Below are positions 1 through 62,815 of a stretch of DNA of 62,815 bases, piece by piece (positions within the stretch are counted from its first letter, which is position 1; each line of letters opens with the position of its first letter). The DNA is taken from NCBI RefSeq assembly GCF_900104055.1, contig NZ_FNJQ01000022.1:1-62815 (forward strand), read 5' to 3'. The notes under the pieces were generated by a model. The model was not told the origin of the DNA. It saw only the letters and a program-made list of their open reading frames with translations, and did no database searches. The position numbers and the translations under genes are program-made. This DNA is from Pseudoselenomonas ruminantium. Lineage in GTDB: Bacteria > Bacillota > Negativicutes > Selenomonadales > Selenomonadaceae.

Positions 1-242
1 TGCAAAAACAGGGCATGACACAAAGTATGTCCCGTGTAGCCCACTGCATTGACAATGGGCCTATGGAAGGATTTTGGGGTATTCTCAAGCGTGAAATGTA
101 CTATGGCAGGCGTTTTACCAGCAAAAGTAGCCTCATGAATTCAATTAAAGCCTACATCCATTATTACAACAACAGGCGTGTGCAACGTAATCTCGGAATC
201 CTAACGCCGATAGAGAAACACAGCTTGTATTTAGCCGCATAA
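1..242 (+). CDS. IS3-family transposase (OrfB), C-terminal part, cut by the window edge
   Basis: This is the end of the DDE integrase core of an IS3-family transposase, which cuts and joins the element's DNA ends. The frame is already open at the first base (reading from position 3), so the ATG at 15 is internal. The block TQSMSRVAHCIDNGPMEGFW followed by GILKRE is the conserved region carrying the last catalytic acid (the E of LKRE). The tail YIHYYNNRRVQRNLG and TPIE is the usual IS3 ending. About 80 residues of a normal 270-300 are visible. The family call is secure; subgroup and activity are not. Confidence 0.85.
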   Translation, partial: QKQGMTQSMSRVAHCIDNGPMEGFWGILKREMYYGRRFTSKSSLMNSIKAYIHYYNNRRVQRNLGILTPIEKHSLYLAA

Positions 243-247
243 AAAGA

Positions 248-290
248 CCGGCAGACGAATCTGCCGGCCAAAGAAATTTTATATTTTTTT
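248..290 (+). terminator. Intrinsic terminator of the IS transposase
   Basis: The stem CCGGCAGA/TCTGCCGG (248-255 and 260-267) has a CGAA tetraloop and is followed by an A/T-rich stretch with a seven-T run. It lies just after the transposase stop and inside the right terminal repeat. Confidence 0.7.
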
Positions 291-343
291 ATTGTCCTCT
301 TGACGGGTAGCAGTTCAATTTTTGACTGGTCAATCTGCATTTC

Positions 344-3300
344 CTAGTGACTTGCCACCACGTTGTTATTATCTTTTTTCTCCTGCTTAGGCCCGCGTTC
401 CTTGGCTACGGCCAGCATGAGTTTGATGCGGTTGAGCTGGTTGACTTCACTGGAACCGGCATCGCAGTCGATAGCAGTGATGTTGGCTCCCTTGTAGGCG
501 TTGCGCAATTCGTGCATGACGCCTTTGCCCGTGATATGGTTGGGCAGGCAGCCGAAGGGCTGCAGGCAGACCACATTGGGCACGCCTTCGTCGATAAGCT
601 TGACCATCTCGCCGGTCAGGAACCAGCCTTCGCCAGCCATATTGCCCAGGCTTACATGGCGGGAAGCCAGTTTCGCCGTGTCATAAATAGATTGGGGCGG
701 CAGGAAGTGTTTGCTTTCCCGCAGAGCTTTCTTCATGGGACGGCGGAAGAATTCAATCATCTTGATGAACATCTTGCCGAATACCTCTTCCTTGTAGGAG
801 CCCGCCAGCAGATTCCGCTTGGCAATGGCATCATAGGCAGAATAAAGGAAGAAGTCCACAAAGTCCGGCATAACCACTTCGGCCCCTTCGTCCATGAGTA
901 CCTTCTCGATATGGTTGTTGGCCACAGGATGATACTTCACGAGGATTTCCCCCACGATGCCCACCTTGGGCTTCCAGAGGTCTTCCTGCACGGGCAGATG
1001 GTCGAATTCCCTGACCATGGCCTTGATATTGTTGCGGAAGCGGAAGTAATTGCCCCGCACGATTTCTTCCTTGGCCCGTTCCATCCACTTGTCAAAGAGT
1101 TCCTTGGTAGAACCTTTGGTGATCTCATAAGGCATGGTGCGGTTGCGCACATTCATCAGTGTATCACCATATACTGCTGCCTTGATGGCATCCACCAGCA
1201 TGCTGCGGCCCATATGGAAGGAATCCGTTTCCTCCTTGAGGCCGTGGACGGCGAATACCGGCACCTGTGGAAAACCAGCATGCTTCAATGCCTGCCGCAG
1301 GACGCTGAGATAGTTCGTGGCCCGGCAGGCACCGCAGGTCTGGAACAGCATGATGCTGGTATGGTCGGGGTCGCAAAGGCCATCCTTCAAGGCGGAAATC
1401 AGCTGGCCGATAACCACGATAGCGGGATAGCACATATCGTTATGCACATACCGCAGGCCTGTATCAATGGCATGCTTATCCGGCATAGGCGGAATCACAG
1501 CCTTGAGACCATGCTTTCTGAGTACGGTCTGAAAAAGTTCAAAATGAATAGGGGCCATCTGCGGTGCAAGTACCGTATGGGTTTTCTTGCAATCCTCCGT
1601 GAAATGCGGGCGCTCAATCTCCGCCACAGCCCGATAGGCCACAGGCTTCTTGCGGGCCAACGCAGCCATCAGGGAACGCAGGCGGATACGGGCTGCGCCG
1701 AGGTTGGATACTTCATCGAGCTTGATCATGGTGTAGATGCGCTGATGTTTCTCCAGGATATCCTTGACCTGCTCCGTGGTCAGGGCATCGAGGCCGCAGC
1801 CAAAGGAGCTGAACTGAATCAGGGTAAGGTTCGGATGCTCCGCCACGAACTGCGCCGCATGATACAGGCGGGCATGATAGCTCCACTGATTGACCACCTG
1901 CAAGCGCTGGGCCTTGACCGGCAGATGATAGACCGCATCTTCCGACAGGATAGGCAGCTTGTAGGACTGAATCATCTCGGGAATGCCATGGTTGATTTCC
2001 GGGTCCACATGATAGGGACGCCCCACCAGCATGATAGCCTGCTGGCCGGTGCGTTCGATATGCTCCAGAATCTTCTTGCCGTATTCCCGCACATCATCCC
2101 GGTAATGGGCGATTTCCACATAACCTGCTTCCACCGCGCCAGCGATTTCCTGCCTGCTGATGCCTTCTTTTTTGCCCAATTCTTCATACAGGCGGGCAAT
2201 CAGGCGCTTCTTATCGTGAATGGGAACAAAGGGCTGGATGAAGTCAATGTTTTCCTGCCGCAGCACATCCATATTGCCCCGGATATTTTCAGCATAGGAC
2301 GCCACAATCGGGCAGTTGAAATGATTGTCCGAATCATGCACCTCGTCCTCCATATTGTAAGGAGCACAGGGATAGAATATCTTCTTGATGCCCTTCTCTA
2401 CCAAATCCATGATATGACCATGGGTAATCTTGGCAGGATAGCAAAGGGAATCCGAGGGCACGGTGGCCATGCCCTTATAATACATCTTTGCACTGGATTT
2501 ACCCGACAGTTCCACCCGATACCCCAGGAAGGTCAGGAACGTGAACCAGAAGGGATAATCCTCATACATATTGAGCACGCGCGGGATGCCGATGGTGCCC
2601 CGGCTCGGATGTTCCAACGGCCGGTAGTATTTGAAGACTCGCTTGTACTTATAGGCATAGATATTGGGTGTCTCTTCCTCGGTCTGCTTCTGGCCGCCAA
2701 TGCCCCGCTCACAGCGGTTGCCCGTGAAGTATTTGCCCCCATCGGGGAATTTCTGCATGGTGATCAGGCAGCTGTTGCCGCAGCCCTTGCAACGGTAAGA
2801 GCTGGTGTCCACATGGAATTCCTGCAATTTGTCAAAGGGCAGGATAGCCGATCGCTCCTGACCGCTTTCCAACGCCAGGATAGCAGCACCATAAGCCCCC
2901 ATAAGGCCGGCGATATCGGGACGGATAACCTCCCTGTCCAGCAGCTTTTCCATACAGCGCAGCACGGCATCATTATAGAACGTGCCCCCCTGCACAACGA
3001 TATGGTCGCCGAGTTCCCGCACATCCTTGAGCTGCATGACCTTGAACAGCGCATTCTTGATGACAGAAAAGGCGATACCAGCGGAGATATCCGCCACCTC
3101 AGCGCCTTCCTTCTGGGCCTGCTTGACCTTGGAATTCATGAACACCGTACAGCGGGTGCCCAAATCCACCGGTGCCTTGGACTTCAATGCCTTCTTGGCA
3201 AACTCTGCCGGTGTCATGGACAGGCCCTCGGCAAAGTTCTGGATAAAGGAACCGCAGCCCGCCGAGCAGGCTTCGTTCAGCGTGATATTGCCGATACTGC

Positions 3301-4600
3301 CGTCCTTGACGAAGAAGCACTTCATATCCTGACCGCCGATATCCAGCACGAAGGTAACCTCCGGACAGAATTCCTGCGCCGCCCGCAGATGGGCAAAGGT
3401 CTCTACCTCGCCGCCGTCCGCATGGAGCGCAGCCTTGACAATGGCCTCGCCATACCCCGTGGTCATGGTGCTGGCAATATAGGCAGAGTCCGGCATAGCC
3501 TGATAGAGGGCCTGCATCTCCCGCACCACGGTGGAGAGCGGCGATCCCTGATTGCTGCCATAGGAGGTATAAAGAATCTCCTTGTCTTTGCCAATAGCAG
3601 TTATCTTGGTGGTGGTGGAACCTGCATCAATGCCCACATAGACCGGGCCCTGATAATTCTGGAAATCCCCCCGCTTTACCTTATCCCTGTCGTGACGGGC
3701 CTTGAATTCCGCGTATTCCGCCTCGCTGGCAAACAGGGTAAAATCCGCTTTACGGGTTTCGCCAGCCGCCGCAGCCTTGGCCTGAGCAATGCCCTGTTCC
3801 AGACGGGCCACGTCGATTTCCTGCGCTTCCTCAGACAGAGCCGCACCCATGGCCACGAAATAATTGCCATAATCCACGCTGACCACATGGCCATTATCTA
3901 ATTTGAGTGTTTCGATAAAACGTTTGCGCAATTCGGGCAAAAAATGCAACGGGCCGCCCAAGAATGCCACATGCCCATCAATCGGACGCCCCTGCGCCAG
4001 ATTGCCAATGGTCTGGTTGACCACGGCCTGGAAGATGGACAGGGCAATATCGGCCTTTTCCGCACCATCGTTCATCAAAGCCTGGATATCCGTCTTGGCA
4101 AAAACGCCGCAGCGGGAAGCAATGGTATAGATCTGCCTGCCTTTCGCCGCCAGCTCGTTAAGGCCAGTGGCATCTGTCGAAAGCAGGGAAGCCATATGGT
4201 CGATAAAAGAACCGGTGCCCCCGGCACATACGCCATTCATGCGCTGTTCCGGCGCCTCGCCGAAGTAGGTGATCTTGGCATCCTCGCCGCCCAATTCCAC
4301 CACGGTATCCGTCTGCGGAATGAGATTCTTCACCGCCGCCGCACAGGCAATAACCTCTTGCACAAAGGGCAGGCCAATACGCTGTGCAATGCCCATGCCG
4401 GCTGAACCCGTAAGCGCAAAGGTGAATTTCTTCTCGCCTACCAAGGACTTCAACTGCGTCAGGTTCTCCTGCAACGCATTGCCAATTTCTGAAAAATGCC
4501 GGGCATAGTTCTTGTAGAGAATATTCTTCTCATGATCCAGCACTACCAGTTTGATGGTCGTGGAGCCCACATCTATACCCACATTCAAAAGGGACTTCAT
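344..4600 (-). CDS. Giant 2-hydroxyacyl-CoA dehydratase activase-type protein (BadF/BcrA ATPase x2 + DUF2229/dehydratase-like)
   Basis: This 1418-residue protein fuses two ASKHA-fold activase domains to a long C-terminal part of the DUF2229 and HgdB-like type. The first ATPase domain starts at GIDVGSTTIK (residues 8-17), with candidate Fe-S cysteines in GVCAGGTGSF (Cys125) and SRCGVFAKTD (Cys164). The second starts at GIDAGSTTTK near 323 and has matching cysteines in ACSAGCGSF and LGTRCTVF. CKGCGNSC near 660 looks like another metal site. In the short relatives (HgdC) the [4Fe-4S] activase passes an electron to a dehydratase with ATP hydrolysis. The substrate of these long versions is generally unknown, and no dehydratase subunits lie nearby. 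The ATG has AGGTGG upstream. The gene stands alone behind its own promoter and folded leader. Family is secure, substrate unknown. Confidence 0.85.
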   Translation of the reverse strand: MKSLLNVGIDVGSTTIKLVVLDHEKNILYKNYARHFSEIGNALQENLTQLKSLVGEKKFTFALTGSAGMGIAQRIGLPFVQEVIACAAAVKNLIPQTDTVVELGGEDAKITYFGEAPEQRMNGVCAGGTGSFIDHMASLLSTDATGLNELAAKGRQIYTIASRCGVFAKTDIQALMNDGAEKADIALSIFQAVVNQTIGNLAQGRPIDGHVAFLGGPLHFLPELRKRFIETLKLDNGHVVSVDYGNYFVAMGAALSEEAQEIDVARLEQGIAQAKAAAAGETRKADFTLFASEAEYAEFKARHDRDKVKRGDFQNYQGPVYVGIDAGSTTTKITAIGKDKEILYTSYGSNQGSPLSTVVREMQALYQAMPDSAYIASTMTTGYGEAIVKAALHADGGEVETFAHLRAAQEFCPEVTFVLDIGGQDMKCFFVKDGSIGNITLNEACSAGCGSFIQNFAEGLSMTPAEFAKKALKSKAPVDLGTRCTVFMNSKVKQAQKEGAEVADISAGIAFSVIKNALFKVMQLKDVRELGDHIVVQGGTFYNDAVLRCMEKLLDREVIRPDIAGLMGAYGAAILALESGQERSAILPFDKLQEFHVDTSSYRCKGCGNSCLITMQKFPDGGKYFTGNRCERGIGGQKQTEEETPNIYAYKYKRVFKYYRPLEHPSRGTIGIPRVLNMYEDYPFWFTFLTFLGYRVELSGKSSAKMYYKGMATVPSDSLCYPAKITHGHIMDLVEKGIKKIFYPCAPYNMEDEVHDSDNHFNCPIVASYAENIRGNMDVLRQENIDFIQPFVPIHDKKRLIARLYEELGKKEGISRQEIAGAVEAGYVEIAHYRDDVREYGKKILEHIERTGQQAIMLVGRPYHVDPEINHGIPEMIQSYKLPILSEDAVYHLPVKAQRLQVVNQWSYHARLYHAAQFVAEHPNLTLIQFSSFGCGLDALTTEQVKDILEKHQRIYTMIKLDEVSNLGAARIRLRSLMAALARKKPVAYRAVAEIERPHFTEDCKKTHTVLAPQMAPIHFELFQTVLRKHGLKAVIPPMPDKHAIDTGLRYVHNDMCYPAIVVIGQLISALKDGLCDPDHTSIMLFQTCGACRATNYLSVLRQALKHAGFPQVPVFAVHGLKEETDSFHMGRSMLVDAIKAAVYGDTLMNVRNRTMPYEITKGSTKELFDKWMERAKEEIVRGNYFRFRNNIKAMVREFDHLPVQEDLWKPKVGIVGEILVKYHPVANNHIEKVLMDEGAEVVMPDFVDFFLYSAYDAIAKRNLLAGSYKEEVFGKMFIKMIEFFRRPMKKALRESKHFLPPQSIYDTAKLASRHVSLGNMAGEGWFLTGEMVKLIDEGVPNVVCLQPFGCLPNHITGKGVMHELRNAYKGANITAIDCDAGSSEVNQLNRIKLMLAVAKERGPKQEKKDNNNVVASH

Positions 4601-4746
4601 AGTTTCACCACCTGAGATATTTACATAAAGCTAGATGAAAAAACCTCCGATTTTTCATCAGCCCTTGCACGAAATCTAAACGATTCTGCGCCTTACAGGC
4701 TGGACTCGCAAAGATTTCGTAGTAGAGAACCTCTTTTTCAGGTTCC
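4601..4746 (-). promoter_or_regulatory. Folded 5' leader of the activase gene
   Basis: About 146 nt lie between the predicted transcription start and the ATG. In transcribed order there is GAACCT/AGGTTC near the 5' end. Next comes a perfect 9-bp stem ACGAAATCT/AGATTTCGT (4712-4720 with 4669-4677) enclosing a small GCC-TGTAA-GGC hairpin. Last is a perfect 9-bp stem GATGAAAAA/TTTTTCATC (4634-4659) ending 34 nt before the start codon. I do not recognise it as a known riboswitch class. Confidence 0.55.
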
Positions 4747-4752
4747 TTTCAT

Positions 4753-4781
4753 ATTATATAAAATTCAATCCTTTGGTGCAA
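4753..4781 (-). promoter_or_regulatory. Sigma-A promoter of the activase gene
   Basis: TTGCAC (4776-4781), a 17-bp spacer and a perfect TATAAT (4753-4758) are read on the minus strand. The -35 box lies only a few bases downstream of the stop codon of the preceding hydrolase gene, so the activase is its own transcription unit. Confidence 0.8.
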
Positions 4782-4786
4782 GGAAA

Positions 4787-5761
4787 TTAATCACTTTGCA
4801 TATAAGGAGCCGTGAACTCCCGTACCGTCTTGAAATACAACTCCTCATCCTTCTGACAGGCCACGCCGTGTACGGCATCGTGAATCAGCAGCAAACTCTT
4901 ATCCGGGGCTTTAGCATCCCGATAGAGCTGTTCCGCCATAGCCGGCGGCACCAAGGCGTCTTTCGTCCCATGGATAAACAGGATGGGTACCTTCGCATGC
5001 ATCACCGCCACTTCGGGCACGGCCTGATTCAGGCTGAAGCCCGCCACCTGTTGGCAGCGCCAGTCCAGGAGATTCATAGCCGGGAACGCCGGCAGACCTA
5101 AAGATTCGTGGATCTGATGCACGAGCAGGTCAAAAGCGCTAGTATAGCCGCTTTCCTCCACGCAAGCTGCTACGTTAGCAGGCAAGTCATCATCATCGCA
5201 GGCCATCATTACCGTGGCGGCCCCCATGGATACACCATGCATGATGATCTTGGCCTGGGGATAGTAGAGCGCAATACGCTTAGCCCAATCCACCATATCC
5301 TGACTTTCCTTATAGCCCATGGTCAGATAGCGTCCCTCACTCTTCCCTGCCGCCCGCAGATCCGGCGTCAGCACATGATAGCCCATGCGCAGGTAATACG
5401 TGGCAATGTAATAGGAATTCTCCTGTGTACCGCCGTAACCATGGACCACAATGGCCCACTTCTTTCCTCCATTATCTTCATCGGGATAAAAATGCGTGGC
5501 CTTGAGGATGAGATTATCCCGGGATGTCAGCGTCCATTCTTCATTGGTATAATCCGGCTTATCATAGTGACGCGCCTCCGGCGGCATCAACAGGGCAAAG
5601 GCCCGCGGCGGCTCCTGTGGATTTTCCACCGTACCACGTTCCAGCCCAAAATGCACCGCATAATTGCCGACAAAATATCCTGTTCCCAAAACAAAGGCCG
5701 TAACCAGCAGCACCGTGGTCACCAGCGCAGTCAGGATACAGGATAAAACTGTTTTATGCAT
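4787..5761 (-). CDS. Membrane-anchored alpha/beta hydrolase
   Basis: Residues 8-30 form one hydrophobic segment without a clear cleavage site, so the protein (324 residues) is probably anchored with its catalytic domain outside the membrane. The serine hydrolase triad is visible: nucleophile elbow HGVSMG, acid in GTKDALVPP, histidine in HDAVHG. HGYGGTQE supplies the oxyanion region. The family resembles the YfhR/BAAT-type group of small extracytoplasmic esterases or peptidases. Its substrate is unknown. I placed the start at 5761, where AAAGGTG precedes the ATG, not at an upstream ATG (5797) with no ribosome binding site. The neighbours are unrelated. Confidence 0.8.
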   Translation of the reverse strand: MHKTVLSCILTALVTTVLLVTAFVLGTGYFVGNYAVHFGLERGTVENPQEPPRAFALLMPPEARHYDKPDYTNEEWTLTSRDNLILKATHFYPDEDNGGKKWAIVVHGYGGTQENSYYIATYYLRMGYHVLTPDLRAAGKSEGRYLTMGYKESQDMVDWAKRIALYYPQAKIIMHGVSMGAATVMMACDDDDLPANVAACVEESGYTSAFDLLVHQIHESLGLPAFPAMNLLDWRCQQVAGFSLNQAVPEVAVMHAKVPILFIHGTKDALVPPAMAEQLYRDAKAPDKSLLLIHDAVHGVACQKDEELYFKTVREFTAPYMQSD

Positions 5762-5859
5762 GGAATCACCTTTCAAAATCAAACTCAAATCAGACAAATA
5801 TGATTTTATTGTAACATTGTTACGAGCTTTTTTCCATAGGGCATGAGGGTACGAAAACA

Positions 5860-5938
5860 GCCCGGGGACAGATACTGTTTTTCCAGAGCGTTTGGCGCTT
5901 GCGTCTCAGCGTTGGAAAAATAGTATCCGTCCCCGGGC
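5860..5938. repeat. Long palindromic element, copy A
   Basis: A 79-nt hairpin. The 25-nt arms begin GCCCGGGGAC and end GTTTTTCC/GGAAAAAT, with two mismatches. The 29-nt loop contains AGCGTTTGGCGCTTGCGTC. It lies between the leuA stop and the hydrolase start. Copies B (12852) and C (56637) share the layout and loop but have different, still self-complementary stems. Confidence 0.8.
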
Positions 5939-5964
5939 ATCTTCATATATCGAACTAAACCGTA

Positions 5965-7635
5965 TTACTTGCCTGCCTGCATCCGATTGATGGCACTGAA
6001 GAGTGCCTGAATGGACGCGGTGATGATATCCGTATCCATGCCGGCCCCCCAATGAGTTGTGCCAGCTTCATCTTTGATGCCGATATAGGCAATAGCCTTG
6101 GAATGCTGGCCTATTTCGAGTGCATGCTCACTGTAGGTGAGGTCCTTGTACTTCACGCCCAGATTCTTCTGCAGGGCGTTGGAAACAGCATCCAGCCGGC
6201 CATTGCCCTTGGCGACGAAAGTCTCCGGCTGGCCGTTGATCTTGAGGTCAACTGTACCGGAACGAGTGCCGTCCGGTTCTTTCTTGAGCAGGAAGTCCAC
6301 GAGCTCATAAGGCTCGGCGATATTGACATACTCATTCTGGAAAATCTGATAGATCTCATCCGGCATAAGCTCCTTGTGCTTGTGGTCGGAAACAGACTTG
6401 ACGCGGTAGCCGAAATCCTCACGCATCTTCTTGGGCATATCGATGCCGTATTTCTGCTCCATGATGAAGCCCACGCCGCCCTTGCCGGACTGGCTGTTGA
6501 TGCGGATGACATCGCCATCGTACTCGCGGCCGACATCCTGTGGATCGATATAGAGATACGGCAAGGTCCATTTGTCCGGGTTCTTCTCGTCCTTCCACTT
6601 CATGCCCTTGGCAATCGCATCCTGATGGGAACCAGAGAAAGCGGCAAAGACAAGCTTGCCCGCATAGGGCTGGCGGTAGCTGACCTGCATGCGCGTCAGG
6701 CGCTCATATGTATCTACAAGGTCCGACATATGCGAAAAGTCCAGCCCCGGATCGACGCCTAATGCAAACATATTCATGCCCACAGTCACGATATCCACAT
6801 TGCCCGTGCGCTCGCCATTGCCAAACAGCGTGCCTTCGACGCGGTCAGCACCGGCCAGCAGGCCCATTTCTGTATCGGCTACGCCACAACCGCGGTCATT
6901 GTGGGGATGGAGGGACAGCACCACATTGTCACGGTATTTCAGATGCTTGTTCATATAGGCAATCTGCATGGCATAGACATGGGGCATGGACATTTCCACG
7001 GTTACCGGCAGGTTGATGATGGCCTTGCGGTCAGCAGTCGGCTGCCATACATCCAGCACAGCATTGCAGACTTCAAGCGCATATTCCGGTTCCGTACCCG
7101 TGAAGGATTCCGGCGAATACTCGAAACGGTAGTTCTCGCCCGCTTCTTCCGTGAGCTCTTTGAGGAGTTTGGCACCTTCTACGGCAATCTGCTTGATCTC
7201 CTCCTTGGACTTGCGGAACACCTGCTCACGCTGTGCCACGGAGGTTGAATTATAGACATGTACGATGGCATTCTTGACGCCCTTGAGGGCTTCGAAAGTC
7301 TTGCGGATGATATGTTCGCGGGCCTGCGTCAGCACCTGGATGGTCACGTCGTCCGGAATCAGGTCATCTTCCACCAGACGGCGCAGGAATTCATATTCCG
7401 TTTCCGAAGCAGCCGGGAAACCAACTTCGATTTCCTTGAAGCCCACCTTCAGCAGCATCTTGTAGAATTCCAATTTTTCATCCAGATTCATGGGAATGAT
7501 CAGGGCCTGATTGCCGTCCCGCATATCCACACTGCACCAGACTGGTGCCTTGTCGGGAGCATCTTTCTTCGCCCATTCCAGATCGATTTCCGGCGGCATG
7601 AAATAACCTTTGCTGTACTTCTGATAATTCATCAT
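5965..7635 (-). CDS. leuA: 2-isopropylmalate synthase, long (yeast-like) type
   Basis: It condenses acetyl-CoA with 2-ketoisovalerate, the first committed step of leucine synthesis, in the cytoplasm. The protein has 556 residues. It shows the HMG-CoA-lyase-like barrel signature DMRDGNQAL near residue 40 and the metal-binding and catalytic stretch SLHPHNDRGCGVADTEMG. A linker follows, then the C-terminal leucine-binding regulatory domain from about residue 425. The length and MNYQKYSKGYFMPP start are those of the longer LeuA class, not the 510-residue bacterial type. The start at 7635 follows GGAGGGG; a second ATG is adjacent at 7632. No other leu gene is adjacent. An intrinsic terminator sits between its likely promoter and the ribosome binding site. 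Confidence 0.93.
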   Translation of the reverse strand: MMNYQKYSKGYFMPPEIDLEWAKKDAPDKAPVWCSVDMRDGNQALIIPMNLDEKLEFYKMLLKVGFKEIEVGFPAASETEYEFLRRLVEDDLIPDDVTIQVLTQAREHIIRKTFEALKGVKNAIVHVYNSTSVAQREQVFRKSKEEIKQIAVEGAKLLKELTEEAGENYRFEYSPESFTGTEPEYALEVCNAVLDVWQPTADRKAIINLPVTVEMSMPHVYAMQIAYMNKHLKYRDNVVLSLHPHNDRGCGVADTEMGLLAGADRVEGTLFGNGERTGNVDIVTVGMNMFALGVDPGLDFSHMSDLVDTYERLTRMQVSYRQPYAGKLVFAAFSGSHQDAIAKGMKWKDEKNPDKWTLPYLYIDPQDVGREYDGDVIRINSQSGKGGVGFIMEQKYGIDMPKKMREDFGYRVKSVSDHKHKELMPDEIYQIFQNEYVNIAEPYELVDFLLKKEPDGTRSGTVDLKINGQPETFVAKGNGRLDAVSNALQKNLGVKYKDLTYSEHALEIGQHSKAIAYIGIKDEAGTTHWGAGMDTDIITASIQALFSAINRMQAGK

Positions 7636-7652
7636 CGGCTTTCCCCTCCATA

Positions 7653-7697
7653 TCAAAAAAAATCCCTTCGCCTCCCAGGCAGGGAGACGAAAGGATT
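7653..7697 (-). terminator. Intrinsic terminator directly ahead of leuA (candidate attenuator)
   Basis: Read on the minus strand, a stem of about 16 bp pairs AATCCTTTCGTCTCCC (7682-7697) with GGGAGGCGAAGGGATT (7661-7676), including two U-G pairs. A run of eight T follows. It ends only a few bases before the leuA GGAGGGG. It could end acrB transcripts, but anything starting upstream must pass it to reach leuA. Confidence 0.75.
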
Positions 7698-7744
7698 TAC
7701 TCTATCAGCTTACAAAATTTACGCGTTTCCCTGTGTCGTATACT

Positions 7745-7773
7745 ACGATAACACACAGCGCATATTTTGGCAA
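7745..7773 (-). promoter_or_regulatory. Possible promoter of leuA
   Basis: TTGCCA (7768-7773), 17 bp, TATCGT (7745-7750) on the minus strand, just after the acrB stop. The -10 match is only moderate. If used, it gives a leader of about 100 nt containing the terminator at 7653-7697. Confidence 0.45.
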
Positions 7774-7798
7774 GCATTTTGTATATTTTTGTAAACCA

Positions 7799-10700
7799 TT
7801 ACATGTAATCGGCGGAAGTTTTCTTCTTCTGCTGTTTGAACATGCCGAGTTTCGCCGCAATCCATTCCATGGCGACGAAGAACACCGGAATCAGGAAGAT
7901 ACCGAGAGCCGTAGCAAAGAGCATACCGCCCACTACCGCCACGCCCATGCCGTTACGGGCTGCCGCACCGGCACCACTGGCAATCGCCAACGGCAGACAG
8001 CCGATGATGAAGGCAAACGACGTCATGAGGATTGGGCGCAGACGCAGGCCAGCCGCTTCGATAGCCGCTTTGACCGGCTCCATGCCACGGTCCACACGAA
8101 CCTTGGCGAACTCGACAATCAGGATGGCGTTCTTGGCTGCCAAACCGATGATCATGATGACACCAATCTGCATGTAAACGCTGTTCTGGAGGCCGGCATT
8201 CTGATGGCCGCACATAGCTTCCAGCATGGACAAGCCATATTCAGAAATCAGTGCGCCCATGATGCCTGTCGGCACCGTCAGCAGTACCGCAAACGGTACG
8301 CTCCAGCTTTCATAGAGAGCTGCCAGACACAGGAATACGAATACTAACGCGAGCGCCAGCACCTGGAAGGTGGAACTTGTCGCCTTGGCCTCTTCACGGC
8401 TCTGTCCGGACCATTCAATGTTGAAGCCGTTGGGCGCATTCTGCTCCACTACTTCCTTGATGGCAGCCATGGCCTGGCCGGAGGAATAACCTTCCCCGGC
8501 ATTGCCCTGAATGTTGATAGCCCGGGCACCATTGAAACGGGAAATAGAGGTTGGGCCGGAACTTACGCGGGGTTTCAGCAGCGTATCCAGCGGTACCATG
8601 GTACCGGAGGAGCTCTTGACATAAACGAACTTCATGCCATCCGCTTCACTGCGATAGTTCATATCCGACTGCAGCATGACCTTGTAGGTACGACCGAACT
8701 GATTGAAGTCGTTGACCTGCGCGCCGCCAAAATTCACCTGCATGGCCGTGAATACGTCAGACATGCTGACGCCCAGTTGCTTGATCTTTTCGCGATCAAT
8801 ATCGTACTCATAGGTCGGTGCCGTCATCTTGAAGGTTGTACGCACGCCCTTGAGTTCCGGACGCTGGTTGGCTGCAGCGATGATCTTGCCCGTGATATCA
8901 GCCAGTTCCTGGTCTGTATGGCCGGACATATCCTGCAGCTGCAAGCTCCAGCCGCCGACAGATCCCAGACCGGGCAGAGCCGGTGGGTTCATGGCAATAA
9001 CCGTCGCTTCCGGCGCAAGTTTGGCGCCAATGCCGAACATAGCACCTACGGCTGCACTAACCGACTCATCACCGCCGGGACGCTGCGACCAGTCCTTCAT
9101 GCCCAGGACCACCAAACCAGCGCTGGGCTTGGAACCGCCACCCAGGATATCAAAGCCCGTGATGGCCATGACATTTTCCACGCCTTTGACGCCCTTGGCC
9201 GCAGTGGCCACCTTGTCAATGGTCTGCTGGGTGACGTTCATGGACGTACCCTCCGGCAGCTGCACTGCCGCAAAGAGATAGCCCTGATCTTCATCTGGAA
9301 CGAATGTCGATGGCAGTACCTTGTAAAGCGCACCAGAGATGATGCAGACAATTACCATAAAGAGGATTGCCAGACGCGTGCGGCGTATGAACTTCGCTAC
9401 CACGCCCATATAGCCGCGCTTCGTACGCTCAAACCAGGCATTGAATTTCACGAAGAACTGTCCCAGAACACCTTCATCATCCTTGGCCTCATGGCGCTTC
9501 AGGATCATAGCACAGAGTGCCGGCGTCAACGTCAAAGCGACGAAGGCAGAAAGTGCCATGGATACGGCAATAGTCAAAGCGAACTGACGATAAAGGATAC
9601 CAGTCATGCCACCTAAGAAGGCTACCGGCACAAACACGGCTGCCAGTACGAAGGCGATAGCCACAACCGGGCCCTGTACTTCAGCCATGGCACGTTCCGT
9701 GGCATCAATCGGCGTCAGGCCTTCTTCCATATGCTTCTCGACGTTCTCGATAACCACGATAGCATCATCGACGACGAGGCCGATTGCGAGTACCATGGCG
9801 AAAAGCGTCAAGGTGTTAATGGAGAATCCCAGCAATACGAAGGCCGCCATGGTTCCAATCAGCGATACCGGCACAGCCAGCAACGGAATCAGCGTTGCCC
9901 GCCAGTTCTGGAGGAACAAGAAGATAACGAGTACCACCAGCAGGAGTGCTTCGGCAAAGGTTTCCAGCACTTCCTTGATGGAAGCATTGATATAGTTCGT
10001 GGAATCGAAGATCTGTGCCATTTCCAGTTTGGGCGGCAGAGTCGGTCTTGCCTTGTCCAGAACGGCACGGACACCGGCTACTGTCTGCATGGCATTGGCA
10101 TCACTGGTGAGGTTGATACCGAAACCGACAGACGGATAGCCGTTGAATTTCGAGATGATGGCACTGGATTTTTCACCGGTTTCCACCCGGGCCACATCTT
10201 TCAGGCGGACAAACTTGCCATTATCCGAACGCAGTACGATGTTACCGAACTCTTCCGGCGTCACGAGACGGCCGGCAATCTTGCCCGTGTACTGCTTTTC
10301 CTGACCGTTGGCTACTGGCATAGCACCGACCGTACCAGCAGGTGCCTGTACGTTCTGTTCCTTGATGGCCGAAGTAACATCTGCAATCGTCAAGCCTAAT
10401 TCTGCCAGCTTGTCCGGATTGAGCCAGACGCGCATGGCATAGTCAGAACCGAAGATCTGCACATCGCCGACACCAGACACACGCTTGAGTTCATCCAGCA
10501 GATAGATATCGGCGTAGTTTTTCATAAAAGCTCGGTCATAGCTGCCATCCGGTGAGTAGATGGAAAGCATGTAGGCCATGTCGTTGGAAGATTTTTTCGT
10601 GGTAACACCAACACTCTGCACGTCACTGGGCAAGCTGGCATTGGCTATGGCCACGTTGTTCTGGACTTTTACGGAGTCCATATCGCCATCCGTTCCTGTC

Positions 10701-10984
10701 TCGAAGACCACAGACAGGCTGTAACGGCCGCTGTCGTCCGAGTTGGAACTCATATAATCCATACCCTGAGTACCATTGACCTGCTGCTCGATGATCTGCG
10801 CCACAGTATCGTTGATAACCGAGGCATTAGCACCCGTGTATGAGGTGCTGACCGAAACCGTCGGCGGAGAAATCTGCGGATACTGCGCAATTGGCAGCTG
10901 GAAAGCAGCCAGCACACCAACGATAACGATGATGATCGAGATAACAATGGCAAATATCGGGCGGTGAATAAAGAACTTAGACAA
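7799..10984 (-). CDS. RND multidrug efflux permease (AcrB/MexB, HAE1 family)
   Basis: This inner-membrane trimeric pump subunit is driven by protons and extrudes drugs or other amphiphiles across the outer membrane together with the adaptor encoded upstream and a TolC-type channel (not in the window). It has 1061 residues, a normal length, with the RND layout of 12 membrane segments and two large periplasmic loops. The proton-relay Asp pair is in AIGLVVDDAIVVIENVE (TM4). The partner lysine is in GLAAKNAILIVEFAK (TM10). The TTG start at 10984 is preceded by GGAGG and gives the usual MSKFFIHRPIFA start. It lies 12 bp after the adaptor gene in one operon. Substrates cannot be read from sequence. 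Confidence 0.93.
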   Translation of the reverse strand: MSKFFIHRPIFAIVISIIIVIVGVLAAFQLPIAQYPQISPPTVSVSTSYTGANASVINDTVAQIIEQQVNGTQGMDYMSSNSDDSGRYSLSVVFETGTDGDMDSVKVQNNVAIANASLPSDVQSVGVTTKKSSNDMAYMLSIYSPDGSYDRAFMKNYADIYLLDELKRVSGVGDVQIFGSDYAMRVWLNPDKLAELGLTIADVTSAIKEQNVQAPAGTVGAMPVANGQEKQYTGKIAGRLVTPEEFGNIVLRSDNGKFVRLKDVARVETGEKSSAIISKFNGYPSVGFGINLTSDANAMQTVAGVRAVLDKARPTLPPKLEMAQIFDSTNYINASIKEVLETFAEALLLVVLVIFLFLQNWRATLIPLLAVPVSLIGTMAAFVLLGFSINTLTLFAMVLAIGLVVDDAIVVIENVEKHMEEGLTPIDATERAMAEVQGPVVAIAFVLAAVFVPVAFLGGMTGILYRQFALTIAVSMALSAFVALTLTPALCAMILKRHEAKDDEGVLGQFFVKFNAWFERTKRGYMGVVAKFIRRTRLAILFMVIVCIISGALYKVLPSTFVPDEDQGYLFAAVQLPEGTSMNVTQQTIDKVATAAKGVKGVENVMAITGFDILGGGSKPSAGLVVLGMKDWSQRPGGDESVSAAVGAMFGIGAKLAPEATVIAMNPPALPGLGSVGGWSLQLQDMSGHTDQELADITGKIIAAANQRPELKGVRTTFKMTAPTYEYDIDREKIKQLGVSMSDVFTAMQVNFGGAQVNDFNQFGRTYKVMLQSDMNYRSEADGMKFVYVKSSSGTMVPLDTLLKPRVSSGPTSISRFNGARAINIQGNAGEGYSSGQAMAAIKEVVEQNAPNGFNIEWSGQSREEAKATSSTFQVLALALVFVFLCLAALYESWSVPFAVLLTVPTGIMGALISEYGLSMLEAMCGHQNAGLQNSVYMQIGVIMIIGLAAKNAILIVEFAKVRVDRGMEPVKAAIEAAGLRLRPILMTSFAFIIGCLPLAIASGAGAAARNGMGVAVVGGMLFATALGIFLIPVFFVAMEWIAAKLGMFKQQKKKTSADYM

Positions 10985-10996
10985 ATCGCCGCCTCC

Positions 10997-12217
10997 TTAT
11001 TGTTCCGATTTATCCGAAGAACCAGCAATCGCGTTGGAATTGAACTTGGTCATATCCGAAATCAGGGAGAAGCCCATATCCTCAGCTGTTACCATCGTAA
11101 CATTGAGGGGAACACCTTCCTGCAGGTTAGACAGGCCTTCCACAACCACCATATCTGCAGCCGTCAAACCATCTTTGATGACATAGTAGCTGCCGACCTT
11201 TTCACCGAGCTGCACCGTACGGGCTTCGGATTTGCCATCGCCATTGACGACCATGACAAAGGACTTGCCCAGGAGCTGCTGCACAGCACGCTGCGGCACG
11301 AGGATGGCATTAGGAATGGTCTGGCCAGAGAGCTTGACTCGGGCAAACATGCCAGGAATCAGCATGCCATTCGGATTGTCAAAAATGGCCTTCATGGTCA
11401 GCGTACCCGTATTTTCCGACAGGGAACGGTCCGATTCCACGATTTCCCCTTCCAAAGGATATTGGGTGCCATCGGACAGGGTAATGGTCACCACCGGCTT
11501 TGTCTGGCTGCCTCCCTGTACTGCGGCATTCATATAGCTCAGATAATCCGTCTCTGACACATTGAACTTGGCATAGACCGGGCTTGCCGAACCGATGGTC
11601 ACCAGATTGGTGGAACCGGCACTGGCAAAAGTACCTACGGCCACATCATCCACGGCCAGCTTGCCGCTCATCGGTGCATAAATCGTGGTATCAGCCAAAT
11701 CCTGTTGCGCTTTGATCAGCATCGCATGATTAGCATCAGCAGCAGCCTGATAGGCGTTTACATTAGCCAGCTGATTGTCATAGGTCTGACGGGAAATCGC
11801 ATTGGACTGCACGAGCTGCTGATAGCGCCCCAAATCATTCTGTGCATTGCTTAGCGTGGCCTGTGCCTGCGCCAGGTTAGCCTGCGCCTGCCATACAGCA
11901 GAAGTATACTGGCGGTCATCAATGCGGTAAAGCGGCTGGCCGGCTTCCACCCATTGACCGCCCTGCACATATTTTTCCACCACATTGCCGGACACCTTGG
12001 ACTGTACTTTGACTTCGTCCTTCCCCACGATCTGGCCGGCAAATTCACTGGTCAGCGGCGTATCCTGCTGCATGACCTGCATAACTTTGACCTGCGCGCC
12101 CTGCATCTGAGCCTGCTGCTGCTTATTACCACAGCCAGCCACTACGAAGCTTGCAGAGATTGCCAGGGATACGCCCAACAGCAAAGCTTTTGTCTTCTTG
12201 TTTTTCGGCAAAAACAA
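10997..12217 (-). CDS. RND efflux periplasmic adaptor lipoprotein (AcrA/MexA-type)
   Basis: The membrane-fusion subunit joins the inner-membrane pump to the outer-membrane channel. It has 406 residues, a signal segment at 9-27 and a lipobox VAGC placing the lipidated cysteine at 29. A split biotinyl-lipoyl domain flanks a coiled-coil hairpin rich in Gln and Ala (about 100-165), followed by beta-barrel and membrane-proximal domains. The start is TTG at 12217, eight bases after AGGAGG. It is the first gene of the pump operon, divergent from a MarR regulator whose operator-like palindrome lies in the shared intergenic region. Confidence 0.92.
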   Translation of the reverse strand: MFLPKNKKTKALLLGVSLAISASFVVAGCGNKQQQAQMQGAQVKVMQVMQQDTPLTSEFAGQIVGKDEVKVQSKVSGNVVEKYVQGGQWVEAGQPLYRIDDRQYTSAVWQAQANLAQAQATLSNAQNDLGRYQQLVQSNAISRQTYDNQLANVNAYQAAADANHAMLIKAQQDLADTTIYAPMSGKLAVDDVAVGTFASAGSTNLVTIGSASPVYAKFNVSETDYLSYMNAAVQGGSQTKPVVTITLSDGTQYPLEGEIVESDRSLSENTGTLTMKAIFDNPNGMLIPGMFARVKLSGQTIPNAILVPQRAVQQLLGKSFVMVVNGDGKSEARTVQLGEKVGSYYVIKDGLTAADMVVVEGLSNLQEGVPLNVTMVTAEDMGFSLISDMTKFNSNAIAGSSDKSEQ

Positions 12218-12312
12218 TTTATGAACCTCCTTTTTCTACATAAACAGAAAGTAAGAGAGCATACTGCTCCCCTCCCATGTCTATGATAACATTTCATTCC
12301 TAATCCCAACGG

Positions 12313-12336
12313 AATAGTAAATAAATGTTTACTATT
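12313..12336. promoter_or_regulatory. Palindromic operator between the pump operon and marR
   Basis: A perfect inverted repeat with 9-bp arms AATAGTAAA/TTTACTATT and a 6-bp spacer. The right arm overlaps the -35 hexamer of marR. This is the expected site for the MarR protein to repress both directions. Confidence 0.75.
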
Positions 12337-12356
12337 TATGATATATATAGTATATT
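12328..12356 (+). promoter_or_regulatory. Promoter of marR
   Basis: TTTACT (12328-12333), 17 bp, TATATT (12351-12356), about 39 bp before the ATG. The -35 box is the right arm of the palindrome, so a bound repressor would exclude RNA polymerase. Confidence 0.65.
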
Positions 12357-12394
12357 ATAGTTAAGCAAAAGTCAAGAAATAAAGGAGTTTTATC

Positions 12395-12829
12395 ATGGAA
12401 GCCCAAGACAAACCACGTTTATCTCAGCAATTTGTGGAGATCATGGTGCTCTTGCATAATAATTTCGGCCGGCAGACGCAGGTGCCGCTGCCGCTCAATC
12501 AATTCGGGGTGCTCTGCACATTGATGGATACCGCTGGCATGACCATCACGGATATCAGCCGCCAGCTCAACATCTCCAAGCAGCAGATGACCAATATCAT
12601 CGATAAGTTGGTTTGCGCTGATTATGTGAGCAAGGAGCCGGATGCCAAAGACCGCCGCCGCATCGTGATTACCATCAATCCCAAAGGACAGAAACTGCTG
12701 GAAGACCATATGGAGCTGTTCCGGCAAAGGTTCGACCATCACGCCCAGAACCTGACGGAAAATGAGCGGCAGGAACTGGCACAGATCCTGCGCCGTTACT
12801 ATGATCTGATCAATAAGATGTTTACTTAA
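12395..12829 (+). CDS. MarR-family transcriptional regulator of the efflux operon
   Basis: A 144-residue winged-helix repressor of normal MarR length. The DNA-binding part includes MTITDISRQLNISKQQMTNI (recognition helix near 55-70) and the wing KDRRRIVITINPKG. The ends form the dimer helices. It is divergent from the pump genes, and the palindrome in the 177-bp gap fits local, self-regulated control relieved by a ligand. GGAG lies ahead of the ATG. The inducer is unknown. Control of the pump is inferred from position and operator, not demonstrated. Confidence 0.88.
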   Translation: MEAQDKPRLSQQFVEIMVLLHNNFGRQTQVPLPLNQFGVLCTLMDTAGMTITDISRQLNISKQQMTNIIDKLVCADYVSKEPDAKDRRRIVITINPKGQKLLEDHMELFRQRFDHHAQNLTENERQELAQILRRYYDLINKMFT

Positions 12830-12851
12830 AAACGTACTATATATACACTAA

Positions 12852-12933
12852 GCCCGTGGGGCTGGTGATGTTTTTCCATAGCTTTTGACAAGCTTGTCTA
12901 TGGCGAAGGAAAAATATTACCAGCCCCACGGGC
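12852..12933. repeat. Long palindromic element, copy B
   Basis: An 82-nt hairpin with 26-nt arms beginning GCCCGTGGGGCTGG and ending GTTTTTCC/GGAAAAAT. The only two differences between the arms are G-U pairs in plus-strand RNA. The loop holds the 12-bp palindrome GACAAGCTTGTC. It lies between the convergent ends of marR and the MBL-fold gene and may end both transcripts. Confidence 0.8.
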
Positions 12934-12953
12934 GTCTTATTATCACGAATTAT

Positions 12954-13760
12954 TTATAGCTCGATTACGTCAAGGTCATCCGGCACAAAGATATTGCCAT
13001 GGTAATATTCTTTCGCCTCGGCGGTGTAATCCGCTTTGCGCGTGGCAATATGCTTGTCTTCTGTATGATAGAGCACGAGATTCTTCACGGCTAGTTCTTC
13101 TGCCAGTTCGCTGGCTTCTTTCACCGTACTGTGATTTTTCTCGTAAGGTTTGAAAATATCCCTGTCCTTGTACTGACAAAAGGCCTCGGCCAGCAGCCAA
13201 TCAGCATTCTCGGCATAGGAACGGGCATGTTCATTGTAAGGCTCATCACCTAAGCAGGTAAATTTCAAGCCATCTGCAAACTGCAGTGCATAACCAAATT
13301 GCTTGGCCTTCGTGGACATGATATCGAAAGCCGTAAGCTTGAACTGGGGCAGGTCAATACTCTCACCATCCTTGACTTCCTGCAGGATGATATTTGTGCC
13401 CACCCGGGCAAAATCCTTTTTCTTCAAAGTCATTTCCGACATTTTTTCGAGCATATCCTTGACCACATCGTGGCAGTAGATATGAAAAGTCCCCTCATAC
13501 TTGCCCTTATTCATCAAGTCAGCTACCTTGCGGATAATCCAGACTACCCCCAGAACGTGATCCGTATGACCATGGGTTACGAACATATGGTGGCACTTGT
13601 TGTAGTCGAAGTTCGTTACTTCGAGCTGGCGCAGGATGCCGTTGCCGCCGCCGGCGTCGGTAAGGAACAGGCTGCCGTCCTCCAACTCCAGAAAGAAACA
13701 GGTGTTAAAGCATTTCGTGGCCATGGCAAAGCCAGTGCCTAAGATAACCAGTTTGCGCAT
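12954..13760 (-). CDS. MBL-fold metallo-hydrolase (RNase Z-like)
   Basis: A 268-residue metallo-beta-lactamase-fold enzyme. The zinc motif THGHTDH is at residues 62-68, an upstream Asp lies in LTDAGGG, and later histidines are in LYHTED. The start MRKLVILGTG and overall layout resemble tRNase Z/ElaC-type proteins, but the exosite arm of true RNase Z is not evident. The substrate (RNA 3' ends, cyclic nucleotides or other) is open. GGAG precedes the ATG. It lies 12 bp beyond the rnc stop and could be the last gene of the fatty-acid operon. Confidence 0.75.
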   Translation of the reverse strand: MRKLVILGTGFAMATKCFNTCFFLELEDGSLFLTDAGGGNGILRQLEVTNFDYNKCHHMFVTHGHTDHVLGVVWIIRKVADLMNKGKYEGTFHIYCHDVVKDMLEKMSEMTLKKKDFARVGTNIILQEVKDGESIDLPQFKLTAFDIMSTKAKQFGYALQFADGLKFTCLGDEPYNEHARSYAENADWLLAEAFCQYKDRDIFKPYEKNHSTVKEASELAEELAVKNLVLYHTEDKHIATRKADYTAEAKEYYHGNIFVPDDLDVIEL

Positions 13761-13772
13761 AACAATCTCTCC

Positions 13773-14495
13773 TTATTTCTTGTTTGTCAACTTTTCTAAA
13801 GCCTGACGGGCAGCTTTTTGTTCGGCCTCTTTTTTGCTTCTGCCGGTGCCTGTGCCCATGACTTTACCGGTAACAAGTACGTTGAACGTAAAGGTCTTGT
13901 CATGGTCAGGGCCGGATGTGCCGACAAGCTCATAGCTCACGGTCTGCTGGGCTTCCTGATAGACGACTTCCTGCAGGATGGTCTTATAGTCCTTGAGGAT
14001 TGCCCCCTGCTCTACCTGCTTGAACAGCGGCATCAGCTGGCGGGTAACATAGTCCTTGGCTGTATCCCACCCCTGATCGAGATAGATGGCGCCAATCACG
14101 GCTTCAAACACGTCTTCGAGATTCGTCTGCCGGTCACGGCCGCCGCTCATCTCCTCGCCATGGCCGAGCAGCAGATAATCGCCCAAATGAAGCGTCCGGG
14201 CAAGTTCCGCAAGGCTGGTCGAGCAAACGATGCTGGCTCTGGTCTTGGTCAGCTGTCCTTCAGGCATTTGCGGAAAGTGCATATAAAGATAGGTGCTGGA
14301 GGCAAGCTCCAGCACCGCATCTCCTAAAAATTCGAGACGTTCATTATGGACGATGTTTTTTTCTTTGGCTTCATTGGCATAGGAGGAATGGATCAGAGCC
14401 TTGTGAAGCAGGGTTAAATCCCTGAATTCCACGCCCAGCCGTGCGGTAAGCTCCTGCAATTCTCCTTTGCGCTTAGCCGTTAATACTTCTCCCAT
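13773..14495 (-). CDS. rnc: Ribonuclease III
   Basis: This double-strand-specific endoribonuclease processes rRNA precursors and structured mRNAs. It has 240 residues. The catalytic domain carries the signature NERLEFLGDAVLEL (51-64) and the second acidic cluster NLEDVFEAVIGA. A C-terminal dsRNA-binding domain (about 165-235) ends in GTGTGRSKKEAEQKAARQAL. It lies 14 bp after fabF, the usual Firmicute fab-rnc linkage. The start has AGAGG upstream at a slightly long distance. Confidence 0.95.
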   Translation of the reverse strand: MGEVLTAKRKGELQELTARLGVEFRDLTLLHKALIHSSYANEAKEKNIVHNERLEFLGDAVLELASSTYLYMHFPQMPEGQLTKTRASIVCSTSLAELARTLHLGDYLLLGHGEEMSGGRDRQTNLEDVFEAVIGAIYLDQGWDTAKDYVTRQLMPLFKQVEQGAILKDYKTILQEVVYQEAQQTVSYELVGTSGPDHDKTFTFNVLVTGKVMGTGTGRSKKEAEQKAARQALEKLTNKK

Positions 14496-14509
14496 CGCCC
14501 ATTATCCTC

Positions 14510-15754
14510 TTATTCTGCGAACTTCTTCAGCAGCAGGCAGGCATTGTGGCCGCCGAAACCGAAGGAGTTGGACATAGCGGCACGAACCGTCTTGGCTTTG
14601 GCCTTGTTGGGCACATAGTCGAGGTCGAGGCCTTCGTCCGGAGTTTCATAGTTGATGGTCGGGGGCAGCATATCGTTTTCGATAGCCATAGCCGTAGCGA
14701 TAGCTTCCACACCGCCGGCTGCACCGAGCATATGACCGGTCATGGACTTGATGGAGGACACGGAAACGTCCTTCGCAGCTTCGCCCCATACCGTCTTGAT
14801 GGCTTCGGTCTCACCCTGGTCGTTGAGATGCGTGGAAGTACCATGTGCATTTACATAGTCGACTTCCTCAGCCTTCATGCCGGCATCGTCGAGAGCCAGC
14901 TGCATGCATTTCGCCTGGAATTCGCCATGCGGAGCCGGGCTGGTCATATGGTAAGCATCGGAGTTTGCACCATAGCCGACAACTTCTGCGTAGATATGTG
15001 CGCCACGAGCCTTGGCATGTTCGAGGCTTTCGAGGATCACGAGTCCTGCGCCCTCGCCCATGACGAAACCGCTGCGGTTCTTGTCGAACGGACGGGATGC
15101 ATGAGCAGGATCATCATTGTGGTCCATGCACAGAGCCTTCATGGCAGCGAAGCCTGCCACAGCAGCTTCGGAAACAGCAGCTTCCGTACCGCCGGCTACC
15201 ATCACATCAGCATCGCCACGCTGGATTACGCGGAAAGCATCACCGATGCAGTTGGAACCCGTAGCACAAGCCGTCACCGTGCAGCTGGAAGGACCATGGA
15301 GCTTGTAGGTGATAGCAACCTGACCAGCAGCCATGTTCGCAATCATCATCGGCACGAAGAACGGGCTGATGCGGGAAGGTCCCTTGGCAAAGAATTTCTC
15401 GTACTGGCTGTGCATGGTCTCGATACCGCCGATACCCGTACCAATGAACGTGCCAATGCGGTCGAGATTCTCTTTCTCGAGGTCAAGACCGGCATCTTTG
15501 ATAGCGAGGTCTGCTGCAGCTACAGCAAACTGCGTGTAACGGTCCATACGCTTGGATTCTTTCTTGTCGATATACTGGGTAGCATCGAAGTCTTTTACTT
15601 CACCAGCAATCTGTGCCGTGAACTCGGAAGCATCAAAACGGCTGATCTTGTCAATACCGTTGCGGCCTTCCATCAGGCCATTCCAAAATTCATCCTTGCC
15701 AATACCAATCGGGGTAATGGCACCTACACCAGTGATAACTACGCGATTACTCAA
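14510..15754 (-). CDS. fabF: 3-oxoacyl-[ACP] synthase II
   Basis: It extends acyl-ACP by two carbons with malonyl-ACP in type II fatty acid synthesis. The 414-residue thiolase-fold enzyme has the nucleophile in VTACATGSN and the two catalytic histidines in NAHGTSTHLND and MTGHMLGAAGG. The start is TTG (15754) after AGGAG and gives the canonical MSNRVVITGVGAITP. It lies near the end of the operon, after the FabK-like gene and before rnc. No fabH is seen in the window, so chain initiation must be encoded elsewhere or done differently. Confidence 0.95.
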   Translation of the reverse strand: MSNRVVITGVGAITPIGIGKDEFWNGLMEGRNGIDKISRFDASEFTAQIAGEVKDFDATQYIDKKESKRMDRYTQFAVAAADLAIKDAGLDLEKENLDRIGTFIGTGIGGIETMHSQYEKFFAKGPSRISPFFVPMMIANMAAGQVAITYKLHGPSSCTVTACATGSNCIGDAFRVIQRGDADVMVAGGTEAAVSEAAVAGFAAMKALCMDHNDDPAHASRPFDKNRSGFVMGEGAGLVILESLEHAKARGAHIYAEVVGYGANSDAYHMTSPAPHGEFQAKCMQLALDDAGMKAEEVDYVNAHGTSTHLNDQGETEAIKTVWGEAAKDVSVSSIKSMTGHMLGAAGGVEAIATAMAIENDMLPPTINYETPDEGLDLDYVPNKAKAKTVRAAMSNSFGFGGHNACLLLKKFAE

Positions 15755-15796
15755 AATGAATAACTCCTCTCATCTATTCATAGCAAGGTGCTACGC

Positions 15797-16741
15797 TTAG
15801 TTGGCAGCTTCGGCCTCTGCTTTCAGCTGCTCGAAAATCTCATGCACGGTCATGATCTTGTCAATGCGTGGCATATATTCACCCGTAAAGACCAGACCTG
15901 TTTCCACATCGCCCTGCTGTGCTCTTGTCAAAGCGCGGATGATGCAGAAATTGTGCTTGCACGCCTTCAGGCAGGCATCACACTGCGTCGGAGGCACAGG
16001 CCCTTCCATAACCTGAGCCGAGAACGGCGTGCGCACAGCACGGCCCGGCAGGCCAACAGGACTATGGATAACCACGATATCCTCCGGTTTGGATTTCAGA
16101 TAATATTCTTTGAGGGCAGGTGCTGCATTGCTCTCCTCGCAGGCAGCGAACCTGGAACCCATCTGGACACCTGCGGCGCCCATCTTTATCAAATCAACGA
16201 TGTCCTGGCCATGAAGGACGCCACCGGCTGCGATGACCGGGATATTGACTGCGGAGCTGACATCCGAAATCAAATCGCGCACGGATGTATCCGTACCCAG
16301 ATGACCGCCAGCTTCCTTGCCTTCAAGGACGATTGCCGTAGCGCCAAGACGCTCTGAAATTTTAGCTAATTTAACAGAAGAAACTATAGGAACGATAGGT
16401 GTCCCGGATTCCTTCCCCAGTGCAAACATATCACGGGAAAAACCAGCTCCGGCTACCACGAGGTCAATGCCCTCATCGATAGCGACTTTGACGACTTCCG
16501 CAAAGTCATTGGCTGCCACCATGATATTGATGCCGATGATACCAGACGTAAGCGAACGTGCGAGCCGGATTTCATAACGCAGTTCGTCATGGCTCATGCC
16601 GGATGCCGCAATGAGGCCGATACCGCCTTCATTGGCAACTGCTGCCGCCAGACGGGCTGTGGACAAGCGAATCGCCATACCGCCCTGTTGGATAGGTACA
16701 CGGGCGACTTTATTGCCTATTTTCAGCTCTGGAAGTTTCAA
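15797..16741 (-). CDS. FabK/nitronate monooxygenase-like flavoprotein with C-terminal cysteine motif
   Basis: A TIM-barrel FMN enzyme of the FabK/2-nitropropane dioxygenase family, 314 residues. The N-terminal PIQQGGMA, the GEG/GGH-type stretch EGKEAGGHLG and the phosphate-binding IAAGGVLHG and GAAGVQMGSRF motifs are visible. It differs from the true fabK in the same operon by a C-terminal CDACLKACKHNFCI cluster that could bind a metal or Fe-S centre. I set the start at TTG 16741, seven bases after GGAGG; the upstream ATG at 16759 overlaps that site. It lies between acpP and fabF. A role in lipid synthesis or in detoxifying nitronates is possible; substrate unknown. Confidence 0.8.
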   Translation of the reverse strand: MKLPELKIGNKVARVPIQQGGMAIRLSTARLAAAVANEGGIGLIAASGMSHDELRYEIRLARSLTSGIIGINIMVAANDFAEVVKVAIDEGIDLVVAGAGFSRDMFALGKESGTPIVPIVSSVKLAKISERLGATAIVLEGKEAGGHLGTDTSVRDLISDVSSAVNIPVIAAGGVLHGQDIVDLIKMGAAGVQMGSRFAACEESNAAPALKEYYLKSKPEDIVVIHSPVGLPGRAVRTPFSAQVMEGPVPPTQCDACLKACKHNFCIIRALTRAQQGDVETGLVFTGEYMPRIDKIMTVHEIFEQLKAEAEAAN

Positions 16742-16830
16742 TGTTACTCCTCCAATCATTCTTACCCTACCTTGAAAAATCCCGCGAAAACAAGTTTCAC
16801 GGGATTTTCAAACAGGTAAGACGCTCAAAC

Positions 16831-17058
16831 TTATTTGTTCTGGTCTATGTAGGTAACTACGTCCTGAACGCTCTTGATCTTCTCAGCAGCTTCGTCCGGA
16901 ATTTCAATGTTGAATTCTTCTTCGAAAGCCATGATCAGCTCAACAATATCCAGGGAATCAGCACCCAGATCATCGATGAATGTGGACTCGAGGGCAACCT
17001 CGTCAGCCTCAACACCTAACTGCTCAACAACGATATCTCTTACTTTATCAAAAGTCAT
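16831..17058 (-). CDS. acpP: Acyl carrier protein
   Basis: It carries growing fatty acyl chains on a phosphopantetheine arm. The protein has 75 residues, is very acidic, and has the attachment serine at position 35 in [19 protein letters not shown] precedes the ATG. It lies between fabG and the FabK-like gene in the fab operon, the classical position next to fabG and fabF. Confidence 0.97.
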
Positions 17059-17099
17059 GAAGTTTCACCTCCTTAAATTGATGTCCATCTATAGTTATA

Positions 17100-17843
17100 T
17101 CACATAACCATGCCGCCGTCTACATTGATGACCTGGCCCGTGATATAGGATGCATTATCTGATACGAGGAACGCAACAGCGTTTGCTACGTCCTCCGGCG
17201 TGCCCATGCGGTTCAAGGGAATCCCCGTCAGCGTCATTTCCCGTGCCTTGTCCGTCATAGCTGCCGTCATATCCGTATCGATGAAGCCCGGTGCCACCAT
17301 ATTCACCGTAATGCCGCGAGCTGCCAGTTCCTTGGCTGCGGATTTCGAGAAACCAATCACACCAGCCTTGGCTGCCGCATAGTTGGTCTGACCGGCATTG
17401 CCCATCAGGCCGACAACCGAAGCCATATTGATGATACGGCCGCTGCGCTTCTTCATCATGAGCTTGGACACAAGCTTCGTGCAGTAGAACACGCCTTTGA
17501 GGTTCGTATTGATGACCGCATCGAAATCTTCGTCTTTCATGCGCATCATGAGACCATCACGCGTGATACCGGCATTGTTGACCAGGATATCAATCTGGCC
17601 AAAAGCCTCAACCGTGGCATTTACCATGGCTTCTACAGCCGCAGCATCTGCTACGTCAGCCTGCACGAGAATGGCCTCGCCGCCATTCTTCTCAATCTCA
17701 GCCTTGACCTCTTCCGCCTTGGCCGTGTTGCCCGCATAGTTAATGGCAACCTTGGCGCCTTCAGCGGCTAATTTCAGGGCAATGGCTCTGCCAATGCCGC
17801 GGGAAGCACCCGTTACGAGGGCAACTTTTCCATCTAAAAGCAT
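17100..17843 (-). CDS. fabG: 3-oxoacyl-[ACP] reductase
   Basis: This NADPH-dependent reductase performs the first reduction of the elongation cycle. It is a short-chain dehydrogenase of 247 residues with the cofactor motif [10 protein letters not shown], the structural [10 protein letters not shown] and the catalytic Ser and YAAAK of NMASVVGL and TNYAAAKAG. The C-terminal [12 protein letters not shown] is typical. The start at 17843 (MLLDGKVAL) has AGGAGG upstream; a longer frame to 17870 overlaps fabD and lacks a site. It begins one base after the fabD stop, implying coupled translation. Confidence 0.96.
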
Positions 17844-17844
17844 A

Positions 17845-18789
17845 TTAGCGAACCTCCTTGAAATAGTCAAGAGTTTTTTGCAGGGATTCGAGATTTTCTA
17901 CGTTCATGCTCGTGAGGCTCTTGTCAATGCGACGGTTGAAACCGCAGAGCGTCTTGCCCGGGCCGGCTTCTACGAAAGTATCAGCGCCGAATTCCTGCAT
18001 GGTCTTGACGCAGTCAATCCACTTGACCGGATGGTCAGCCTGAGCAACAAGATTAGCCTTGATATCAGCTGCGCTGGACTCCAGCTTGCCCGTATAGTTG
18101 GATACCACTGGAATCTTGGCATCGCGGATGTCAACCTTGTCCAGTTCAGCAGCCAGCTTAACCGCAGCAGGTTTCATCAGCGTGGAATGGAACGGTGCGG
18201 ATACCGGCAGGATAACTGCCTTCTTGGCACCAGCTTCCTTGAGCATTTCTACAGCAGCTTCAACGCCAGCCGTCGTGCCGGCGATAACCGTCTGCCCTGG
18301 GCAGTTGAAGTTAACGGCCTGTACTTCGCCGGCAGCTTCCGTAGCCTTGGCGCAGGCATCGACAATCACTTCATCAGCCAGGCCGATGATAGCAGCCATG
18401 CCGCCCTGGCCAACAGGAACAGCTTCCTGCATAAACTGACCGCGCTTGTGCACGAGCAGGACTGCATCCTGGAAGTCCAAGACGTCTGCAGCAACCAGAG
18501 CGGAATATTCGCCCAGGCTGTGACCGCCAACCACATCCGGCTGGATGCCATGTTCCTTCAGAATCTCGTTAGCAATAACGCTCATGGTCAGGATAGCGGG
18601 CTGCGTGTTAGCCGTCAGCTTCAGGTCTTCAGCCGGGCCTTCAAAGCACATATCCTTGATGGAATACCCCAGTGCCTCATCAGCCTCTTTGAAGAGCTTT
18701 TTGGCTACTTCATACTGCTCACAGAAATCCTTGCCCATGCCTACGGCCTGAGCACCCTGTCCCGGGAATACAAATGCTAATTTATTCAA
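17845..18789 (-). CDS. fabD: Malonyl-CoA:ACP transacylase
   Basis: It transfers malonyl from CoA to ACP to supply the elongation steps. The protein has 314 residues. The start motif is [10 protein letters not shown], the nucleophile Ser91 lies in [11 protein letters not shown], and the catalytic His is in SAPFHSTLM. The start is taken as TTG 18789 ([10 protein letters not shown]) with a GGGGG site upstream; an in-frame TTG at 18804 would add five residues. It follows fabK closely and is tightly linked to fabG. Confidence 0.95.
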
Positions 18790-18804
18790 GACTATAACCC
18801 CCAA

Positions 18805-19752
18805 TTACTTGCAATTCCCCTGAATAGACTCTATTACAGTCGGCAAACCGCCAACAATGTCTTCAATAATCTGTTTTACCGGCTTGATGTCATTGAGCAT
18901 GCCGGAAATCTCACCAATCATTACCGAGCCGTTTTCTACATCGCCTTCATGGGTTGCGCGATGCAGGCTGCCTGCGCCCAGTTTCTCGAGTTCTTCCGCA
19001 GAAGCACCGGCAGCTTCCATTTCCTCATACTTACGGGAAAGCTTATTGGCAATGATACGTGCCGGATGGCCAAGGCTCTTGCCCGTAACCACCGTGGAGC
19101 GGTCCTTAGCCTTCAGGACCAGTTTCTTATAGTTCTCATGGGCAATGCACTCTTCGCTGAGTACGAAGCGGGAACCCATCTGGATAGCCTGTGCACCCAG
19201 AGCAAAAGCTGCTGCCATGCCGCGGGAATCACCGATACCACCAGCACCGATTACCGGTACATCCACAGCATCCACTACCTGCGGCAGCAGAGCCATCGTG
19301 GTGATCTCGCCGATATGGCCGCCGGATTCCGTACCTTCGGCAATAACGGCATCGGCACCAGCGCGCACGAGGCGCTTAGCCAGGGCTACAGAAGCCACCA
19401 CAGGGATGACCTTCGTGCCGATTTCCTTAAGGGCCGGCATATATTCACCAGGGTTACCAGCACCAGTCGTGATAACCGGTACACGCTCATCGATAACAAC
19501 CTGCATGACTTCCTTAACGAACGGGCTCATGAGCATGATGTTCACGCCAAACGGCTTATCCGTCCAGCCCTTGCACTTCTGAATCTCTGCCCGCAGAACA
19601 TCGGGGGGCATGTGACCAGCACCGATAAGGCCCAGACCGCCGGCATTGGAAACTGCCGAAGCCAGTTCTGCCGTACCAATCCAAGCCATGCCGCCTTGGA
19701 AAATCGGGTACTTTATGTTCAGTAACTTACAGATTGCATTGTTTTCAAACAT
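18805..19752 (-). CDS. fabK: Enoyl-[ACP] reductase II (FMN)
   Basis: It performs the last reduction of the fatty acid cycle with FMN and NADH; FabK replaces FabI in many Firmicutes and resists triclosan. It has 315 residues. PIFQGGMAWIG begins the barrel, and ITTGAGNP, EGTESGGHIGE and IGAGGIGDSRG form the flavin pocket. QMGSRFVLSEEC is the usual phosphate-binding helix region. AGGAGG precedes the ATG. It follows plsX directly, whereas many relatives have fabH between these two. Confidence 0.93.
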   Translation of the reverse strand: MFENNAICKLLNIKYPIFQGGMAWIGTAELASAVSNAGGLGLIGAGHMPPDVLRAEIQKCKGWTDKPFGVNIMLMSPFVKEVMQVVIDERVPVITTGAGNPGEYMPALKEIGTKVIPVVASVALAKRLVRAGADAVIAEGTESGGHIGEITTMALLPQVVDAVDVPVIGAGGIGDSRGMAAAFALGAQAIQMGSRFVLSEECIAHENYKKLVLKAKDRSTVVTGKSLGHPARIIANKLSRKYEEMEAAGASAEELEKLGAGSLHRATHEGDVENGSVMIGEISGMLNDIKPVKQIIEDIVGGLPTVIESIQGNCK

Positions 19753-19805
19753 TAAATACGTCCTCCTTAGCCTCTCTCAATGCTGGATTCCTCGTCCGGC
19801 CACGA

Positions 19806-20825
19806 TTAAGACTCTTTCATTAACACTTCTTCTTGCTCCAAAGTTTCCTTGATATGCTCCAGGACCTTGCCGTTCACATAATCATTAGCCACTCCGATAG
19901 CACTGCAAATGGACTTTGCGTTCGACGAACCATGACTGATGATGCAAACGCCGTTGACACCCAAGAGCGGTGCACCGCCGTATTCGGAAGCATCCAGCCG
20001 CTTGCCCAGCTTCTTGAGCGTTGGCATCAGCAGCAATGCTCCGAGCTTTGCCAGGATACCGCCATCTTTGATGGCTTCCTTGATCAGTTTCATGATGGTC
20101 TTTGCTAAGCCCTCTGCAAATTTTAACACAACATTGCCTACAAATCCATCACAAATTACAACATCGAAATTTCCCTTCGGAATATCCCGGCCCTCTGCAT
20201 TGCCGCAGAAGTTGATGCTGTGCAGTTCCTTGAGCAGCGGATACGTCTCTCTGGCCTGCTCATTGCCCTTGGTCTCTTCCTCGCCGATGTTCAGCAATCC
20301 CACACGGGGATTCTTGATCCCGAACACATATTCCGCATAGATGGAACCCATCATGCCGCTCTGAACCAGATGGATGGGCTTTGAATCCACATTGGCACCG
20401 GAATCGAGCATCAGCGTAACGCCCTTGGTCGTCGGAATCGGCGTCGCTATGGTCGGCCGGCCAATGCCCTTGATGCGCTTCAGGATCAGCTGCGCTGCGG
20501 TGACGGCAGCACCAGTACTGCCAGCGGAAAGCACGGCATCGCACTCACCGTCCTTGACCAGTCTGGTTGCTACCACCACGGAAGAATCTTTCTTCGTCCG
20601 TACCGCATCAGCAGGATGTTCATCCATCTCAATGACCTGACTCGTATGGTGAATGGTAATGCCGAGATTTTCCCAGCCCCGTTCACGCTTCAGGACCTCG
20701 CGGATCTTCTCTTCATCACCTACGAGGACGATCTCACAACCATATTTTTTCGCCGCCCGCACGGCACCGAAAACGATCTGCTCGGGAGCAAAATCGCCTC
20801 CCATTGCATCTACTGCAATTTTCAC
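19806..20825 (-). CDS. plsX: Phosphate acyltransferase
   Basis: It converts acyl-ACP to acyl-phosphate for PlsY, linking fatty acid to phospholipid synthesis at the inner face of the membrane. The protein has 339 residues and starts MKIAVDAMGGDFAPE, the family hallmark. It also contains LDSGANVDSKP and VICDGFVGNVVLK. The start codon is GTG (20825) with GGGGG upstream. It is the second gene of the fapR operon, 15 bp after fapR. Confidence 0.96.
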   Translation of the reverse strand: MKIAVDAMGGDFAPEQIVFGAVRAAKKYGCEIVLVGDEEKIREVLKRERGWENLGITIHHTSQVIEMDEHPADAVRTKKDSSVVVATRLVKDGECDAVLSAGSTGAAVTAAQLILKRIKGIGRPTIATPIPTTKGVTLMLDSGANVDSKPIHLVQSGMMGSIYAEYVFGIKNPRVGLLNIGEEETKGNEQARETYPLLKELHSINFCGNAEGRDIPKGNFDVVICDGFVGNVVLKFAEGLAKTIMKLIKEAIKDGGILAKLGALLLMPTLKKLGKRLDASEYGGAPLLGVNGVCIISHGSSNAKSICSAIGVANDYVNGKVLEHIKETLEQEEVLMKES

Positions 20826-20840
20826 GAATCCATTTCCCCC

Positions 20841-21401
20841 TTATCTGTCTCCCCAGGAAACCACGATGAATTTCGCGCGGAAAACTTCTTGGGTTTCATT
20901 ATGGGTTTTTACCCATATAAAATATTTATTGCCTCGCACTTTGACGATTTCCGCCTTGGCAATCAGCTTTTCACCTACATGAACAGGCACCTTGTACTTC
21001 ACATTAGCTACGCCGGTGACCGCCATAGGTGCATCCACAATGGCCATGGCCAGGGAATCTGCCTGAGAGAACATATAATGTCCCTTGGCAATCTGCGTCT
21101 TGGCAAAGACCATATCCTCCGTAATTCTCAGCAAGGAAATGCCCGAATGACCAAGTTCGAGGTCAATGAGTTCACCGACCACTTCACCACTTTGGATGGA
21201 TTTTACCTTGTTCTGGGCATTTTCCGCCATCTTGCGAATGCGGCCCCGCAGTTCCGGAATTCCGAGTTCCAAACGATCCAAACGGATAGTCTGCACGCTG
21301 ACATCCAGCTGCTTGGCCAGTTCCTCATCCGTCAGGAATGGTTTCAACTTTACCTTCTCAATCAATAGTTCCTGACGGATTTTTTTCTTGACTCTTGCCA
21401 T
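20841..21401 (-). CDS. fapR: Transcription factor FapR (malonyl-CoA-responsive lipid repressor)
   Basis: FapR represses fatty acid and phospholipid genes until malonyl-CoA binds. It has 186 residues. An N-terminal helix-turn-helix (about 1-60, with LTDEELAKQLDVSVQTIRLD) is joined to a hot-dog effector domain ending in RGNKYFIWVKTHNETQEVFRA. The start at 21401 follows AGGAGG. It is the first gene of the operon, and a FapR-type box lies between the promoter and the start, indicating autoregulation as in Bacillus. Confidence 0.95.
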   Translation of the reverse strand: MARVKKKIRQELLIEKVKLKPFLTDEELAKQLDVSVQTIRLDRLELGIPELRGRIRKMAENAQNKVKSIQSGEVVGELIDLELGHSGISLLRITEDMVFAKTQIAKGHYMFSQADSLAMAIVDAPMAVTGVANVKYKVPVHVGEKLIAKAEIVKVRGNKYFIWVKTHNETQEVFRAKFIVVSWGDR

Positions 21402-21420
21402 TCGTACACCTCCTTCCAAA

Positions 21421-21439
21421 TTTAGTACCTGCTATTACG
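21421..21439. promoter_or_regulatory. FapR operator in the 5' UTR of the fapR operon
   Basis: TTTAGTACCTGCTATTACG has one excellent half (TTAGTACCTG) of the FapR inverted repeat and a degenerate second half. It starts about 12 bp after the predicted transcription start, a position where FapR blocks transcription in Bacillus. Confidence 0.65.
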
Positions 21440-21456
21440 TTCTCATAACATTGCCT

Positions 21457-21485
21457 ATTATACGTTGTACATCCTAAAAATGCAA
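21457..21485 (-). promoter_or_regulatory. Promoter of the fapR-fab operon
   Basis: TTGCAT (21480-21485), a 17-bp spacer and a perfect TATAAT (21457-21462) on the minus strand, about 55 bp before the fapR start. Confidence 0.8.
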
Positions 21486-21541
21486 GGGACAAATGACATT
21501 TTTTCGTACCGCACTCTTTTGTAAAAAGCTTCAGAAAATTA

Positions 21542-21570
21542 TTGACTTTAACGCTTTTCTATGCTATCAT
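21542..21570 (+). promoter_or_regulatory. Promoter of the unassigned structured RNA
   Basis: TTGACT (21542-21547), 17 bp, TATCAT (21565-21570). It is back to back with the fapR promoter and about 350 bp before the IMP dehydrogenase start. Confidence 0.7.
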
Positions 21571-21576
21571 ATCTGT

Positions 21577-21770
21577 AAGTTAGATAAAGAAGCAACTCGA
21601 AAAAGGTAATAGCTAGCCGTAGAGAAGCTTCATCTAATAGCAGTTCTGGCTCGTGAAGGAGGGGAGTCCAATGGGCCCGTAAGACTGGTTCCCATGAAAA
21701 AGATGAAAATAGAATACGTGATGATTAACTAGCAGCTTGACCGGGTAAGGCAGGCTGCTAGTTGCATTTC
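21577..21770 (+). ncRNA. Unassigned structured RNA of about 190 nt (sRNA or riboswitch-like leader)
   Basis: No protein frame fits this gap, but it is densely paired. TTAGAT + GAAGC (21580-21593) pair perfectly with GCTTC + ATCTAA (21627-21637). A GGGGAGTCC...GACTGGTTCCC region lies in the middle. A perfect 10-bp hairpin AACTAGCAGC/GCTGCTAGTT (21727-21763) is followed by a moderately T-rich stretch. The segment CTAATAGCAG (21634-21643) nearly repeats the left arm of that hairpin, so the right arm has two possible partners, as in attenuators. I could not match it to 6S, tmRNA, SRP, T-box, SAM, TPP or purine classes by eye. Confidence 0.55.
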
Positions 21771-21815
21771 CTTATTATATAAGTGTAAAGTTGTAACATG
21801 AATTTTATTTTCTGA

Positions 21816-21845
21816 TTGACACGAGGTTACCATATATATTAAGAT
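21816..21845 (+). promoter_or_regulatory. Probable promoter of the IMP dehydrogenase gene
   Basis: TTGACA (21816-21821) with TAAGAT 18 bp downstream (21840-21845). A GGCGG/CCGCC hairpin (21862-21877) lies in the following 80-bp leader. If active, the gene need not depend on the RNA at 21577-21770. Confidence 0.5.
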
Positions 21846-21923
21846 ATAAAACAATATACATGGCGGTATATGCCGCCTGTAGCTTTATGTAGATTCCATA
21901 GTATCAAGAAAGAAGGGGTTAAG

Positions 21924-23432
21924 TTGGCATTCTATTTTGAAGAACCATCACACACTTTTGGCGAGTATCTCCTCGTTCCCGGCTATTCCTCGGACAAATG
22001 CATCCCGGCAAATGTTTCCTTGAAAACACCGCTGGTCAAGTTCCGCAAGGGTGAGGAACCGAAGATCACCATGAACATCCCTATGACCTCTGCAATCATG
22101 CAGGCGGTTTCCGATGACAACATGGCTATCGCACTGGCCAAAGAGGGCGGTGTGTCCTTCATCTACGGTTCCCAGAGCATCGAAAATGAAGCCGCTATGG
22201 TTTCCCGTGTGAAACATTATAAATCCGGTTTTGTCAGCAGCGACTCCAACATCAAGCCCTCCACTACCCTGGGCGAAATCCTCGACCTGCTGCAGGATAC
22301 TGGCCACTCCACGATGGCTGTAACGGAAGACGGCACGGCCAATGGCAAGCTCCTGGGTATCGTCACGAGCCGTGACTACCGTGTTTCCCGCATGTCCATG
22401 GATACACCGGCCAGCGAATTTATGACGGCCTTCGAGAATCTGGTTTATGCTAAGGCCGAAGAAGTCACCACGATTGGTCAGGCCAACGATATCATCTGGG
22501 AAAACAAGCTGAACATGCTCCCGATCATCGACAAGAACCAGCGTCTCCTCTACATGGTTTTCCGTAAAGACTACAATGCCAACAAAGACAATGAGCTCGA
22601 ACTCATTGACGACAACAAGCGCTACATCGTTGGTGCTGGTATCAACACCCGCGATTACGCTGAGCGCGTGCCTGCCCTGCTGGAAGCTGGCGCCGATGTT
22701 CTCTGCATCGACTCCTCCGAAGGCTTCTCCGAATGGCAGCGCATCACCCTCAAATACATCCATGAAAACTTCGGCGAAGATGTTAAAGTCGGTGCCGGCA
22801 ATGTCGTTGACGCCGAAGGCTTCCGCTTCCTGGCTGAAGCTGGCGCAGACTTCATCAAAGTCGGTATCGGCGGCGGCTCCATCTGCATCACCCGCGAAAC
22901 CAAGGGTATCGGCCGCGGTCAGGCTACGGCACTGATTGACGTTTGCCGTGAGCGCGATAAGTATTATGAAGAAACCGGCATCTACATTCCGGTCTGCTCC
23001 GATGGTGGTATCGTCCATGACTATCACATGACGCTGGCTCTGGCCATGGGTGCAGACTTCCTGATGCTGGGCCGCTACTTCTCCCGCTTTGACGAAAGCC
23101 CGACGGATAAGGTCAAAGTCAACGGCACCTACTACAAGGAATACTGGGGCGAAGGTTCCAACCGTGCCCGCAACTGGCAGCGTTACGACCTGGGCGGCTC
23201 CAAGAAACTCTCCTTCGAAGAAGGCGTTGACTCTTATGTTCCTTACGCCGGCCCGCTCAAGGACAACGTTGGCACGACTCTGGCCAAGATCCGCAGCACC
23301 ATGTGCAACTGCGGCTCCCTGTCCCTGCCCGAGTTCCGCGACAAGGCAAAACTCACGCTGGTATCTGCTACGAGTATCGTCGAAGGCGGTTCCCATGACG
23401 TAATCCTTCGCGATCGTCTCGGCCGCGAGTAA
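21924..23432 (+). CDS. guaB: IMP dehydrogenase
   Basis: It oxidises IMP to XMP with NAD+, the first step to guanine nucleotides. The 502-residue barrel enzyme has a paired CBS regulatory domain at about 105-225 ([13 protein letters not shown] and VTSRDY). The catalytic loop is [15 protein letters not shown], with the nucleophile Cys321. [11 protein letters not shown] and [11 protein letters not shown] form the phosphate site. The usual GPGS of the loop is GGGS here, a variant seen in the 500-residue anaerobe subfamily. The start is TTG 21924 after GAAGGGG; the ATG at 21870 would add 18 unlikely residues. It is transcribed alone and followed by a strong terminator. Confidence 0.93.
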
Positions 23433-23447
23433 TAATATCCATAAGAA

Positions 23448-23482
23448 AAATCCTCTTTTTCTCAGAAAAAGAGGATTTTTTT
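23448..23482 (+). terminator. Intrinsic terminator of the IMP dehydrogenase gene
   Basis: A 13-bp stem AAATCCTCTTTTT/AAAAAGAGGATTT with a CTCAG loop and a T tail, 15 bp after the stop. Confidence 0.9.
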
Positions 23483-23504
23483 AATCGTATCGCGAAATAT
23501 ACAC

Positions 23505-23622
23505 TTAGGTTACCAATCGAATGTGTGTTAATCCTTCTTCCCCTTGAAACACAGTAAAGAAGGTTAATGCACGGCGTTCCCCTTCTGCATTGCGCTGCGG
23601 CTTTGCCCGCAGCGCCTTTTTT
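23505..23622 (+). ncRNA. Candidate small RNA with its own terminator
   Basis: This gap lies after the IMP dehydrogenase terminator. It holds a stem TTAATCCTTCTT/AAGAAGGTTAA (23528-23539 and 23557-23567). It ends in a strong plus-strand terminator, GCGCTGCGG/CCGCAGCGC (23592-23615) plus six T. No plus-strand gene needs a second terminator here. No clear promoter was found, so a backup terminator remains possible. Confidence 0.35.
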
Positions 23623-23633
23623 ATTGCGAACGC

Positions 23634-24476
23634 TCAGCGCACGAAACGCGCCTTCAGCATCAGTGTCACAAAGAAAATCAATGCGGCCAGCACCACGATG
23701 GTTGCCCCGGCTGCCATATTGCAGTAATAAGCCAGCAGCAGACCGCTGAAACCAGCAGCCATCGCGATGATTACGGAAATGAGCTGGTACTCCTTCACAT
23801 TATTGGTCACATTGCGGGCAGCGGCCGCAGGCAGAACCAGCAGGGCATTGATGATCAGGATGCCCACCCATTGGATGCTGATGGCCACCACGACCGCCAG
23901 CAGGGCCGCAAAGACACTTTCCACCCAGAACGTACTGATGCCACGGCTGCGCGCAAAGGCTGAATTGATGGAAAGGACCAGCAGGCGGTTAAAGAGAAAG
24001 CCCCAGCCGGCCAGCACCAGCACAAAGACCAACAGCAGCGCCTTCAGATCATCTGCCGTAATGCTCAGCACATCACCAATCAGAAAGGAAGAAAATTTAT
24101 TGAAGCCGCCCCCATGGCTCATGATCATCAAGCCGATGGCAATGGCCGTGGACGAAAACACACCGATGATCGTATCGGTGGAAGCCGTGCTCCGGTTCTT
24201 GATATAGGTGATAAACACCGCAAAGGCAATGGAAAAGATAATCAAGGACAGCAAGGGCGAGGTCATCCCCAGCAGAACGCCGATGGCAATACCGGTAAAG
24301 GCACCATGTCCCAACGAATCCGAGAAGAAGGCCATGCGATTGGATACCACCATGGTACTGAGCAGGCCAAACAGCGGCGTGATCAGCGAGATGGCCAGAA
24401 ACGCATTCTTCATGAAGGTATAATGCACCCAGTCAAAGGGCAGCAGCATATCCATCAGGTTATAGATTTCCGTCAT
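23634..24476 (-). CDS. Metal ABC transporter permease (ZnuB/MntB-type)
   Basis: The membrane subunit of a zinc- or manganese-type importer: 280 residues, about eight hydrophobic segments. The family motif SDSLGHGAFTGIAIG follows the second segment, and VLPAAAARNV lies near the C-terminus. Its ATG overlaps the end of the ATPase gene by 4 bp (ATGA), so the two are translationally coupled. No substrate-binding lipoprotein gene is in the operon, so it must be supplied from elsewhere. Metal specificity cannot be told from sequence. Confidence 0.85.
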   Translation of the reverse strand: MTEIYNLMDMLLPFDWVHYTFMKNAFLAISLITPLFGLLSTMVVSNRMAFFSDSLGHGAFTGIAIGVLLGMTSPLLSLIIFSIAFAVFITYIKNRSTASTDTIIGVFSSTAIAIGLMIMSHGGGFNKFSSFLIGDVLSITADDLKALLLVFVLVLAGWGFLFNRLLVLSINSAFARSRGISTFWVESVFAALLAVVVAISIQWVGILIINALLVLPAAAARNVTNNVKEYQLISVIIAMAAGFSGLLLAYYCNMAAGATIVVLAALIFFVTLMLKARFVR

Positions 24477-25261
24477 TCTGCCCCCTCCTTTCCTGCGCTG
24501 GCCAACATGCCAAAGATCTGCCGGGTGCGCTTATCGGCAAAGACTTCCTCCGGCGTACCGCTCATCACCACGCCCTTGTTCAGCAGCACCACCTGATCGG
24601 CATGTTTGGCCACCATATTGAGGTCATGGGAAATCAGCAGGATGGCCATATCCTCTTTCTCGCGCAATTCCGCCAAGATCTCATAGAAGAGTTCCAGGCC
24701 GTTCTGGTCCACACCGGAAACCGGCTCATCGAGCAGCAGCAAATCCGGCAGAGGATCAAGCGCCAAGGCCAGCAACACCCGCTGCAACTCACCGCCTGAC
24801 AAGGCTCCTAACCGCCTGTCCAGCAGATGCTCGGCATGTACCCGGGCAAGACTCTTCACGATCCGCGCATTGAGCTTGCGGCCCGAAGTCAGCCACACAG
24901 GCTTCTCGCCTAAGCAGGCCAGAAAGATATCCTTGACGCTTATCGGCGCACTCACATCGAAATTCAGATACTGCGGCACGTAGCCAATTACCGGCTGGTT
25001 GCCCCGCCGTCCCTCGGCATCGGCATAGTGAAGCCTGCCCTTATGCGGCACCTCTCCCAGGATGGCCTTCAGCAGCGTACTCTTCCCCGCTCCGTTCGGT
25101 CCAATAAGCGCCGTCAGCTGACCGCAATGCAGATGGATGTTCACATCCTCAAATATCGTAAGGTTCCCCGCCTGCACCGTGAAATTCTCGATCTTCGTGC
25201 AGCAGAGCTTGGCACAGTCCGAGCAGGACGAGGCCTTATGATGCATGATATTCCGAAACAA
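24473..25261 (-). CDS. Metal ABC transporter ATP-binding protein with Cys/His-rich N-terminus
   Basis: The ATPase subunit of the metal importer, 262 residues. Walker A is GPNGAGKST, the signature LSGGELQRV and Walker B LLLLDEPVSGVD. Ahead of the ATPase fold lies an extension with HHKASSCSDCAKLCC, two His and four Cys that could bind metal. ZnuC proteins normally lack it. The start is TTG 25261 with AAAGGAG nine bases upstream; an ATG five codons later would still keep the cysteines. It lies third in the operon, 15 bp after the ABC-2 permease. Confidence 0.85.
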   Translation of the reverse strand: MFRNIMHHKASSCSDCAKLCCTKIENFTVQAGNLTIFEDVNIHLHCGQLTALIGPNGAGKSTLLKAILGEVPHKGRLHYADAEGRRGNQPVIGYVPQYLNFDVSAPISVKDIFLACLGEKPVWLTSGRKLNARIVKSLARVHAEHLLDRRLGALSGGELQRVLLALALDPLPDLLLLDEPVSGVDQNGLELFYEILAELREKEDMAILLISHDLNMVAKHADQVVLLNKGVVMSGTPEEVFADKRTRQIFGMLASAGKEGAE

Positions 25262-25276
25262 AACTCCTTACTCCTT

Positions 25277-26014
25277 TCACCGCACCAGATTGCGGAACGC
25301 TCGGCTGCCCAAATAAAAGCCGCCAACAGCATAAACGCCCAGCACCACCAAAGATACAAGCTCTACACCATTGCCGCCCGCAAGGCTCCTAAGCAGGAAG
25401 CTCGTATGGGTAAGCGGCAGGATTTCGATGAAATACCGCAATAGAGCCGGCAGGGCATGGGTGGAAAAAAATGTACCGCACAAGAACGACATGGGCAGCA
25501 AAATATAGGTATTGACCTGACTCATTTCCTCATAGGTACTGATCTTCATCGCCGCAAAGAAGCCGATTTCGGCAAAGATAATGCAGTTCAGCACAAGCAC
25601 AAGCAATAACAGCGGCGATAACTGCAGGTTCGCCCCAAACAGGAACGCCAGGACGACAATAATCGCACTGGAAATCAAGCCTCTGAGCACTGCCGCCAGC
25701 ACCTTGCCCAGTACATAGGCTTCCGGCACAATTGGCGCGATCAGATATTCTTCCAGGCTCTTATGGTAGATGCGCTCGGCATGCACCGGCGTAATGCTGT
25801 TGAAGCTGATATTCATGGAATTGAGCGCCAGTATCCCCGGCACAAGAAAATCCAGGTAACTTCCCCCGCTGACCTGAATACTGCGCCCCAAGCCCCAGCC
25901 AAAGGCCACGAGATAAAGCATTGGCGCGACCATGCGTGCCAGGATGAATTTCGTCAGCCGCCGTTTTAGAACCACCCAGTCCCGCCAAAAGACGGTCCAA
26001 ACATCATATAGCAA
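25277..26014 (-). CDS. ABC-2 type transporter permease
   Basis: A six-segment ABC-2 membrane protein of about 245 residues, of the NodJ/drug-exporter type. It has the conserved RMVAPMLYLVAFGWGLG after the first segment and a C-terminal YLGSRAFRNLVR. Together with the ATPase just upstream it forms an exporter whose cargo is unknown. I chose TTG 26014, eight bases after AAGGAGG and directly past the ATPase stop; an ATG at 26056 would overlap the ATPase by 41 bp and has no site. The metal transporter genes follow in the same operon. Confidence 0.8.
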   Translation of the reverse strand: MLYDVWTVFWRDWVVLKRRLTKFILARMVAPMLYLVAFGWGLGRSIQVSGGSYLDFLVPGILALNSMNISFNSITPVHAERIYHKSLEEYLIAPIVPEAYVLGKVLAAVLRGLISSAIIVVLAFLFGANLQLSPLLLLVLVLNCIIFAEIGFFAAMKISTYEEMSQVNTYILLPMSFLCGTFFSTHALPALLRYFIEILPLTHTSFLLRSLAGGNGVELVSLVVLGVYAVGGFYLGSRAFRNLVR

Positions 26015-26015
26015 A

Positions 26016-26888
26016 TCACAAGCCCTCCTTGCGTCCCGTAAGTTCCACAAAAACATCCTCCAGGTTCGTGGGGCGGATCAATATGCCGCCAGCCGCTTCC
26101 TGCTCAGCCGCAAATTCAGCAGCCTCTTTCTTATGGGCGAAAAACTGATAGGCCCGACCCTGTTCCTCATCCCATTCCACGGTAAATTTCCCGAGCTTCT
26201 CCTTGAGACTTTCCGGCGTATCCAAAGCCGTCAATTTTCCCTTGTCCAGGATTGCCACCCGCTGGCAGAGAGCTTCCGCCTCCTCAATATAATGCGTGGT
26301 CAGGAAAACCGTCACCTGCTCCCGCGAAAGCTGGCGGATGAGATCCCATATCTTACGGCGCACCTGCGGATCAAGGGCTACTGTCGGTTCATCCATAAAC
26401 AGGATCTTCGGCCGGTGAATCAAGGCCCGGGCCAGCAGCAGCCGGCGTTTCATACCACCGGACAGACGGCGGACGCCATCGTTTGCCACATCTTCCAAAT
26501 CCACATAGGCCAAGAGTTCAGCAATCCGTTCCTGCCGCTCCTTTGCCCCCATATGATGCAGACGCGCATGCAGTTCCAGATTCTCCCGCACCGTCAGGTC
26601 CTGATCGAAATTGACATGCTGCGGCACCACGCCAATCAGCTTCTTGATGTCCTGCGCCTTCTCCAACACATCCTGCCCGCCATAAAAGATGCATCCTGCA
26701 GTCGGCGCCAGCTGCAAGGTCAGCATGCGGATGGTCGTGGTCTTGCCGGCACCATTCGGCCCCAGCAGCCCAAAGACTTCCCCCTGTCCTACCCGGAATG
26801 AAATCCCATCCACAGCCGTCTTTTCCCCCTGCGTCCCAGCCTTGGTACGATGGGGGAATTTTTTAGTCAAGTTCTCTATTACAATCAT
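26016..26888 (-). CDS. ABC-2 type transporter ATP-binding protein
   Basis: A 290-residue ATPase of the DrrA/CcmA-like group. Walker A is GPNGAGKTT, the Q-loop PQHVNF, the signature RLSGGMKRRL and Walker B ILFMDEPTVALD. The C-terminal 60 residues form the short regulatory tail usual in ABC-2 exporters. The start at 26888 has AAGGA seven bases upstream; an ATG five codons earlier lacks spacing. It is the first gene of the four-gene operon, behind a good promoter. Confidence 0.88.
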   Translation of the reverse strand: MIVIENLTKKFPHRTKAGTQGEKTAVDGISFRVGQGEVFGLLGPNGAGKTTTIRMLTLQLAPTAGCIFYGGQDVLEKAQDIKKLIGVVPQHVNFDQDLTVRENLELHARLHHMGAKERQERIAELLAYVDLEDVANDGVRRLSGGMKRRLLLARALIHRPKILFMDEPTVALDPQVRRKIWDLIRQLSREQVTVFLTTHYIEEAEALCQRVAILDKGKLTALDTPESLKEKLGKFTVEWDEEQGRAYQFFAHKKEAAEFAAEQEAAGGILIRPTNLEDVFVELTGRKEGL

Positions 26889-26913
26889 ATACCTGTCCTT
26901 CATCTAAAATTCG

Positions 26914-26942
26914 CTATAATCCTATTCTAGCAAATGTGTCAA
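26914..26942 (-). promoter_or_regulatory. Promoter of the double ABC transporter operon
   Basis: TTGACA (26937-26942), 17 bp, TTATAG (26914-26919) on the minus strand, 26 bp before the ATPase start. No Zur-like palindrome is obvious at it. Confidence 0.7.
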
Positions 26943-27031
26943 TCCCCCTGAATACAAGCGCAGCCAAGCGGCAAGATCTTACCGGTTGGCTGTCTACAGA
27001 TCCTATTTCAGGAAACCACGCTGCCTGCCGT

Positions 27032-28360
27032 TCACTTCAGCTCATAAAAACTGCCTGCCTTCATGAACCTGGGCGCAACCACCAAGGCTCCATCTTTGCC
27101 CATATAGCCCCACTTCCCGTCAATGCAGACCGGCAGCAGGCCTTCTGCCATAACACCGGCATCCGTAACCGCAGCAGGCAGTTCCCTCACCAGCTGACCG
27201 GCTTTATCGATGAGTCGCCAGCCGGCTTCCGTGCGAACCGCTGACACGCCGTTGCCGAAGAGGCGCATGGCTAGATATTGGGGACGGATCGTATTCATGC
27301 CATCCATACTCACCGCTCCCCACTTCTTATCCTTGCGTACCAACGCCATCCCATCCGTAAAAGGCAGTACTTCATCGTAACTGGTCGATACGATTTCCTT
27401 TCCCTGTCGGTTGATAAAGCCGCGCTTTTCATTGCTCTTCAATAAATCCTTGGGCGGCAGGCCAATCCCTCCCAAGGCAATGCTCGTTCCATAAGCCAGC
27501 GAGCGCCATACATTCACTTTTTTCTTTACTTCATGGATTTCTGCCACACCATTCTGAAACGGGCCGATATAGCGCGAATCACGCGGAATCAGCAAATTCC
27601 CCCTCTTATCGATATAGCCCTTTCCCTGCGAGGACTGTACGGCAGCCAGCCCTTCCGAATAACCTGAGAAAACTTCACGATATTGCGGCTTTATCCGGAT
27701 GATGCCCTGCTCATCGACAAACCCCCATTTGCCCTGCTGTTTTATGGCAGCCAGCCCATTGGAAAAGTTTTTGGCCCCATCAAATTGGCAGCTTATAACA
27801 ATTTTGCCACTGGCTGCGGCATAGCCCCACTTGTCCTGCTGTTTTATGACAGCCAGCCCATCTTCGCTGAATTCGCCGATATACTCAAATTCCTCCGCAC
27901 TGACAGGCGTACCATCCCTGTGCACAAACTTCCAGACGGTCCCCTGGCGCACACCAAAGCAATCATTGTCCTTGGTAACCGCCGTTATCTCATCATAGAT
28001 GACAGGCAGGAGCAATTTCCCCTCGCTGCTGTATGCGCCCCAATGAGCTTCATTATTTTCCACGAGATAAGTTTTGCCATGGCTGGGGATAAGGATATTC
28101 AAGTACTCCACAGGCACGATGACCTGCCCATCCTGCCCCAGGACGCCGCAAAGATCTCCCTTCTTCAGTATCAACGCACCATTCGTCCACGGCACGATCT
28201 TGTCATAACTCAGCGGTATGCGGAAATTTCCCTGCGTATCAATCACGCCGCACAAATTGCTTTCCTGCACCACAGCCAAAGATGCCGCCTGCAGGTTATT
28301 TGCACCCAACAAGATCATACTCATGGATAACAGCGGCAAAACTTTTTTCCAGATTTTCAT
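27032..28360 (-). CDS. Secreted WG-repeat protein
   Basis: A 442-residue protein with a signal peptide (MKIWKKVLPLLSMSMILLG, probable cleavage near residue 25). Many tandem WG repeats cover nearly the whole length, with recurring units such as KWGYAAASGKIVI, KWGFVDEQGIIRI and KWGYMGKDGALVV. WG repeats form beta structures, and their function is poorly known. The first 33 residues of the longer frame to 28459 are rejected: GGAGG lies eight bases before the ATG at 28360, which begins the signal peptide. It is monocistronic, and its neighbours give no clue. Confidence 0.85.
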   Translation of the reverse strand: MKIWKKVLPLLSMSMILLGANNLQAASLAVVQESNLCGVIDTQGNFRIPLSYDKIVPWTNGALILKKGDLCGVLGQDGQVIVPVEYLNILIPSHGKTYLVENNEAHWGAYSSEGKLLLPVIYDEITAVTKDNDCFGVRQGTVWKFVHRDGTPVSAEEFEYIGEFSEDGLAVIKQQDKWGYAAASGKIVISCQFDGAKNFSNGLAAIKQQGKWGFVDEQGIIRIKPQYREVFSGYSEGLAAVQSSQGKGYIDKRGNLLIPRDSRYIGPFQNGVAEIHEVKKKVNVWRSLAYGTSIALGGIGLPPKDLLKSNEKRGFINRQGKEIVSTSYDEVLPFTDGMALVRKDKKWGAVSMDGMNTIRPQYLAMRLFGNGVSAVRTEAGWRLIDKAGQLVRELPAAVTDAGVMAEGLLPVCIDGKWGYMGKDGALVVAPRFMKAGSFYELK

Positions 28361-28525
28361 TCTTCCGACCTCCACTCCCTGCCACATAGCCTGTTGCTTT
28401 TTTATTCTACAATGGTTCCCGCATTCCCTTCCAGCATCCTTGCCGCATATATCTGCCAAATAGCATTATAATTTTCCCCGGAGCATGGTATGATAATAGC
28501 AAGCAAACGATCAGGAGGTAATCCC

Positions 28526-29035
28526 ATGTCTACTTCAATTTCTTACTGCACCGGTTTCCGTCCCAACATCGATGAAAGCTGCACCCATCTTATCCTTGGC
28601 TCCATGCCCAGCGTAGCTTCCCTGGATGCCCAGCAGTATTACGCCCATCCCCAGAACCGCTTCTGGCCGCTGATGGCCCGCATCCTGGAACAATCCGCAG
28701 CCCCGACAGCATATGAGGAACGCCTGTCCATGCTGCTGCGCCATCATATCGCCCTTTGGGATTCCATCGCAGCCTGCGAACGCCCGGGCAGCCTTGATGC
28801 CGATATCAAAAACGAGCAGGGCAATGATTTCACTGCCCTGCTCGCACAATACCCCCGTATCCATACCATCTGCTTCAACGGCGGCAAATCCTTCCAATGC
28901 TTCAAAAAGTATAACAAGGAACTCCTAAGCCGCCAGGACATCCATTTCTACAAACTCCCCTCCACCAGCCCAGCCAACGCCCGCTGGAAGATGGAAATGC
29001 TGGAAGAAGCATGGAAAGTCCCTTTTAAATATTAA
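28526..29035 (+). CDS. DNA-deoxyinosine glycosylase (uracil-DNA glycosylase superfamily, family 6)
   Basis: It removes deaminated adenine (hypoxanthine) from DNA. The 169-residue single-domain protein has the family motif LILGSMPSVASL at about 22-33, the YYAHPQNRFWPLM segment, and a C-terminal LPSTSPANARW that corresponds to the UDG substrate loop. The start at 28526 follows GGAGG. The convergent desulfoferrodoxin gene overlaps its end by 4 bp. The family is assigned by motif resemblance. Confidence 0.85.
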   Translation: MSTSISYCTGFRPNIDESCTHLILGSMPSVASLDAQQYYAHPQNRFWPLMARILEQSAAPTAYEERLSMLLRHHIALWDSIAACERPGSLDADIKNEQGNDFTALLAQYPRIHTICFNGGKSFQCFKKYNKELLSRQDIHFYKLPSTSPANARWKMEMLEEAWKVPFKY

Positions 29036-29418
29036 ATATCAGCTTTCCACAGACCATGAAGATTGCAGTACTCAAACACCGTCACCGGCGCATCTCCATC
29101 CGCAATCTTGAACACCGCTTCTGGTTTGTCCTCCGGCGTCAAATGGCGCATCTGACCGCCATTTTTCGTCTGGACATGAATCCACTCAATCAGATGCTCC
29201 GGTGTCATGGGATGCGCTACGGAGCCTACGCTAACCTTCAGCACACCCGCAGCCTGGTCAAACTCCACAACCGGCACATGCTTCTCCTGTGCCGCATCCG
29301 TGGTGTTGGCCGTCAGTTCCGTCATCGGCTGACCGCAGCATACCATCTGCCCCTGGCCTTCATGAATCAGGCCCACGAGATTTCCACAAATACTGCAACG
29401 ATAGAATTTGCCTGCCAT
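29032..29418 (-). CDS. dfx: Desulfoferrodoxin (superoxide reductase, two iron centres)
   Basis: It reduces superoxide to peroxide without releasing oxygen, a hallmark of anaerobes. It has 128 residues. The N-terminal centre I uses Cys8, Cys11, Cys27 and Cys28 as a rubredoxin-like site. The catalytic centre II has ligands His47 (EKHVPV), His69 (AHPM), His75, Cys118 and His121 (CNLHGLW). All are present, so it should be active. The length fits the class with both centres. GGAAAAGG precedes the ATG. Confidence 0.96.
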   Translation of the reverse strand: MAGKFYRCSICGNLVGLIHEGQGQMVCCGQPMTELTANTTDAAQEKHVPVVEFDQAAGVLKVSVGSVAHPMTPEHLIEWIHVQTKNGGQMRHLTPEDKPEAVFKIADGDAPVTVFEYCNLHGLWKADI

Positions 29419-29503
29419 ACCTTTTCCTCCTCATATAATACACAATAAAACTATCTGCTATATCATTCTAGCTGCGCAACACTAAATCCTGCTCAAGTCA
29501 AGT

Positions 29504-30007
29504 TTACTCAAAAAAACCTTCATGTCTGAGCAGCCATTCCTTTCGCTGCAAACCGCCCGTATATCCGGTAAGGCTGCCGTCCTTCCCAATAACTCTATGG
29601 CAGGGAACGATGATGGCTATCGGATTATGTCCTAATGCGCCGCCCACAGCCTGCGCAGACATCTTGGGCACACCCCTTTTTTGGGCTATCTTGGCCGCAA
29701 TTCCTCCGTATGTTGTCGTTTGACCATAAGGAACGGTACGCAATATGTCCCAAACAGTTTTGCGGAAAGTCGAACCCTGCAAGGATATTTGCGGCGTAAA
29801 ATCCGGCTTCTTCCCCGCAAAATACAAATCCAGCCAACGGCAGGTATCTGCAAAAACCGGTAAACAAAAAGAAACGTTCTGCCTATCGGTTATATCTCTG
29901 CCATAAGAATCCATAAAATCCAATTCAGTCAAAGCCTTGCCATCACTAACCATAAGCAACACGCCCAAGGGCGAATCATAATGATAATGGTATTTCAATT
30001 CTCCCAT
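29504..30007 (-). CDS. ogt: Methylated-DNA--[protein]-cysteine S-methyltransferase
   Basis: It removes methyl groups from O6-methylguanine by suicide transfer to its own cysteine. It has 167 residues. The acceptor is Cys136 in the motif IIVPCHRVIG, followed by GYTGGLQRKEWLL. The helix-turn-helix DNA-binding part is upstream (about 85-125). The start at 30007 has AAAGGA nine bases ahead; an ATG two codons earlier is too close to it. Together with the glycosylase nearby it makes a small DNA-repair neighbourhood, though not an operon. Confidence 0.94.
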   Translation of the reverse strand: MGELKYHYHYDSPLGVLLMVSDGKALTELDFMDSYGRDITDRQNVSFCLPVFADTCRWLDLYFAGKKPDFTPQISLQGSTFRKTVWDILRTVPYGQTTTYGGIAAKIAQKRGVPKMSAQAVGGALGHNPIAIIVPCHRVIGKDGSLTGYTGGLQRKEWLLRHEGFFE

Positions 30008-30134
30008 CTGCATCAATCCTTTCTCAATTAAACTTTCGTCATTTAAACAGGCAAATCCTGCCATGATAGCAGGAATACAGCCTGACAAAATTGAATTACA
30101 TTACGAGTAAATAACGTCAGGAGGATGATTTCTT

Positions 30135-30710
30135 ATGCGCCAACTATTAATATCTATTATACTTGCTTCCAGCCTTCTCGTCCCCACCATTGCCAATGCC
30201 AGCTTCGGCACAGGCATCGGCATTACCTTCCCAGCCTCACGCTCCGCCACAAGAACCATCAGCAATACCTATGCCGCCCTGCAGTTCGAACAGATCACCG
30301 AGGAACTGACGTTGCAGGAACGCCATGGACGGCTGCTTATGGAACTGAAGGTCAGCAACAACGGCGATGTGCCCTACACCATCAGCCACCGCAATGGGCA
30401 GGTCTATGACTTCCTCATCACGGATAAAAACGGCAAAAAAATATGGCAATGGTCAGACGACATGGCCTTCACGCAGGCATTATGCACCACCACCATTGCC
30501 CCACATAGCTTTGAAGTCTACAAAGCCGAACTGGATAGCAAAGATTATCGCAAAATAAAAGACGATGCCATAATCGCCACCGCCTATATATTAGATACCC
30601 CCTGCAAACTCTCCGCTAAGCTTCCCACCACCATCGCCAGCAATAGCACCCCCGTGCTTATCCACGGTGGCGTGATTTTAGGAAACCGAGCAATTGCTGA
30701 AGATCATTGA
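30135..30710 (+). CDS. Secreted BsuPI-domain (intracellular proteinase inhibitor-like) protein
   Basis: A 191-residue protein with a clear signal peptide (residues 1-22, cleaved near ANA). The remainder matches the BsuPI layout: MELKVSNNGDVPYTISHRNG, then QVYDFLITDKNGKKIWQWS, then IAPHSFEVYKAEL. BsuPI was first described as a protease inhibitor but is widespread in exported proteins of unknown role. AGGAGG lies upstream of the ATG at a slightly long distance. It is probably monocistronic, followed by a hairpin with a T-rich tail. Confidence 0.75.
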   Translation: MRQLLISIILASSLLVPTIANASFGTGIGITFPASRSATRTISNTYAALQFEQITEELTLQERHGRLLMELKVSNNGDVPYTISHRNGQVYDFLITDKNGKKIWQWSDDMAFTQALCTTTIAPHSFEVYKAELDSKDYRKIKDDAIIATAYILDTPCKLSAKLPTTIASNSTPVLIHGGVILGNRAIAEDH

Positions 30711-30850
30711 ACTTCTCCCACTTTAATAAAGTTTGAGCTACCTCAGAAGTTACACAGCTCTCAAACCTCAAAATTTTGAGCAACCAGCCAGCGTGCCAGG
30801 TCGTGAACTTCTTAGATGCTATATCTCACATAAATCTCTATCGATAATCC

Positions 30851-30888
30851 GCCGCTTTTCCAGCGGCATTTATTTCCTTTTCTTTTTC
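30851..30888 (+). terminator. Probable terminator of the BsuPI-domain gene
   Basis: A short GCCGC/GCGGC hairpin (30851-30867) followed by a T-rich stretch, 140 bp after the stop. The bases between 30711 and 30850 show no gene. Confidence 0.5.
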
Positions 30889-30892
30889 ACAG

Positions 30893-30920
30893 CAAAAAGT
30901 CTCAGTCACTTGACTGAGAC
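30893..30920 (-). terminator. Terminator of the MNT/HEPN pair
   Basis: A perfect 9-bp stem GTCTCAGTC/GACTGAGAC (30899-30920) with a four-base loop, followed on the minus strand by TTTTT. It lies just after the remnant C-terminus of the HEPN gene. Confidence 0.8.
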
Positions 30921-30927
30921 TCAATTA

Positions 30928-31178
30928 TTACGATATGCAACTATCTGCCCACTTTACAAACGCATCAGCCATTTCAATTGCTTTTTCAGCATGCCCCCCT
31001 GACTGCCATATAGAACAATCAACGATTTTACCGCTTTCTCTGCCGCCTGTTGGCAATGGTAGCAGATAATCGACAACGGCTTCGGATAATATGTGTTAAA
31101 GAGGTGCTTTGCTACTCCCAAATCATCTTCCGCATAACGTAACCACACTTTAGCATCATCCATATTCTCATGCGGCAT
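30928..31178 (-). pseudogene. HEPN-domain protein with an internal deletion and frameshift
   Basis: The first 62 codons encode a clean HEPN N-terminus (DDAKVWLRYAEDDLGVAKHL, then SIICYHCQQAAEKAVKSL). After GSQGGM at the GGGGGG run near 30995 the frame continues only 12 codons to a stop at 30954. Shifting frame there gives AEKAIEMADAFVKWADSC to a stop at 30928, which looks like the normal last helix of the same family. About 40-50 middle residues are missing compared with the usual 125-130. The intact partner is the nucleotidyltransferase gene upstream, overlapping by 11 bp. The product is probably non-functional or altered. Confidence 0.7.
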
Positions 31179-31482
31179 AAAGCAAGACTCCCTTATTCAT
31201 TACCTCGTTCTCAATTCCCAGCTTCATCTTACGTCCTTCAAAGCTGCTTTCCGTACCGATAATAATATCCACAGCCAGACTTCTGACATGACGTATGGAT
31301 TTATAGGCTTCGACTGTTAAGTCAACGAGGTTTGCAGTGCCGTCTGCTACTATGATGTAGAAGTCGAAGTCACTATCCTCTGTCTCATTTCCTTCAGCAA
31401 ATGAGCCGAACAGATATATTTTCTTGGGAGATAAGCTATTTACAAGCTGATTTTTTATAAGTTCAATTTCGTTTGTCAGCAT
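31168..31482 (-). CDS. MNT-type nucleotidyltransferase (partner of HEPN)
   Basis: A minimal nucleotidyltransferase of 104 residues. The motif GSFAEGNETEDSDFDFY (about residues 25-41) carries the metal-binding acids of the pol-beta fold, and VDIIIG supplies the third. In HEPN/MNT pairs the MNT protein acts as antitoxin, in known cases by AMPylating the HEPN RNase. Here the motif is intact while the HEPN partner is broken. The start at 31482 is chosen for the nearby AGGTG; a longer frame to 31515 adds 11 residues. Confidence 0.8.
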   Translation of the reverse strand: MLTNEIELIKNQLVNSLSPKKIYLFGSFAEGNETEDSDFDFYIIVADGTANLVDLTVEAYKSIRHVRSLAVDIIIGTESSFEGRKMKLGIENEVMNKGVLLYAA

Positions 31483-31566
31483 AATACACACCTCACCCGT
31501 CAGCCTTCCCCTCAAGTGTAAGGCTTTTTCTTTATTCTATCTTGATTCTACCATATTTACTCACGT

Positions 31567-31595
31567 AAAAAAAGCCCTGGCCATCCGGCCAGGAC
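31567..31595 (-). terminator. Terminator after rplQ (end of the alpha operon)
   Basis: A 9-bp G/C-rich stem GTCCTGGCC/GGCCAGGGC with one G-U pair, loop GGAT, followed by seven T on the minus strand. It closes the ribosomal superoperon. Confidence 0.9.
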
Positions 31596-31617
31596 TTTTG
31601 CTTGCTGTAATATTGAA

Positions 31618-31956
31618 TTACACCAGCTCGATGATAACCATCGGAGCTGCGTCGCCGCGGCGTACGCCGAGCTTCAGGATGCGGGTGTAACCGCCCTGAC
31701 GGTCTGCGTATTTTGCTGCGATTTCGTCGAACAGCTTTCTTACTACATCTTCATCAGCAAGGGATGCGATTGCCTTGCGGCGGGCGCTCAGGTCACCGCG
31801 CTTTGCCAGCGTGATGAGCTGCTCTGCGAACTTGCGGAGCTCTTTGGCCTTTGCTTCCGTCGTTTCAATGCGTCCATATCTGAAGAAGGAAGTAAGAATG
31901 CTAGTGAACAGCGCCTTACGGGCTGCGGAGTTACGTCCTAATTTTCTGTAGCTCAT
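31618..31956 (-). CDS. rplQ: Ribosomal protein L17
   Basis: Large-subunit protein near the polypeptide exit. It has 112 residues and starts [17 protein letters not shown], the family signature. It ends the alpha operon 14 bp after rpoA, as usual. In many Firmicutes ECF-transporter ATPases follow L17; here a terminator and the MNT gene follow instead. Confidence 0.97.
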
Positions 31957-31970
31957 TTATTTCCCTCTCT

Positions 31971-32930
31971 TCAATCGTTGTTTACTCTCAGTGCTAAACC
32001 GAGTTCCTCGAGCTTCTTCTTGACTTCTTCAAGAGATTTGCGGCCGAGGTTGCGGACCTTCATCATGTCATCTTCCGTCTTTTCAGCAAGGTCAGCGACC
32101 GTGTTGATGTTAGCACGCTTCAGACAGTTGAAGGAACGTACCGAAAGGTCGAGGTCTTCAATGGTCATTTCGAGGACCTTGGAAGTATCATCCTCTACCT
32201 CTTCGGGGAAGGTTGCTTCTTCCTCTTCGATTTCTTCCGGCAGACCGTCCATGCTCTGGAACAGCTTCAGGTGCATCACGAGGATACCGGCTGCTTTGCT
32301 GACAGCTTCTTCCGGACGCAGGGAACCATCGGTCCATACTTCGAGAATCAGCTTGTCATAGTCGGTCTCGTTACCTACACGCGTGTCCTGCACGGTGTAG
32401 TTTACACGCTGTACCGGGGAGAAAATCGAGTCAATGGGAATTACTCCAATCGTGTCATCCGGCTTTTTATTGCGTTCTGCCGGAATGTAGCCACGGCCAC
32501 GGGCAACCGTCATCTCAATCTTGAGTTTGCCGGTTGCGTCAACCGTTGCAATGTGGAGGTCCGGATTGAGGATCTCAATGTCGGCATCACAGATGATGTC
32601 GGCAGCCGTAACTTCCTTTTCGCCTTCCACGTCAATGCGGATCACCTTGGGCTCGCTCCCTGCCATCTTGAGGCAGAGCTGCTTCAGGTTCAGAACGATG
32701 TTGGTCACGTCATCCCGGACACCCGGAATGGTGGAGAACTCATGGAGAACTCCATCAATGCGAATGGAGGTAATTGCAGAACCTTCCAGGGAAGACAGAA
32801 GCATACGGCGCAGGCTGTTGCCGAAAGTCGTACCGTAACCACGTTCAAGGGGTTCGCAGACGAACTTGCCGTAACGGTTGTCTTCACTGATTTCCACAAT
32901 TTCAATTTTCGGTTTCTCGATGTCTATCAT
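31971..32930 (-). CDS. rpoA: RNA polymerase alpha subunit
   Basis: It scaffolds RNA polymerase assembly and contacts UP elements and activators. It has 319 residues. The N-terminal dimerisation domain contains [19 protein letters not shown], an acidic linker [13 protein letters not shown] lies near 235, and the C-terminal DNA-binding domain has [13 protein letters not shown] and [12 protein letters not shown]. It lies between rpsD and rplQ. It is the only core polymerase subunit gene in the window. Confidence 0.98.
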
Positions 32931-32988
32931 CTGAAATGAACCTCCTCAATAACTAATCGAACACTATGCACACAGGCACAAATATTCA

Positions 32989-33582
32989 TTATTTGGAGTA
33001 CAACTCGACGATAGCCTGCTCGTTAACAGGAACATCGATTTCTTCACGGTTCGGGAAACGCGTTACCGTACCCGTGAGGTTAGCCTGGTCAGCCTGGAGC
33101 CATGCCGGAGCGGACAGGGCATTGCTGCTTTCCTTCAGTTCTTTGAAGAAAGCATTGGACTGGCTCTTTTCGCTAACTGCGATGACATCGTTAGCGGAAA
33201 CCAGAGCGGACGGAATGTCCACACGATGACCGTTAACGGTGAAGTGACCGTGACGAACGAGCTGGCGAGCCTGACGACGCGTATTAGCGAGGCCAAGACG
33301 GAAAACAACGTTGTCCAGACGGCGCTCAAGAAGACCCAGGAGGTTTTCACCCGTTACACCCTGCATCTTCTTAGCTTTATCGTAGTATCCACGGAACTGC
33401 TTTTCCAGTACGCCGTAGATGAACTTTGCTTTCTGCTTTTCCTTCAGCTGCATGCCGTATTCGGAAACCTTGCGGTTCGTGCGGCGCGGCTGACGTTTGG
33501 ATTCTTTGGAACGACCGATAACAGCCGGTTCAATGCCGAGGGCACGGCATCTTTTCAGGGCTGGTACTCTATCAATTGCCAT
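32989..33582 (-). CDS. rpsD: Ribosomal protein S4
   Basis: Primary 16S-binding protein that starts small-subunit assembly and often represses its own operon. It has 197 residues with an S4 RNA-binding domain ([20 protein letters not shown]). The N-terminus has only one Cys (KRCRALG), so it is the zinc-free form. AGGAGG precedes the ATG. It lies between rpsK and rpoA. Confidence 0.97.
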
Positions 33583-33602
33583 ACTATCTATTGCACCTCC
33601 TA

Positions 33603-33995
33603 TTAAACTCTTCTACGCTTCGGCGGACGGCATCCGTTGTGCGGAATCGGAGTAACATCTTTGATCATGTTTACTTCGAGGCCAGTTGCCTGCAGGGAAC
33701 GGATTGCGGCTTCACGGCCGGCACCAGGACCCTTAACGTATACTTCGACCTGCTTGAGGCCATGTTCCATAGCTGCCTTTGCAGCCGTTTCAGCTGCCAT
33801 CTGTGCAGCGAACGGCGTGCTCTTACGGGAGCCGCGGAAACCAAGGCCGCCTGCGCTGGCCCAGGAAAGTGCATTACCGCTCTTATCGGTAAGCGTTACA
33901 ATCGTATTGTTAAACGTAGAACTGATATGGGCTACGCCATATTCGACGTTCTTACGAACTTTTTTCTTCGTGCGGACTGCTTTCTTAACTGCCAC
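33603..33995 (-). CDS. rpsK: Ribosomal protein S11
   Basis: Platform protein of the 30S subunit contacting the mRNA exit region. It has 130 residues with typical [13 protein letters not shown] and [19 protein letters not shown]. The start is GTG after GGAGGG. It lies 14 bp after rpsM. Confidence 0.97.
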
Positions 33996-34009
33996 CAGTT
34001 AACCCTCCT

Positions 34010-34378
34010 TTATTTCTTCTTGCCTGCTACGGCCTTTTTCGGGCCTTTACGGGTACGGGCGTTGTTCTTGGTGTTCTGACCACGAACGGGCAGACCAAGA
34101 CGGTGGCGACGACCACGGTAGCAGCCGATATCAACGAGTCTCTTGATGTTCATCTGGCGCTCACGGCGAAGGTCACCTTCAACCAGAACGTTCTTATCGA
34201 TGGCATCACGAAGTTTTACAACTTCATCCTCCGTGAGATCACGAGTACGGGTATCCGGATTGATACCAGTCTCCTTCAGCAGGTCCTTGGAAGTCTTCAG
34301 ACCAATACCGAAGATGTACGTCAAAGCAATTTCAATTCTCTTGTCACGGGGTAAATCTACACCGGCAATACGTGCCAT
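34010..34378 (-). CDS. rpsM: Ribosomal protein S13
   Basis: Head protein of the 30S subunit that bridges to 50S and contacts P-site tRNA. It has 122 residues and starts [14 protein letters not shown]; the basic tail [16 protein letters not shown] is normal. It is preceded by rpmJ in the infA-rpmJ-rpsM-rpsK-rpsD-rpoA-rplQ run. Confidence 0.97.
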
Positions 34379-34404
34379 TAATAAAGCACCTCCTTATTTC
34401 TTAA

Positions 34405-34518
34405 TTAACCTTGTCTCTGTTTATGCTTGGGATTTTCGCAGATGACCATTACACGGCCTTTGCGCTTAATGACTTTGCATTTTTCACAAATCCGCTTTAC
34501 TGACGGTTTTACCTTCAT
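34405..34518 (-). CDS. rpmJ: Ribosomal protein L36 (zinc form)
   Basis: The smallest large-subunit protein, 37 residues: [15 protein letters not shown] at the start and a basic end PKHKQRQG. The zinc ligands CEKC, a third Cys in VICEN and a His in PKH are all present, so this is the zinc-binding form. It lies between infA and rpsM. A ribosome binding site (GGGGG) is about ten bases upstream. Confidence 0.96.
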
Positions 34519-34561
34519 TTTTGTTGTGCCCCCTTTTCCTTATTGTCAGTCTCATTTTGCT

Positions 34562-34570
34562 AGTATAGCA
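34562..34570 (-). promoter_or_regulatory. Possible internal extended -10 promoter before rpmJ
   Basis: TGC-TATACT on the minus strand forms an extended -10 element 44 bp before rpmJ in the 148-bp infA-rpmJ gap. No convincing -35 is present. Confidence 0.4.
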
Positions 34571-34666
34571 TGTTTGCCTTCCCTTGCCTAGTGGCAAAAT
34601 GAAATTTTTATAAAAAATTTTAAATGATAACAAACACAGCAAACTATAAGCAAAAGCGGAGATGAC

Positions 34667-34885
34667 TTACTTGAATCGGTAGGTTATACGGCCACGCGTT
34701 AAGTCATACGGCGTGAGTTCGATAGTGACTTTGTCTCCCGGAAGGATACGGATGAAGTTCATGCGGATCTTGCCGGATACATGCGCCAGTACAACATGAC
34801 CATTCTCTAGCTCAACCTGGAACATTGCGTTTGGCAGTGCTTCCAGGACTTTGCCTTCTACTTCAATAACATCTTGTTTCGACAT
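34667..34885 (-). CDS. infA: Translation initiation factor IF-1
   Basis: It binds the 30S A site during initiation. It has 72 residues in one S1/OB domain, with [20 protein letters not shown] and [26 protein letters not shown] precedes the ATG. Its usual upstream neighbours in Firmicutes (map and a KOW-domain gene) are absent; a folded leader of about 190 bp separates it from adk. Confidence 0.97.
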
Positions 34886-35076
34886 GTGTTTCTCCTCTTA
34901 TAGATGTATAAATTGGTTGGGCCAAAGTCATCTAAGGAGCTTTTGCATTTCTTAGAAATGCCATGCCCAACAACAGGTTGTTAATCCATATAGCATTGTA
35001 ATAGGCGGCAAATACTGCCGCCCTTACAACAACTTCTATCGTTCAGTGGATCTCAACGACCACCAACGGTTTTGAC
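34886..35076 (-). promoter_or_regulatory. Folded leader between adk and infA
   Basis: Three paired elements are visible in transcribed order: GGCGGCA/TGCCGCC with a short loop, AACAAC-CT-GTTGTT, and TTGGGC/GCCCAA (34965-34970 with 34917-34922) closing around GCATTT-CTAAG-AAATGC (34945-34961). No T run follows, so this is not a plain terminator. It may be a protein-binding leader for the infA-rpmJ-rpsM genes. Confidence 0.45.
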
Positions 35077-35721
35077 TCAGCCCTTCAGAACTGCAACGAG
35101 ATCTGCGGTAACTTTGTCAATCGCCTGTCTGCCATCCACTTCCGTATAGAGACCAGCTTTTTGATAGTAATCAATCAGCGGGCGCGTGGAATCTTCGTAT
35201 ACGGAAAGACGGCTTTTCATCGTTTCTTCCGTATCATCAGCACGCTGGAAGAGTTCGCTGCCGCACTCATCGCAGATCCCTTCCGTCTTGGACGGATTGA
35301 ACTTCACGTGATAGGTAGCACCGCACTTCTTGCAGATGCGGCGGCCCACAGCACGCTCGATGAGGTCAGCTGCCGGAACATTGATGTTCAGGACACGCGT
35401 CAGGCTAAGCCCGAGGTCTTCCAGAATACCTTTGAGGGCATCAGCCTGCTCAACGGTACGGGGGAAACCATCGAGGATAAAACCTTTCTTGCAGTCATCT
35501 TTGGCAAGACGCTCACGGACAATGCCGATGGTAACTTCGTCAGGAACGAGTTTGCCAGCGTCCATGCAGGCTTTCGCCTGCTTGCCGAGCTCAGTGCCTT
35601 CCTTTACAGCCGCACGGAACATATCGCCCGTGGAAATGTGAGGAATACCAAACTCTTTGACCAGTTCAGCCGCCTGCGTGCCTTTACCGGCACCCGGGGG
35701 GCCCATTAACAGGATATGCAT
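35077..35721 (-). CDS. adk: Adenylate kinase (zinc-LID form)
   Basis: It interconverts ATP + AMP and 2 ADP. It has 214 residues. The P-loop is [10 protein letters not shown] at 7-16, and the long LID carries a four-cysteine zinc site in CKKCGATYH and CDECG, typical of Gram-positives. [10 protein letters not shown] is the usual nucleotide-binding motif. It follows secY by 16 bp in the spc run. Confidence 0.97.
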
Positions 35722-35737
35722 AATGTTTGCCTCCTTA

Positions 35738-36994
35738 TTATTTCATGAACCCTTCGTAGTGGCGCATAACAATCATGGCTTCAATCTGCTTCATGGTCTG
35801 TAAGGCAACGCCCACGACAATCAGCAGGGCTGTACCGCCAAAGTATACACCCTGAATATTAGTAGCGGCTGCTACCATATTCGGCAGTACGGCAATGAAA
35901 GCCAGGAAAATCGAGCCAGCAAGCGTGATACGAGTCATGACATGATCTAAATAATCTGCCGTTGGCTGTCCCGGACGGATGCCCGGGATGAAACCACCGT
36001 ATTTTTTCAGATTCTCTGCCATATCCGATATCTTTACAGTAACCGCAGTATAGAAGTAGGTAAAGAAGATTATCATGCCTACATATAATGTAGTCTGTAA
36101 CGGTTTACCCCACTCCAGATAACTGGCAACGGTCTTTACCCAGGGAATCTCAATGAACTGGGCAATGGTTACTGGAAACATCAGCACGGATGACGCAAAG
36201 ATAATTGGGATTACGCCCGCCTGATTGACTTTCAGGGGAATGTGGCTGGAATGACCACCATAGGTGCCACGAGCACCAACCCGTTTCGTATAGGAAATGG
36301 GAATGCGGCGGAAGCCGTTTTCCACGTGTACTACGAATACCACCATCGCGATGGCGATGAGGGCAAACATGAACACGGAGAAGTAGCTGATCGTACCAGC
36401 CTGGACGTAATGATAGATGGTGCCGATGTTCTTCGGCAAAGCTGCTACGATACCAGCGAAGATGATAAGGGAAATACCATTACCAACACCGTTGGCCGTA
36501 ATCTGCTCACCGAGCCACATCAGGAACACCGTACCCGCCGTCAAGGTGATCGCAATGATCAGGATGTTGACGGGACTTGGATTTAAGATAGCTGCCTTCA
36601 GGCCGATGGACATGCCAATTGCCTGAAGGAAAGCCAATACTACCGTGAGGTAGCGGGTAACCTGGGTGGTCTTCTTATGTCCTTCCTGACCTTCTTTGGA
36701 CCATTGCTCCAATGTGGGAATTACCACATTCAGCAGCTGAATGATAATCGCCGCATTGATGTAAGGAGTAATGGACATCGCGAAGATGGAGAACTTACTG
36801 AAAGCACCACCCGAGAAGAGATCTAACAGACCAAAGAGGTTGCCGTTTGCGAACAACTGCTCAATCGCTGTCGGGTCAACCCCCGGAACGGGGATATGAG
36901 TCCCCATCCGGAAGATGGCAAACATAATCAAAGTAAAGGTTATTTTCTGCCTAAGCTCCGGAATTTTCCATACGTTGCCAAGGGCTGAAAGCAC
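35738..36994 (-). CDS. secY: Protein translocase subunit SecY
   Basis: The central channel of the Sec translocon, an integral membrane protein of 418 residues with ten predicted segments. The plug and first loop read [11 protein letters not shown]; the loop [20 protein letters not shown] and the C-terminal MRHYEGFMK are characteristic. The start codon is GTG after GAGGTGA. It starts one base after rplO, so coupled translation is likely. Confidence 0.97.
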
Positions 36995-36995
36995 C

Positions 36996-37445
36996 TTACT
37001 TCACCTCAATTTTCTCGATCTGGCCGCCTGCAGCGGTGATCTTCTCTTCAGCGGACTTCGTGAAGCCGTTAGCGCGAACCGTCAGCTTCTTCGTCAGTTC
37101 GCCGTTGCCGAGAATGCGGATACCATCCTGAACGTTCTTCAGGATGCCTGCTTCAACGAGAACAACGGGATCAACCGTCGTGCCGTCTTCGAAGCGGTTC
37201 AGGGATTCAACATTCACTTCAGCGAAGGTCTTAGCCCAGATATTCTTGAAACCGCGCTTCGGGAGACGACGGTACAGAGGCATCTGGCCACCTTCGAAAC
37301 CCGTGCGAACGCCGCCGCCGCTGCGGGAGTTCTGGCCTTTCATGCCCTTACCGGAAGTCTTGCCGTTACCGGAACCCAGACCGCGACCTACACGGTTGCG
37401 AACCTTGCGGGAACCAGCTGCTGGCTGTAATTCATGTAATTTCAT
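36996..37445 (-). CDS. rplO: Ribosomal protein L15
   Basis: Late-assembling large-subunit protein of 149 residues, with a glycine- and arginine-rich N-terminus ([19 protein letters not shown]) that reaches into 23S rRNA. AGGAGG precedes the ATG. It lies between rpmD and secY as usual. Confidence 0.97.
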
Positions 37446-37469
37446 CTGCGTGCACCTCCTGTTCTTATC

Positions 37470-37655
37470 TTATTCTGCGATTTTTTCTACGGTAATCAGA
37501 TGCTCTACTTTGTGGAGCTGACCGCGGATAGCCGGGTTGTCCGGCAGTTCAACAACGGAGTTGAGCTTGCGCAGGCCAAGAGAACGAACAGTCTTGCGCT
37601 GCGTTTCGGGACGGCCGATCAGGCTTCTTTTAAGAGTTACTTTAATTTTTGCCAT
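37470..37655 (-). CDS. rpmD: Ribosomal protein L30
   Basis: Small large-subunit protein of 61 residues with the family core [26 protein letters not shown] precedes the ATG. It lies between rpsE and rplO. Confidence 0.97.
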
Positions 37656-37668
37656 TGTCGTGCCCTCC

Positions 37669-38175
37669 TTAACCTAAGATTTCCTGAACCGTCTTGCCAC
37701 GGAGTTCAGCAACCGTCTCAGCACGCTTGAGGGCCTTGAGGCCTTCCATCGTAGCGCGTACCATGTTGTTCGGGTTGGAAGAACCCAGAGACTTGGTCAG
37801 AATGTCGTGGATACCAGCCAGTTCCAGTACGGCACGAGCCGGACCGCCAGCGATGACACCAGTACCTTTGGCAGCCGGCTTCATCATAACCTTACCAGCA
37901 CCGAAGATGCCGAGCATCTCGTGCGGGATCGTACGACCGTCGAAGAGTGCAACCTCGATGAGGTTCTTCTTTGCATCTTCAACACCTTTGCGGATAGCTT
38001 CGGGAACCTCAGCAGCTTTGCCGAGACCTACGCCAACCTTGCCCTTCTTGTTGCCAACAACAACGAGAGCACTGAACGAGAAACGACGGCCGCCCTTGAC
38101 GACTTTCGCAACTCGATTTATGTATACAACTTTCTCCTCGAACTCTGGAGTTTCGTTGTCCATATTTCTAGCCAT
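37669..38175 (-). CDS. rpsE: Ribosomal protein S5
   Basis: 30S protein affecting decoding accuracy and mRNA unwinding. It has 168 residues. The dsRNA-binding-like N-terminal domain has [20 protein letters not shown]; the region where spectinomycin-resistance changes arise (KVVKGGRR) looks wild type. It is followed by rpmD after 13 bp. Confidence 0.97.
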
Positions 38176-38202
38176 TCATTTACCTCCTTCAGTATTGATG
38201 AT

Positions 38203-38562
38203 TTAGAACTTCAGACCTGCTTCGCGAGCAGCTTCAGCCAGAGCAGCCACACGGCCATGGTACACATAACCGCCACGGTCGAAAACGACTTCGCTGATGC
38301 CCTTTTCGAGAGCACGCTTAGCAACTTCAGCACCGATAGCCTTAGCTGCTTCGATGTTGCCGCCGTAGTTTTCAAAACCCTTGTCCTGAGTGCTTGCGGA
38401 AACGAGCGTTACGCCCTTTTCATCATCAATGACCTGAGCATAAATGTTTGCCAGGCTGCGATATACGTTGAGGCGCGGACGAGCTGCCGTACCTGCGATA
38501 TGGTTGCGGACACGCAGATGACGTTTCTGACGTGCCTTGTTTTTATCTGCTTTAACCAGCAC
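38203..38562 (-). CDS. rplR: Ribosomal protein L18
   Basis: It binds 5S rRNA. It has 119 residues with the basic start [16 protein letters not shown] and the end [20 protein letters not shown]. The start is GTG (38562) after AAGGAG. It lies between rplF and rpsE. Confidence 0.97.
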
Positions 38563-38592
38563 AGAGATTCACTCCTTTCTCGAATCAGTTCC

Positions 38593-39144
38593 TTATTTCT
38601 TGCCCTTAGCGCCAGCTTTACCTTCTTTACGACGGATATGCTCGCCAGCGTATTTGATACCCTTGCCTTTGTACGGTTCGGGTTCACGGAAGCTGCGGAT
38701 TTCAGCGGCAATCTGGCCGACAACTTCTTTGTCGATACCAGAAACCGTGATAGCGTTCGCAGAGGGGCATTCGAACTTGATGCCCTGCGGCGGCTCAACA
38801 ACTACCGGATGGGAGAAACCAAGGGACAGGTTCAGCGCGTTGCCCTTGAGCTGAGCACGGTAGCCGACACCATTGATTTCGAGGTTCTTGGAGAAACCTT
38901 CCGTAACACCAACAACCATGTTGTTGATGAGCGTACGGGAAAGACCATGGAGAGATCTGTGCGTCTTATCGTCGGAGGGGCGTTCTACTTTCAGAACGTT
39001 ACCTTCAACGGTTATTTTCATTTCCGAGCTAATCTGGCGGGAAAGTTCACCTTTCGGGCCTTTAACACTTACCAAATTGTCATCGCCAACAGTGACGGTT
39101 ACGTTTGCTGGGATTTCAATCGGTGCATTACCAATTCTTGACAT
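38593..39144 (-). CDS. rplF: Ribosomal protein L6
   Basis: Large-subunit protein near the factor-binding site. It has 183 residues in two homologous domains and ends [19 protein letters not shown]. The start [12 protein letters not shown] is canonical. AGGAGG lies upstream. Confidence 0.97.
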
Positions 39145-39170
39145 CTGTACACCTCCTGACTACTTTTCGA

Positions 39171-39569
39171 TTACCAAACGTATGCAACAACTTCGCCGCC
39201 AAGACCAGCTTTGCGAGCCTGCTTGTCGCTCATGATGCCCTTGGAAGTGGAGATGATTGCGATGCCGAGGCCGCCCAGAACACGCGGAAGTTCGCTCTTC
39301 TTTGCGTACTGACGAAGACCAGGCTTGGAAATACGTTTGATACCGGAAATAACCTTCTCACGGTTCGGGCCGTATTTGAGGGAAACAGAGATCATGCCCT
39401 GCTTGCCATCTTCAGTGAAGGTGTAGTCCTTGATGAAACCCTCTTCCTTCAGAACTTCGGCGATAGCCGTCTTGATCTTGGAACCCGGGATTTCAACACT
39501 TTCGTGGTATACGTTGTTTGCATTGCGCAAACGAGTCAGCATATCTGCAATAGGATCAGTCATTGCCAT
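39171..39569 (-). CDS. rpsH: Ribosomal protein S8
   Basis: 16S-binding protein; in E. coli it represses the spc operon. It has 132 residues, starts [18 protein letters not shown] and ends with [25 protein letters not shown] precedes the ATG. Confidence 0.97.
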
Positions 39570-39603
39570 TGAATCGATATCCTCCTTTTACTTTAAATCA
39601 ATC

Positions 39604-39789
39604 TTACCAGCTGGCTTTGGTTACGCCAGGGATAGCGCCTTTGTAGCTCTGCTCACGGAAGCAGATACGGCACATATCGAACTTACGCATATAACCATGC
39701 GGACGGCCGCAAATCTTGCAACGGTTGTAACCGCGAGTGGAGAACTTCGGTTCTTTGCTCCACTTTTCTACCATAGCTTTCTTAGCCAA
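39604..39789 (-). CDS. rpsZ: Ribosomal protein S14, zinc type (type Z)
   Basis: Short 61-residue S14 carrying the zinc site [20 protein letters not shown]; this form is typical of Gram-positive lineages. The start is TTG after AGGAGG. It sits in the standard position between rplE and rpsH. Confidence 0.97.
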
Positions 39790-39803
39790 GTTTCCTTACC
39801 TCC

Positions 39804-40343
<540 letters not shown>

Positions 40344-40363
40344 TTATGCTCCTCCTTTCCTGA

Positions 40364-40696
40364 TTATTTCGTCTGGTCGATAACTTCGCCGCACTTTTTG
40401 CAGGCGCGAACCATCTTGCCATTGACTTCTTTATGAGCAACGCGGGTTGCTTTGGAGCATGCCGGGCAAACCAGCATAACTTTGCAAGCGTGCATGGGCA
40501 TTTCCTTCACCAGGATACCGCCCTGGGGAGCCTTCTGGTTCGGCTTCGTGTGACGCTTAACTTTGTTAACGCCTTCCACAACAACCTTACCGTGCTTGGG
40601 CATAGCCGTGATAACCTTGCCCTGCTTGCCTTTATCTTTGCCGGACAATACAACGACCGTATCGCCCTTCTTAACGTTCATCTTAACGAATGCCAA
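40364..40696 (-). CDS. rplX: Ribosomal protein L24 (with zinc-ribbon-like tail)
   Basis: Assembly-initiator protein of the large subunit, 110 residues. The KOW motif is in [20 protein letters not shown]. The C-terminal [14 protein letters not shown] and RACKKCGEV carry four cysteines and could hold zinc. The start is taken as TTG 40696, seven bases after AGGAGG; an ATG five codons in is less well placed. Confidence 0.96.
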
Positions 40697-40714
40697 AATC
40701 GCACCTCCTCACAA

Positions 40715-41083
40715 TTAAAGTACTTCAGGAGCCAGGGAAACGATCTTCATGAAGTCTTTATCGCGAAGTTCTCTAGCTACCGGTCCGAAGATACGCGTAC
40801 CTTTCGGAGTCTTGTCTTCTTTGATGATAACTGCGGCGTTTTCATCGAAACGGATATAGGAACCGTCTGCACGGCGCAGGCCTTTCACGCTGCGAACGAC
40901 AACTGCCTTAACGACATCGCCCTTCTTCACCGTGCCACCCGGAGCAGCGGATTTAACTGCAGCTACGATAATGTCACCAATGTTGGCATACTTGCGGTAA
41001 GAACCACCGAGAACACGGATGCACATGATTTCTTTTGCACCAGTGTTGTCGCCAACCTGCAGGATTGTTTGCTGTTGGATCAT
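40715..41083 (-). CDS. rplN: Ribosomal protein L14
   Basis: Forms an inter-subunit bridge. It has 122 residues, starts [19 protein letters not shown] and contains [25 protein letters not shown] precedes the ATG. Confidence 0.97.
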
Positions 41084-41112
41084 TGTTGGACCTCCTTCTT
41101 CTTAATTTTGGC

Positions 41113-41370
41113 TTATTTAGCGCGTTCGATAACTTCCACAACTCTCCAACGCTTTGTCTTGGACAGCGGGCGAGTTTCCATCAGGGAAACCTTGTCGCCT
41201 ACGTGAGCATCGTTCTTCTCATCGTGAGCATGGAATTTAACCGTTCTCTTAACCGGCTTCTTGTAGAGCTTGTGCTGTTCGAGCTCTTCAACTGCTACAA
41301 CAACCGTTTTATCCATCTTGTCGGAAATGACTTTACCGACTTTAACTTTACGTACGTTTCTTTCGCTCAT
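41113..41370 (-). CDS. rpsQ: Ribosomal protein S17
   Basis: Primary 16S-binding OB-fold protein of 85 residues, with [19 protein letters not shown] and [18 protein letters not shown]. The start at 41370 has AGGAGG seven bases upstream; the longer frame to 41394 overlaps that site and is rejected. Confidence 0.96.
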
Positions 41371-41406
41371 TAGGGAGCCTCCTTCCTTCTGCATATCAGT
41401 GTGCGA

Positions 41407-41601
41407 TTAGGCCTTCAGTTCGGCTTCGCGCTGGATCGTCTTAATACGGGCGATCGTCTTCTTTACTTCTTTGATACGCATCGGGTTCTCGAGCTGGCCA
41501 GTAGCGAGCTGGAAACGGAGGTTGAACAGTTCCTCTTTGAGCGAAGTAAGTTTCTGGTTAAGCTCATCAGCGCTCATTTCACGGATTTCATTAACCTTCA
41601 T
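41407..41601 (-). CDS. rpmC: Ribosomal protein L29
   Basis: A 64-residue two-helix protein at the exit tunnel rim, near the docking site for trigger factor and SRP. It starts [18 protein letters not shown]. It overlaps the end of rplP by 11 bp. Confidence 0.96.
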
Positions 41602-42034
41602 TTACTTCACCGCCCTCTGCTTTAACATCTTCTTTAACAACGAACTTCGTCTTGATCGGCAGCTTGTGGCCTGCAAGACGCATTGCTTCCTGAGCAACTT
41701 CACGGGATACGCCGTCCATTTCGAACAGAACGCGGCCCGGCTTAACTACAGCTACCCAGTACTCCGGCGAACCTTTACCGGAACCCATGCGGGTTTCAGC
41801 CGGTTTTGCCGTTACCGGCTTATCCGGGAAAATTTTGATCCAAACCTGACCGCCACGTTTGATGTAACGGGTCATTGCGATACGAGCAGCCTCGATCTGA
41901 CGGTTCGTGATCCAAGCGGGTTCCAGAGCAACCAGACCATATTCACCATGGCTAACGGTGTTGCCGCGATGAGCCTTGCCCTTCATACGGCCACGGAACT
42001 GCTTACGATATTTAACTCTCTTTGGTAATAACAT
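41591..42034 (-). CDS. rplP: Ribosomal protein L16
   Basis: Near the A site and 5S rRNA. It has 147 residues, starts [20 protein letters not shown] and contains [19 protein letters not shown]. Its ATG shares one base with the rpsC stop, a coupling signal. Confidence 0.97.
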
Positions 42035-42702
42035 TAAGCTTCGCTCCCTTCAGCTACAGCCTGACGCTGCTTTCTTTCCGGAAGAACTTCACCCTTGAAG
42101 ATCCATACTTTTACGCCGATACGGCCATAAGTCGTATGTGCCTCTGCCGTACCGTAGTCGATATCAGCGCGAAGCGTGTGCAGAGGAATGCTGCCTTCAC
42201 GATAAGCTTCCTTACGAGCAATTTCGGCACCGCCAAGACGGCCGCTCAGAGCAACCTTGATACCCTTGGCGCCAAGACGCATCGTACGGCCAACAGCCTG
42301 CTTCATAGCGCGGCGGAAAGCGATACGGCGTTCGAGCTGCTGAGCGATGTTTTCAGCAACCAGCGTTGCATCCATATCCGGCTGCTTGATTTCAGCGATA
42401 TTGATGTCAACCTTCTTTTCCGTGTACTTCTTCAGACCTTCTTTGATCTGTTCGATACCGGAACCACCGCGACCGATTACCATACCCGGTTTAGCCGTGT
42501 GAATCGTGATCTTGAGGCGGTTCTTGCTACGCTCCGTCTCAATGCGAGAAACACCAGCTGCCTGAAGGCTCTGCTTCAGATAATCGCGGATTTTAATATC
42601 TTCATGCAGGTTATCTGCAAAATCTTTGTCTGCATACCACTTAGCATCCCAAGTCTTGACGATGCCAAGACGAATACCATGCGGATTTACTTTCTGACCC
42701 AA
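42034..42702 (-). CDS. rpsC: Ribosomal protein S3
   Basis: Lines the mRNA entry tunnel. It has 222 residues with a KH domain ([16 protein letters not shown]) and a C-terminal domain with [13 protein letters not shown]. The start is TTG after AGGAGG and gives [13 protein letters not shown]. Confidence 0.97.
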
Positions 42703-42718
42703 TCCGTTTCCCTCCTTC

Positions 42719-43054
42719 TTAGTTCTTCTCGTCTACGACGATGGTTACATGGGACGTGCGCTTCAAAATCTTGAAGGCCTGCCCACGGGAACGCGGATGG
42801 ATGCGTTTCATCGTTGGGCCGTCATCAGCGAAAGCCGTCTTGATGACGAGCTTGTCAACGTCCATATCATAATTGTTCTCAGCGTTTGCTACAGCAGAAC
42901 GCAGAACTTTTTCAACTACTACAGCGCCAGCTTTCGGCGTGAATTTCAGGATCGCAAAGGCCTCTGCGACGTTCTTGCCACGGATGAGATCCAGGACAAC
43001 ACGAACTTTGCGCGGAGTGATGCGAACGAACTTAGCTACTGCTTTAGATTCCAC
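42719..43054 (-). CDS. rplV: Ribosomal protein L22
   Basis: Its hairpin narrows the exit tunnel and is a macrolide-resistance site. It has 111 residues with [17 protein letters not shown] and the loop [17 protein letters not shown], without visible insertion or deletion. The start is GTG after GGAG. Confidence 0.97.
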
Positions 43055-43075
43055 AAGGATTCTCCTTTCGCAAAA

Positions 43076-43357
43076 TTACTTGAGTCCGGTCTTGCGCTCT
43101 TCACCAGCATGACCTTTGAAGGTACGGGTGGGAGCGAACTCACCGAGTTTGTGGCCAACCATGTCTTCCGTTACATAAACGGGAACATGCTTGCGGCCAT
43201 CATGAACAGCAATCGTATGACCTACGAAGTCCGGGAAAATCGTGGAGCTTCTGGACCAGGTCTTTACAACTTTTTTATCGTTAGCTTCGTTGAGAGCCGT
43301 GATTTTCTTCATGAGGCTTTCTGCAACGAAAGGTCCCTTTTTAATAGATCTTGACAA
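43076..43357 (-). CDS. rpsS: Ribosomal protein S19
   Basis: 30S head protein of 93 residues: [19 protein letters not shown] and the basic ARTF-type end [18 protein letters not shown]. The start is TTG after GGAGG. Confidence 0.97.
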
Positions 43358-43409
43358 AGTGTATCCTCCTTCCGTCAGGCGGCTTTATGCTGCCTGCCCG
43401 ATTCTATGA

Positions 43410-44237
43410 TTATTTCGTGCGGCCTCTGACGATGAGACGATCGGAAGCTTTCTTGCGACGAGTCTTGGCACCCATAGCGCATTTGCCCCACTTCGTAACA
43501 GGGTTCTTGCGGCCAACAGGGCTGCGGCCTTCACCACCACCATGCGGATGGTCGTTCGGGTTCATAGCAGTACCGCGGTTCTCCGGACGAACGCCCAGCC
43601 AACGGTTACGGCCAGCCTTACCAATCGTAATGTTTTCATGCTCCAGGTTGCCAACTTCACCGATGGTTGCACGGCAGTTGATATGCACCTTGCGAAGTTC
43701 GCCAGACGGCATACGGAGGAGTGCGTAATCGCCTTCCTTTGCCATGAGCTGAGCAGAAGTACCAGCACTGCGAACCAGCTGGGCACCCTTGCCAATCTTC
43801 AGCTCTACGTTGTGGATCGTCGTACCAACGGGGATGTTCTTCAAAGGCAGGGCATTACCAACCTTGATATCGGAATCCGGACCGGATACAACTTTATCGC
43901 CGACTTTCAGACCGTTCGGAGCGAGGATGTAGCGCTTTTCACCATCAACATAGTTGAGGAGAGCGATACGTGCGCTGCGGTTCGGGTCATATTCGATGGT
44001 AGCCACGCGAGCGGGGATACCGTCCTTGTTGCGCTTGAAGTCGATTACACGATACAGACGCTTGTGGCCGCCGCCCTGATGGCGAACGGTCAGTTTGCCC
44101 TGCTGGTTGCGGCCGCCTTTTTTCACCAGGCGCTCAGTCAGGGATTTTTCAGGTTTGCTTGCCGTAATTTCGTCGAAAGAAGCGACGGTCATGAAACGGC
44201 GACCTGCAGAGTAAGGTTTAAAACTCTTTACTGCCAC
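43410..44237 (-). CDS. rplB: Ribosomal protein L2
   Basis: Conserved protein next to the peptidyl-transferase centre. It has 275 residues with [19 protein letters not shown] and the loop [19 protein letters not shown] containing the conserved His. The start is GTG after AAGGAGG. Confidence 0.98.
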
Positions 44238-44260
44238 TTAAATTTCCTCCTTGCAAGGGT

Positions 44261-44542
44261 TTACGCTTCGAAAAGCTCAATGCTGTCGCCAGCAGCGAGT
44301 TTCACGATAGCCTTTTTATAATCAGCGCGCTTGCCAACGTTGCGGCCCATGCGCTTCGTTTTGCCAAGTACGTTAACCGTATTGACCTTTTCAACTTTTA
44401 CGTTGAAGATTTCAGCAACTGCTTTAGCAATTTCAATCTTGTTGGCTGCTTTCGCCACAACGAAGACGTATTTGCCTTCAGCCATGAGCTGAGTCGTTCT
44501 TTCCGTAATCAGCGGACGGATCAGGATATCACGTGCTTCCAT
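44261..44542 (-). CDS. rplW: Ribosomal protein L23
   Basis: Docking site for trigger factor and SRP at the tunnel exit. It has 93 residues, starts [19 protein letters not shown] and has the flexible loop [18 protein letters not shown]. It overlaps rplD by one base. Confidence 0.97.
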
Positions 44543-45165
44543 TATGCGAATACCTCCTCGATACGGGTAACGGCATCCTTCGTGATGAACAGCTTGTCAT
44601 GATTCAGGATATCATGAACATTGAGGCCCATCATGCTGATTGCCTTCACACCCGGAATATTGCGTGCAGACTTTTCTACGTTTTCTGCTTCATCTGCAGT
44701 GATAAGGAGAGCCTTCTTCTCAACGGAGAAATCGCTCATCATCTTAACAACCTGCTTCGTCTTAGCAGCTTCGAATTCGAGGCTGTCGAGAACTACCAGT
44801 TCGCCATTCTTCACTTTATCGGAGAGAGCGCACTTGATAGCCAGACGGCGCTGCTTGCGGGGCATGCTGAAAGCATACTTGCGCGGATGCGGACCAAATA
44901 CCGTACCGCCGCCTACCCACAGCGGGCTGCGCGTGGAACCAGCACGAGCACGGCCGGTGCCCTTCTGCTTCCAAGGCTTGCGACCGCCACCGCGGACGAA
45001 GCTTCTCGTCTTCGTAGCATGCGTGCCAAGACGCTGTGCTGCGAGCTGCATAACAACGGCCTGATGGAGAAGACCTGCGTTCATCTCTACGCCGAAGATA
45101 TTGTCATTGAGTTCGATATCGCCAACCTGCTTGTTGGTGATGTCATAAACTGCTACTGTAGCCAT
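44542..45165 (-). CDS. rplD: Ribosomal protein L4
   Basis: Tunnel protein and, in some bacteria, repressor of the S10 operon. It has 207 residues. The extended loop [19 protein letters not shown] is intact. AGGAGG lies upstream of the ATG. Confidence 0.97.
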
Positions 45166-45188
45166 AATTTAGGTTATCCTCCTTCCAA

Positions 45189-45833
45189 TTAGTTTTTGCC
45201 CGGTTTAACGGTGTTCTTAATCACAACGAAGCTCTTCTTCGGGCCCGGAATAGCGCCCTTGATGAGGATCAGGTTGCGGTCTGCATCTACACGGACAACC
45301 GTGAGGCGCTGAACCGTAACGCGTTCGCCACCCATGCGGCCAGGCAGCTTCTTGCCTTTCAGCACGCGTCCGCCAGGACCGGAAATCATCGCACCAGTGG
45401 AACCCGGCTCACGATGAGATTTGGAACCATGGCCCATGGGACCACGAGCAAAGTTGTGACGTTTGATACCGCCGGCAAAACCTTTACCCTTGGAAGTACC
45501 AGTAACATCGACTAACTCGCCTTCGCTAAATATGTCAACGCCGATGGAATCACCGACTTTGTATTCAGAAGGATCCTGAAGACGCATTTCGCGGATAAAC
45601 TTGACCGGCTTAACACCAGCTTTGTCGAAATGGCCCTTCATCGGTTTGTTTACCTTATGTTCTTTAACTTCACCGAAGCCAAGCTGAACAGCGTTGTAAC
45701 CGTCGTTTTCAACCGTCTTGTTCTGGATAACGATGTTGTTGCCAGATTCTACAACAGTAACGGGGACAACCTTGCCCTCTTCCGTGAAGATCTGGGTCAT
45801 GCCCAGTTTTCTACCTAAAATTGCTTTAGACAT
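45189..45833 (-). CDS. rplC: Ribosomal protein L3
   Basis: Early-assembling protein reaching the peptidyl-transferase centre. It has 214 residues with the start [14 protein letters not shown] and the loop [25 protein letters not shown] precedes the ATG. Confidence 0.97.
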
Positions 45834-45851
45834 TCATTCCACCTCCTCGGA

Positions 45852-46163
45852 TTATAATTTGATTTCGATGTCTACACCAGCCGGAAGGTCGAGACGCATC
45901 AGTGCATCAACCGTCTTGTTCGTCGGCTGCAGGATGTCGATAAGACGCTTATGAGTTCTCATTTCGAACTGCTCGCGGGAATCCTTATTGACATGCGGGG
46001 AACGCAAAATCGTGTAGATATTTTTCTCCGTCGGCAGTGGAATCGGACCAGATACCATAGCACCAGTCTTCTTTGCAGTATCCACAATCTTTACTGCGCT
46101 CTGATCGAGGGCTTTGTGATCATAAGCCTTCAACCGGATTCTAATCTTTTGGTTCTTAGACAA
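45852..46163 (-). CDS. rpsJ: Ribosomal protein S10
   Basis: 30S protein that also serves as NusE in antitermination. It has 103 residues and starts at TTG 46163, eight bases after AGGAGG, giving [18 protein letters not shown] longer frame reaching 46271 is rejected as it adds 36 unrelated residues. It is the first gene of the S10 operon. Confidence 0.96.
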
Positions 46164-46288
46164 TTTGTTTTCCTCCTTATCGTCCGGACTCTTGGCCCAA
46201 ACATTTCTCCGTAACAGTTCCCTCGGACAATGCCGAGCCATCTGCCACGTCATCGCGTTGGGGGGTACCATATTAATTCAAACCTTTA
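46164..46288 (-). promoter_or_regulatory. S10 operon leader
   Basis: The 125 bp before rpsJ hold a CTCGG-N6-CCGAG hairpin (46222-46237) and further short pairings. No convincing promoter was found, so the operon may be read partly through the tuf terminator. It is not clearly the E. coli-type L4 leader. Confidence 0.35.
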
Positions 46289-46318
46289 AATAAGAGCGAC
46301 GCGAGCGCCGCTCTTATT
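46289..46318. terminator. Hairpin terminator between tuf and rpsJ
   Basis: A 10-bp stem AATAAGAGCG/CGCTCTTATT (46289-46298 and 46309-46318), extended by flanking AAACCT/AGGTTT pairing. The minus-strand tail has only a short T run, so some read-through into the S10 operon is plausible. Confidence 0.65.
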
Positions 46319-46340
46319 TTATAGGTTTAATAACTGTAAA

Positions 46341-47528
46341 TTAGGCTTCTACGTCAGTTACGCGGCCTGCACCAACAGTGTGGCCACCTTCGCGGATAGC
46401 GAAACGCAGACCTTTTTCGATAGCGATCGGAGTGATGAGTTCAACATCCATCTCGATGTTATCGCCAGGCATAACCATTTCCGTGCCAGCCGGCAGGGTA
46501 ACTACGCCCGTAACGTCAGTCGTACGGAAGTAGAACTGCGGACGATAGTTCGTGAAGAACGGAGTATGACGGCCGCCTTCTTCCTTAGTCAGAACGTAAA
46601 CCTGACCTTTGAACTTCGTGTGCGGGTTGATGGAACCCGGCTTAGCCAGAACCTGACCGCGTTCGATTTCCTTACGGTCGATACCGCGGAGCAGAGCACC
46701 GATGTTATCGCCAGCAACAGCGCTGTCGAGCATCTTACGGAACATTTCGATACCAGTTACAACCGTGGATTTCGGTTCATCCTGGAGACCAACGATTTCA
46801 ACCGTGTCGTTCAGCTTCAGTTCGCCACGTTCTACACGGCCCGTAGCAACGGTACCACGACCAGTGATCGTGAACACGTCCTCAACCGGCATCAGGAACG
46901 GCTTATCCGTATCACGGGTCGGAGTCGGGATGTATTCGTCAACAGCATCCATCAGCTCATAGATCTTAGCCTGCATGTCAGCATCGCCTTCCAGAGCCTT
47001 CAGAGCGGAACCAGCAATAACAGGGATGTCATCGCCAGGGAATTCGTAGCTGGAGAGCAGCTCGCGAACTTCCATTTCAACCAGTTCGAGCAGTTCAGGA
47101 TCGTCAACCTGGTCAACCTTGTTCAGGAAAACAACGATTGCAGGAACGCCTACCTGACGAGCGAGCAGGATGTGCTCACGAGTCTGGGGCATCGGGCCAT
47201 CAGCAGCGGAAACTACCAGGATAGCACCATCCATCTGAGCAGCACCAGTGATCATGTTCTTTACATAGTCAGCGTGGCCCGGGCAGTCAACGTGTGCATA
47301 ATGACGTTTTTCCGTCTCATACTCAACGTGTGCCGTGTTGATGGTGATACCGCGTTCACGCTCTTCCGGAGCCTTATCGATATCAGCGTAATCCTCGAAT
47401 TTTGCCATGCCTTTTTCAGCCAGGCACTTCGTGATTGCAGCCGTCAGCGTCGTCTTGCCATGGTCAACGTGACCAATGGTGCCGATGTTAACATGCGGTT
47501 TAGTTCTCTCAAACTTTTCTTTAGCCAT
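46341..47528 (-). CDS. tuf: Elongation factor Tu
   Basis: Delivers aminoacyl-tRNA to the ribosome. It has 395 residues with the GTPase motifs [18 protein letters not shown] and NKVDQVDD and the effector loop [12 protein letters not shown]. No kirromycin-type change is evident. It lies 17 bp after fusA and is the only copy in the window. Confidence 0.98.
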
Positions 47529-47545
47529 TTGTGTTTTTTCCTCCC

Positions 47546-49624
47546 TTATTCGCCTTTGTTTTTAGCAATAACCTTTTCGGCTATATTTTTAGGAACTTCA
47601 TCATAGTAAGCTACTTCCATGCTGTAGTTCCCTCGGCCCTGAGTCTTGGAACGAAGGTCCGTGGAATAACCGAACATTTCGGAAAGGGGCACGAACCCGT
47701 TGATTACCTGAGCACCGTTGCGTGCTTCCATACCATCGATACGGCCGCGACGGGAGTTCAGGTCGCCGATGACATCGCCCATGTATTCTTCCGGAACGGT
47801 GACTTCGACTTTAACGTACGGTTCAAGGAGAACCGGGTTGGCTTTCTCTGCACCGCTCTTGAATGCCATGGAACCGGCAACCTTGAACGCTGCTTCAGAG
47901 GAGTCAACTTCGTGGAACGAACCATCGTAAACGATAGCTTTGATGTCCACCATCGGATAACCGGCAACAACACCAGTTTCCATAGCCTGCTTAACGCCGG
48001 CTTCGATCGGGTTGATGAATTCCTTCGGAATTGCACCACCGACAACTTTATTTTCAAAGCTGAAGCCTTCACCCGGTTCCTGCGGAATGAGTTCGAGCCA
48101 GCAATGACCATACTGACCGTGACCACCGGACTGACGAACGAACTTACCTTCGGACTTAACAGTCTTGCGGATCGTTTCACGATAAGCAACCTGCGGTTCG
48201 CCAACCTTGCAGTCCACTTTGAATTCGCGGAGCATACGGTCAACGATGATCTGGAGGTGAAGCTCACCCATGCCGGAGATGATGCACTGACCAGTTTCCT
48301 GATCGGTACGTACACGGAAAGTCGGATCTTCTTCAGCCAGTTTCTGGAGAGCTACGCCCATCTTTTCCTGGTCGTTCTTCGTAGCCGGTTCAACAGCAAC
48401 GGAGATAACGGGATCCGGGAATTCCATGGATTCAAGGATGATGGGATGTGCTTCGTCGCACAACGTGTCACCAGTCGTGGTGTCTTTGAGACCAACAGCA
48501 GCAGCGATATCACCGCTGTAAACCTTTTCGATTTCCTTACGGTTGTTAGCGTGCATCTGCAGGATACGGCCGATACGCTCTTTCTTGCCCTTCGTGGAGT
48601 TGAACACGTAGGAACCAGCATCGAGCACACCGGAGTAAACGCGGAAGAATGCCAGCTTACCAACATAGGGGTCGGTCATGATCTTGAAGGCCAGAGCGGA
48701 GAACGGCTCTTCGTCGCTGGAAGGACGATGGTCTTCTTCACCGGAATCCGGGTTGATGCCCTTGATAGGCGGAATATCTACCGGGGCCGGCATATAATCA
48801 ACGATGGCGTCGAGCAGGGGCTGAACGCCCTTGTTGCGATAGGAAGTACCGCAGGTTACCGGAACGAGCTTGCACTCAACGGTGCCCTTACGGATGACTT
48901 TCTTGATCTCTTCTTCAGAGATTTCTTCGCCACCGAGGTATTTCTCCATGAACTCGTCATCGAGTTCGGAAAGAGCTTCGAAGAGTTTCTCGCGATACTC
49001 TTCAGCTTTTTCCTTCATGTCATCAGGAATAGCAACTTCGTCAGCAACCTTGCCGAGGTCGTCTTCATAAACGATGGCTTCGTTCTTGACGAGGTCGATG
49101 ATGCCTGCGAAGGTATCTTCAGCACCGATCGGCAGCTGGATAGCTACAGCGTTGGCCTGGAGACGCTCATGCATCATGTTGATAACATTGTAGAAATCTG
49201 CGCCCGTGATGTCCATCTTGTTGACATAAGCCATACGAGGAACATTGTAACGCTCAGCCTGACGCCATACGGTTTCAGTCTGAGGCTCAACGCCGCCGCG
49301 GGCAGTCAGAACTGCTACGGTACCATCGAGCACGCGCAGGGAACGTTCAACTTCTACCGTGAAGTCCACGTGACCCGGAGTATCAATGATGTTGATACGA
49401 TGGTCTTTCCAATGACAGGTCGTTGCAGCAGACGTAATCGTGATACCGCGTTCCTGCTCCTGAACCATCCAGTCCATGGTAGCAGCACCGTCATGAACTT
49501 CACCGATCTTGTGGTTTACACCCGTGTAGAAGAGGATACGCTCAGTAGTAGTCGTCTTACCGGCATCGATGTGTGCCATGATACCGATATTACGAGTTTT
49601 TTCAAGGGAATACTCTCTTGCCAC
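47546..49624 (-). CDS. fusA: Elongation factor G
   Basis: Catalyses translocation. It has 692 residues. The GTPase motifs [17 protein letters not shown] and NKMDITGAD are followed by domains II-V with the tip loop [11 protein letters not shown]. The start is GTG after AAGGAGC. It lies between rpsG and tuf in the str operon. Confidence 0.98.
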
Positions 49625-49658
49625 TTTTAATATCGCTCCTTATAAATCAGAGAAAAGA

Positions 49659-50141
<483 letters not shown>

Positions 50142-50170
50142 TTATCATAGTCTTCATTTGCGAAGCTGTA

Positions 50171-50548
50171 TTATTTTTTCTTTGCGCGTTTCGCACCATA
50201 CTTGGAGCGGCCCTGAGCACGATCCTGCACGCCGGCAGTATCGAGAGAACCACGGATGATGTGGTAACGAACACCTGGCAGGTCCTTTACACGACCGCCG
50301 CGGATCAGAACAACACTATGCTCCTGAAGATTATGACCAATGCCCGGAATATATGCGGTAACTTCGATGCTATTCGTCAGACGAACACGAGCTACCTTAC
50401 GCAGTGCCGAGTTCGGCTTTTTCGGCGTAGACGTGTAAACACGAGTGCAAACGCCGCGTTTCTGCGGGCAATTCTTAAGTGCTGGTGCTTTGGACTTTTC
50501 CTGCATGCTCTTTCTGCTCTTACGAACTAACTGGTTGATAGTAGGCAT
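50171..50548 (-). CDS. rpsL: Ribosomal protein S12
   Basis: Decoding-centre protein. It has 125 residues with the start [15 protein letters not shown]. The streptomycin-site loops [11 protein letters not shown] and [13 protein letters not shown] are both wild type. The start at 50548 has GGAGG seven bases upstream; a frame to 50569 covers the site itself. Confidence 0.97.
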
Positions 50549-50631
50549 ACATGCACCTCCTTCCTTCATATTGAGAATTTATTATTTATTAAAACCTCAA
50601 AGCAAAGCTTCAAGGTTTTTAACAAATAGAC

Positions 50632-50880
50632 TTACTGACCGATAACTGCCGCTGCCGCCGCACCCACCTCAATGCCACAAGCTGTCCCCAGCTCCTGCAT
50701 CGTGGATTCCTGACTCACTGGCACCTGCTGTTCTTCACAGAGGGCCATCAGCGGTTCCGTTACCCTTGCCTCAGCATCTTTCGCGATGAAAACCTCTTTG
50801 GCATTTCCTCGCTTCACTGCCTTGGCAACCTGCTTGATACCAATCACCCGATTGGCATTTTTCAGTGCTTCCAGTGTCAT
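50632..50880 (-). CDS. L7Ae-family RNA-binding protein (RplGB/YbxF-like)
   Basis: A small kink-turn RNA-binding protein of 82 residues of the L7Ae/L30e type, with ANRVIGIKQVAKAVKRG and VFIAKDAEARVTEPL and the C-terminal LGTACGIEVGAAAAAVI. In Firmicutes it lies between rpoC and rpsL. Here it leads the str operon from its own promoter, with rpoC absent. The start at 50880 follows GGGGAG; a GTG three codons earlier overlaps it. Confidence 0.9.
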   Translation of the reverse strand: MTLEALKNANRVIGIKQVAKAVKRGNAKEVFIAKDAEARVTEPLMALCEEQQVPVSQESTMQELGTACGIEVGAAAAAVIGQ

Positions 50881-50933
50881 TGTTTTCACTCCCCTGTATC
50901 ACTAAATCATGCGCTCGCATCAGGCACTTCTAT

Positions 50934-50962
50934 ATATTAGCACCCCCCAAAACCCCTGTCAA
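50934..50962 (-). promoter_or_regulatory. Promoter of the L7Ae-rpsL-rpsG-fusA-tuf operon
   Basis: TTGACA (50957-50962), 17 bp, TAATAT (50934-50939) on the minus strand, 54 bp before the L7Ae-like gene. The spacer has a run of six G. Confidence 0.8.
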
Positions 50963-51056
50963 CACTTATTTTACAAAGTTTTTCGTGTACACGTTGCCTA
51001 GCGTATCATAAATAGATTTTTTTTCTAAAATGCCATTCAAACCATAAAAAATATGT

Positions 51057-51095
51057 ATAAAAAAGATGCCGCAGTACGACAAACTGCGACATCTT
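51057..51095 (-). terminator. Terminator of glmS
   Basis: A 12-bp stem AAGATGTCGCAG/CTGCGGCATCTT with one G-U pair, followed by a T run on the minus strand, just after the glmS stop. Confidence 0.88.
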
Positions 51096-51112
51096 CGTTC
51101 AATATTCCATTA

Positions 51113-52942
51113 TTACTCGACGGTAACAGATTTAGCCAGGTTACGCGGCTTATCCACATCGCAGCCACGGGTGATGGCGGCATAATATGCCAGAAGCTGC
51201 AGCGGAACAACCGTCAGGATCGGGATGACCAGTTCATCCGTCTCCGGAACCTTCATCACATGATCCACATATTTCTCCAGTTCCTCATCGCTTTCGGTAG
51301 CGATACCGATAACCACAGCATCACGGGCTTTGACTTCCTTGATGTTGGAAAGCGTCTTTTCATAGACACTCTTCTGGGTTGCCAGGGCGATAACCGGTAC
51401 GCCTTCCACAATCAGTGCCAGGGTGCCGTGCTTGAGTTCACCAGCAGCATATGCTTCTGCATGGATATAGGAGATTTCCTTGAGCTTCAGGGAACCTTCC
51501 AGCGCTACATGGTAGTCCAGGCCACGGCCAATGTAGAACACATCATCATTGAAGCCATAGCGCTTCGCAAAGGTCTTCAAGGGTTCCACATCAGACAGCG
51601 TTTCGCTGATCTGTGCCGGAATCTTCTGGAGCTGGCCAATGAGTTCAGCTACGCGTTCAGCAGCCACCGTCTTCTTGATCTCAGCCATGTAGAGGGCCAG
51701 CATGAAGAACAATACGATCTGCGTCGTGTAAGCCTTCGTGGAAGCCACGGCGATTTCCGGGCCAGCCCAGGTGTAAAGCACCTGATCTGCCTCACGGGCG
51801 ATGGAAGAGCCAACCACATTGGTGATGGCAAGCGTCTTGGCGCCAAGACGCTTGGACTCCTTCATGGCTGCCAGCGTATCACTGGTCTCACCGGACTGGG
51901 AAACCGCGATGAACAGCGTGTTCTCATCCACAATGGGTTCACGATAACGGAACTCGGAAGCAACATCTACTTCCACCACCGTACGGGCCAGTTTCTCGAT
52001 ATAATATTTACCCACCATGCCGGCATGATAAGCCGTGCCGCAGGCCACGATATAAATCTTGTTGAAGGAATTGAGATAGTCTGCATCCCATTTCAGCTCA
52101 TCCATGACGATAGTCTTGCCGTCCTTGGAGATGCGCTGGCTCATGGTGTCACGGACAGCCTTCGGCTGTTCATGGATTTCCTTGAGCATGAAATGCTCGT
52201 AGCCGCCCTTCTCGGCAGCTTCCGCATTCCAGTTGACCTCGAAGATCTTCTTGGTCACAGGCTCACCCTGACGGTTGGAGATCTTGATGCTGTCCTTGGT
52301 CAGAACAGCCAGTTCGCCATCGTTCAGGATGTAAGTGCGGCGGGTACGCTGGATGATGGCAGGGATATCGGAAGCGATGAAGTTCTCGCCCTCGCCCACG
52401 CCGATGACCAGCGGGTTGTCCTGCTTGGTGGCAATCAGGGTGCCCGGATGCTTGCTGCTCATGAACACCAGGGAGTAAGAGCCTTCAATCCGGCGCAATA
52501 CCTCCCGTACAGAAGCCACAAAGTCACCATTGTAGACTTCTTCCAGCAGATGAGCCACTACTTCCGTATCCGTCTCAGATTTGAAGTTATGACCTTTCTC
52601 GATCAGGTCTTCCTTCAGGGACAGGTAGTTTTCGATGATGCCGTTGTGAACCACCACGAAATCCCCGGAGCAATCCGTATGGGGATGGGAGTTCTTGTCG
52701 GACGGACGGCCATGGGTTGCCCAGCGGGTATGACCGATACCCATGGTGCCCTTGAGCTCGTGACCTTTCAGCTTGTCACGCAGAGCGGCCAGACGGCCTA
52801 CACTCTTCTCCACGCCGATCTTCTCTCCGTCAAAGACAGCAATACCAGCAGAGTCGTAACCACGATACTCCAGCTTGGCCAGACCTTCCAGCAGGAAGCC
52901 TGCTGCCTCTTTGTCACCGACATAACCTACGATACCACACAT
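51113..52942 (-). CDS. glmS: Glutamine--fructose-6-phosphate aminotransferase
   Basis: Makes glucosamine-6-phosphate for peptidoglycan and LPS. It has 609 residues. The N-terminal glutaminase has Cys2 as nucleophile (MCGIVGYVG) and HTRWATHG. Two SIS sugar-isomerase domains follow (VACGTAYHAGMVG, SQSGETSDTLAAM), and it ends in NLAKSVTVE. AGGAGG precedes the ATG. It is transcribed alone from a good promoter and controlled by a glmS ribozyme in its 5' leader. Confidence 0.98.
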   Translation of the reverse strand: MCGIVGYVGDKEAAGFLLEGLAKLEYRGYDSAGIAVFDGEKIGVEKSVGRLAALRDKLKGHELKGTMGIGHTRWATHGRPSDKNSHPHTDCSGDFVVVHNGIIENYLSLKEDLIEKGHNFKSETDTEVVAHLLEEVYNGDFVASVREVLRRIEGSYSLVFMSSKHPGTLIATKQDNPLVIGVGEGENFIASDIPAIIQRTRRTYILNDGELAVLTKDSIKISNRQGEPVTKKIFEVNWNAEAAEKGGYEHFMLKEIHEQPKAVRDTMSQRISKDGKTIVMDELKWDADYLNSFNKIYIVACGTAYHAGMVGKYYIEKLARTVVEVDVASEFRYREPIVDENTLFIAVSQSGETSDTLAAMKESKRLGAKTLAITNVVGSSIAREADQVLYTWAGPEIAVASTKAYTTQIVLFFMLALYMAEIKKTVAAERVAELIGQLQKIPAQISETLSDVEPLKTFAKRYGFNDDVFYIGRGLDYHVALEGSLKLKEISYIHAEAYAAGELKHGTLALIVEGVPVIALATQKSVYEKTLSNIKEVKARDAVVIGIATESDEELEKYVDHVMKVPETDELVIPILTVVPLQLLAYYAAITRGCDVDKPRNLAKSVTVE

Positions 52943-52973
52943 AATAGTACCTCCTATGAAATTGTTGTACTAT

Positions 52974-53124
52974 CCTGTCGTGCTCTCCTAGGGCCTGTCT
53001 CCCATCTCGCAATGGGGCTTTCGCCGTATTCTATCGACCGAGCCGGCCGGAAGGCATCCGCTGACGTTTCGACAACCTTCTCCTCGTCTTCTGAAAGCAC
53101 GCACTGCTTTCAGAACTTGCGCTA
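52974..53124 (-). ncRNA. glmS ribozyme (glucosamine-6-phosphate-activated, self-cleaving)
   Basis: The leader of glmS contains the conserved core. The cleavage context is TA/GCGCAAG, with the cut expected between 53123 and 53122. A perfect 10-bp P1 stem TTCTGAAAGC/GCTTTCAGAA follows, then GACGAGG and GTTGTCGAAACGTCAGCGGA, and a 3' domain ending near CACGACAGG. In this class the metabolite is the cofactor for cleavage, and the cut mRNA is degraded, giving feedback on GlmS. Confidence 0.9.
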
Positions 53125-53213
53125 GAACTTGCGTCCTTTTACTACACCAGAACAACAGGATGATTTTCTCTGGATTTCCTCTCTTCTTGTGCTTTATTCC
53201 TTAGCACCCGTAT

Positions 53214-53242
53214 ATTGTAACCGATAGGAAGCAATAAGTCAA
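53214..53242 (-). promoter_or_regulatory. Promoter of the glmS ribozyme transcript
   Basis: TTGACT (53237-53242), 17 bp, TACAAT (53214-53219) on the minus strand, about 90 bp before the ribozyme cleavage site. Confidence 0.8.
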
Positions 53243-53262
53243 TACACGATAAAATTTGTACC

Positions 53263-53291
53263 AAAAAGCGATAGTCCAAAGACTATCGCTT
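53263..53291 (-). terminator. Terminator of tRNA-Leu
   Basis: A perfect 11-bp stem AAGCGATAGTC/GACTATCGCTT with loop TTTG and a T run on the minus strand, directly after the tRNA. Confidence 0.9.
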
Positions 53292-53301
53292 GATATTCCT
53301 A

Positions 53302-53386
53302 TGGTGCGGATGAAGGGGGTCGAACCCATACGCCTTGCGGCACTGGATCCTAAATCCAGCGCGTCTGCCAGTTCCGCCACATCCGC
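53302..53386 (-). tRNA. tRNA-Leu (anticodon TAG)
   Basis: A class II tRNA of 85 nt with encoded CCA. The acceptor GCGGATG/CATCCGC pairs fully. The anticodon stem CTGGA/TCCAG holds the loop TTTAGGA, and a long variable arm follows. It has its own promoter and terminator, and no integrated element is attached to it. Confidence 0.95.
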
Positions 53387-53399
53387 AAAAACAATAAAT

Positions 53400-53428
53400 A
53401 GTTTAACACAGAAACTGGCTTATGTCAA
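53400..53428 (-). promoter_or_regulatory. Promoter of tRNA-Leu
   Basis: TTGACA (53423-53428), 17 bp, TAAACT (53400-53405) on the minus strand, in the short gap after htpG. Confidence 0.75.
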
Positions 53429-53439
53429 ATTTCCCCGGC

Positions 53440-55404
53440 TTACTTCGCCATCAGCTTGGCAACCTTATTGGCAAATTCCACCGGATTTTCCGGCAGGATG
53501 CCTTCGATAAGGAGTGCCTGGGTGTAGAGCAGATCGCAGTAATCCTTGAAGTCGGCGCTGTCCTTACCAGCTTCATGGAGGCCCTGCAGTCTCGTGAAGA
53601 GCTCATGATGCGGGTTGATTTCCAGAATACGCTGAGCCTTGAACATGGGGTTGTTCATTTCCGCAAAGGTCTGTTCCATGGACAGGGACGGGCCGGCTTC
53701 GTCGGCCACGAGGCAGACGGCACTGGATTTCAGGCGGGCAGAAACCTTAACATCTGCGACCTTATCGCCCAGAGCTTCCTTGATGTCCTTTAAGAGATCA
53801 TCATTCTTCTTCTGGATGTCTTCCGTTTCCTTCTTGACTTCCTGACTTTCAGCATCGTCGAGGTCGAGATCGCCACGGCTGATGGAATGGAAGCTCTTGC
53901 CCTCGTATTCCCGCAGGGTTTCGATGCAGAACTCATCTACCGGATCCAGGAGATAGAGCACTTCCAGGCCCTTGTCACGCAGGGTTTCCATCTGGGGCAG
54001 ATGCTCGATGGTTTCCTTGTCCTTAGCCGTAGCATAGTAGATTTTCTTCTGGCTTTCCGGCATACGTTCCACGTATTCCTTGAGAGTTACCAGCTTGCCT
54101 TCCTTGGAGCTCATAAAGAGCAGCAGGTCTTTGAGCTTGTCGATGGTATCGCTGCCAGCATACATGCTGTTATAAACACCGATTTTCAGGGACTTGCCGA
54201 ATTCGTTCCAGAACTTCTCATAGTCCTCACGCTTGTTCTTAAGCTTGCGGGCCAGGGATTTCAGGATGTTCTTCTCCAGCGCCTTGCCGATAACCTTGAG
54301 TTCGCGGCTCTGCTGCAGGAGTTCACGGGAAATATTCAGGGAAAGATCCGGGGAATCCACAAGGCCCTTCATGAAGCGCAGGTAATCCGGCAGCAGATCC
54401 TTGCACTTGTCCATGATGAACACATGACGGGAATAGAGCTGCACGCCCGGTTCATAATCCGTATGATAGAGATTGAAGGGTGCACGGGAAGGGATAGCCA
54501 GGAGGGCCGTATATTCCACGGAACCTTCGGCTTTGGTATGGAAGACTTCCATGGGCTTTTCCCATTCATGGAACTGATTCTTGAAGAACTCGTCGTATTC
54601 TTCCTCTTTGATATCGGACTTGTTCTTCGTCCAGAGAGGCTGCATGGAGTTCAGGGTGCGGCATTCGATGGTCTTGATCTTCTCAGCGCCTTCGATTTCC
54701 TTGCCCTCATCGTCCTTCGGTGTTTCCTCATGCTCGAAGTTCATCTTGATGGGGTAACGCACATAGTCGCTGTACTTCTTGACCAGGCGTTCCAGCGTAT
54801 AGTTTTCCGTGAAGTCGGATTCAGCATCGTCACCGAAGAATTCCTTGCCCAGGGTGATGGTGATGCTGGTGCCGCGTTTTTCCTTATCGCATTCTTCGAT
54901 GCTATAGGAACCGTCGCCTGTGGATTCCCAACGGGTGCCTTCTGTTTCGCCGGCCTTGCGGGTTTCAATCACCACCTTTTCTGCCACCATGAAGGCAGAA
55001 TAGAAGCCGACACCAAACTGGCCGATGAGTTCCTTGTCCGTATTGCCCTCGCCGCCTTCACTGGCTTCCTTGGCCTTCTTGAGCTGTTCCATAAAGGCCT
55101 TGGTGCCGGATTTGGCGATGGTACCGATATTTTCGATGACTTCCTGACGGCTCATGCCGATACCGTTATCGCGGATGGTCAGGGTATGGTTTTCCTTGTC
55201 CGGCTCGAGGAATATCTCGTAGCTGTCGTCCCCTTCCAGGATATCGCGGTTTGTCAGGCTTGCAAAGTGTACCTTATCAATGGCGTCTGACGCGTTGGAG
55301 ATAAGCTCCCGCAGGAAAATCTCGTGGTTGGTATAGATGGAATGAATCATCAAATCCAAAAGCTGTTTTGTTTCCGCTTGAAATTCATGGGTTTCTTTAG
55401 CCAT
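53440..55404 (-). CDS. htpG: Molecular chaperone HtpG (Hsp90)
   Basis: ATP-dependent chaperone for late folding and stress. It has 654 residues. The N-terminal GHKL ATPase has ELISNASDAIDK, RDNGIGMS and GQFGVGFYSAFMVA. The middle domain includes NISRELLQQSRELKVIGKA, and a C-terminal dimer domain completes the usual length. AGAGAGG lies upstream of the ATG. A perfect CIRCE operator in its 5' region predicts HrcA repression. Confidence 0.97.
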   Translation of the reverse strand: MAKETHEFQAETKQLLDLMIHSIYTNHEIFLRELISNASDAIDKVHFASLTNRDILEGDDSYEIFLEPDKENHTLTIRDNGIGMSRQEVIENIGTIAKSGTKAFMEQLKKAKEASEGGEGNTDKELIGQFGVGFYSAFMVAEKVVIETRKAGETEGTRWESTGDGSYSIEECDKEKRGTSITITLGKEFFGDDAESDFTENYTLERLVKKYSDYVRYPIKMNFEHEETPKDDEGKEIEGAEKIKTIECRTLNSMQPLWTKNKSDIKEEEYDEFFKNQFHEWEKPMEVFHTKAEGSVEYTALLAIPSRAPFNLYHTDYEPGVQLYSRHVFIMDKCKDLLPDYLRFMKGLVDSPDLSLNISRELLQQSRELKVIGKALEKNILKSLARKLKNKREDYEKFWNEFGKSLKIGVYNSMYAGSDTIDKLKDLLLFMSSKEGKLVTLKEYVERMPESQKKIYYATAKDKETIEHLPQMETLRDKGLEVLYLLDPVDEFCIETLREYEGKSFHSISRGDLDLDDAESQEVKKETEDIQKKNDDLLKDIKEALGDKVADVKVSARLKSSAVCLVADEAGPSLSMEQTFAEMNNPMFKAQRILEINPHHELFTRLQGLHEAGKDSADFKDYCDLLYTQALLIEGILPENPVEFANKVAKLMAK

Positions 55405-55448
55405 TTGTCATTGCCTCTCTTTATAAAAAATATTTGTTTGCCAGATGA

Positions 55449-55475
55449 TTAGCACTCCATTCATCTGAGTGCTAA
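55449..55475. promoter_or_regulatory. CIRCE element (HrcA operator) of htpG
   Basis: A perfect TTAGCACTC-N9-GAGTGCTAA inverted repeat, placed just after the predicted transcription start of htpG, the standard position for HrcA control. Confidence 0.95.
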
Positions 55476-55487
55476 CGTACAATGCTT

Positions 55488-55516
55488 AGTATAACGCAAA
55501 AACAACAAAAAGTCAA
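55488..55516 (-). promoter_or_regulatory. Promoter of htpG
   Basis: TTGACT (55511-55516), 17 bp, TATACT (55488-55493) on the minus strand, with CIRCE directly downstream. Confidence 0.8.
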
Positions 55517-55522
55517 AAAAAG

Positions 55523-55548
55523 TTAGCATTGCTTCCTGGCAATGCTAA
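55523..55548. promoter_or_regulatory. Second palindrome in the htpG/AbrB-family intergenic region
   Basis: A perfect 10-bp inverted repeat TTAGCATTGC/GCAATGCTAA with a 6-bp spacer. It overlaps the -35 of the plus-strand promoter and abuts the -35 of htpG. It shares TTAGCA/TGCTAA ends with CIRCE but has a different core and spacing. Its binding protein is unknown. Confidence 0.6.
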
Positions 55549-55557
55549 TGCTACAAT
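55529..55557 (+). promoter_or_regulatory. Promoter of the AbrB-family membrane protein gene
   Basis: TTGCTT (55529-55534), 17 bp, TACAAT (55552-55557), 41 bp before the ATG. Confidence 0.65.
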
Positions 55558-55598
55558 CAAAGATATATTAACTTTATTTATATAGAAAGACGTGTACC

Positions 55599-56624
55599 AT
55601 GCAGGATTTTATTCTCACCATAATCATTGCCGCCTGTGGCGGTTTTTTGTTAGAACAGGTAAATGCTCCGCTGCCTTGGACTTTAGGGCCAATCATTGCC
55701 GTTTCCCTTACTTCTATGCTGTTAAAGCGGAAACTCAACTGGCCGCTCTGGCTCCGCAATATCGCCCTAATTCCTTTAGGTTATTCCATGGGGCGCCCCT
55801 TTACGCTGGAAACCGGGCAGGCTATCTTAAACCAGCTGCCCTTTATGCTGCTGGCTACCTGCGTCACCATCTGTGCCGGAATCTTTTCGGCCTGGCTGAT
55901 GTTCCGCCGGACGAAGATCAATCTGACCAGCTGCCTTTTGGGATGCGTACCAGGAGGACTGTCCCAGATGGTCATCCTGGCCGCAGAAATGAAAGACGCA
56001 GATCTTACGGCCGTGACCATCATGCAGACCATGCGGATGCTGTCCGTAGTATTCGTGATTCCGTTCCTGGCCATCCATGTACTGCCCTCGGCAGGTCCAT
56101 CGGCCCACCTTATGACGATTGCGCATACGGGAAACCTTGTCATCTTTGCCTTGGTGGCCATTGCCGGAGCCGTCATCGGCAAAGCTGTCCGCCTGCCCAC
56201 GGCCACGCTTTTGGGGCCATTGCTGGCTACAGCTGTCTATATCGTTGCTTCCGGCCACACTGCGCCTGTTATCCCCATTCATTATTTGAACGTGGCCCAG
56301 ATTTGCGTAGGCAGCTATATCGGCAGCAGCATTGACCTACGCAAGATCCGGGAATACAACGGCATGGGCCCGGTGCTCATCGGCAGTGTGATGCTGGTGC
56401 TGGCGGTTTCCATGGGCATGGGCATCCTGCTTTCCTGCCTGACACCAGCCGATATTGCCACGACCTTCCTCTCCACCGCCCCCGGCGGACTGGCGGAAAT
56501 GGGTATCACGGCATTGGTGGTTGGCGCTGACAGCTCCACCATGACCGCCTATCAGCTGACACGGCTGCTGTTCATAATGCTCTGTTATCCCTATATCGTG
56601 AAACAGATCCTAAAACGGCAATAA
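55599..56624 (+). CDS. AbrB-family (DUF/PF05145-type) membrane protein
   Basis: A polytopic membrane protein of 341 residues with about ten segments in two similar halves. Each half has a GPI or GPLLATA-type segment and the repeated motif GGLSQMV / GGLAEMGI that marks this family, often misannotated as ammonia monooxygenase. It is unrelated to the Bacillus AbrB regulator. The transported compound is unknown. The ribosome binding site (AGAAAGAC) is weak. It is divergent from htpG with shared control DNA and ends 12 bp before palindromic element C. Confidence 0.8.
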   Translation: MQDFILTIIIAACGGFLLEQVNAPLPWTLGPIIAVSLTSMLLKRKLNWPLWLRNIALIPLGYSMGRPFTLETGQAILNQLPFMLLATCVTICAGIFSAWLMFRRTKINLTSCLLGCVPGGLSQMVILAAEMKDADLTAVTIMQTMRMLSVVFVIPFLAIHVLPSAGPSAHLMTIAHTGNLVIFALVAIAGAVIGKAVRLPTATLLGPLLATAVYIVASGHTAPVIPIHYLNVAQICVGSYIGSSIDLRKIREYNGMGPVLIGSVMLVLAVSMGMGILLSCLTPADIATTFLSTAPGGLAEMGITALVVGADSSTMTAYQLTRLLFIMLCYPYIVKQILKRQ

Positions 56625-56636
56625 AACAGAAATAAA

Positions 56637-56712
56637 GCCCGTGACGGATAATGTTTTCTGCAGCGTTTGGCGGCTTGCGTCAAAGCGAAAGAAAATATTA
56701 TCCGTCACGGGC
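56637..56712. repeat. Long palindromic element, copy C
   Basis: A 76-nt hairpin with 23-nt arms beginning GCCCGTGACGGATAATG; the single difference between arms is a G-U pair. The loop contains AGCGTTTGGCGGCTTGCGTC, close to that of copy A. It lies between the convergent ends of the AbrB-family gene and ridA. Confidence 0.8.
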
Positions 56713-56729
56713 GCTTTGGCATATGTTGA

Positions 56730-57104
56730 TTACTCAATCACGACAATAGCTTCGATCTCACACAGGGCCCCGGCAGGCAGGTCTTTTACTGCCACGCAGC
56801 TGCGGGCCGGTTTGCTGATGAAGTGTTTGGCATATACTTCATTGAAGGCCTTGAAATCGGCAATCTCGGCCAGGAAGCAGGTGGTCTTGACCACTTTGCT
56901 CATATCGGTGCCCGCTGCTGCCAGCACGGCTTCGATGTTCCGGCAGCACTGCTCGGCCTGTTCTTCAATTGTCCTGGCTACGATCTTGCCCTCAGCCGGA
57001 TTGATCGCAATCTGCCCGGACAGATACAGGGTGTTGCCGGCCTTGATGGCCTGGCTGTAGGGACCTACAGCGGCTGGAGCCTTATCGGTATGGATTACTT
57101 GCAT
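56730..57104 (-). CDS. ridA: RidA-family enamine/imine deaminase
   Basis: Hydrolyses reactive 2-aminoacrylate and related imines made by PLP enzymes. It has 124 residues with PAAVGPYSQAI at 10-20, LYLSGQIAINP, and the catalytic Arg in PARSCVAVKDLP; it ends GALCEIEAIVV. The start at 57104 follows AGGAGG; a frame to 57152 adds 16 spurious residues. It follows the MATE gene but is separated from it by a terminator. Confidence 0.93.
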   Translation of the reverse strand: MQVIHTDKAPAAVGPYSQAIKAGNTLYLSGQIAINPAEGKIVARTIEEQAEQCCRNIEAVLAAAGTDMSKVVKTTCFLAEIADFKAFNEVYAKHFISKPARSCVAVKDLPAGALCEIEAIVVIE

Positions 57105-57118
57105 GATGATTCCTCCTA

Positions 57119-57156
57119 ATAAAAATAATGGATGCAGCGAAAAGCACTGCATCCAT
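57119..57156 (-). terminator. Terminator of the MATE gene
   Basis: A perfect 10-bp stem ATGGATGCAG/CTGCATCCAT with a 9-base loop and a T-rich tail (TATTTTTATT) on the minus strand, just before the ridA ribosome binding site. Confidence 0.85.
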
Positions 57157-57177
57157 TGTACCCCATATGGAAAAATG

Positions 57178-58593
57178 TTACAAGTTTACATTTTTCCGAT
57201 GATAAAGGCCTTCACCACGATAAATGAGCACGGCCAAAGATAACAGGCCGCGTGCACAGAGTTCCACACACATAGCGCTCCATACACCAGCCAAACCATA
57301 GTCGGAAGCCAGATAAACTGCCAGCGGGATACGGATTCCCCACATGGCGACCAGATTCAAGACCGTAGGCATCCTGGTTTCTCCGGCGCCCCGGAAAATA
57401 CTCGTGACGATGATGCCTGCTGCAAATAGCGGTTCTGCCCAGGCTTCAATCCGCAGGATTTCCGTACCAGCTTCTATAACTGCTGCATCTGCAGATAACA
57501 GGCCCATCATCAGCGGCGCACAGATGTACATGACGATGCCCATCAAAAGCATCACGGTGATTCCCAGACCGGCACTCACATAACCAAAACGCTGCGCCAG
57601 CTTGCTGCGTCCGGCCCCCACGCTCTGTCCCACCAACGTCTGCGCCGCCGTGGACACACCGATTCCCGGCATATAACAGAGGCTTTCCGCTGTGATTGCA
57701 AAGGAATTGGCCGCCAGTGCCACAGTGCCCAAAGGCGAAACAATGCGCGTGAACGCCACATAGGCACTGCCCATGACAAACTGTTCCAGCATCATGGGAA
57801 TCCCGAGCCGAACTGCTTCCCGCAGTTCCTTGCGCCAAGGGAAAAGGTTCTCCTGCCGGTAATGAAGCTGTCGGGACTTTTTCAGCAGGACATAAAGCAT
57901 CGCTGCCATACAGCAGGCTTCTGCCAATACCGAGCCCAATGCCACACCGGCCACGCCCAGGTCAGCCCCGGGAAGCCATAATGCCATATTCCATACCTCG
58001 ACAGTCCGGCAGGGAAATATCAATAAAGCATTGAACAGGACATCCAGCACACACATAAGCACGCTCAACAGGCTCGGCACCTTCATATTGCCGCTGGCCT
58101 GCAGCATGGAACCGGCCGCAAAATTCACGGCTAATAAGGGCAGTCCCAGCGCATATATCGCCAGATATACTGCCGCATCTTCGGCAATCTCAGCCGCCCC
58201 ACCCAAGAATACGGTCAAAGGCCTGCTGCCTAACGCACTGCCCACGCCCATCACTAAACTGAATACCAGCACCGCCACCAGGCCATGACGCACCAGGCTC
58301 CGTGCCTTCACATCCTCACCGGCGCCAATGGCATGTGCAAGCTGGATGGTATAACCCATGGACATAGCAAAGCAGATGCCGCCAATCAGCCAGGTCGTGG
58401 AATTGACCAGACCGATGGCCGCTGCCGCATTGGAACCAATCATACCCACCATGGAAGCATCGATATACTGCATCATCACGGTGGTGATTTTCGCCATGAT
58501 GGCGGGAACACTGAGCTGCCATGTCAAGAGCAGCAGCTCACCAAAAGTAAAGGACTCGCCCTTACGGATTCGTCCTAGAAGATTTTTTTGCAT
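57178..58593 (-). CDS. MATE-family efflux transporter
   Basis: A cation-coupled multidrug or metabolite exporter with 12 predicted segments in two halves, 471 residues. Typical stretches are QLSVPAIMAKIT and QYIDASMVGMIG in the first half and MPGIGVSTAAQTLVGQSVGAG in the second. The substrate cannot be predicted. The start is put at 58593; the only good GGAGG is 16 bases upstream, so initiation is uncertain, and a longer frame to 58644 runs into the rplL terminator. It sits where rpoB normally begins. Confidence 0.87.
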   Translation of the reverse strand: MQKNLLGRIRKGESFTFGELLLLTWQLSVPAIMAKITTVMMQYIDASMVGMIGSNAAAAIGLVNSTTWLIGGICFAMSMGYTIQLAHAIGAGEDVKARSLVRHGLVAVLVFSLVMGVGSALGSRPLTVFLGGAAEIAEDAAVYLAIYALGLPLLAVNFAAGSMLQASGNMKVPSLLSVLMCVLDVLFNALLIFPCRTVEVWNMALWLPGADLGVAGVALGSVLAEACCMAAMLYVLLKKSRQLHYRQENLFPWRKELREAVRLGIPMMLEQFVMGSAYVAFTRIVSPLGTVALAANSFAITAESLCYMPGIGVSTAAQTLVGQSVGAGRSKLAQRFGYVSAGLGITVMLLMGIVMYICAPLMMGLLSADAAVIEAGTEILRIEAWAEPLFAAGIIVTSIFRGAGETRMPTVLNLVAMWGIRIPLAVYLASDYGLAGVWSAMCVELCARGLLSLAVLIYRGEGLYHRKNVNL

Positions 58594-58624
58594 ATACTTT
58601 TCTTCATCGCCTCCTGACTCGAAA

Positions 58625-58660
58625 TTAAAAAGCAAAAAGAGCACTCCCGCAGGAGTGCTC
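58625..58660 (-). terminator. Terminator after rplL
   Basis: A perfect 9-bp stem GAGCACTCC/GGAGTGCTC (58639-58660) followed by TTTTTGCTTTTT on the minus strand. It ends the rplJ-rplL unit. A second hairpin TAATTTCAG/CTGAAATTA (58672-58693) overlaps the rplL stop. Confidence 0.9.
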
Positions 58661-58690
58661 CTTTAACTTGCTAATTTCAGCAAACTGAAA

Positions 58691-59059
58691 TTACTTCAGT
58701 TCAACCGTAGCGCCAGCTTCTTCGAGCTTAGCCTTGAGTTCTTCAGCTTCAGCCTTAGCAACGTTTTCCTTAACAGCAGCCGGAGCGCCATCAACCAGAG
58801 CCTTAGCTTCCTTCAGGCCGAGACCCGTAGCTTCGCGAACAGCTTTGATAACGTTGATCTTCTTGTCGCCAGCGGAAGCGAGCATAACCGTGAACTCGCT
58901 CTTTTCTTCAGCAGCACCTGCAGCAGCGCCACCAACAGCAGCAACTGCAACCGGAGCAGCAGCGCTAACGCCGAACTTTTCTTCCATAGCTTTTACGAGC
59001 TCAGACAGCTCGAGGACAGTCATGTTTTCAATGGCTTCCATGATTTCTTCTTTAGTCAT
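58691..59059 (-). CDS. rplL: Ribosomal protein L7/L12
   Basis: The flexible stalk that recruits translation GTPases. It has 122 residues: an N-terminal dimer domain, an Ala-rich hinge ([13 protein letters not shown]) and the C-terminal domain [25 protein letters not shown] precedes the ATG. It is followed by a terminator and not by rpoB. Confidence 0.98.
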
Positions 59060-59120
59060 TTGAATATACCTCCAAAAATCTTTCTTGTTAATTCTAAATC
59101 AATTATATAGAACTCGCAGA

Positions 59121-59666
59121 TTATGCGGATTCCTTCTGAGCGCGAACAGCGTCAAGCACATAAACAGCATTGCGAATAACACCCTGCAGTACGTTGACCG
59201 TATTGCTGATAGGAGCATTCATGCTGCCCAGCATCTTGGCGATGAGTTCTTCGCGAGACGGCAGTTCAGCCAGAGCCTTGACTTCGTTAGCGTCAATGAC
59301 CTTGCCCTCTACCGTACCGACCTTAACAGTCAGCACTTCGTTTTCATCAAGCTTGTTCTTCTTGATGAAGCCGCAGATAACCTTTGCCGGAGCAATAGCA
59401 TCCTCCGAGGAGAATGCGAAAGCCGTGGTGCCCTCGAGATGAGCATCGAAGCCTTCGATACCTGCTTCTTTCGCTGCCAGGCGGAGCATCGTGTTTTTAA
59501 CAACATGGTACGTTACACCAGCGGCGCGAAGTTCACGACGGAGCTGCGTATCCTGAGCAACCGTCAGACCACGGTAGCTCGTGAGCACAACACCTTTGGC
59601 ATTCGTCAGCTGATCTTTCAGTTCAGCAACGATAGCCTGTTTCTTCGTCATATTTGCCATTTCCAA
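59121..59666 (-). CDS. rplJ: Ribosomal protein L10
   Basis: Base of the L7/L12 stalk and usual repressor of its own mRNA. It has 181 residues from TTG 59666 (five bases after AGGAGG) or 179 from the ATG at 59660. It contains KGVVLTSYRGLTVAQDTQLR. The leader upstream has the L10-type fold and an intrinsic terminator. Confidence 0.96.
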   Translation of the reverse strand: MEMANMTKKQAIVAELKDQLTNAKGVVLTSYRGLTVAQDTQLRRELRAAGVTYHVVKNTMLRLAAKEAGIEGFDAHLEGTTAFAFSSEDAIAPAKVICGFIKKNKLDENEVLTVKVGTVEGKVIDANEVKALAELPSREELIAKMLGSMNAPISNTVNVLQGVIRNAVYVLDAVRAQKESA

Positions 59667-59703
59667 TTACACCTCCTGCCTGTTATGGATTATTAAAGCC
59701 TGT

Positions 59704-59733
59704 AAAAAAACCTCCGGCTGCGTCCGCCGGAGG
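59704..59733 (-). terminator. Attenuator terminator in the rplJ leader
   Basis: An 8-bp stem CCTCCGGC/GCCGGAGG and seven T on the minus strand, 38 bp before rplJ. Such a site tunes L10/L7/L12 output below that of rplK-rplA. Confidence 0.85.
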
Positions 59734-59734
59734 T

Positions 59735-59870
59735 AGAATTTTCAAAGTTCATCTGCTCCGGCCTCGGCAGGCGACAATAAATCGTCGTTAGATGATAAGT
59801 ATCAAACCTGCTGTCTACAGCCATCGTTATACAGTTGTGGAGACCGGAGCCTCGTCTGAACCGTGCTCTA
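59735..59870 (-). promoter_or_regulatory. Ribosomal L10 leader
   Basis: This 135-nt stretch between rplA and the attenuator has the features of the L10-binding leader: CCGGTCTCC..., AGACAGCAGG and CCTGCCGAGGCCGG in transcribed order, pairing into a multi-branched fold with a kink-turn-like section. It is assigned by resemblance to the known leader of Firmicutes. Confidence 0.7.
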
Positions 59871-59872
59871 GA

Positions 59873-60553
59873 TTAGAGCTGAACGGGGATGCCAGGGCCC
59901 ATCGTTGCGCTGACCGTAATGGAGCGCATGTACTGGCCTTTAGCAGCCGCCGGTTTTACGCGGTTCAGTGTATCAATCAGGGCCTGGAAGTTCTGCTGGA
60001 GCTTCTCAGCGTCGAAGGATGCCTTGCCAATCGGGCAATGCACGTTACCGGCCTTATCGGTGCGGTATTCGACTTTACCTGCTTTAATCTCGGATACTGC
60101 CTTCGTGAGGTCCATCGTAACCGTACCCAGTTTCGGGTTCGGCATGAGGCCGCGGGGGCCGAGAACCTTACCAAGACGACCGACAGTGCCCATCATGTCC
60201 GGAGTAGCTACTGCGACATCGAAGTCGAGCCAGCCGCCCTGGATCTTCTGGACGATTTCATCGGAACCAACGAAGTCTGCACCTGCAGCTTCTGCTTCCT
60301 TAACCTTTTCGCCCTTAGCGAAAACGAGTACGCGCTTGGATTTACCAGTGCCGTGCGGCAGTACCATAGCGCCACGTACCTGCTGATCAGCATACTTCGG
60401 ATCTACGCCGAGACGTACGTGCAGTTCGATGGTTTCATCAAACTTCTTCGTAGCCGTCTTCTTAACGAGTTCCATAGCTTCAGCAGCCGTGTAGAACTTG
60501 CCAGCTTCAACAAGCTTGCAAGCGTCCTGATATTTCTTACCAGCTTTAGCCAT
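59873..60553 (-). CDS. rplA: Ribosomal protein L1
   Basis: Mobile stalk protein guiding E-site tRNA. It has 226 residues with the signature [20 protein letters not shown] and [10 protein letters not shown]. The start at 60553 (MAKAGKKYQ) has AGAGGAG upstream; the longer frame to 60613 is rejected. It follows rplK. Confidence 0.97.
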
Positions 60554-60620
60554 TGTAAGTTTTCTCCTCTCGTGGTAATAACGGTTATTGCCTCCCACAG
60601 GGACGAAAGCCAACTAAAAA

Positions 60621-61046
60621 TTAGTCAACGATTTCGATACCCATGCTGCGAGCCGTACCCTCGATCATGCGAGTAGCAGCCTCGATATCAGCAGCGTTGA
60701 GGTCTTCCATCTTGCTTTCTGCAATCTTCATTGCTTCAGCGCGGGGCAGCTTAGCTACCTTGTTCTTGTTGGGTTCACCAGAAGCCTTTTCGATCTTGGC
60801 AGCCTTCTTCAGCAGTACAGCAGCCGGCGGAGTCTTCGTGATGAAAGTGAAGGATCTATCTTCGAAAACCGTGATTTCAACCGGAATGATCAGACCAGCC
60901 TTATCCTTGGTTCTTTCGTTGAATTCCTTACAGAACCCCATGATGTTGACACCAGCCTGACCAAGTGCGGGACCTACTGGAGGAGCCGGATTAGCCTTAC
61001 CTGCAACAACCTGAAGTTTTACAATCTTAGAAACTTTCTTTGCCAT
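60621..61046 (-). CDS. rplK: Ribosomal protein L11
   Basis: Part of the GTPase-associated centre and needed for RelA activation. It has 141 residues with [19 protein letters not shown] and the C-terminal [21 protein letters not shown] precedes the ATG. Confidence 0.98.
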
Positions 61047-61085
61047 TTATATTCACCTCCCAAAAAGGATTTACAACCGCTTCAA

Positions 61086-61634
61086 TCAGATGGTTTCTAC
61101 CTGATCAAAGCCAAGGTCAATCGGGGTTTCCTCGACGAGAACCTTGACGCGGCCTTTTTCGGCATCGATTTCCGAAATGGTGCCCGTGTAATTCTCGAAA
61201 ACGCCCGAGTTGATGCGAACCACATCCCCAATCTCGACATCGAGTTCAGGTTTGAGCTCTTCTTCGCCCATGGACTTCAAGATACGTTTCGCTTCAGCAT
61301 CGGTAAGCGGAATCGGGTGTTTTTCAGAACCAACGAACCCGGTAACACCGGTGGTGTTGCGCACAACGTACCAGGAATGCTCATCGACAATCATGTCAAC
61401 CAGCACATAGCCTGGGAAGACTTTTCGCGGAACGACTTTTTTCTTGCCGTCCTTGATCTCGACCTCATCCTCTACAGGAACCACAACATTGAAAATCATG
61501 TTGCTCATGTTGGCCGTATGAATCAGGCGTTCGAGATTGGCTTTGACCTTGTTCTCATAGCCCGAATAGGTATGAACTACATACCAAGCTCTGCCAGGAT
61601 TGTCCTGCCGCAGATTCATCTCTTCGTTTGCCAT
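61086..61634 (-). CDS. nusG: Transcription termination/antitermination factor NusG
   Basis: Binds RNA polymerase and couples it to Rho or ribosomes. It has 182 residues. The NGN domain carries AWYVVHTYSGYENKVKANLE and VFPGYVLVDMI, and a C-terminal KOW domain GDVVRINSGVFENYTGTI. The start at 61634 has GAGGG upstream; a frame to 61694 overlaps secE. Confidence 0.97.
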   Translation of the reverse strand: MANEEMNLRQDNPGRAWYVVHTYSGYENKVKANLERLIHTANMSNMIFNVVVPVEDEVEIKDGKKKVVPRKVFPGYVLVDMIVDEHSWYVVRNTTGVTGFVGSEKHPIPLTDAEAKRILKSMGEEELKPELDVEIGDVVRINSGVFENYTGTISEIDAEKGRVKVLVEETPIDLGFDQVETI

Positions 61635-61650
61635 GCTGCCCTCACTTAGC

Positions 61651-61824
61651 TTACCGTAAAATGATGTGGAACAATCTTGCAAAGATCGTATCACAGAACC
61701 AAATCAGAGCGCAAACAATCGCCACGGCGATGCCGACCACTACAGTGTAGTTTACCAGCTCTTTCTTGGTCGCCCATGATACTTTTTTCATTTCGGCGAT
61801 AACTTCGTCTATGAATTTCTTCAC
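61651..61824 (-). CDS. secE: Protein translocase subunit SecE
   Basis: Single-span clamp of the SecY channel. It has 57 residues: an amphipathic part KKFIDEVIAEMKKVSWATKK followed by one membrane segment (VVVGIAVAIVCALIWF). The start is GTG 61824; the nearest GGAG is 13 bases away, so initiation is weak. It lies between rpmG and nusG as usual. Confidence 0.93.
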   Translation of the reverse strand: MKKFIDEVIAEMKKVSWATKKELVNYTVVVGIAVAIVCALIWFCDTIFARLFHIILR

Positions 61825-61861
61825 AGTTACTTCACATCTCCGTTCAACCCGCTAGAAGCGA

Positions 61862-62011
61862 TTATTTCGTTTCTTTGTGCGTCGTATGTTTCTTGCAGAA
61901 CTTGCAGTACTTATTGAACTCCAGACGATCCGGGTTGTTCTTCTTGTTCTTGTTGGTACGGTAGTTACGGCTATGGCACTCCGTGCACTCCAACGTGATA
62001 TTGTTGCGCAT
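61862..62011 (-). CDS. rpmG: Ribosomal protein L33 (zinc form)
   Basis: A 49-residue large-subunit protein starting [17 protein letters not shown] and containing the second ligand pair in YCKFCKKH. Both Cys pairs are present, so it is the zinc-binding form. It is the first gene of the rpmG-secE-nusG-rplK-rplA run. Confidence 0.96.
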
Positions 62012-62068
62012 CTCTATTTACACCCCTTACGCTCAGATACTATGACTCTTTCATAATGTCACTAATAC

Positions 62069-62097
62069 AATTTAGCACACTTGGAAAAGCCTGTCAA
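62069..62097 (-). promoter_or_regulatory. Promoter of rpmG-secE-nusG-rplKA
   Basis: TTGACA (62092-62097), 17 bp, TAAATT (62069-62074) on the minus strand, 57 bp before rpmG. Confidence 0.8.
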
Positions 62098-62154
62098 CAT
62101 AAAACCCTTGACAAGTTGAAAATTTTCTCAGCGACATCTATATATGTATAAAAC

Positions 62155-62182
62155 ATAAAATAAAACCCCTGCAACAGGGGTT
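62155..62182 (-). terminator. Terminator of the tRNA cluster
   Basis: A perfect 8-bp stem AACCCCTG/CAGGGGTT with a short loop and a T-rich tail (TTTTATTTTA) on the minus strand. Confidence 0.85.
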
Positions 62183-62194
62183 CGTTAGTAAAGT

Positions 62195-62271
62195 TGGTGG
62201 CGGCAAAGAGATTTGAACTCCTGACACTGCGGGTATGAACCGCATGCTCTAGCCAACTGAGCTATGCCGCC
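62195..62271 (-). tRNA. tRNA-Met (elongator, anticodon CAT)
   Basis: 77 nt with encoded CCA. The acceptor GGCGGCA/TGCCGCC is fully paired, and the stem TGCGG/CCGCA carries TTCATAC. The paired first base separates it from the initiators upstream. The close match to known elongator tRNA-Met argues against tRNA-Ile2, though CAT alone cannot decide. Confidence 0.92.
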
Positions 62272-62276
62272 ATATA

Positions 62277-62352
62277 TGGAGCTGATAACCAGGATTGAAC
62301 TGGTGACCTTATCCTTACCAAGGATACGCTCTACCGACTGAGCTATATCAGC
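62277..62352 (-). tRNA. tRNA-Thr (anticodon GGT)
   Basis: 76 nt with encoded CCA and discriminator T. The acceptor GCTGATA/TATCAGC is fully paired, and the anticodon loop TTGGTAA carries GGT. Confidence 0.95.
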
Positions 62353-62364
62353 AACATTAACATT

Positions 62365-62440
<76 letters not shown>

Positions 62441-62502
62441 ATTACTTTATCATATCTCGTCAGCCCTGTCAAACTCTTTTTTTGAAAAAGTTTTAATAAA
62501 TT

Positions 62503-62578
<76 letters not shown>

Positions 62579-62644
62579 ATAACCTTTCGGTTTCCACCGC
62601 CCTGCGCTCTCGCGCTCTGCGGTATCACCGGCTGACAATAAAAG

Positions 62645-62673
62645 ATTATAGGGCATATGGATTCACTTGTCAA
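62645..62673 (-). promoter_or_regulatory. Consensus promoter of the tRNA cluster
   Basis: A perfect TTGACA (62668-62673) and TATAAT (62645-62650) 17 bp apart on the minus strand. A G/C-rich hairpin region lies in the 60-nt leader before the first tRNA. Confidence 0.9.
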
Positions 62674-62681
62674 CACCTTTT

Positions 62682-62815
62682 TTAAAGTTTTTTCAAAAAA
62701 AGTTCAAAAGCTGTCGTGAACAAATTGCAGTTTATCGGGCAGTTCGTGCTGAAGGTATCCCGTTCATACGTTGTCAGGGGTTCACGGGGGAGTACTTTTG
62801 CTGTTTCCGCTAAAC
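62682..62815 (-). other. Open frame cut by the right window edge, unrecognised
   Basis: On the minus strand a frame is open from the edge for 43 codons and ends at TAA (62682-62684), with C-terminus TTAFELFLKKL. On the plus strand another frame is open from a GTG at 62717 to the edge. Neither is recognised and neither has a visible start signal. I cannot say whether either is real. Confidence 0.2.

Follow-up and report, generated by a model that had tools for sequence, protein, structure and literature searches.

What occupies the gap ahead of the IMP dehydrogenase gene of Pseudoselenomonas ruminantium, and does it serve that gene? The window, i.e., the whole stretch of 62,815 nucleotides that was analysed, corresponds to contig C49 of genome G000 in the genome set searched. 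Between a minus-strand gene, presumably FapR-like, and the IMP dehydrogenase gene, an earlier note had described a structured RNA with a promoter, a split stem, a G-rich section and a final hairpin, and had seen in it either a riboswitch with two competing pairings or a free-standing small RNA. The features recognised at this locus are listed in Table 1.

Table 1. Features in and around the RNA locus of the window
Feature	Position	Strand	Basis
Gene upstream of the gap	20841-21419	-	ORF list
Promoter of the RNA, TTGACT-17-TATCAT, extended -10	21542-21570	+	promoter scan; kept in relatives
RNA 5′ end	expected near 21577	+	from promoter position
5′ split hairpin	21579-21638	+	minimum-energy fold; helices 1 and 2 covary
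Loop GGUAAUAGCUAGCC	21605-21618	+	identical in 13/13 type I RNAs
Very strong Shine-Dalgarno region AAGGAGGGGAGUCC	21656-21669	+	predicted −18.0 kcal/mol with 16S 3′ end
Minigene AUG-GGC-CCG-UAA (Met-Gly-Pro-stop)	21671-21682	+	frame comparison across the family
Possible hairpin of AUGGG (21671-21675) with CCCAU (21691-21695), minigene stop in the loop	21671-21695	+	moderate support
Second micro-ORF MKKMKIEYVMIN-stop, 12 codons, with its end inside the terminal hairpin's left arm	21694-21732	+	family frame counts
Terminal hairpin, probable terminator, weak T run to ~21770	21727-21763	+	fold; covariation
Promoter-like site TTGACA-18-TAAGAT before IMP dehydrogenase	21816-21845	+	promoter scan; similar letters in related loci
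IMP dehydrogenase ORF	21870-23432	+	Pfam IMPDH 361 bits; probable start TTG at 21924

The sequence from 21577 to 21775 folds with −60 kcal/mol, a lower energy than in any of 200 dinucleotide shuffles (z −3.18), and the two hairpins that had been proposed, the split 5′ stem and the terminal hairpin, covary in an alignment of 13 rows of type I, the form found in the window, whose 5′ hairpin carries the loop GGUAAUAGCUAGCC. Over these 13 rows, 13 pairs are changed on both sides versus 7.6 in shuffles (a value reached by 0 of 500 shuffles), the covariation score is 0.388 versus 0.229, and paired cells amount to 93.5% versus 85.1%. Further pair types in the type I hairpins do not exceed the shuffles (355 of 500), no covariation was detected in the 13 rows for the helices around the core, and the core alone folds no better than shuffles in most of the seven pieces tested. 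For the second form of the RNA, type II, the alignment yields just 15 predicted pairs, three of them with changes on both sides. The final hairpin is absent from the list returned by the terminator scan, and its T run is poor in the window copy.

A search of Rfam 15, which the earlier note had recommended after recognising no class, returned no match to the window RNA, either at the gathering cut-off or at E-values up to 10. Among 27 related loci searched at E-values up to 1, L010 alone gave a hit on the RNA, to Thr_leader (29.1 bits, with 55 required; E 0.18). Both 6S RNA (RF00013) and tmRNA (RF00023) were rejected as candidates, their matches in G000 lying at other loci, on contig C64 and, above the cut-off, on contig C30, respectively. 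No report of this RNA family was found among the literature matches listed. On the evidence of the fold, the covariation and these searches, we conclude that a structured RNA does exist here and that it corresponds to none of the catalogued families.

Relatives were identified in 60 of 380 Negativicutes genomes, all from Selenomonadaceae and covering 11 of the 30 genera of this family, with one to three copies per genome located beside different genes. At the nucleotide level, matches were obtained in 17 of the 99 other genomes of a set of 100, including genomes from two other genera, and these matches share the almost invariant core AAGGAGGGGAGTCCRATGGGCCCGTAA. The exact motif GGAGGNGANTCCNATGGG, which specifies nothing downstream of itself, including the stop discussed below, occurs in 53 of the 380 Negativicutes genomes, 52 of them Selenomonadaceae, and its reversed version, used as a control, in 0 of 380; in the 53rd genome (G236) it lies where an ordinary protein with a signal peptide begins. 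With a sequence model of the core (R1), 57 genomes were retrieved at E-values up to 1e-4, all Selenomonadaceae; G218 (3e-4) and G227 (2.3e-4) were counted as members by eye, and G220, missed by the model, was recovered with the terminator-loop motif. In genus g1 (Selenomonas), the exact motif is present in all 15 genomes with a completeness of at least 90%, and 10 of the 19 carriers have two copies. Neither plasmid records nor viral contigs contained members. When one genome of each species was scanned for a type I-like pattern, 23 stretches were obtained. Twenty belong to Selenomonadaceae or to uncultured relatives of that family; the other three, in an Oscillibacter MAG and two Nocardiopsis records, lack an early in-frame stop and look like chance hits. 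As far as these searches reach, the RNA family is so far confined to Selenomonadaceae. Five loci (L058, L074, L075, L133 and L135) were left out as non-members by context from the minigene, promoter, Shine-Dalgarno and second-frame counts given below, and these counts are not independent, since the sites are related.

Weak matches to the core model were obtained in 13 genomes (E 2.2e-4 to 0.0079), five of which were inspected (G231, G232, G205, G236 and G307). Those in G231 and G232 read like coding sequence, and those in G205 and G236 are gene starts. The match in G307, from another Negativicutes family (L188, C4 near 565553-565598; E 0.0014), reads ATG GGC TAG behind GGGGGTGAGTCC and sits past the end of an apparent coding frame; it is either a distant relative or a chance resemblance.

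The letters of the core are near-invariant and follow the pattern AAGGAGG-RGAKUCC-R-AUG-GGN-(NNN)-stop, that is, a very strong Shine-Dalgarno sequence with a minigene of two or three codons, the combination that would mark a regulatory minigene. From GGAGG to the ATG there are 8 nt (9 in genus g25), followed by a Gly codon, mostly one free codon and the stop. Codon 3 or codon 4 is this stop in 73 of 76 distinct member sites (73 of 78 with no locus left out) and in 68 of 70 distinct contexts with the exact upstream motif, the exceptions being a Nocardiopsis record and L129. The members without early stop are L124, which closes at codon 7, L129, which closes at codon 6, and L177, which carries an 8-nt duplication whose second copy is intact. 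An early stop is present in 23 of 26 distinct 12-mers, versus a mean of 3.4 and a maximum of 13 in 20,000 shuffles of the seven letters behind ATGGG, and 44 of 47 distinct 16-mers have the stop in frame, versus 0, 1, 2 and 5 at other offsets. The Gly codon can be GGC, GGA, GGT or GGG, the stop UAA, UGA or UAG, and codon 3 CCG, CAG, CAC, CAT, AGG, CGG, TGG, TAT, TAC, TTT or ACG; in some minigenes codon 3 itself is TAG, and codon 4 is then free. Six loci of genus g25 were fetched by the terminator-loop motif alone, and five of them read MG-stop or MGR-stop, the sixth being L177; four further copies of genus g3, obtained with the core model, read ATG GGC CCG TAA.

The 3′ end of 16S rRNA is GGATCACCTCCTTTCT in five relatives (it was not found in the draft genome G000). 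Its predicted pairing with the 20 nt upstream of the ATG ranges from −14.9 to −21.4 kcal/mol over 45 distinct sites, with a median of −17.1 and −18.0 in the window, whereas for 46 long ORFs of the window that do not overlap, each taken with its best start, the median is −10.8, and a single one of the 46 is stronger than −18.0. The letters behind AAGGAGG mostly contribute 5–6 kcal/mol extra, beating about 92% of shuffles at the median; they could form a GGA/UCC hairpin rather than extended pairing with 16S rRNA. Two other coding interpretations were rejected: a longer protein frame through the core (G-G-E-S-N/D-G-P-V), because a stop codon directly precedes GGAGG in several copies (e.g., L011 and L015), and a frame starting from the type II letters CCGACATG, whose reading frame varies between copies (judged by eye). 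The most conserved part of the RNA is, by comparison of its relatives, a minigene behind an extreme Shine-Dalgarno sequence, and the gap in which the earlier note saw no protein frame contains, in its central G-rich section, this Shine-Dalgarno sequence with a three-codon frame, followed by a frame of 12 codons.

The near-invariant core letters could also mark a sequence-specific binding site, in which the core and the loops would be bound by a protein or by target RNAs and the minigene would remain untranslated, and the invariant 14-nt loop of type I and the invariant GGUGACGAGAAAGC of the type II hairpin (in rows partly chosen by motif) fit such a site as well. We consider this rather improbable: the core changes like codons do, with a free codon 3, wobble in the Gly codon, three kinds of stop and a stop shifted by one codon, and the other frames of the minigene contain few stops. 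A sponge for CsrA, similar to CsrB or RsmY, would require CsrA in all carriers and an enrichment of ANGGA motifs; these motifs exceed shuffles (p up to 0.05) in four of 33 rows, and CsrA itself is present in 51 of 60 relatives. This explanation was rejected as extremely improbable, as 29 of the 33 rows have no ANGGA enrichment, the window copy contains one ANGGA, and no CsrA match was obtained in five of 11 carriers searched (three of genus g11, Mitsuokella, as well as G042 and G220).

Downstream of the minigene, a second ATG-started frame of 7–15 codons extends to the terminal hairpin and, in the short forms of the RNA, stops at the hairpin foot. With the hairpin located by script, and after removal of nine g9 sites without located hairpin and two repeated segments, such a frame of six codons or more was found in 49 of 62 distinct RNAs, versus 7.8 expected from shuffled spacers; it is missing in 13 (L010, L044, L047, L078, L095, L098, L099, L101, L103, L124, L125, L127 and L129, five of which belong to g9). 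Within genus g9, the frame is present in 6 of the 13 measurable RNAs and missing in 7, one of the 14 RNAs being unmeasurable. When the frame is anchored on the stop letters of the hairpin, frame 0 is open in 52 of 61 sites and the other frames in 13 and 8, in a test that leaves aside 15 sites without anchor and in which some anchors of tandem copies fall past the next core. The stop letters are partly dictated by the hairpin (AAUAACC with GGUUAUU), whereas the open frame is not. Within groups of relatives, codon positions 1, 2 and 3 of this frame show 27, 52 and 49 changes, respectively, and 15 codon changes are synonymous versus 78 non-synonymous; the peptide is therefore not constrained. On these counts, what is kept in the second micro-ORF is the open frame and not its peptide.

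A frame that stops inside the left arm of the terminal hairpin, as it does in these 49 of 62 RNAs, is what a cis attenuator of transcription would use: on completing the second micro-ORF, a ribosome would mask that arm and let RNA polymerase continue into the following gene, IMP dehydrogenase in the window and DUF362 at other loci, with the minigene metering the supply of ribosomes. We retain this reading because the second frame ends where a terminating ribosome would cover the arm. In many loci the following gene has the same orientation as the RNA, and a DUF362 gene recurs in several genera. It is nevertheless unlikely, since the next genes are convergent in G031, G014, G047 and G015, the downstream genes differ in function, and a promoter-like site stands between the hairpin and the IMP dehydrogenase gene in the window.

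The surroundings of the family bear on this point. The promoter scan gave three promoter-like sites versus 1.7 in shuffles, which alone is not beyond chance. Across the family, 67 of 75 sites have a promoter-like site upstream, its spacer being 17 nt in most cases, versus 5.2 in shuffles, and the sites without it are mainly later tandem copies and those of genus g15. The promoter of the earlier note is present and has counterparts in the relatives, and the separate promoter-like site of the IMP dehydrogenase gene agrees with the free-standing small RNA that the note had named as an alternative. Same-strand downstream neighbours encode IMP dehydrogenase, DUF362, ABC transporter, saccharopine dehydrogenase or OPT proteins, and convergent ones an ADP-ribosylglycohydrolase (G031), a UDG superfamily protein (G014), a HAD protein (G047) and two unnamed ORFs (G015). 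The DUF362 genes lie behind type II copies in several genera (identified by Pfam for one, by the same N-terminal letters for the others), a recurrence that may reflect inherited gene order or a cis role. The sole copies located before IMP dehydrogenase are those of type I in genus g1, and in G014 the convergent UDG superfamily gene is inserted between the RNA and the IMP dehydrogenase gene. These varying and partly convergent neighbours, together with the UDG gene in G014, argue for a stand-alone RNA and against an IMP dehydrogenase riboswitch. As far as the sequences tell, the RNA has its own promoter, its own 3′ hairpin and varying neighbours, the features of a stand-alone small RNA, and the constant link to IMP dehydrogenase or its pathway expected of a cis riboswitch was not found. 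In related type I loci, letters resembling TGTAAAGTTGTAACATGAATTT, situated at 21782-21815 of the window between the RNA and the IMP dehydrogenase promoter, recur and may correspond to an operator.

The reading first put forward for this locus, in which the RNA would sense a purine or (p)ppGpp and control IMP dehydrogenase as its riboswitch or attenuator, was rejected as very improbable in the light of these data: type I copies of g1 do precede this gene, but in most genera the RNA is located elsewhere, a UDG-like gene intervenes in G014, and the competing arm is not conserved. In the window, that arm, CTAATAGCAG, can pair with the terminal hairpin's right arm, and 6 of 500 shuffles are as good. 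Among 13 RNAs including the window, this type of pairing is matched by at most 9 of 500 shuffles in three, by 34 and 42 in two, and by at least 217 in eight; L006 and L008 are comparable to the window, L003 and L009 are weaker, and 8 of the 13 are at chance. Of the pairings put forward in the earlier note, the 5′ stem and the terminal hairpin are borne out by the relatives, whereas the duplicated arm fits in the window and is not kept.

Other pairings were also evaluated. In all 13 type I rows, the invariant 5′ loop GGUAAUAGCUAGCC could pair with the terminal hairpin's right arm, beating at least 430 of 500 shuffles in each; in three RNAs of other types, the result is not striking (41, 83 and 273 of 500). 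We regard this pairing as a weak lead, given the kinship of the rows, the likeness between left arm and loop, and the unremarkable result in the other types. A hairpin between AUGGG and a downstream CCCAU has moderate support, with at most 5 of 100 shuffles as good in 31 of 75 sites. Pairing of an upstream element (GGCUCGU or GCCGACAU) with the ATG was rejected: it reaches that level in 0 of 75 sites, and the helix has no two-sided changes.

The RNA is probably engaged by ribosomes rather than sensing purines, because its most conserved part is a strong Shine-Dalgarno sequence with a frame of two or three codons. We propose, with about even confidence, a stand-alone small RNA gene of about 190 nt in which the act of translation, and not the peptide, would be selected. 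In this mechanism, the 5′ hairpin would be followed by the exceptionally strong Shine-Dalgarno sequence and the minigene, presented to the ribosome; ribosomes that initiate and at once terminate on the minigene would be retained on the RNA and, by reinitiating on the second frame, would reach the terminal hairpin, and this translational activity would set the stability of the RNA, its 3′ end or the exposure of its loops. Comparison of the relatives establishes a separate promoter, covarying hairpins, the minigene frame and a second open frame; the RNA is presumably made, ribosomes would use both frames, with the consequences just described, and the output could be stability, termination or trans-regulation. 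More tentatively, and with less than even confidence, the family may represent a new class of small RNAs with translation as regulatory input, in which a minigene with a hyper-strong Shine-Dalgarno sequence would park or meter ribosomes and a second frame free of peptide constraint would lead them to the 3′ hairpin, reporting ribosome availability or initiation rate to trans targets.

Dual-function small RNAs such as SgrS/SgrT and SR1/SR1P have their own promoter and a reading frame, and their peptides are conserved and functional. The RNA described here shares with them the promoter and the frame, but neither of its frames shows peptide constraint. In the trp and tna leader-peptide attenuators, a short frame ends at a terminator-like hairpin; this arrangement is shared, but no regulatory codon run is seen here, and the gene behind the hairpin differs between loci, with convergent orientation in some of them.

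Regulatory minigenes have been described in mRNA leaders, the examples including axe-txe, LEE1 ler, LEE4 espADB and Bacillus subtilis ycbK, and a ribosome on a minigene or its Shine-Dalgarno sequence is described as shielding RNA from RNase E (PMC8708949). As in the leaders treated there, a Shine-Dalgarno sequence and a frame of two to a few codons are followed by a second frame downstream, and occupancy by ribosomes, and not the peptide, would be what counts. Unlike the minigenes in that account (PMC8708949), which stand in leaders of protein genes, the present one would be the conserved heart of a free-standing RNA, and the frame that follows has 7–15 codons and an unconstrained peptide. The gltD and ldh2 motifs, described from Selenomonadales/Negativicutes as structured riboswitch candidates before gltD and Ldh_2 genes (PMC8632094), are structured RNAs of related bacteria as well; as far as they are characterised in that description, they differ from the present RNA, for which 0 of 10 tested neighbours is a gltD or Ldh_2 gene.

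Minigenes have been recognised as cis elements within individual leaders. A small RNA family that retains one of two or three codons across 11 genera, with codon 3, the type of stop and the second peptide all variable, would argue on evolutionary grounds that starting and stopping translation on a nearly empty frame can be a function of its own. The RNA offers a compact test object with defined point mutations (Shine-Dalgarno sequence, ATG, stop and second frame) and is a candidate new RNA family in rumen and gut bacteria.

The family comprises several forms. In type II, letters resembling GCCGACAUG precede the core, and GGUGACGAGAAAGC in the terminal hairpin is identical in 20 of 20 rows, these rows being partly chosen by GGUGACGAGAAAGC; these 15 letters alone occur in 43 of the 380 genomes. 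At type II loci such as L078 (1412-1586, minus strand), the loop of the terminal hairpin, GGUGACGAGAAAGCC, is near-invariant, which is not usual in a plain terminator. The core of genus g9 forms part of a longer RNA of about 560 nt, with the promoter about 230 nt upstream of the ATG and the type II loop about 340–370 nt downstream of the core. At the g9 loci (L104 about 1320-1890; L091-L103), this RNA has a promoter to itself, contains a GCTAGC element and carries the terminator loop of type II, and Rfam searches with four of them (L104, L091, L093 and L100; E up to 1) gave no match; the g9 RNA may be a large non-coding RNA in its own right. Tandem cores are found in three of four g15 genomes, with two cores, and in G042, with three. 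At L077 (1513-1800), L018, L082 and L083, each of the two or three tandem cores has a minigene (MGR, MGT, MGR; MGP then MGQ). Elsewhere in the window, the minus strand carries a glmS ribozyme match (52977-53134, 75.3 bits) and, at 62195-62578, a cluster of three tRNAs with CAT anticodon and one tRNA-Thr.
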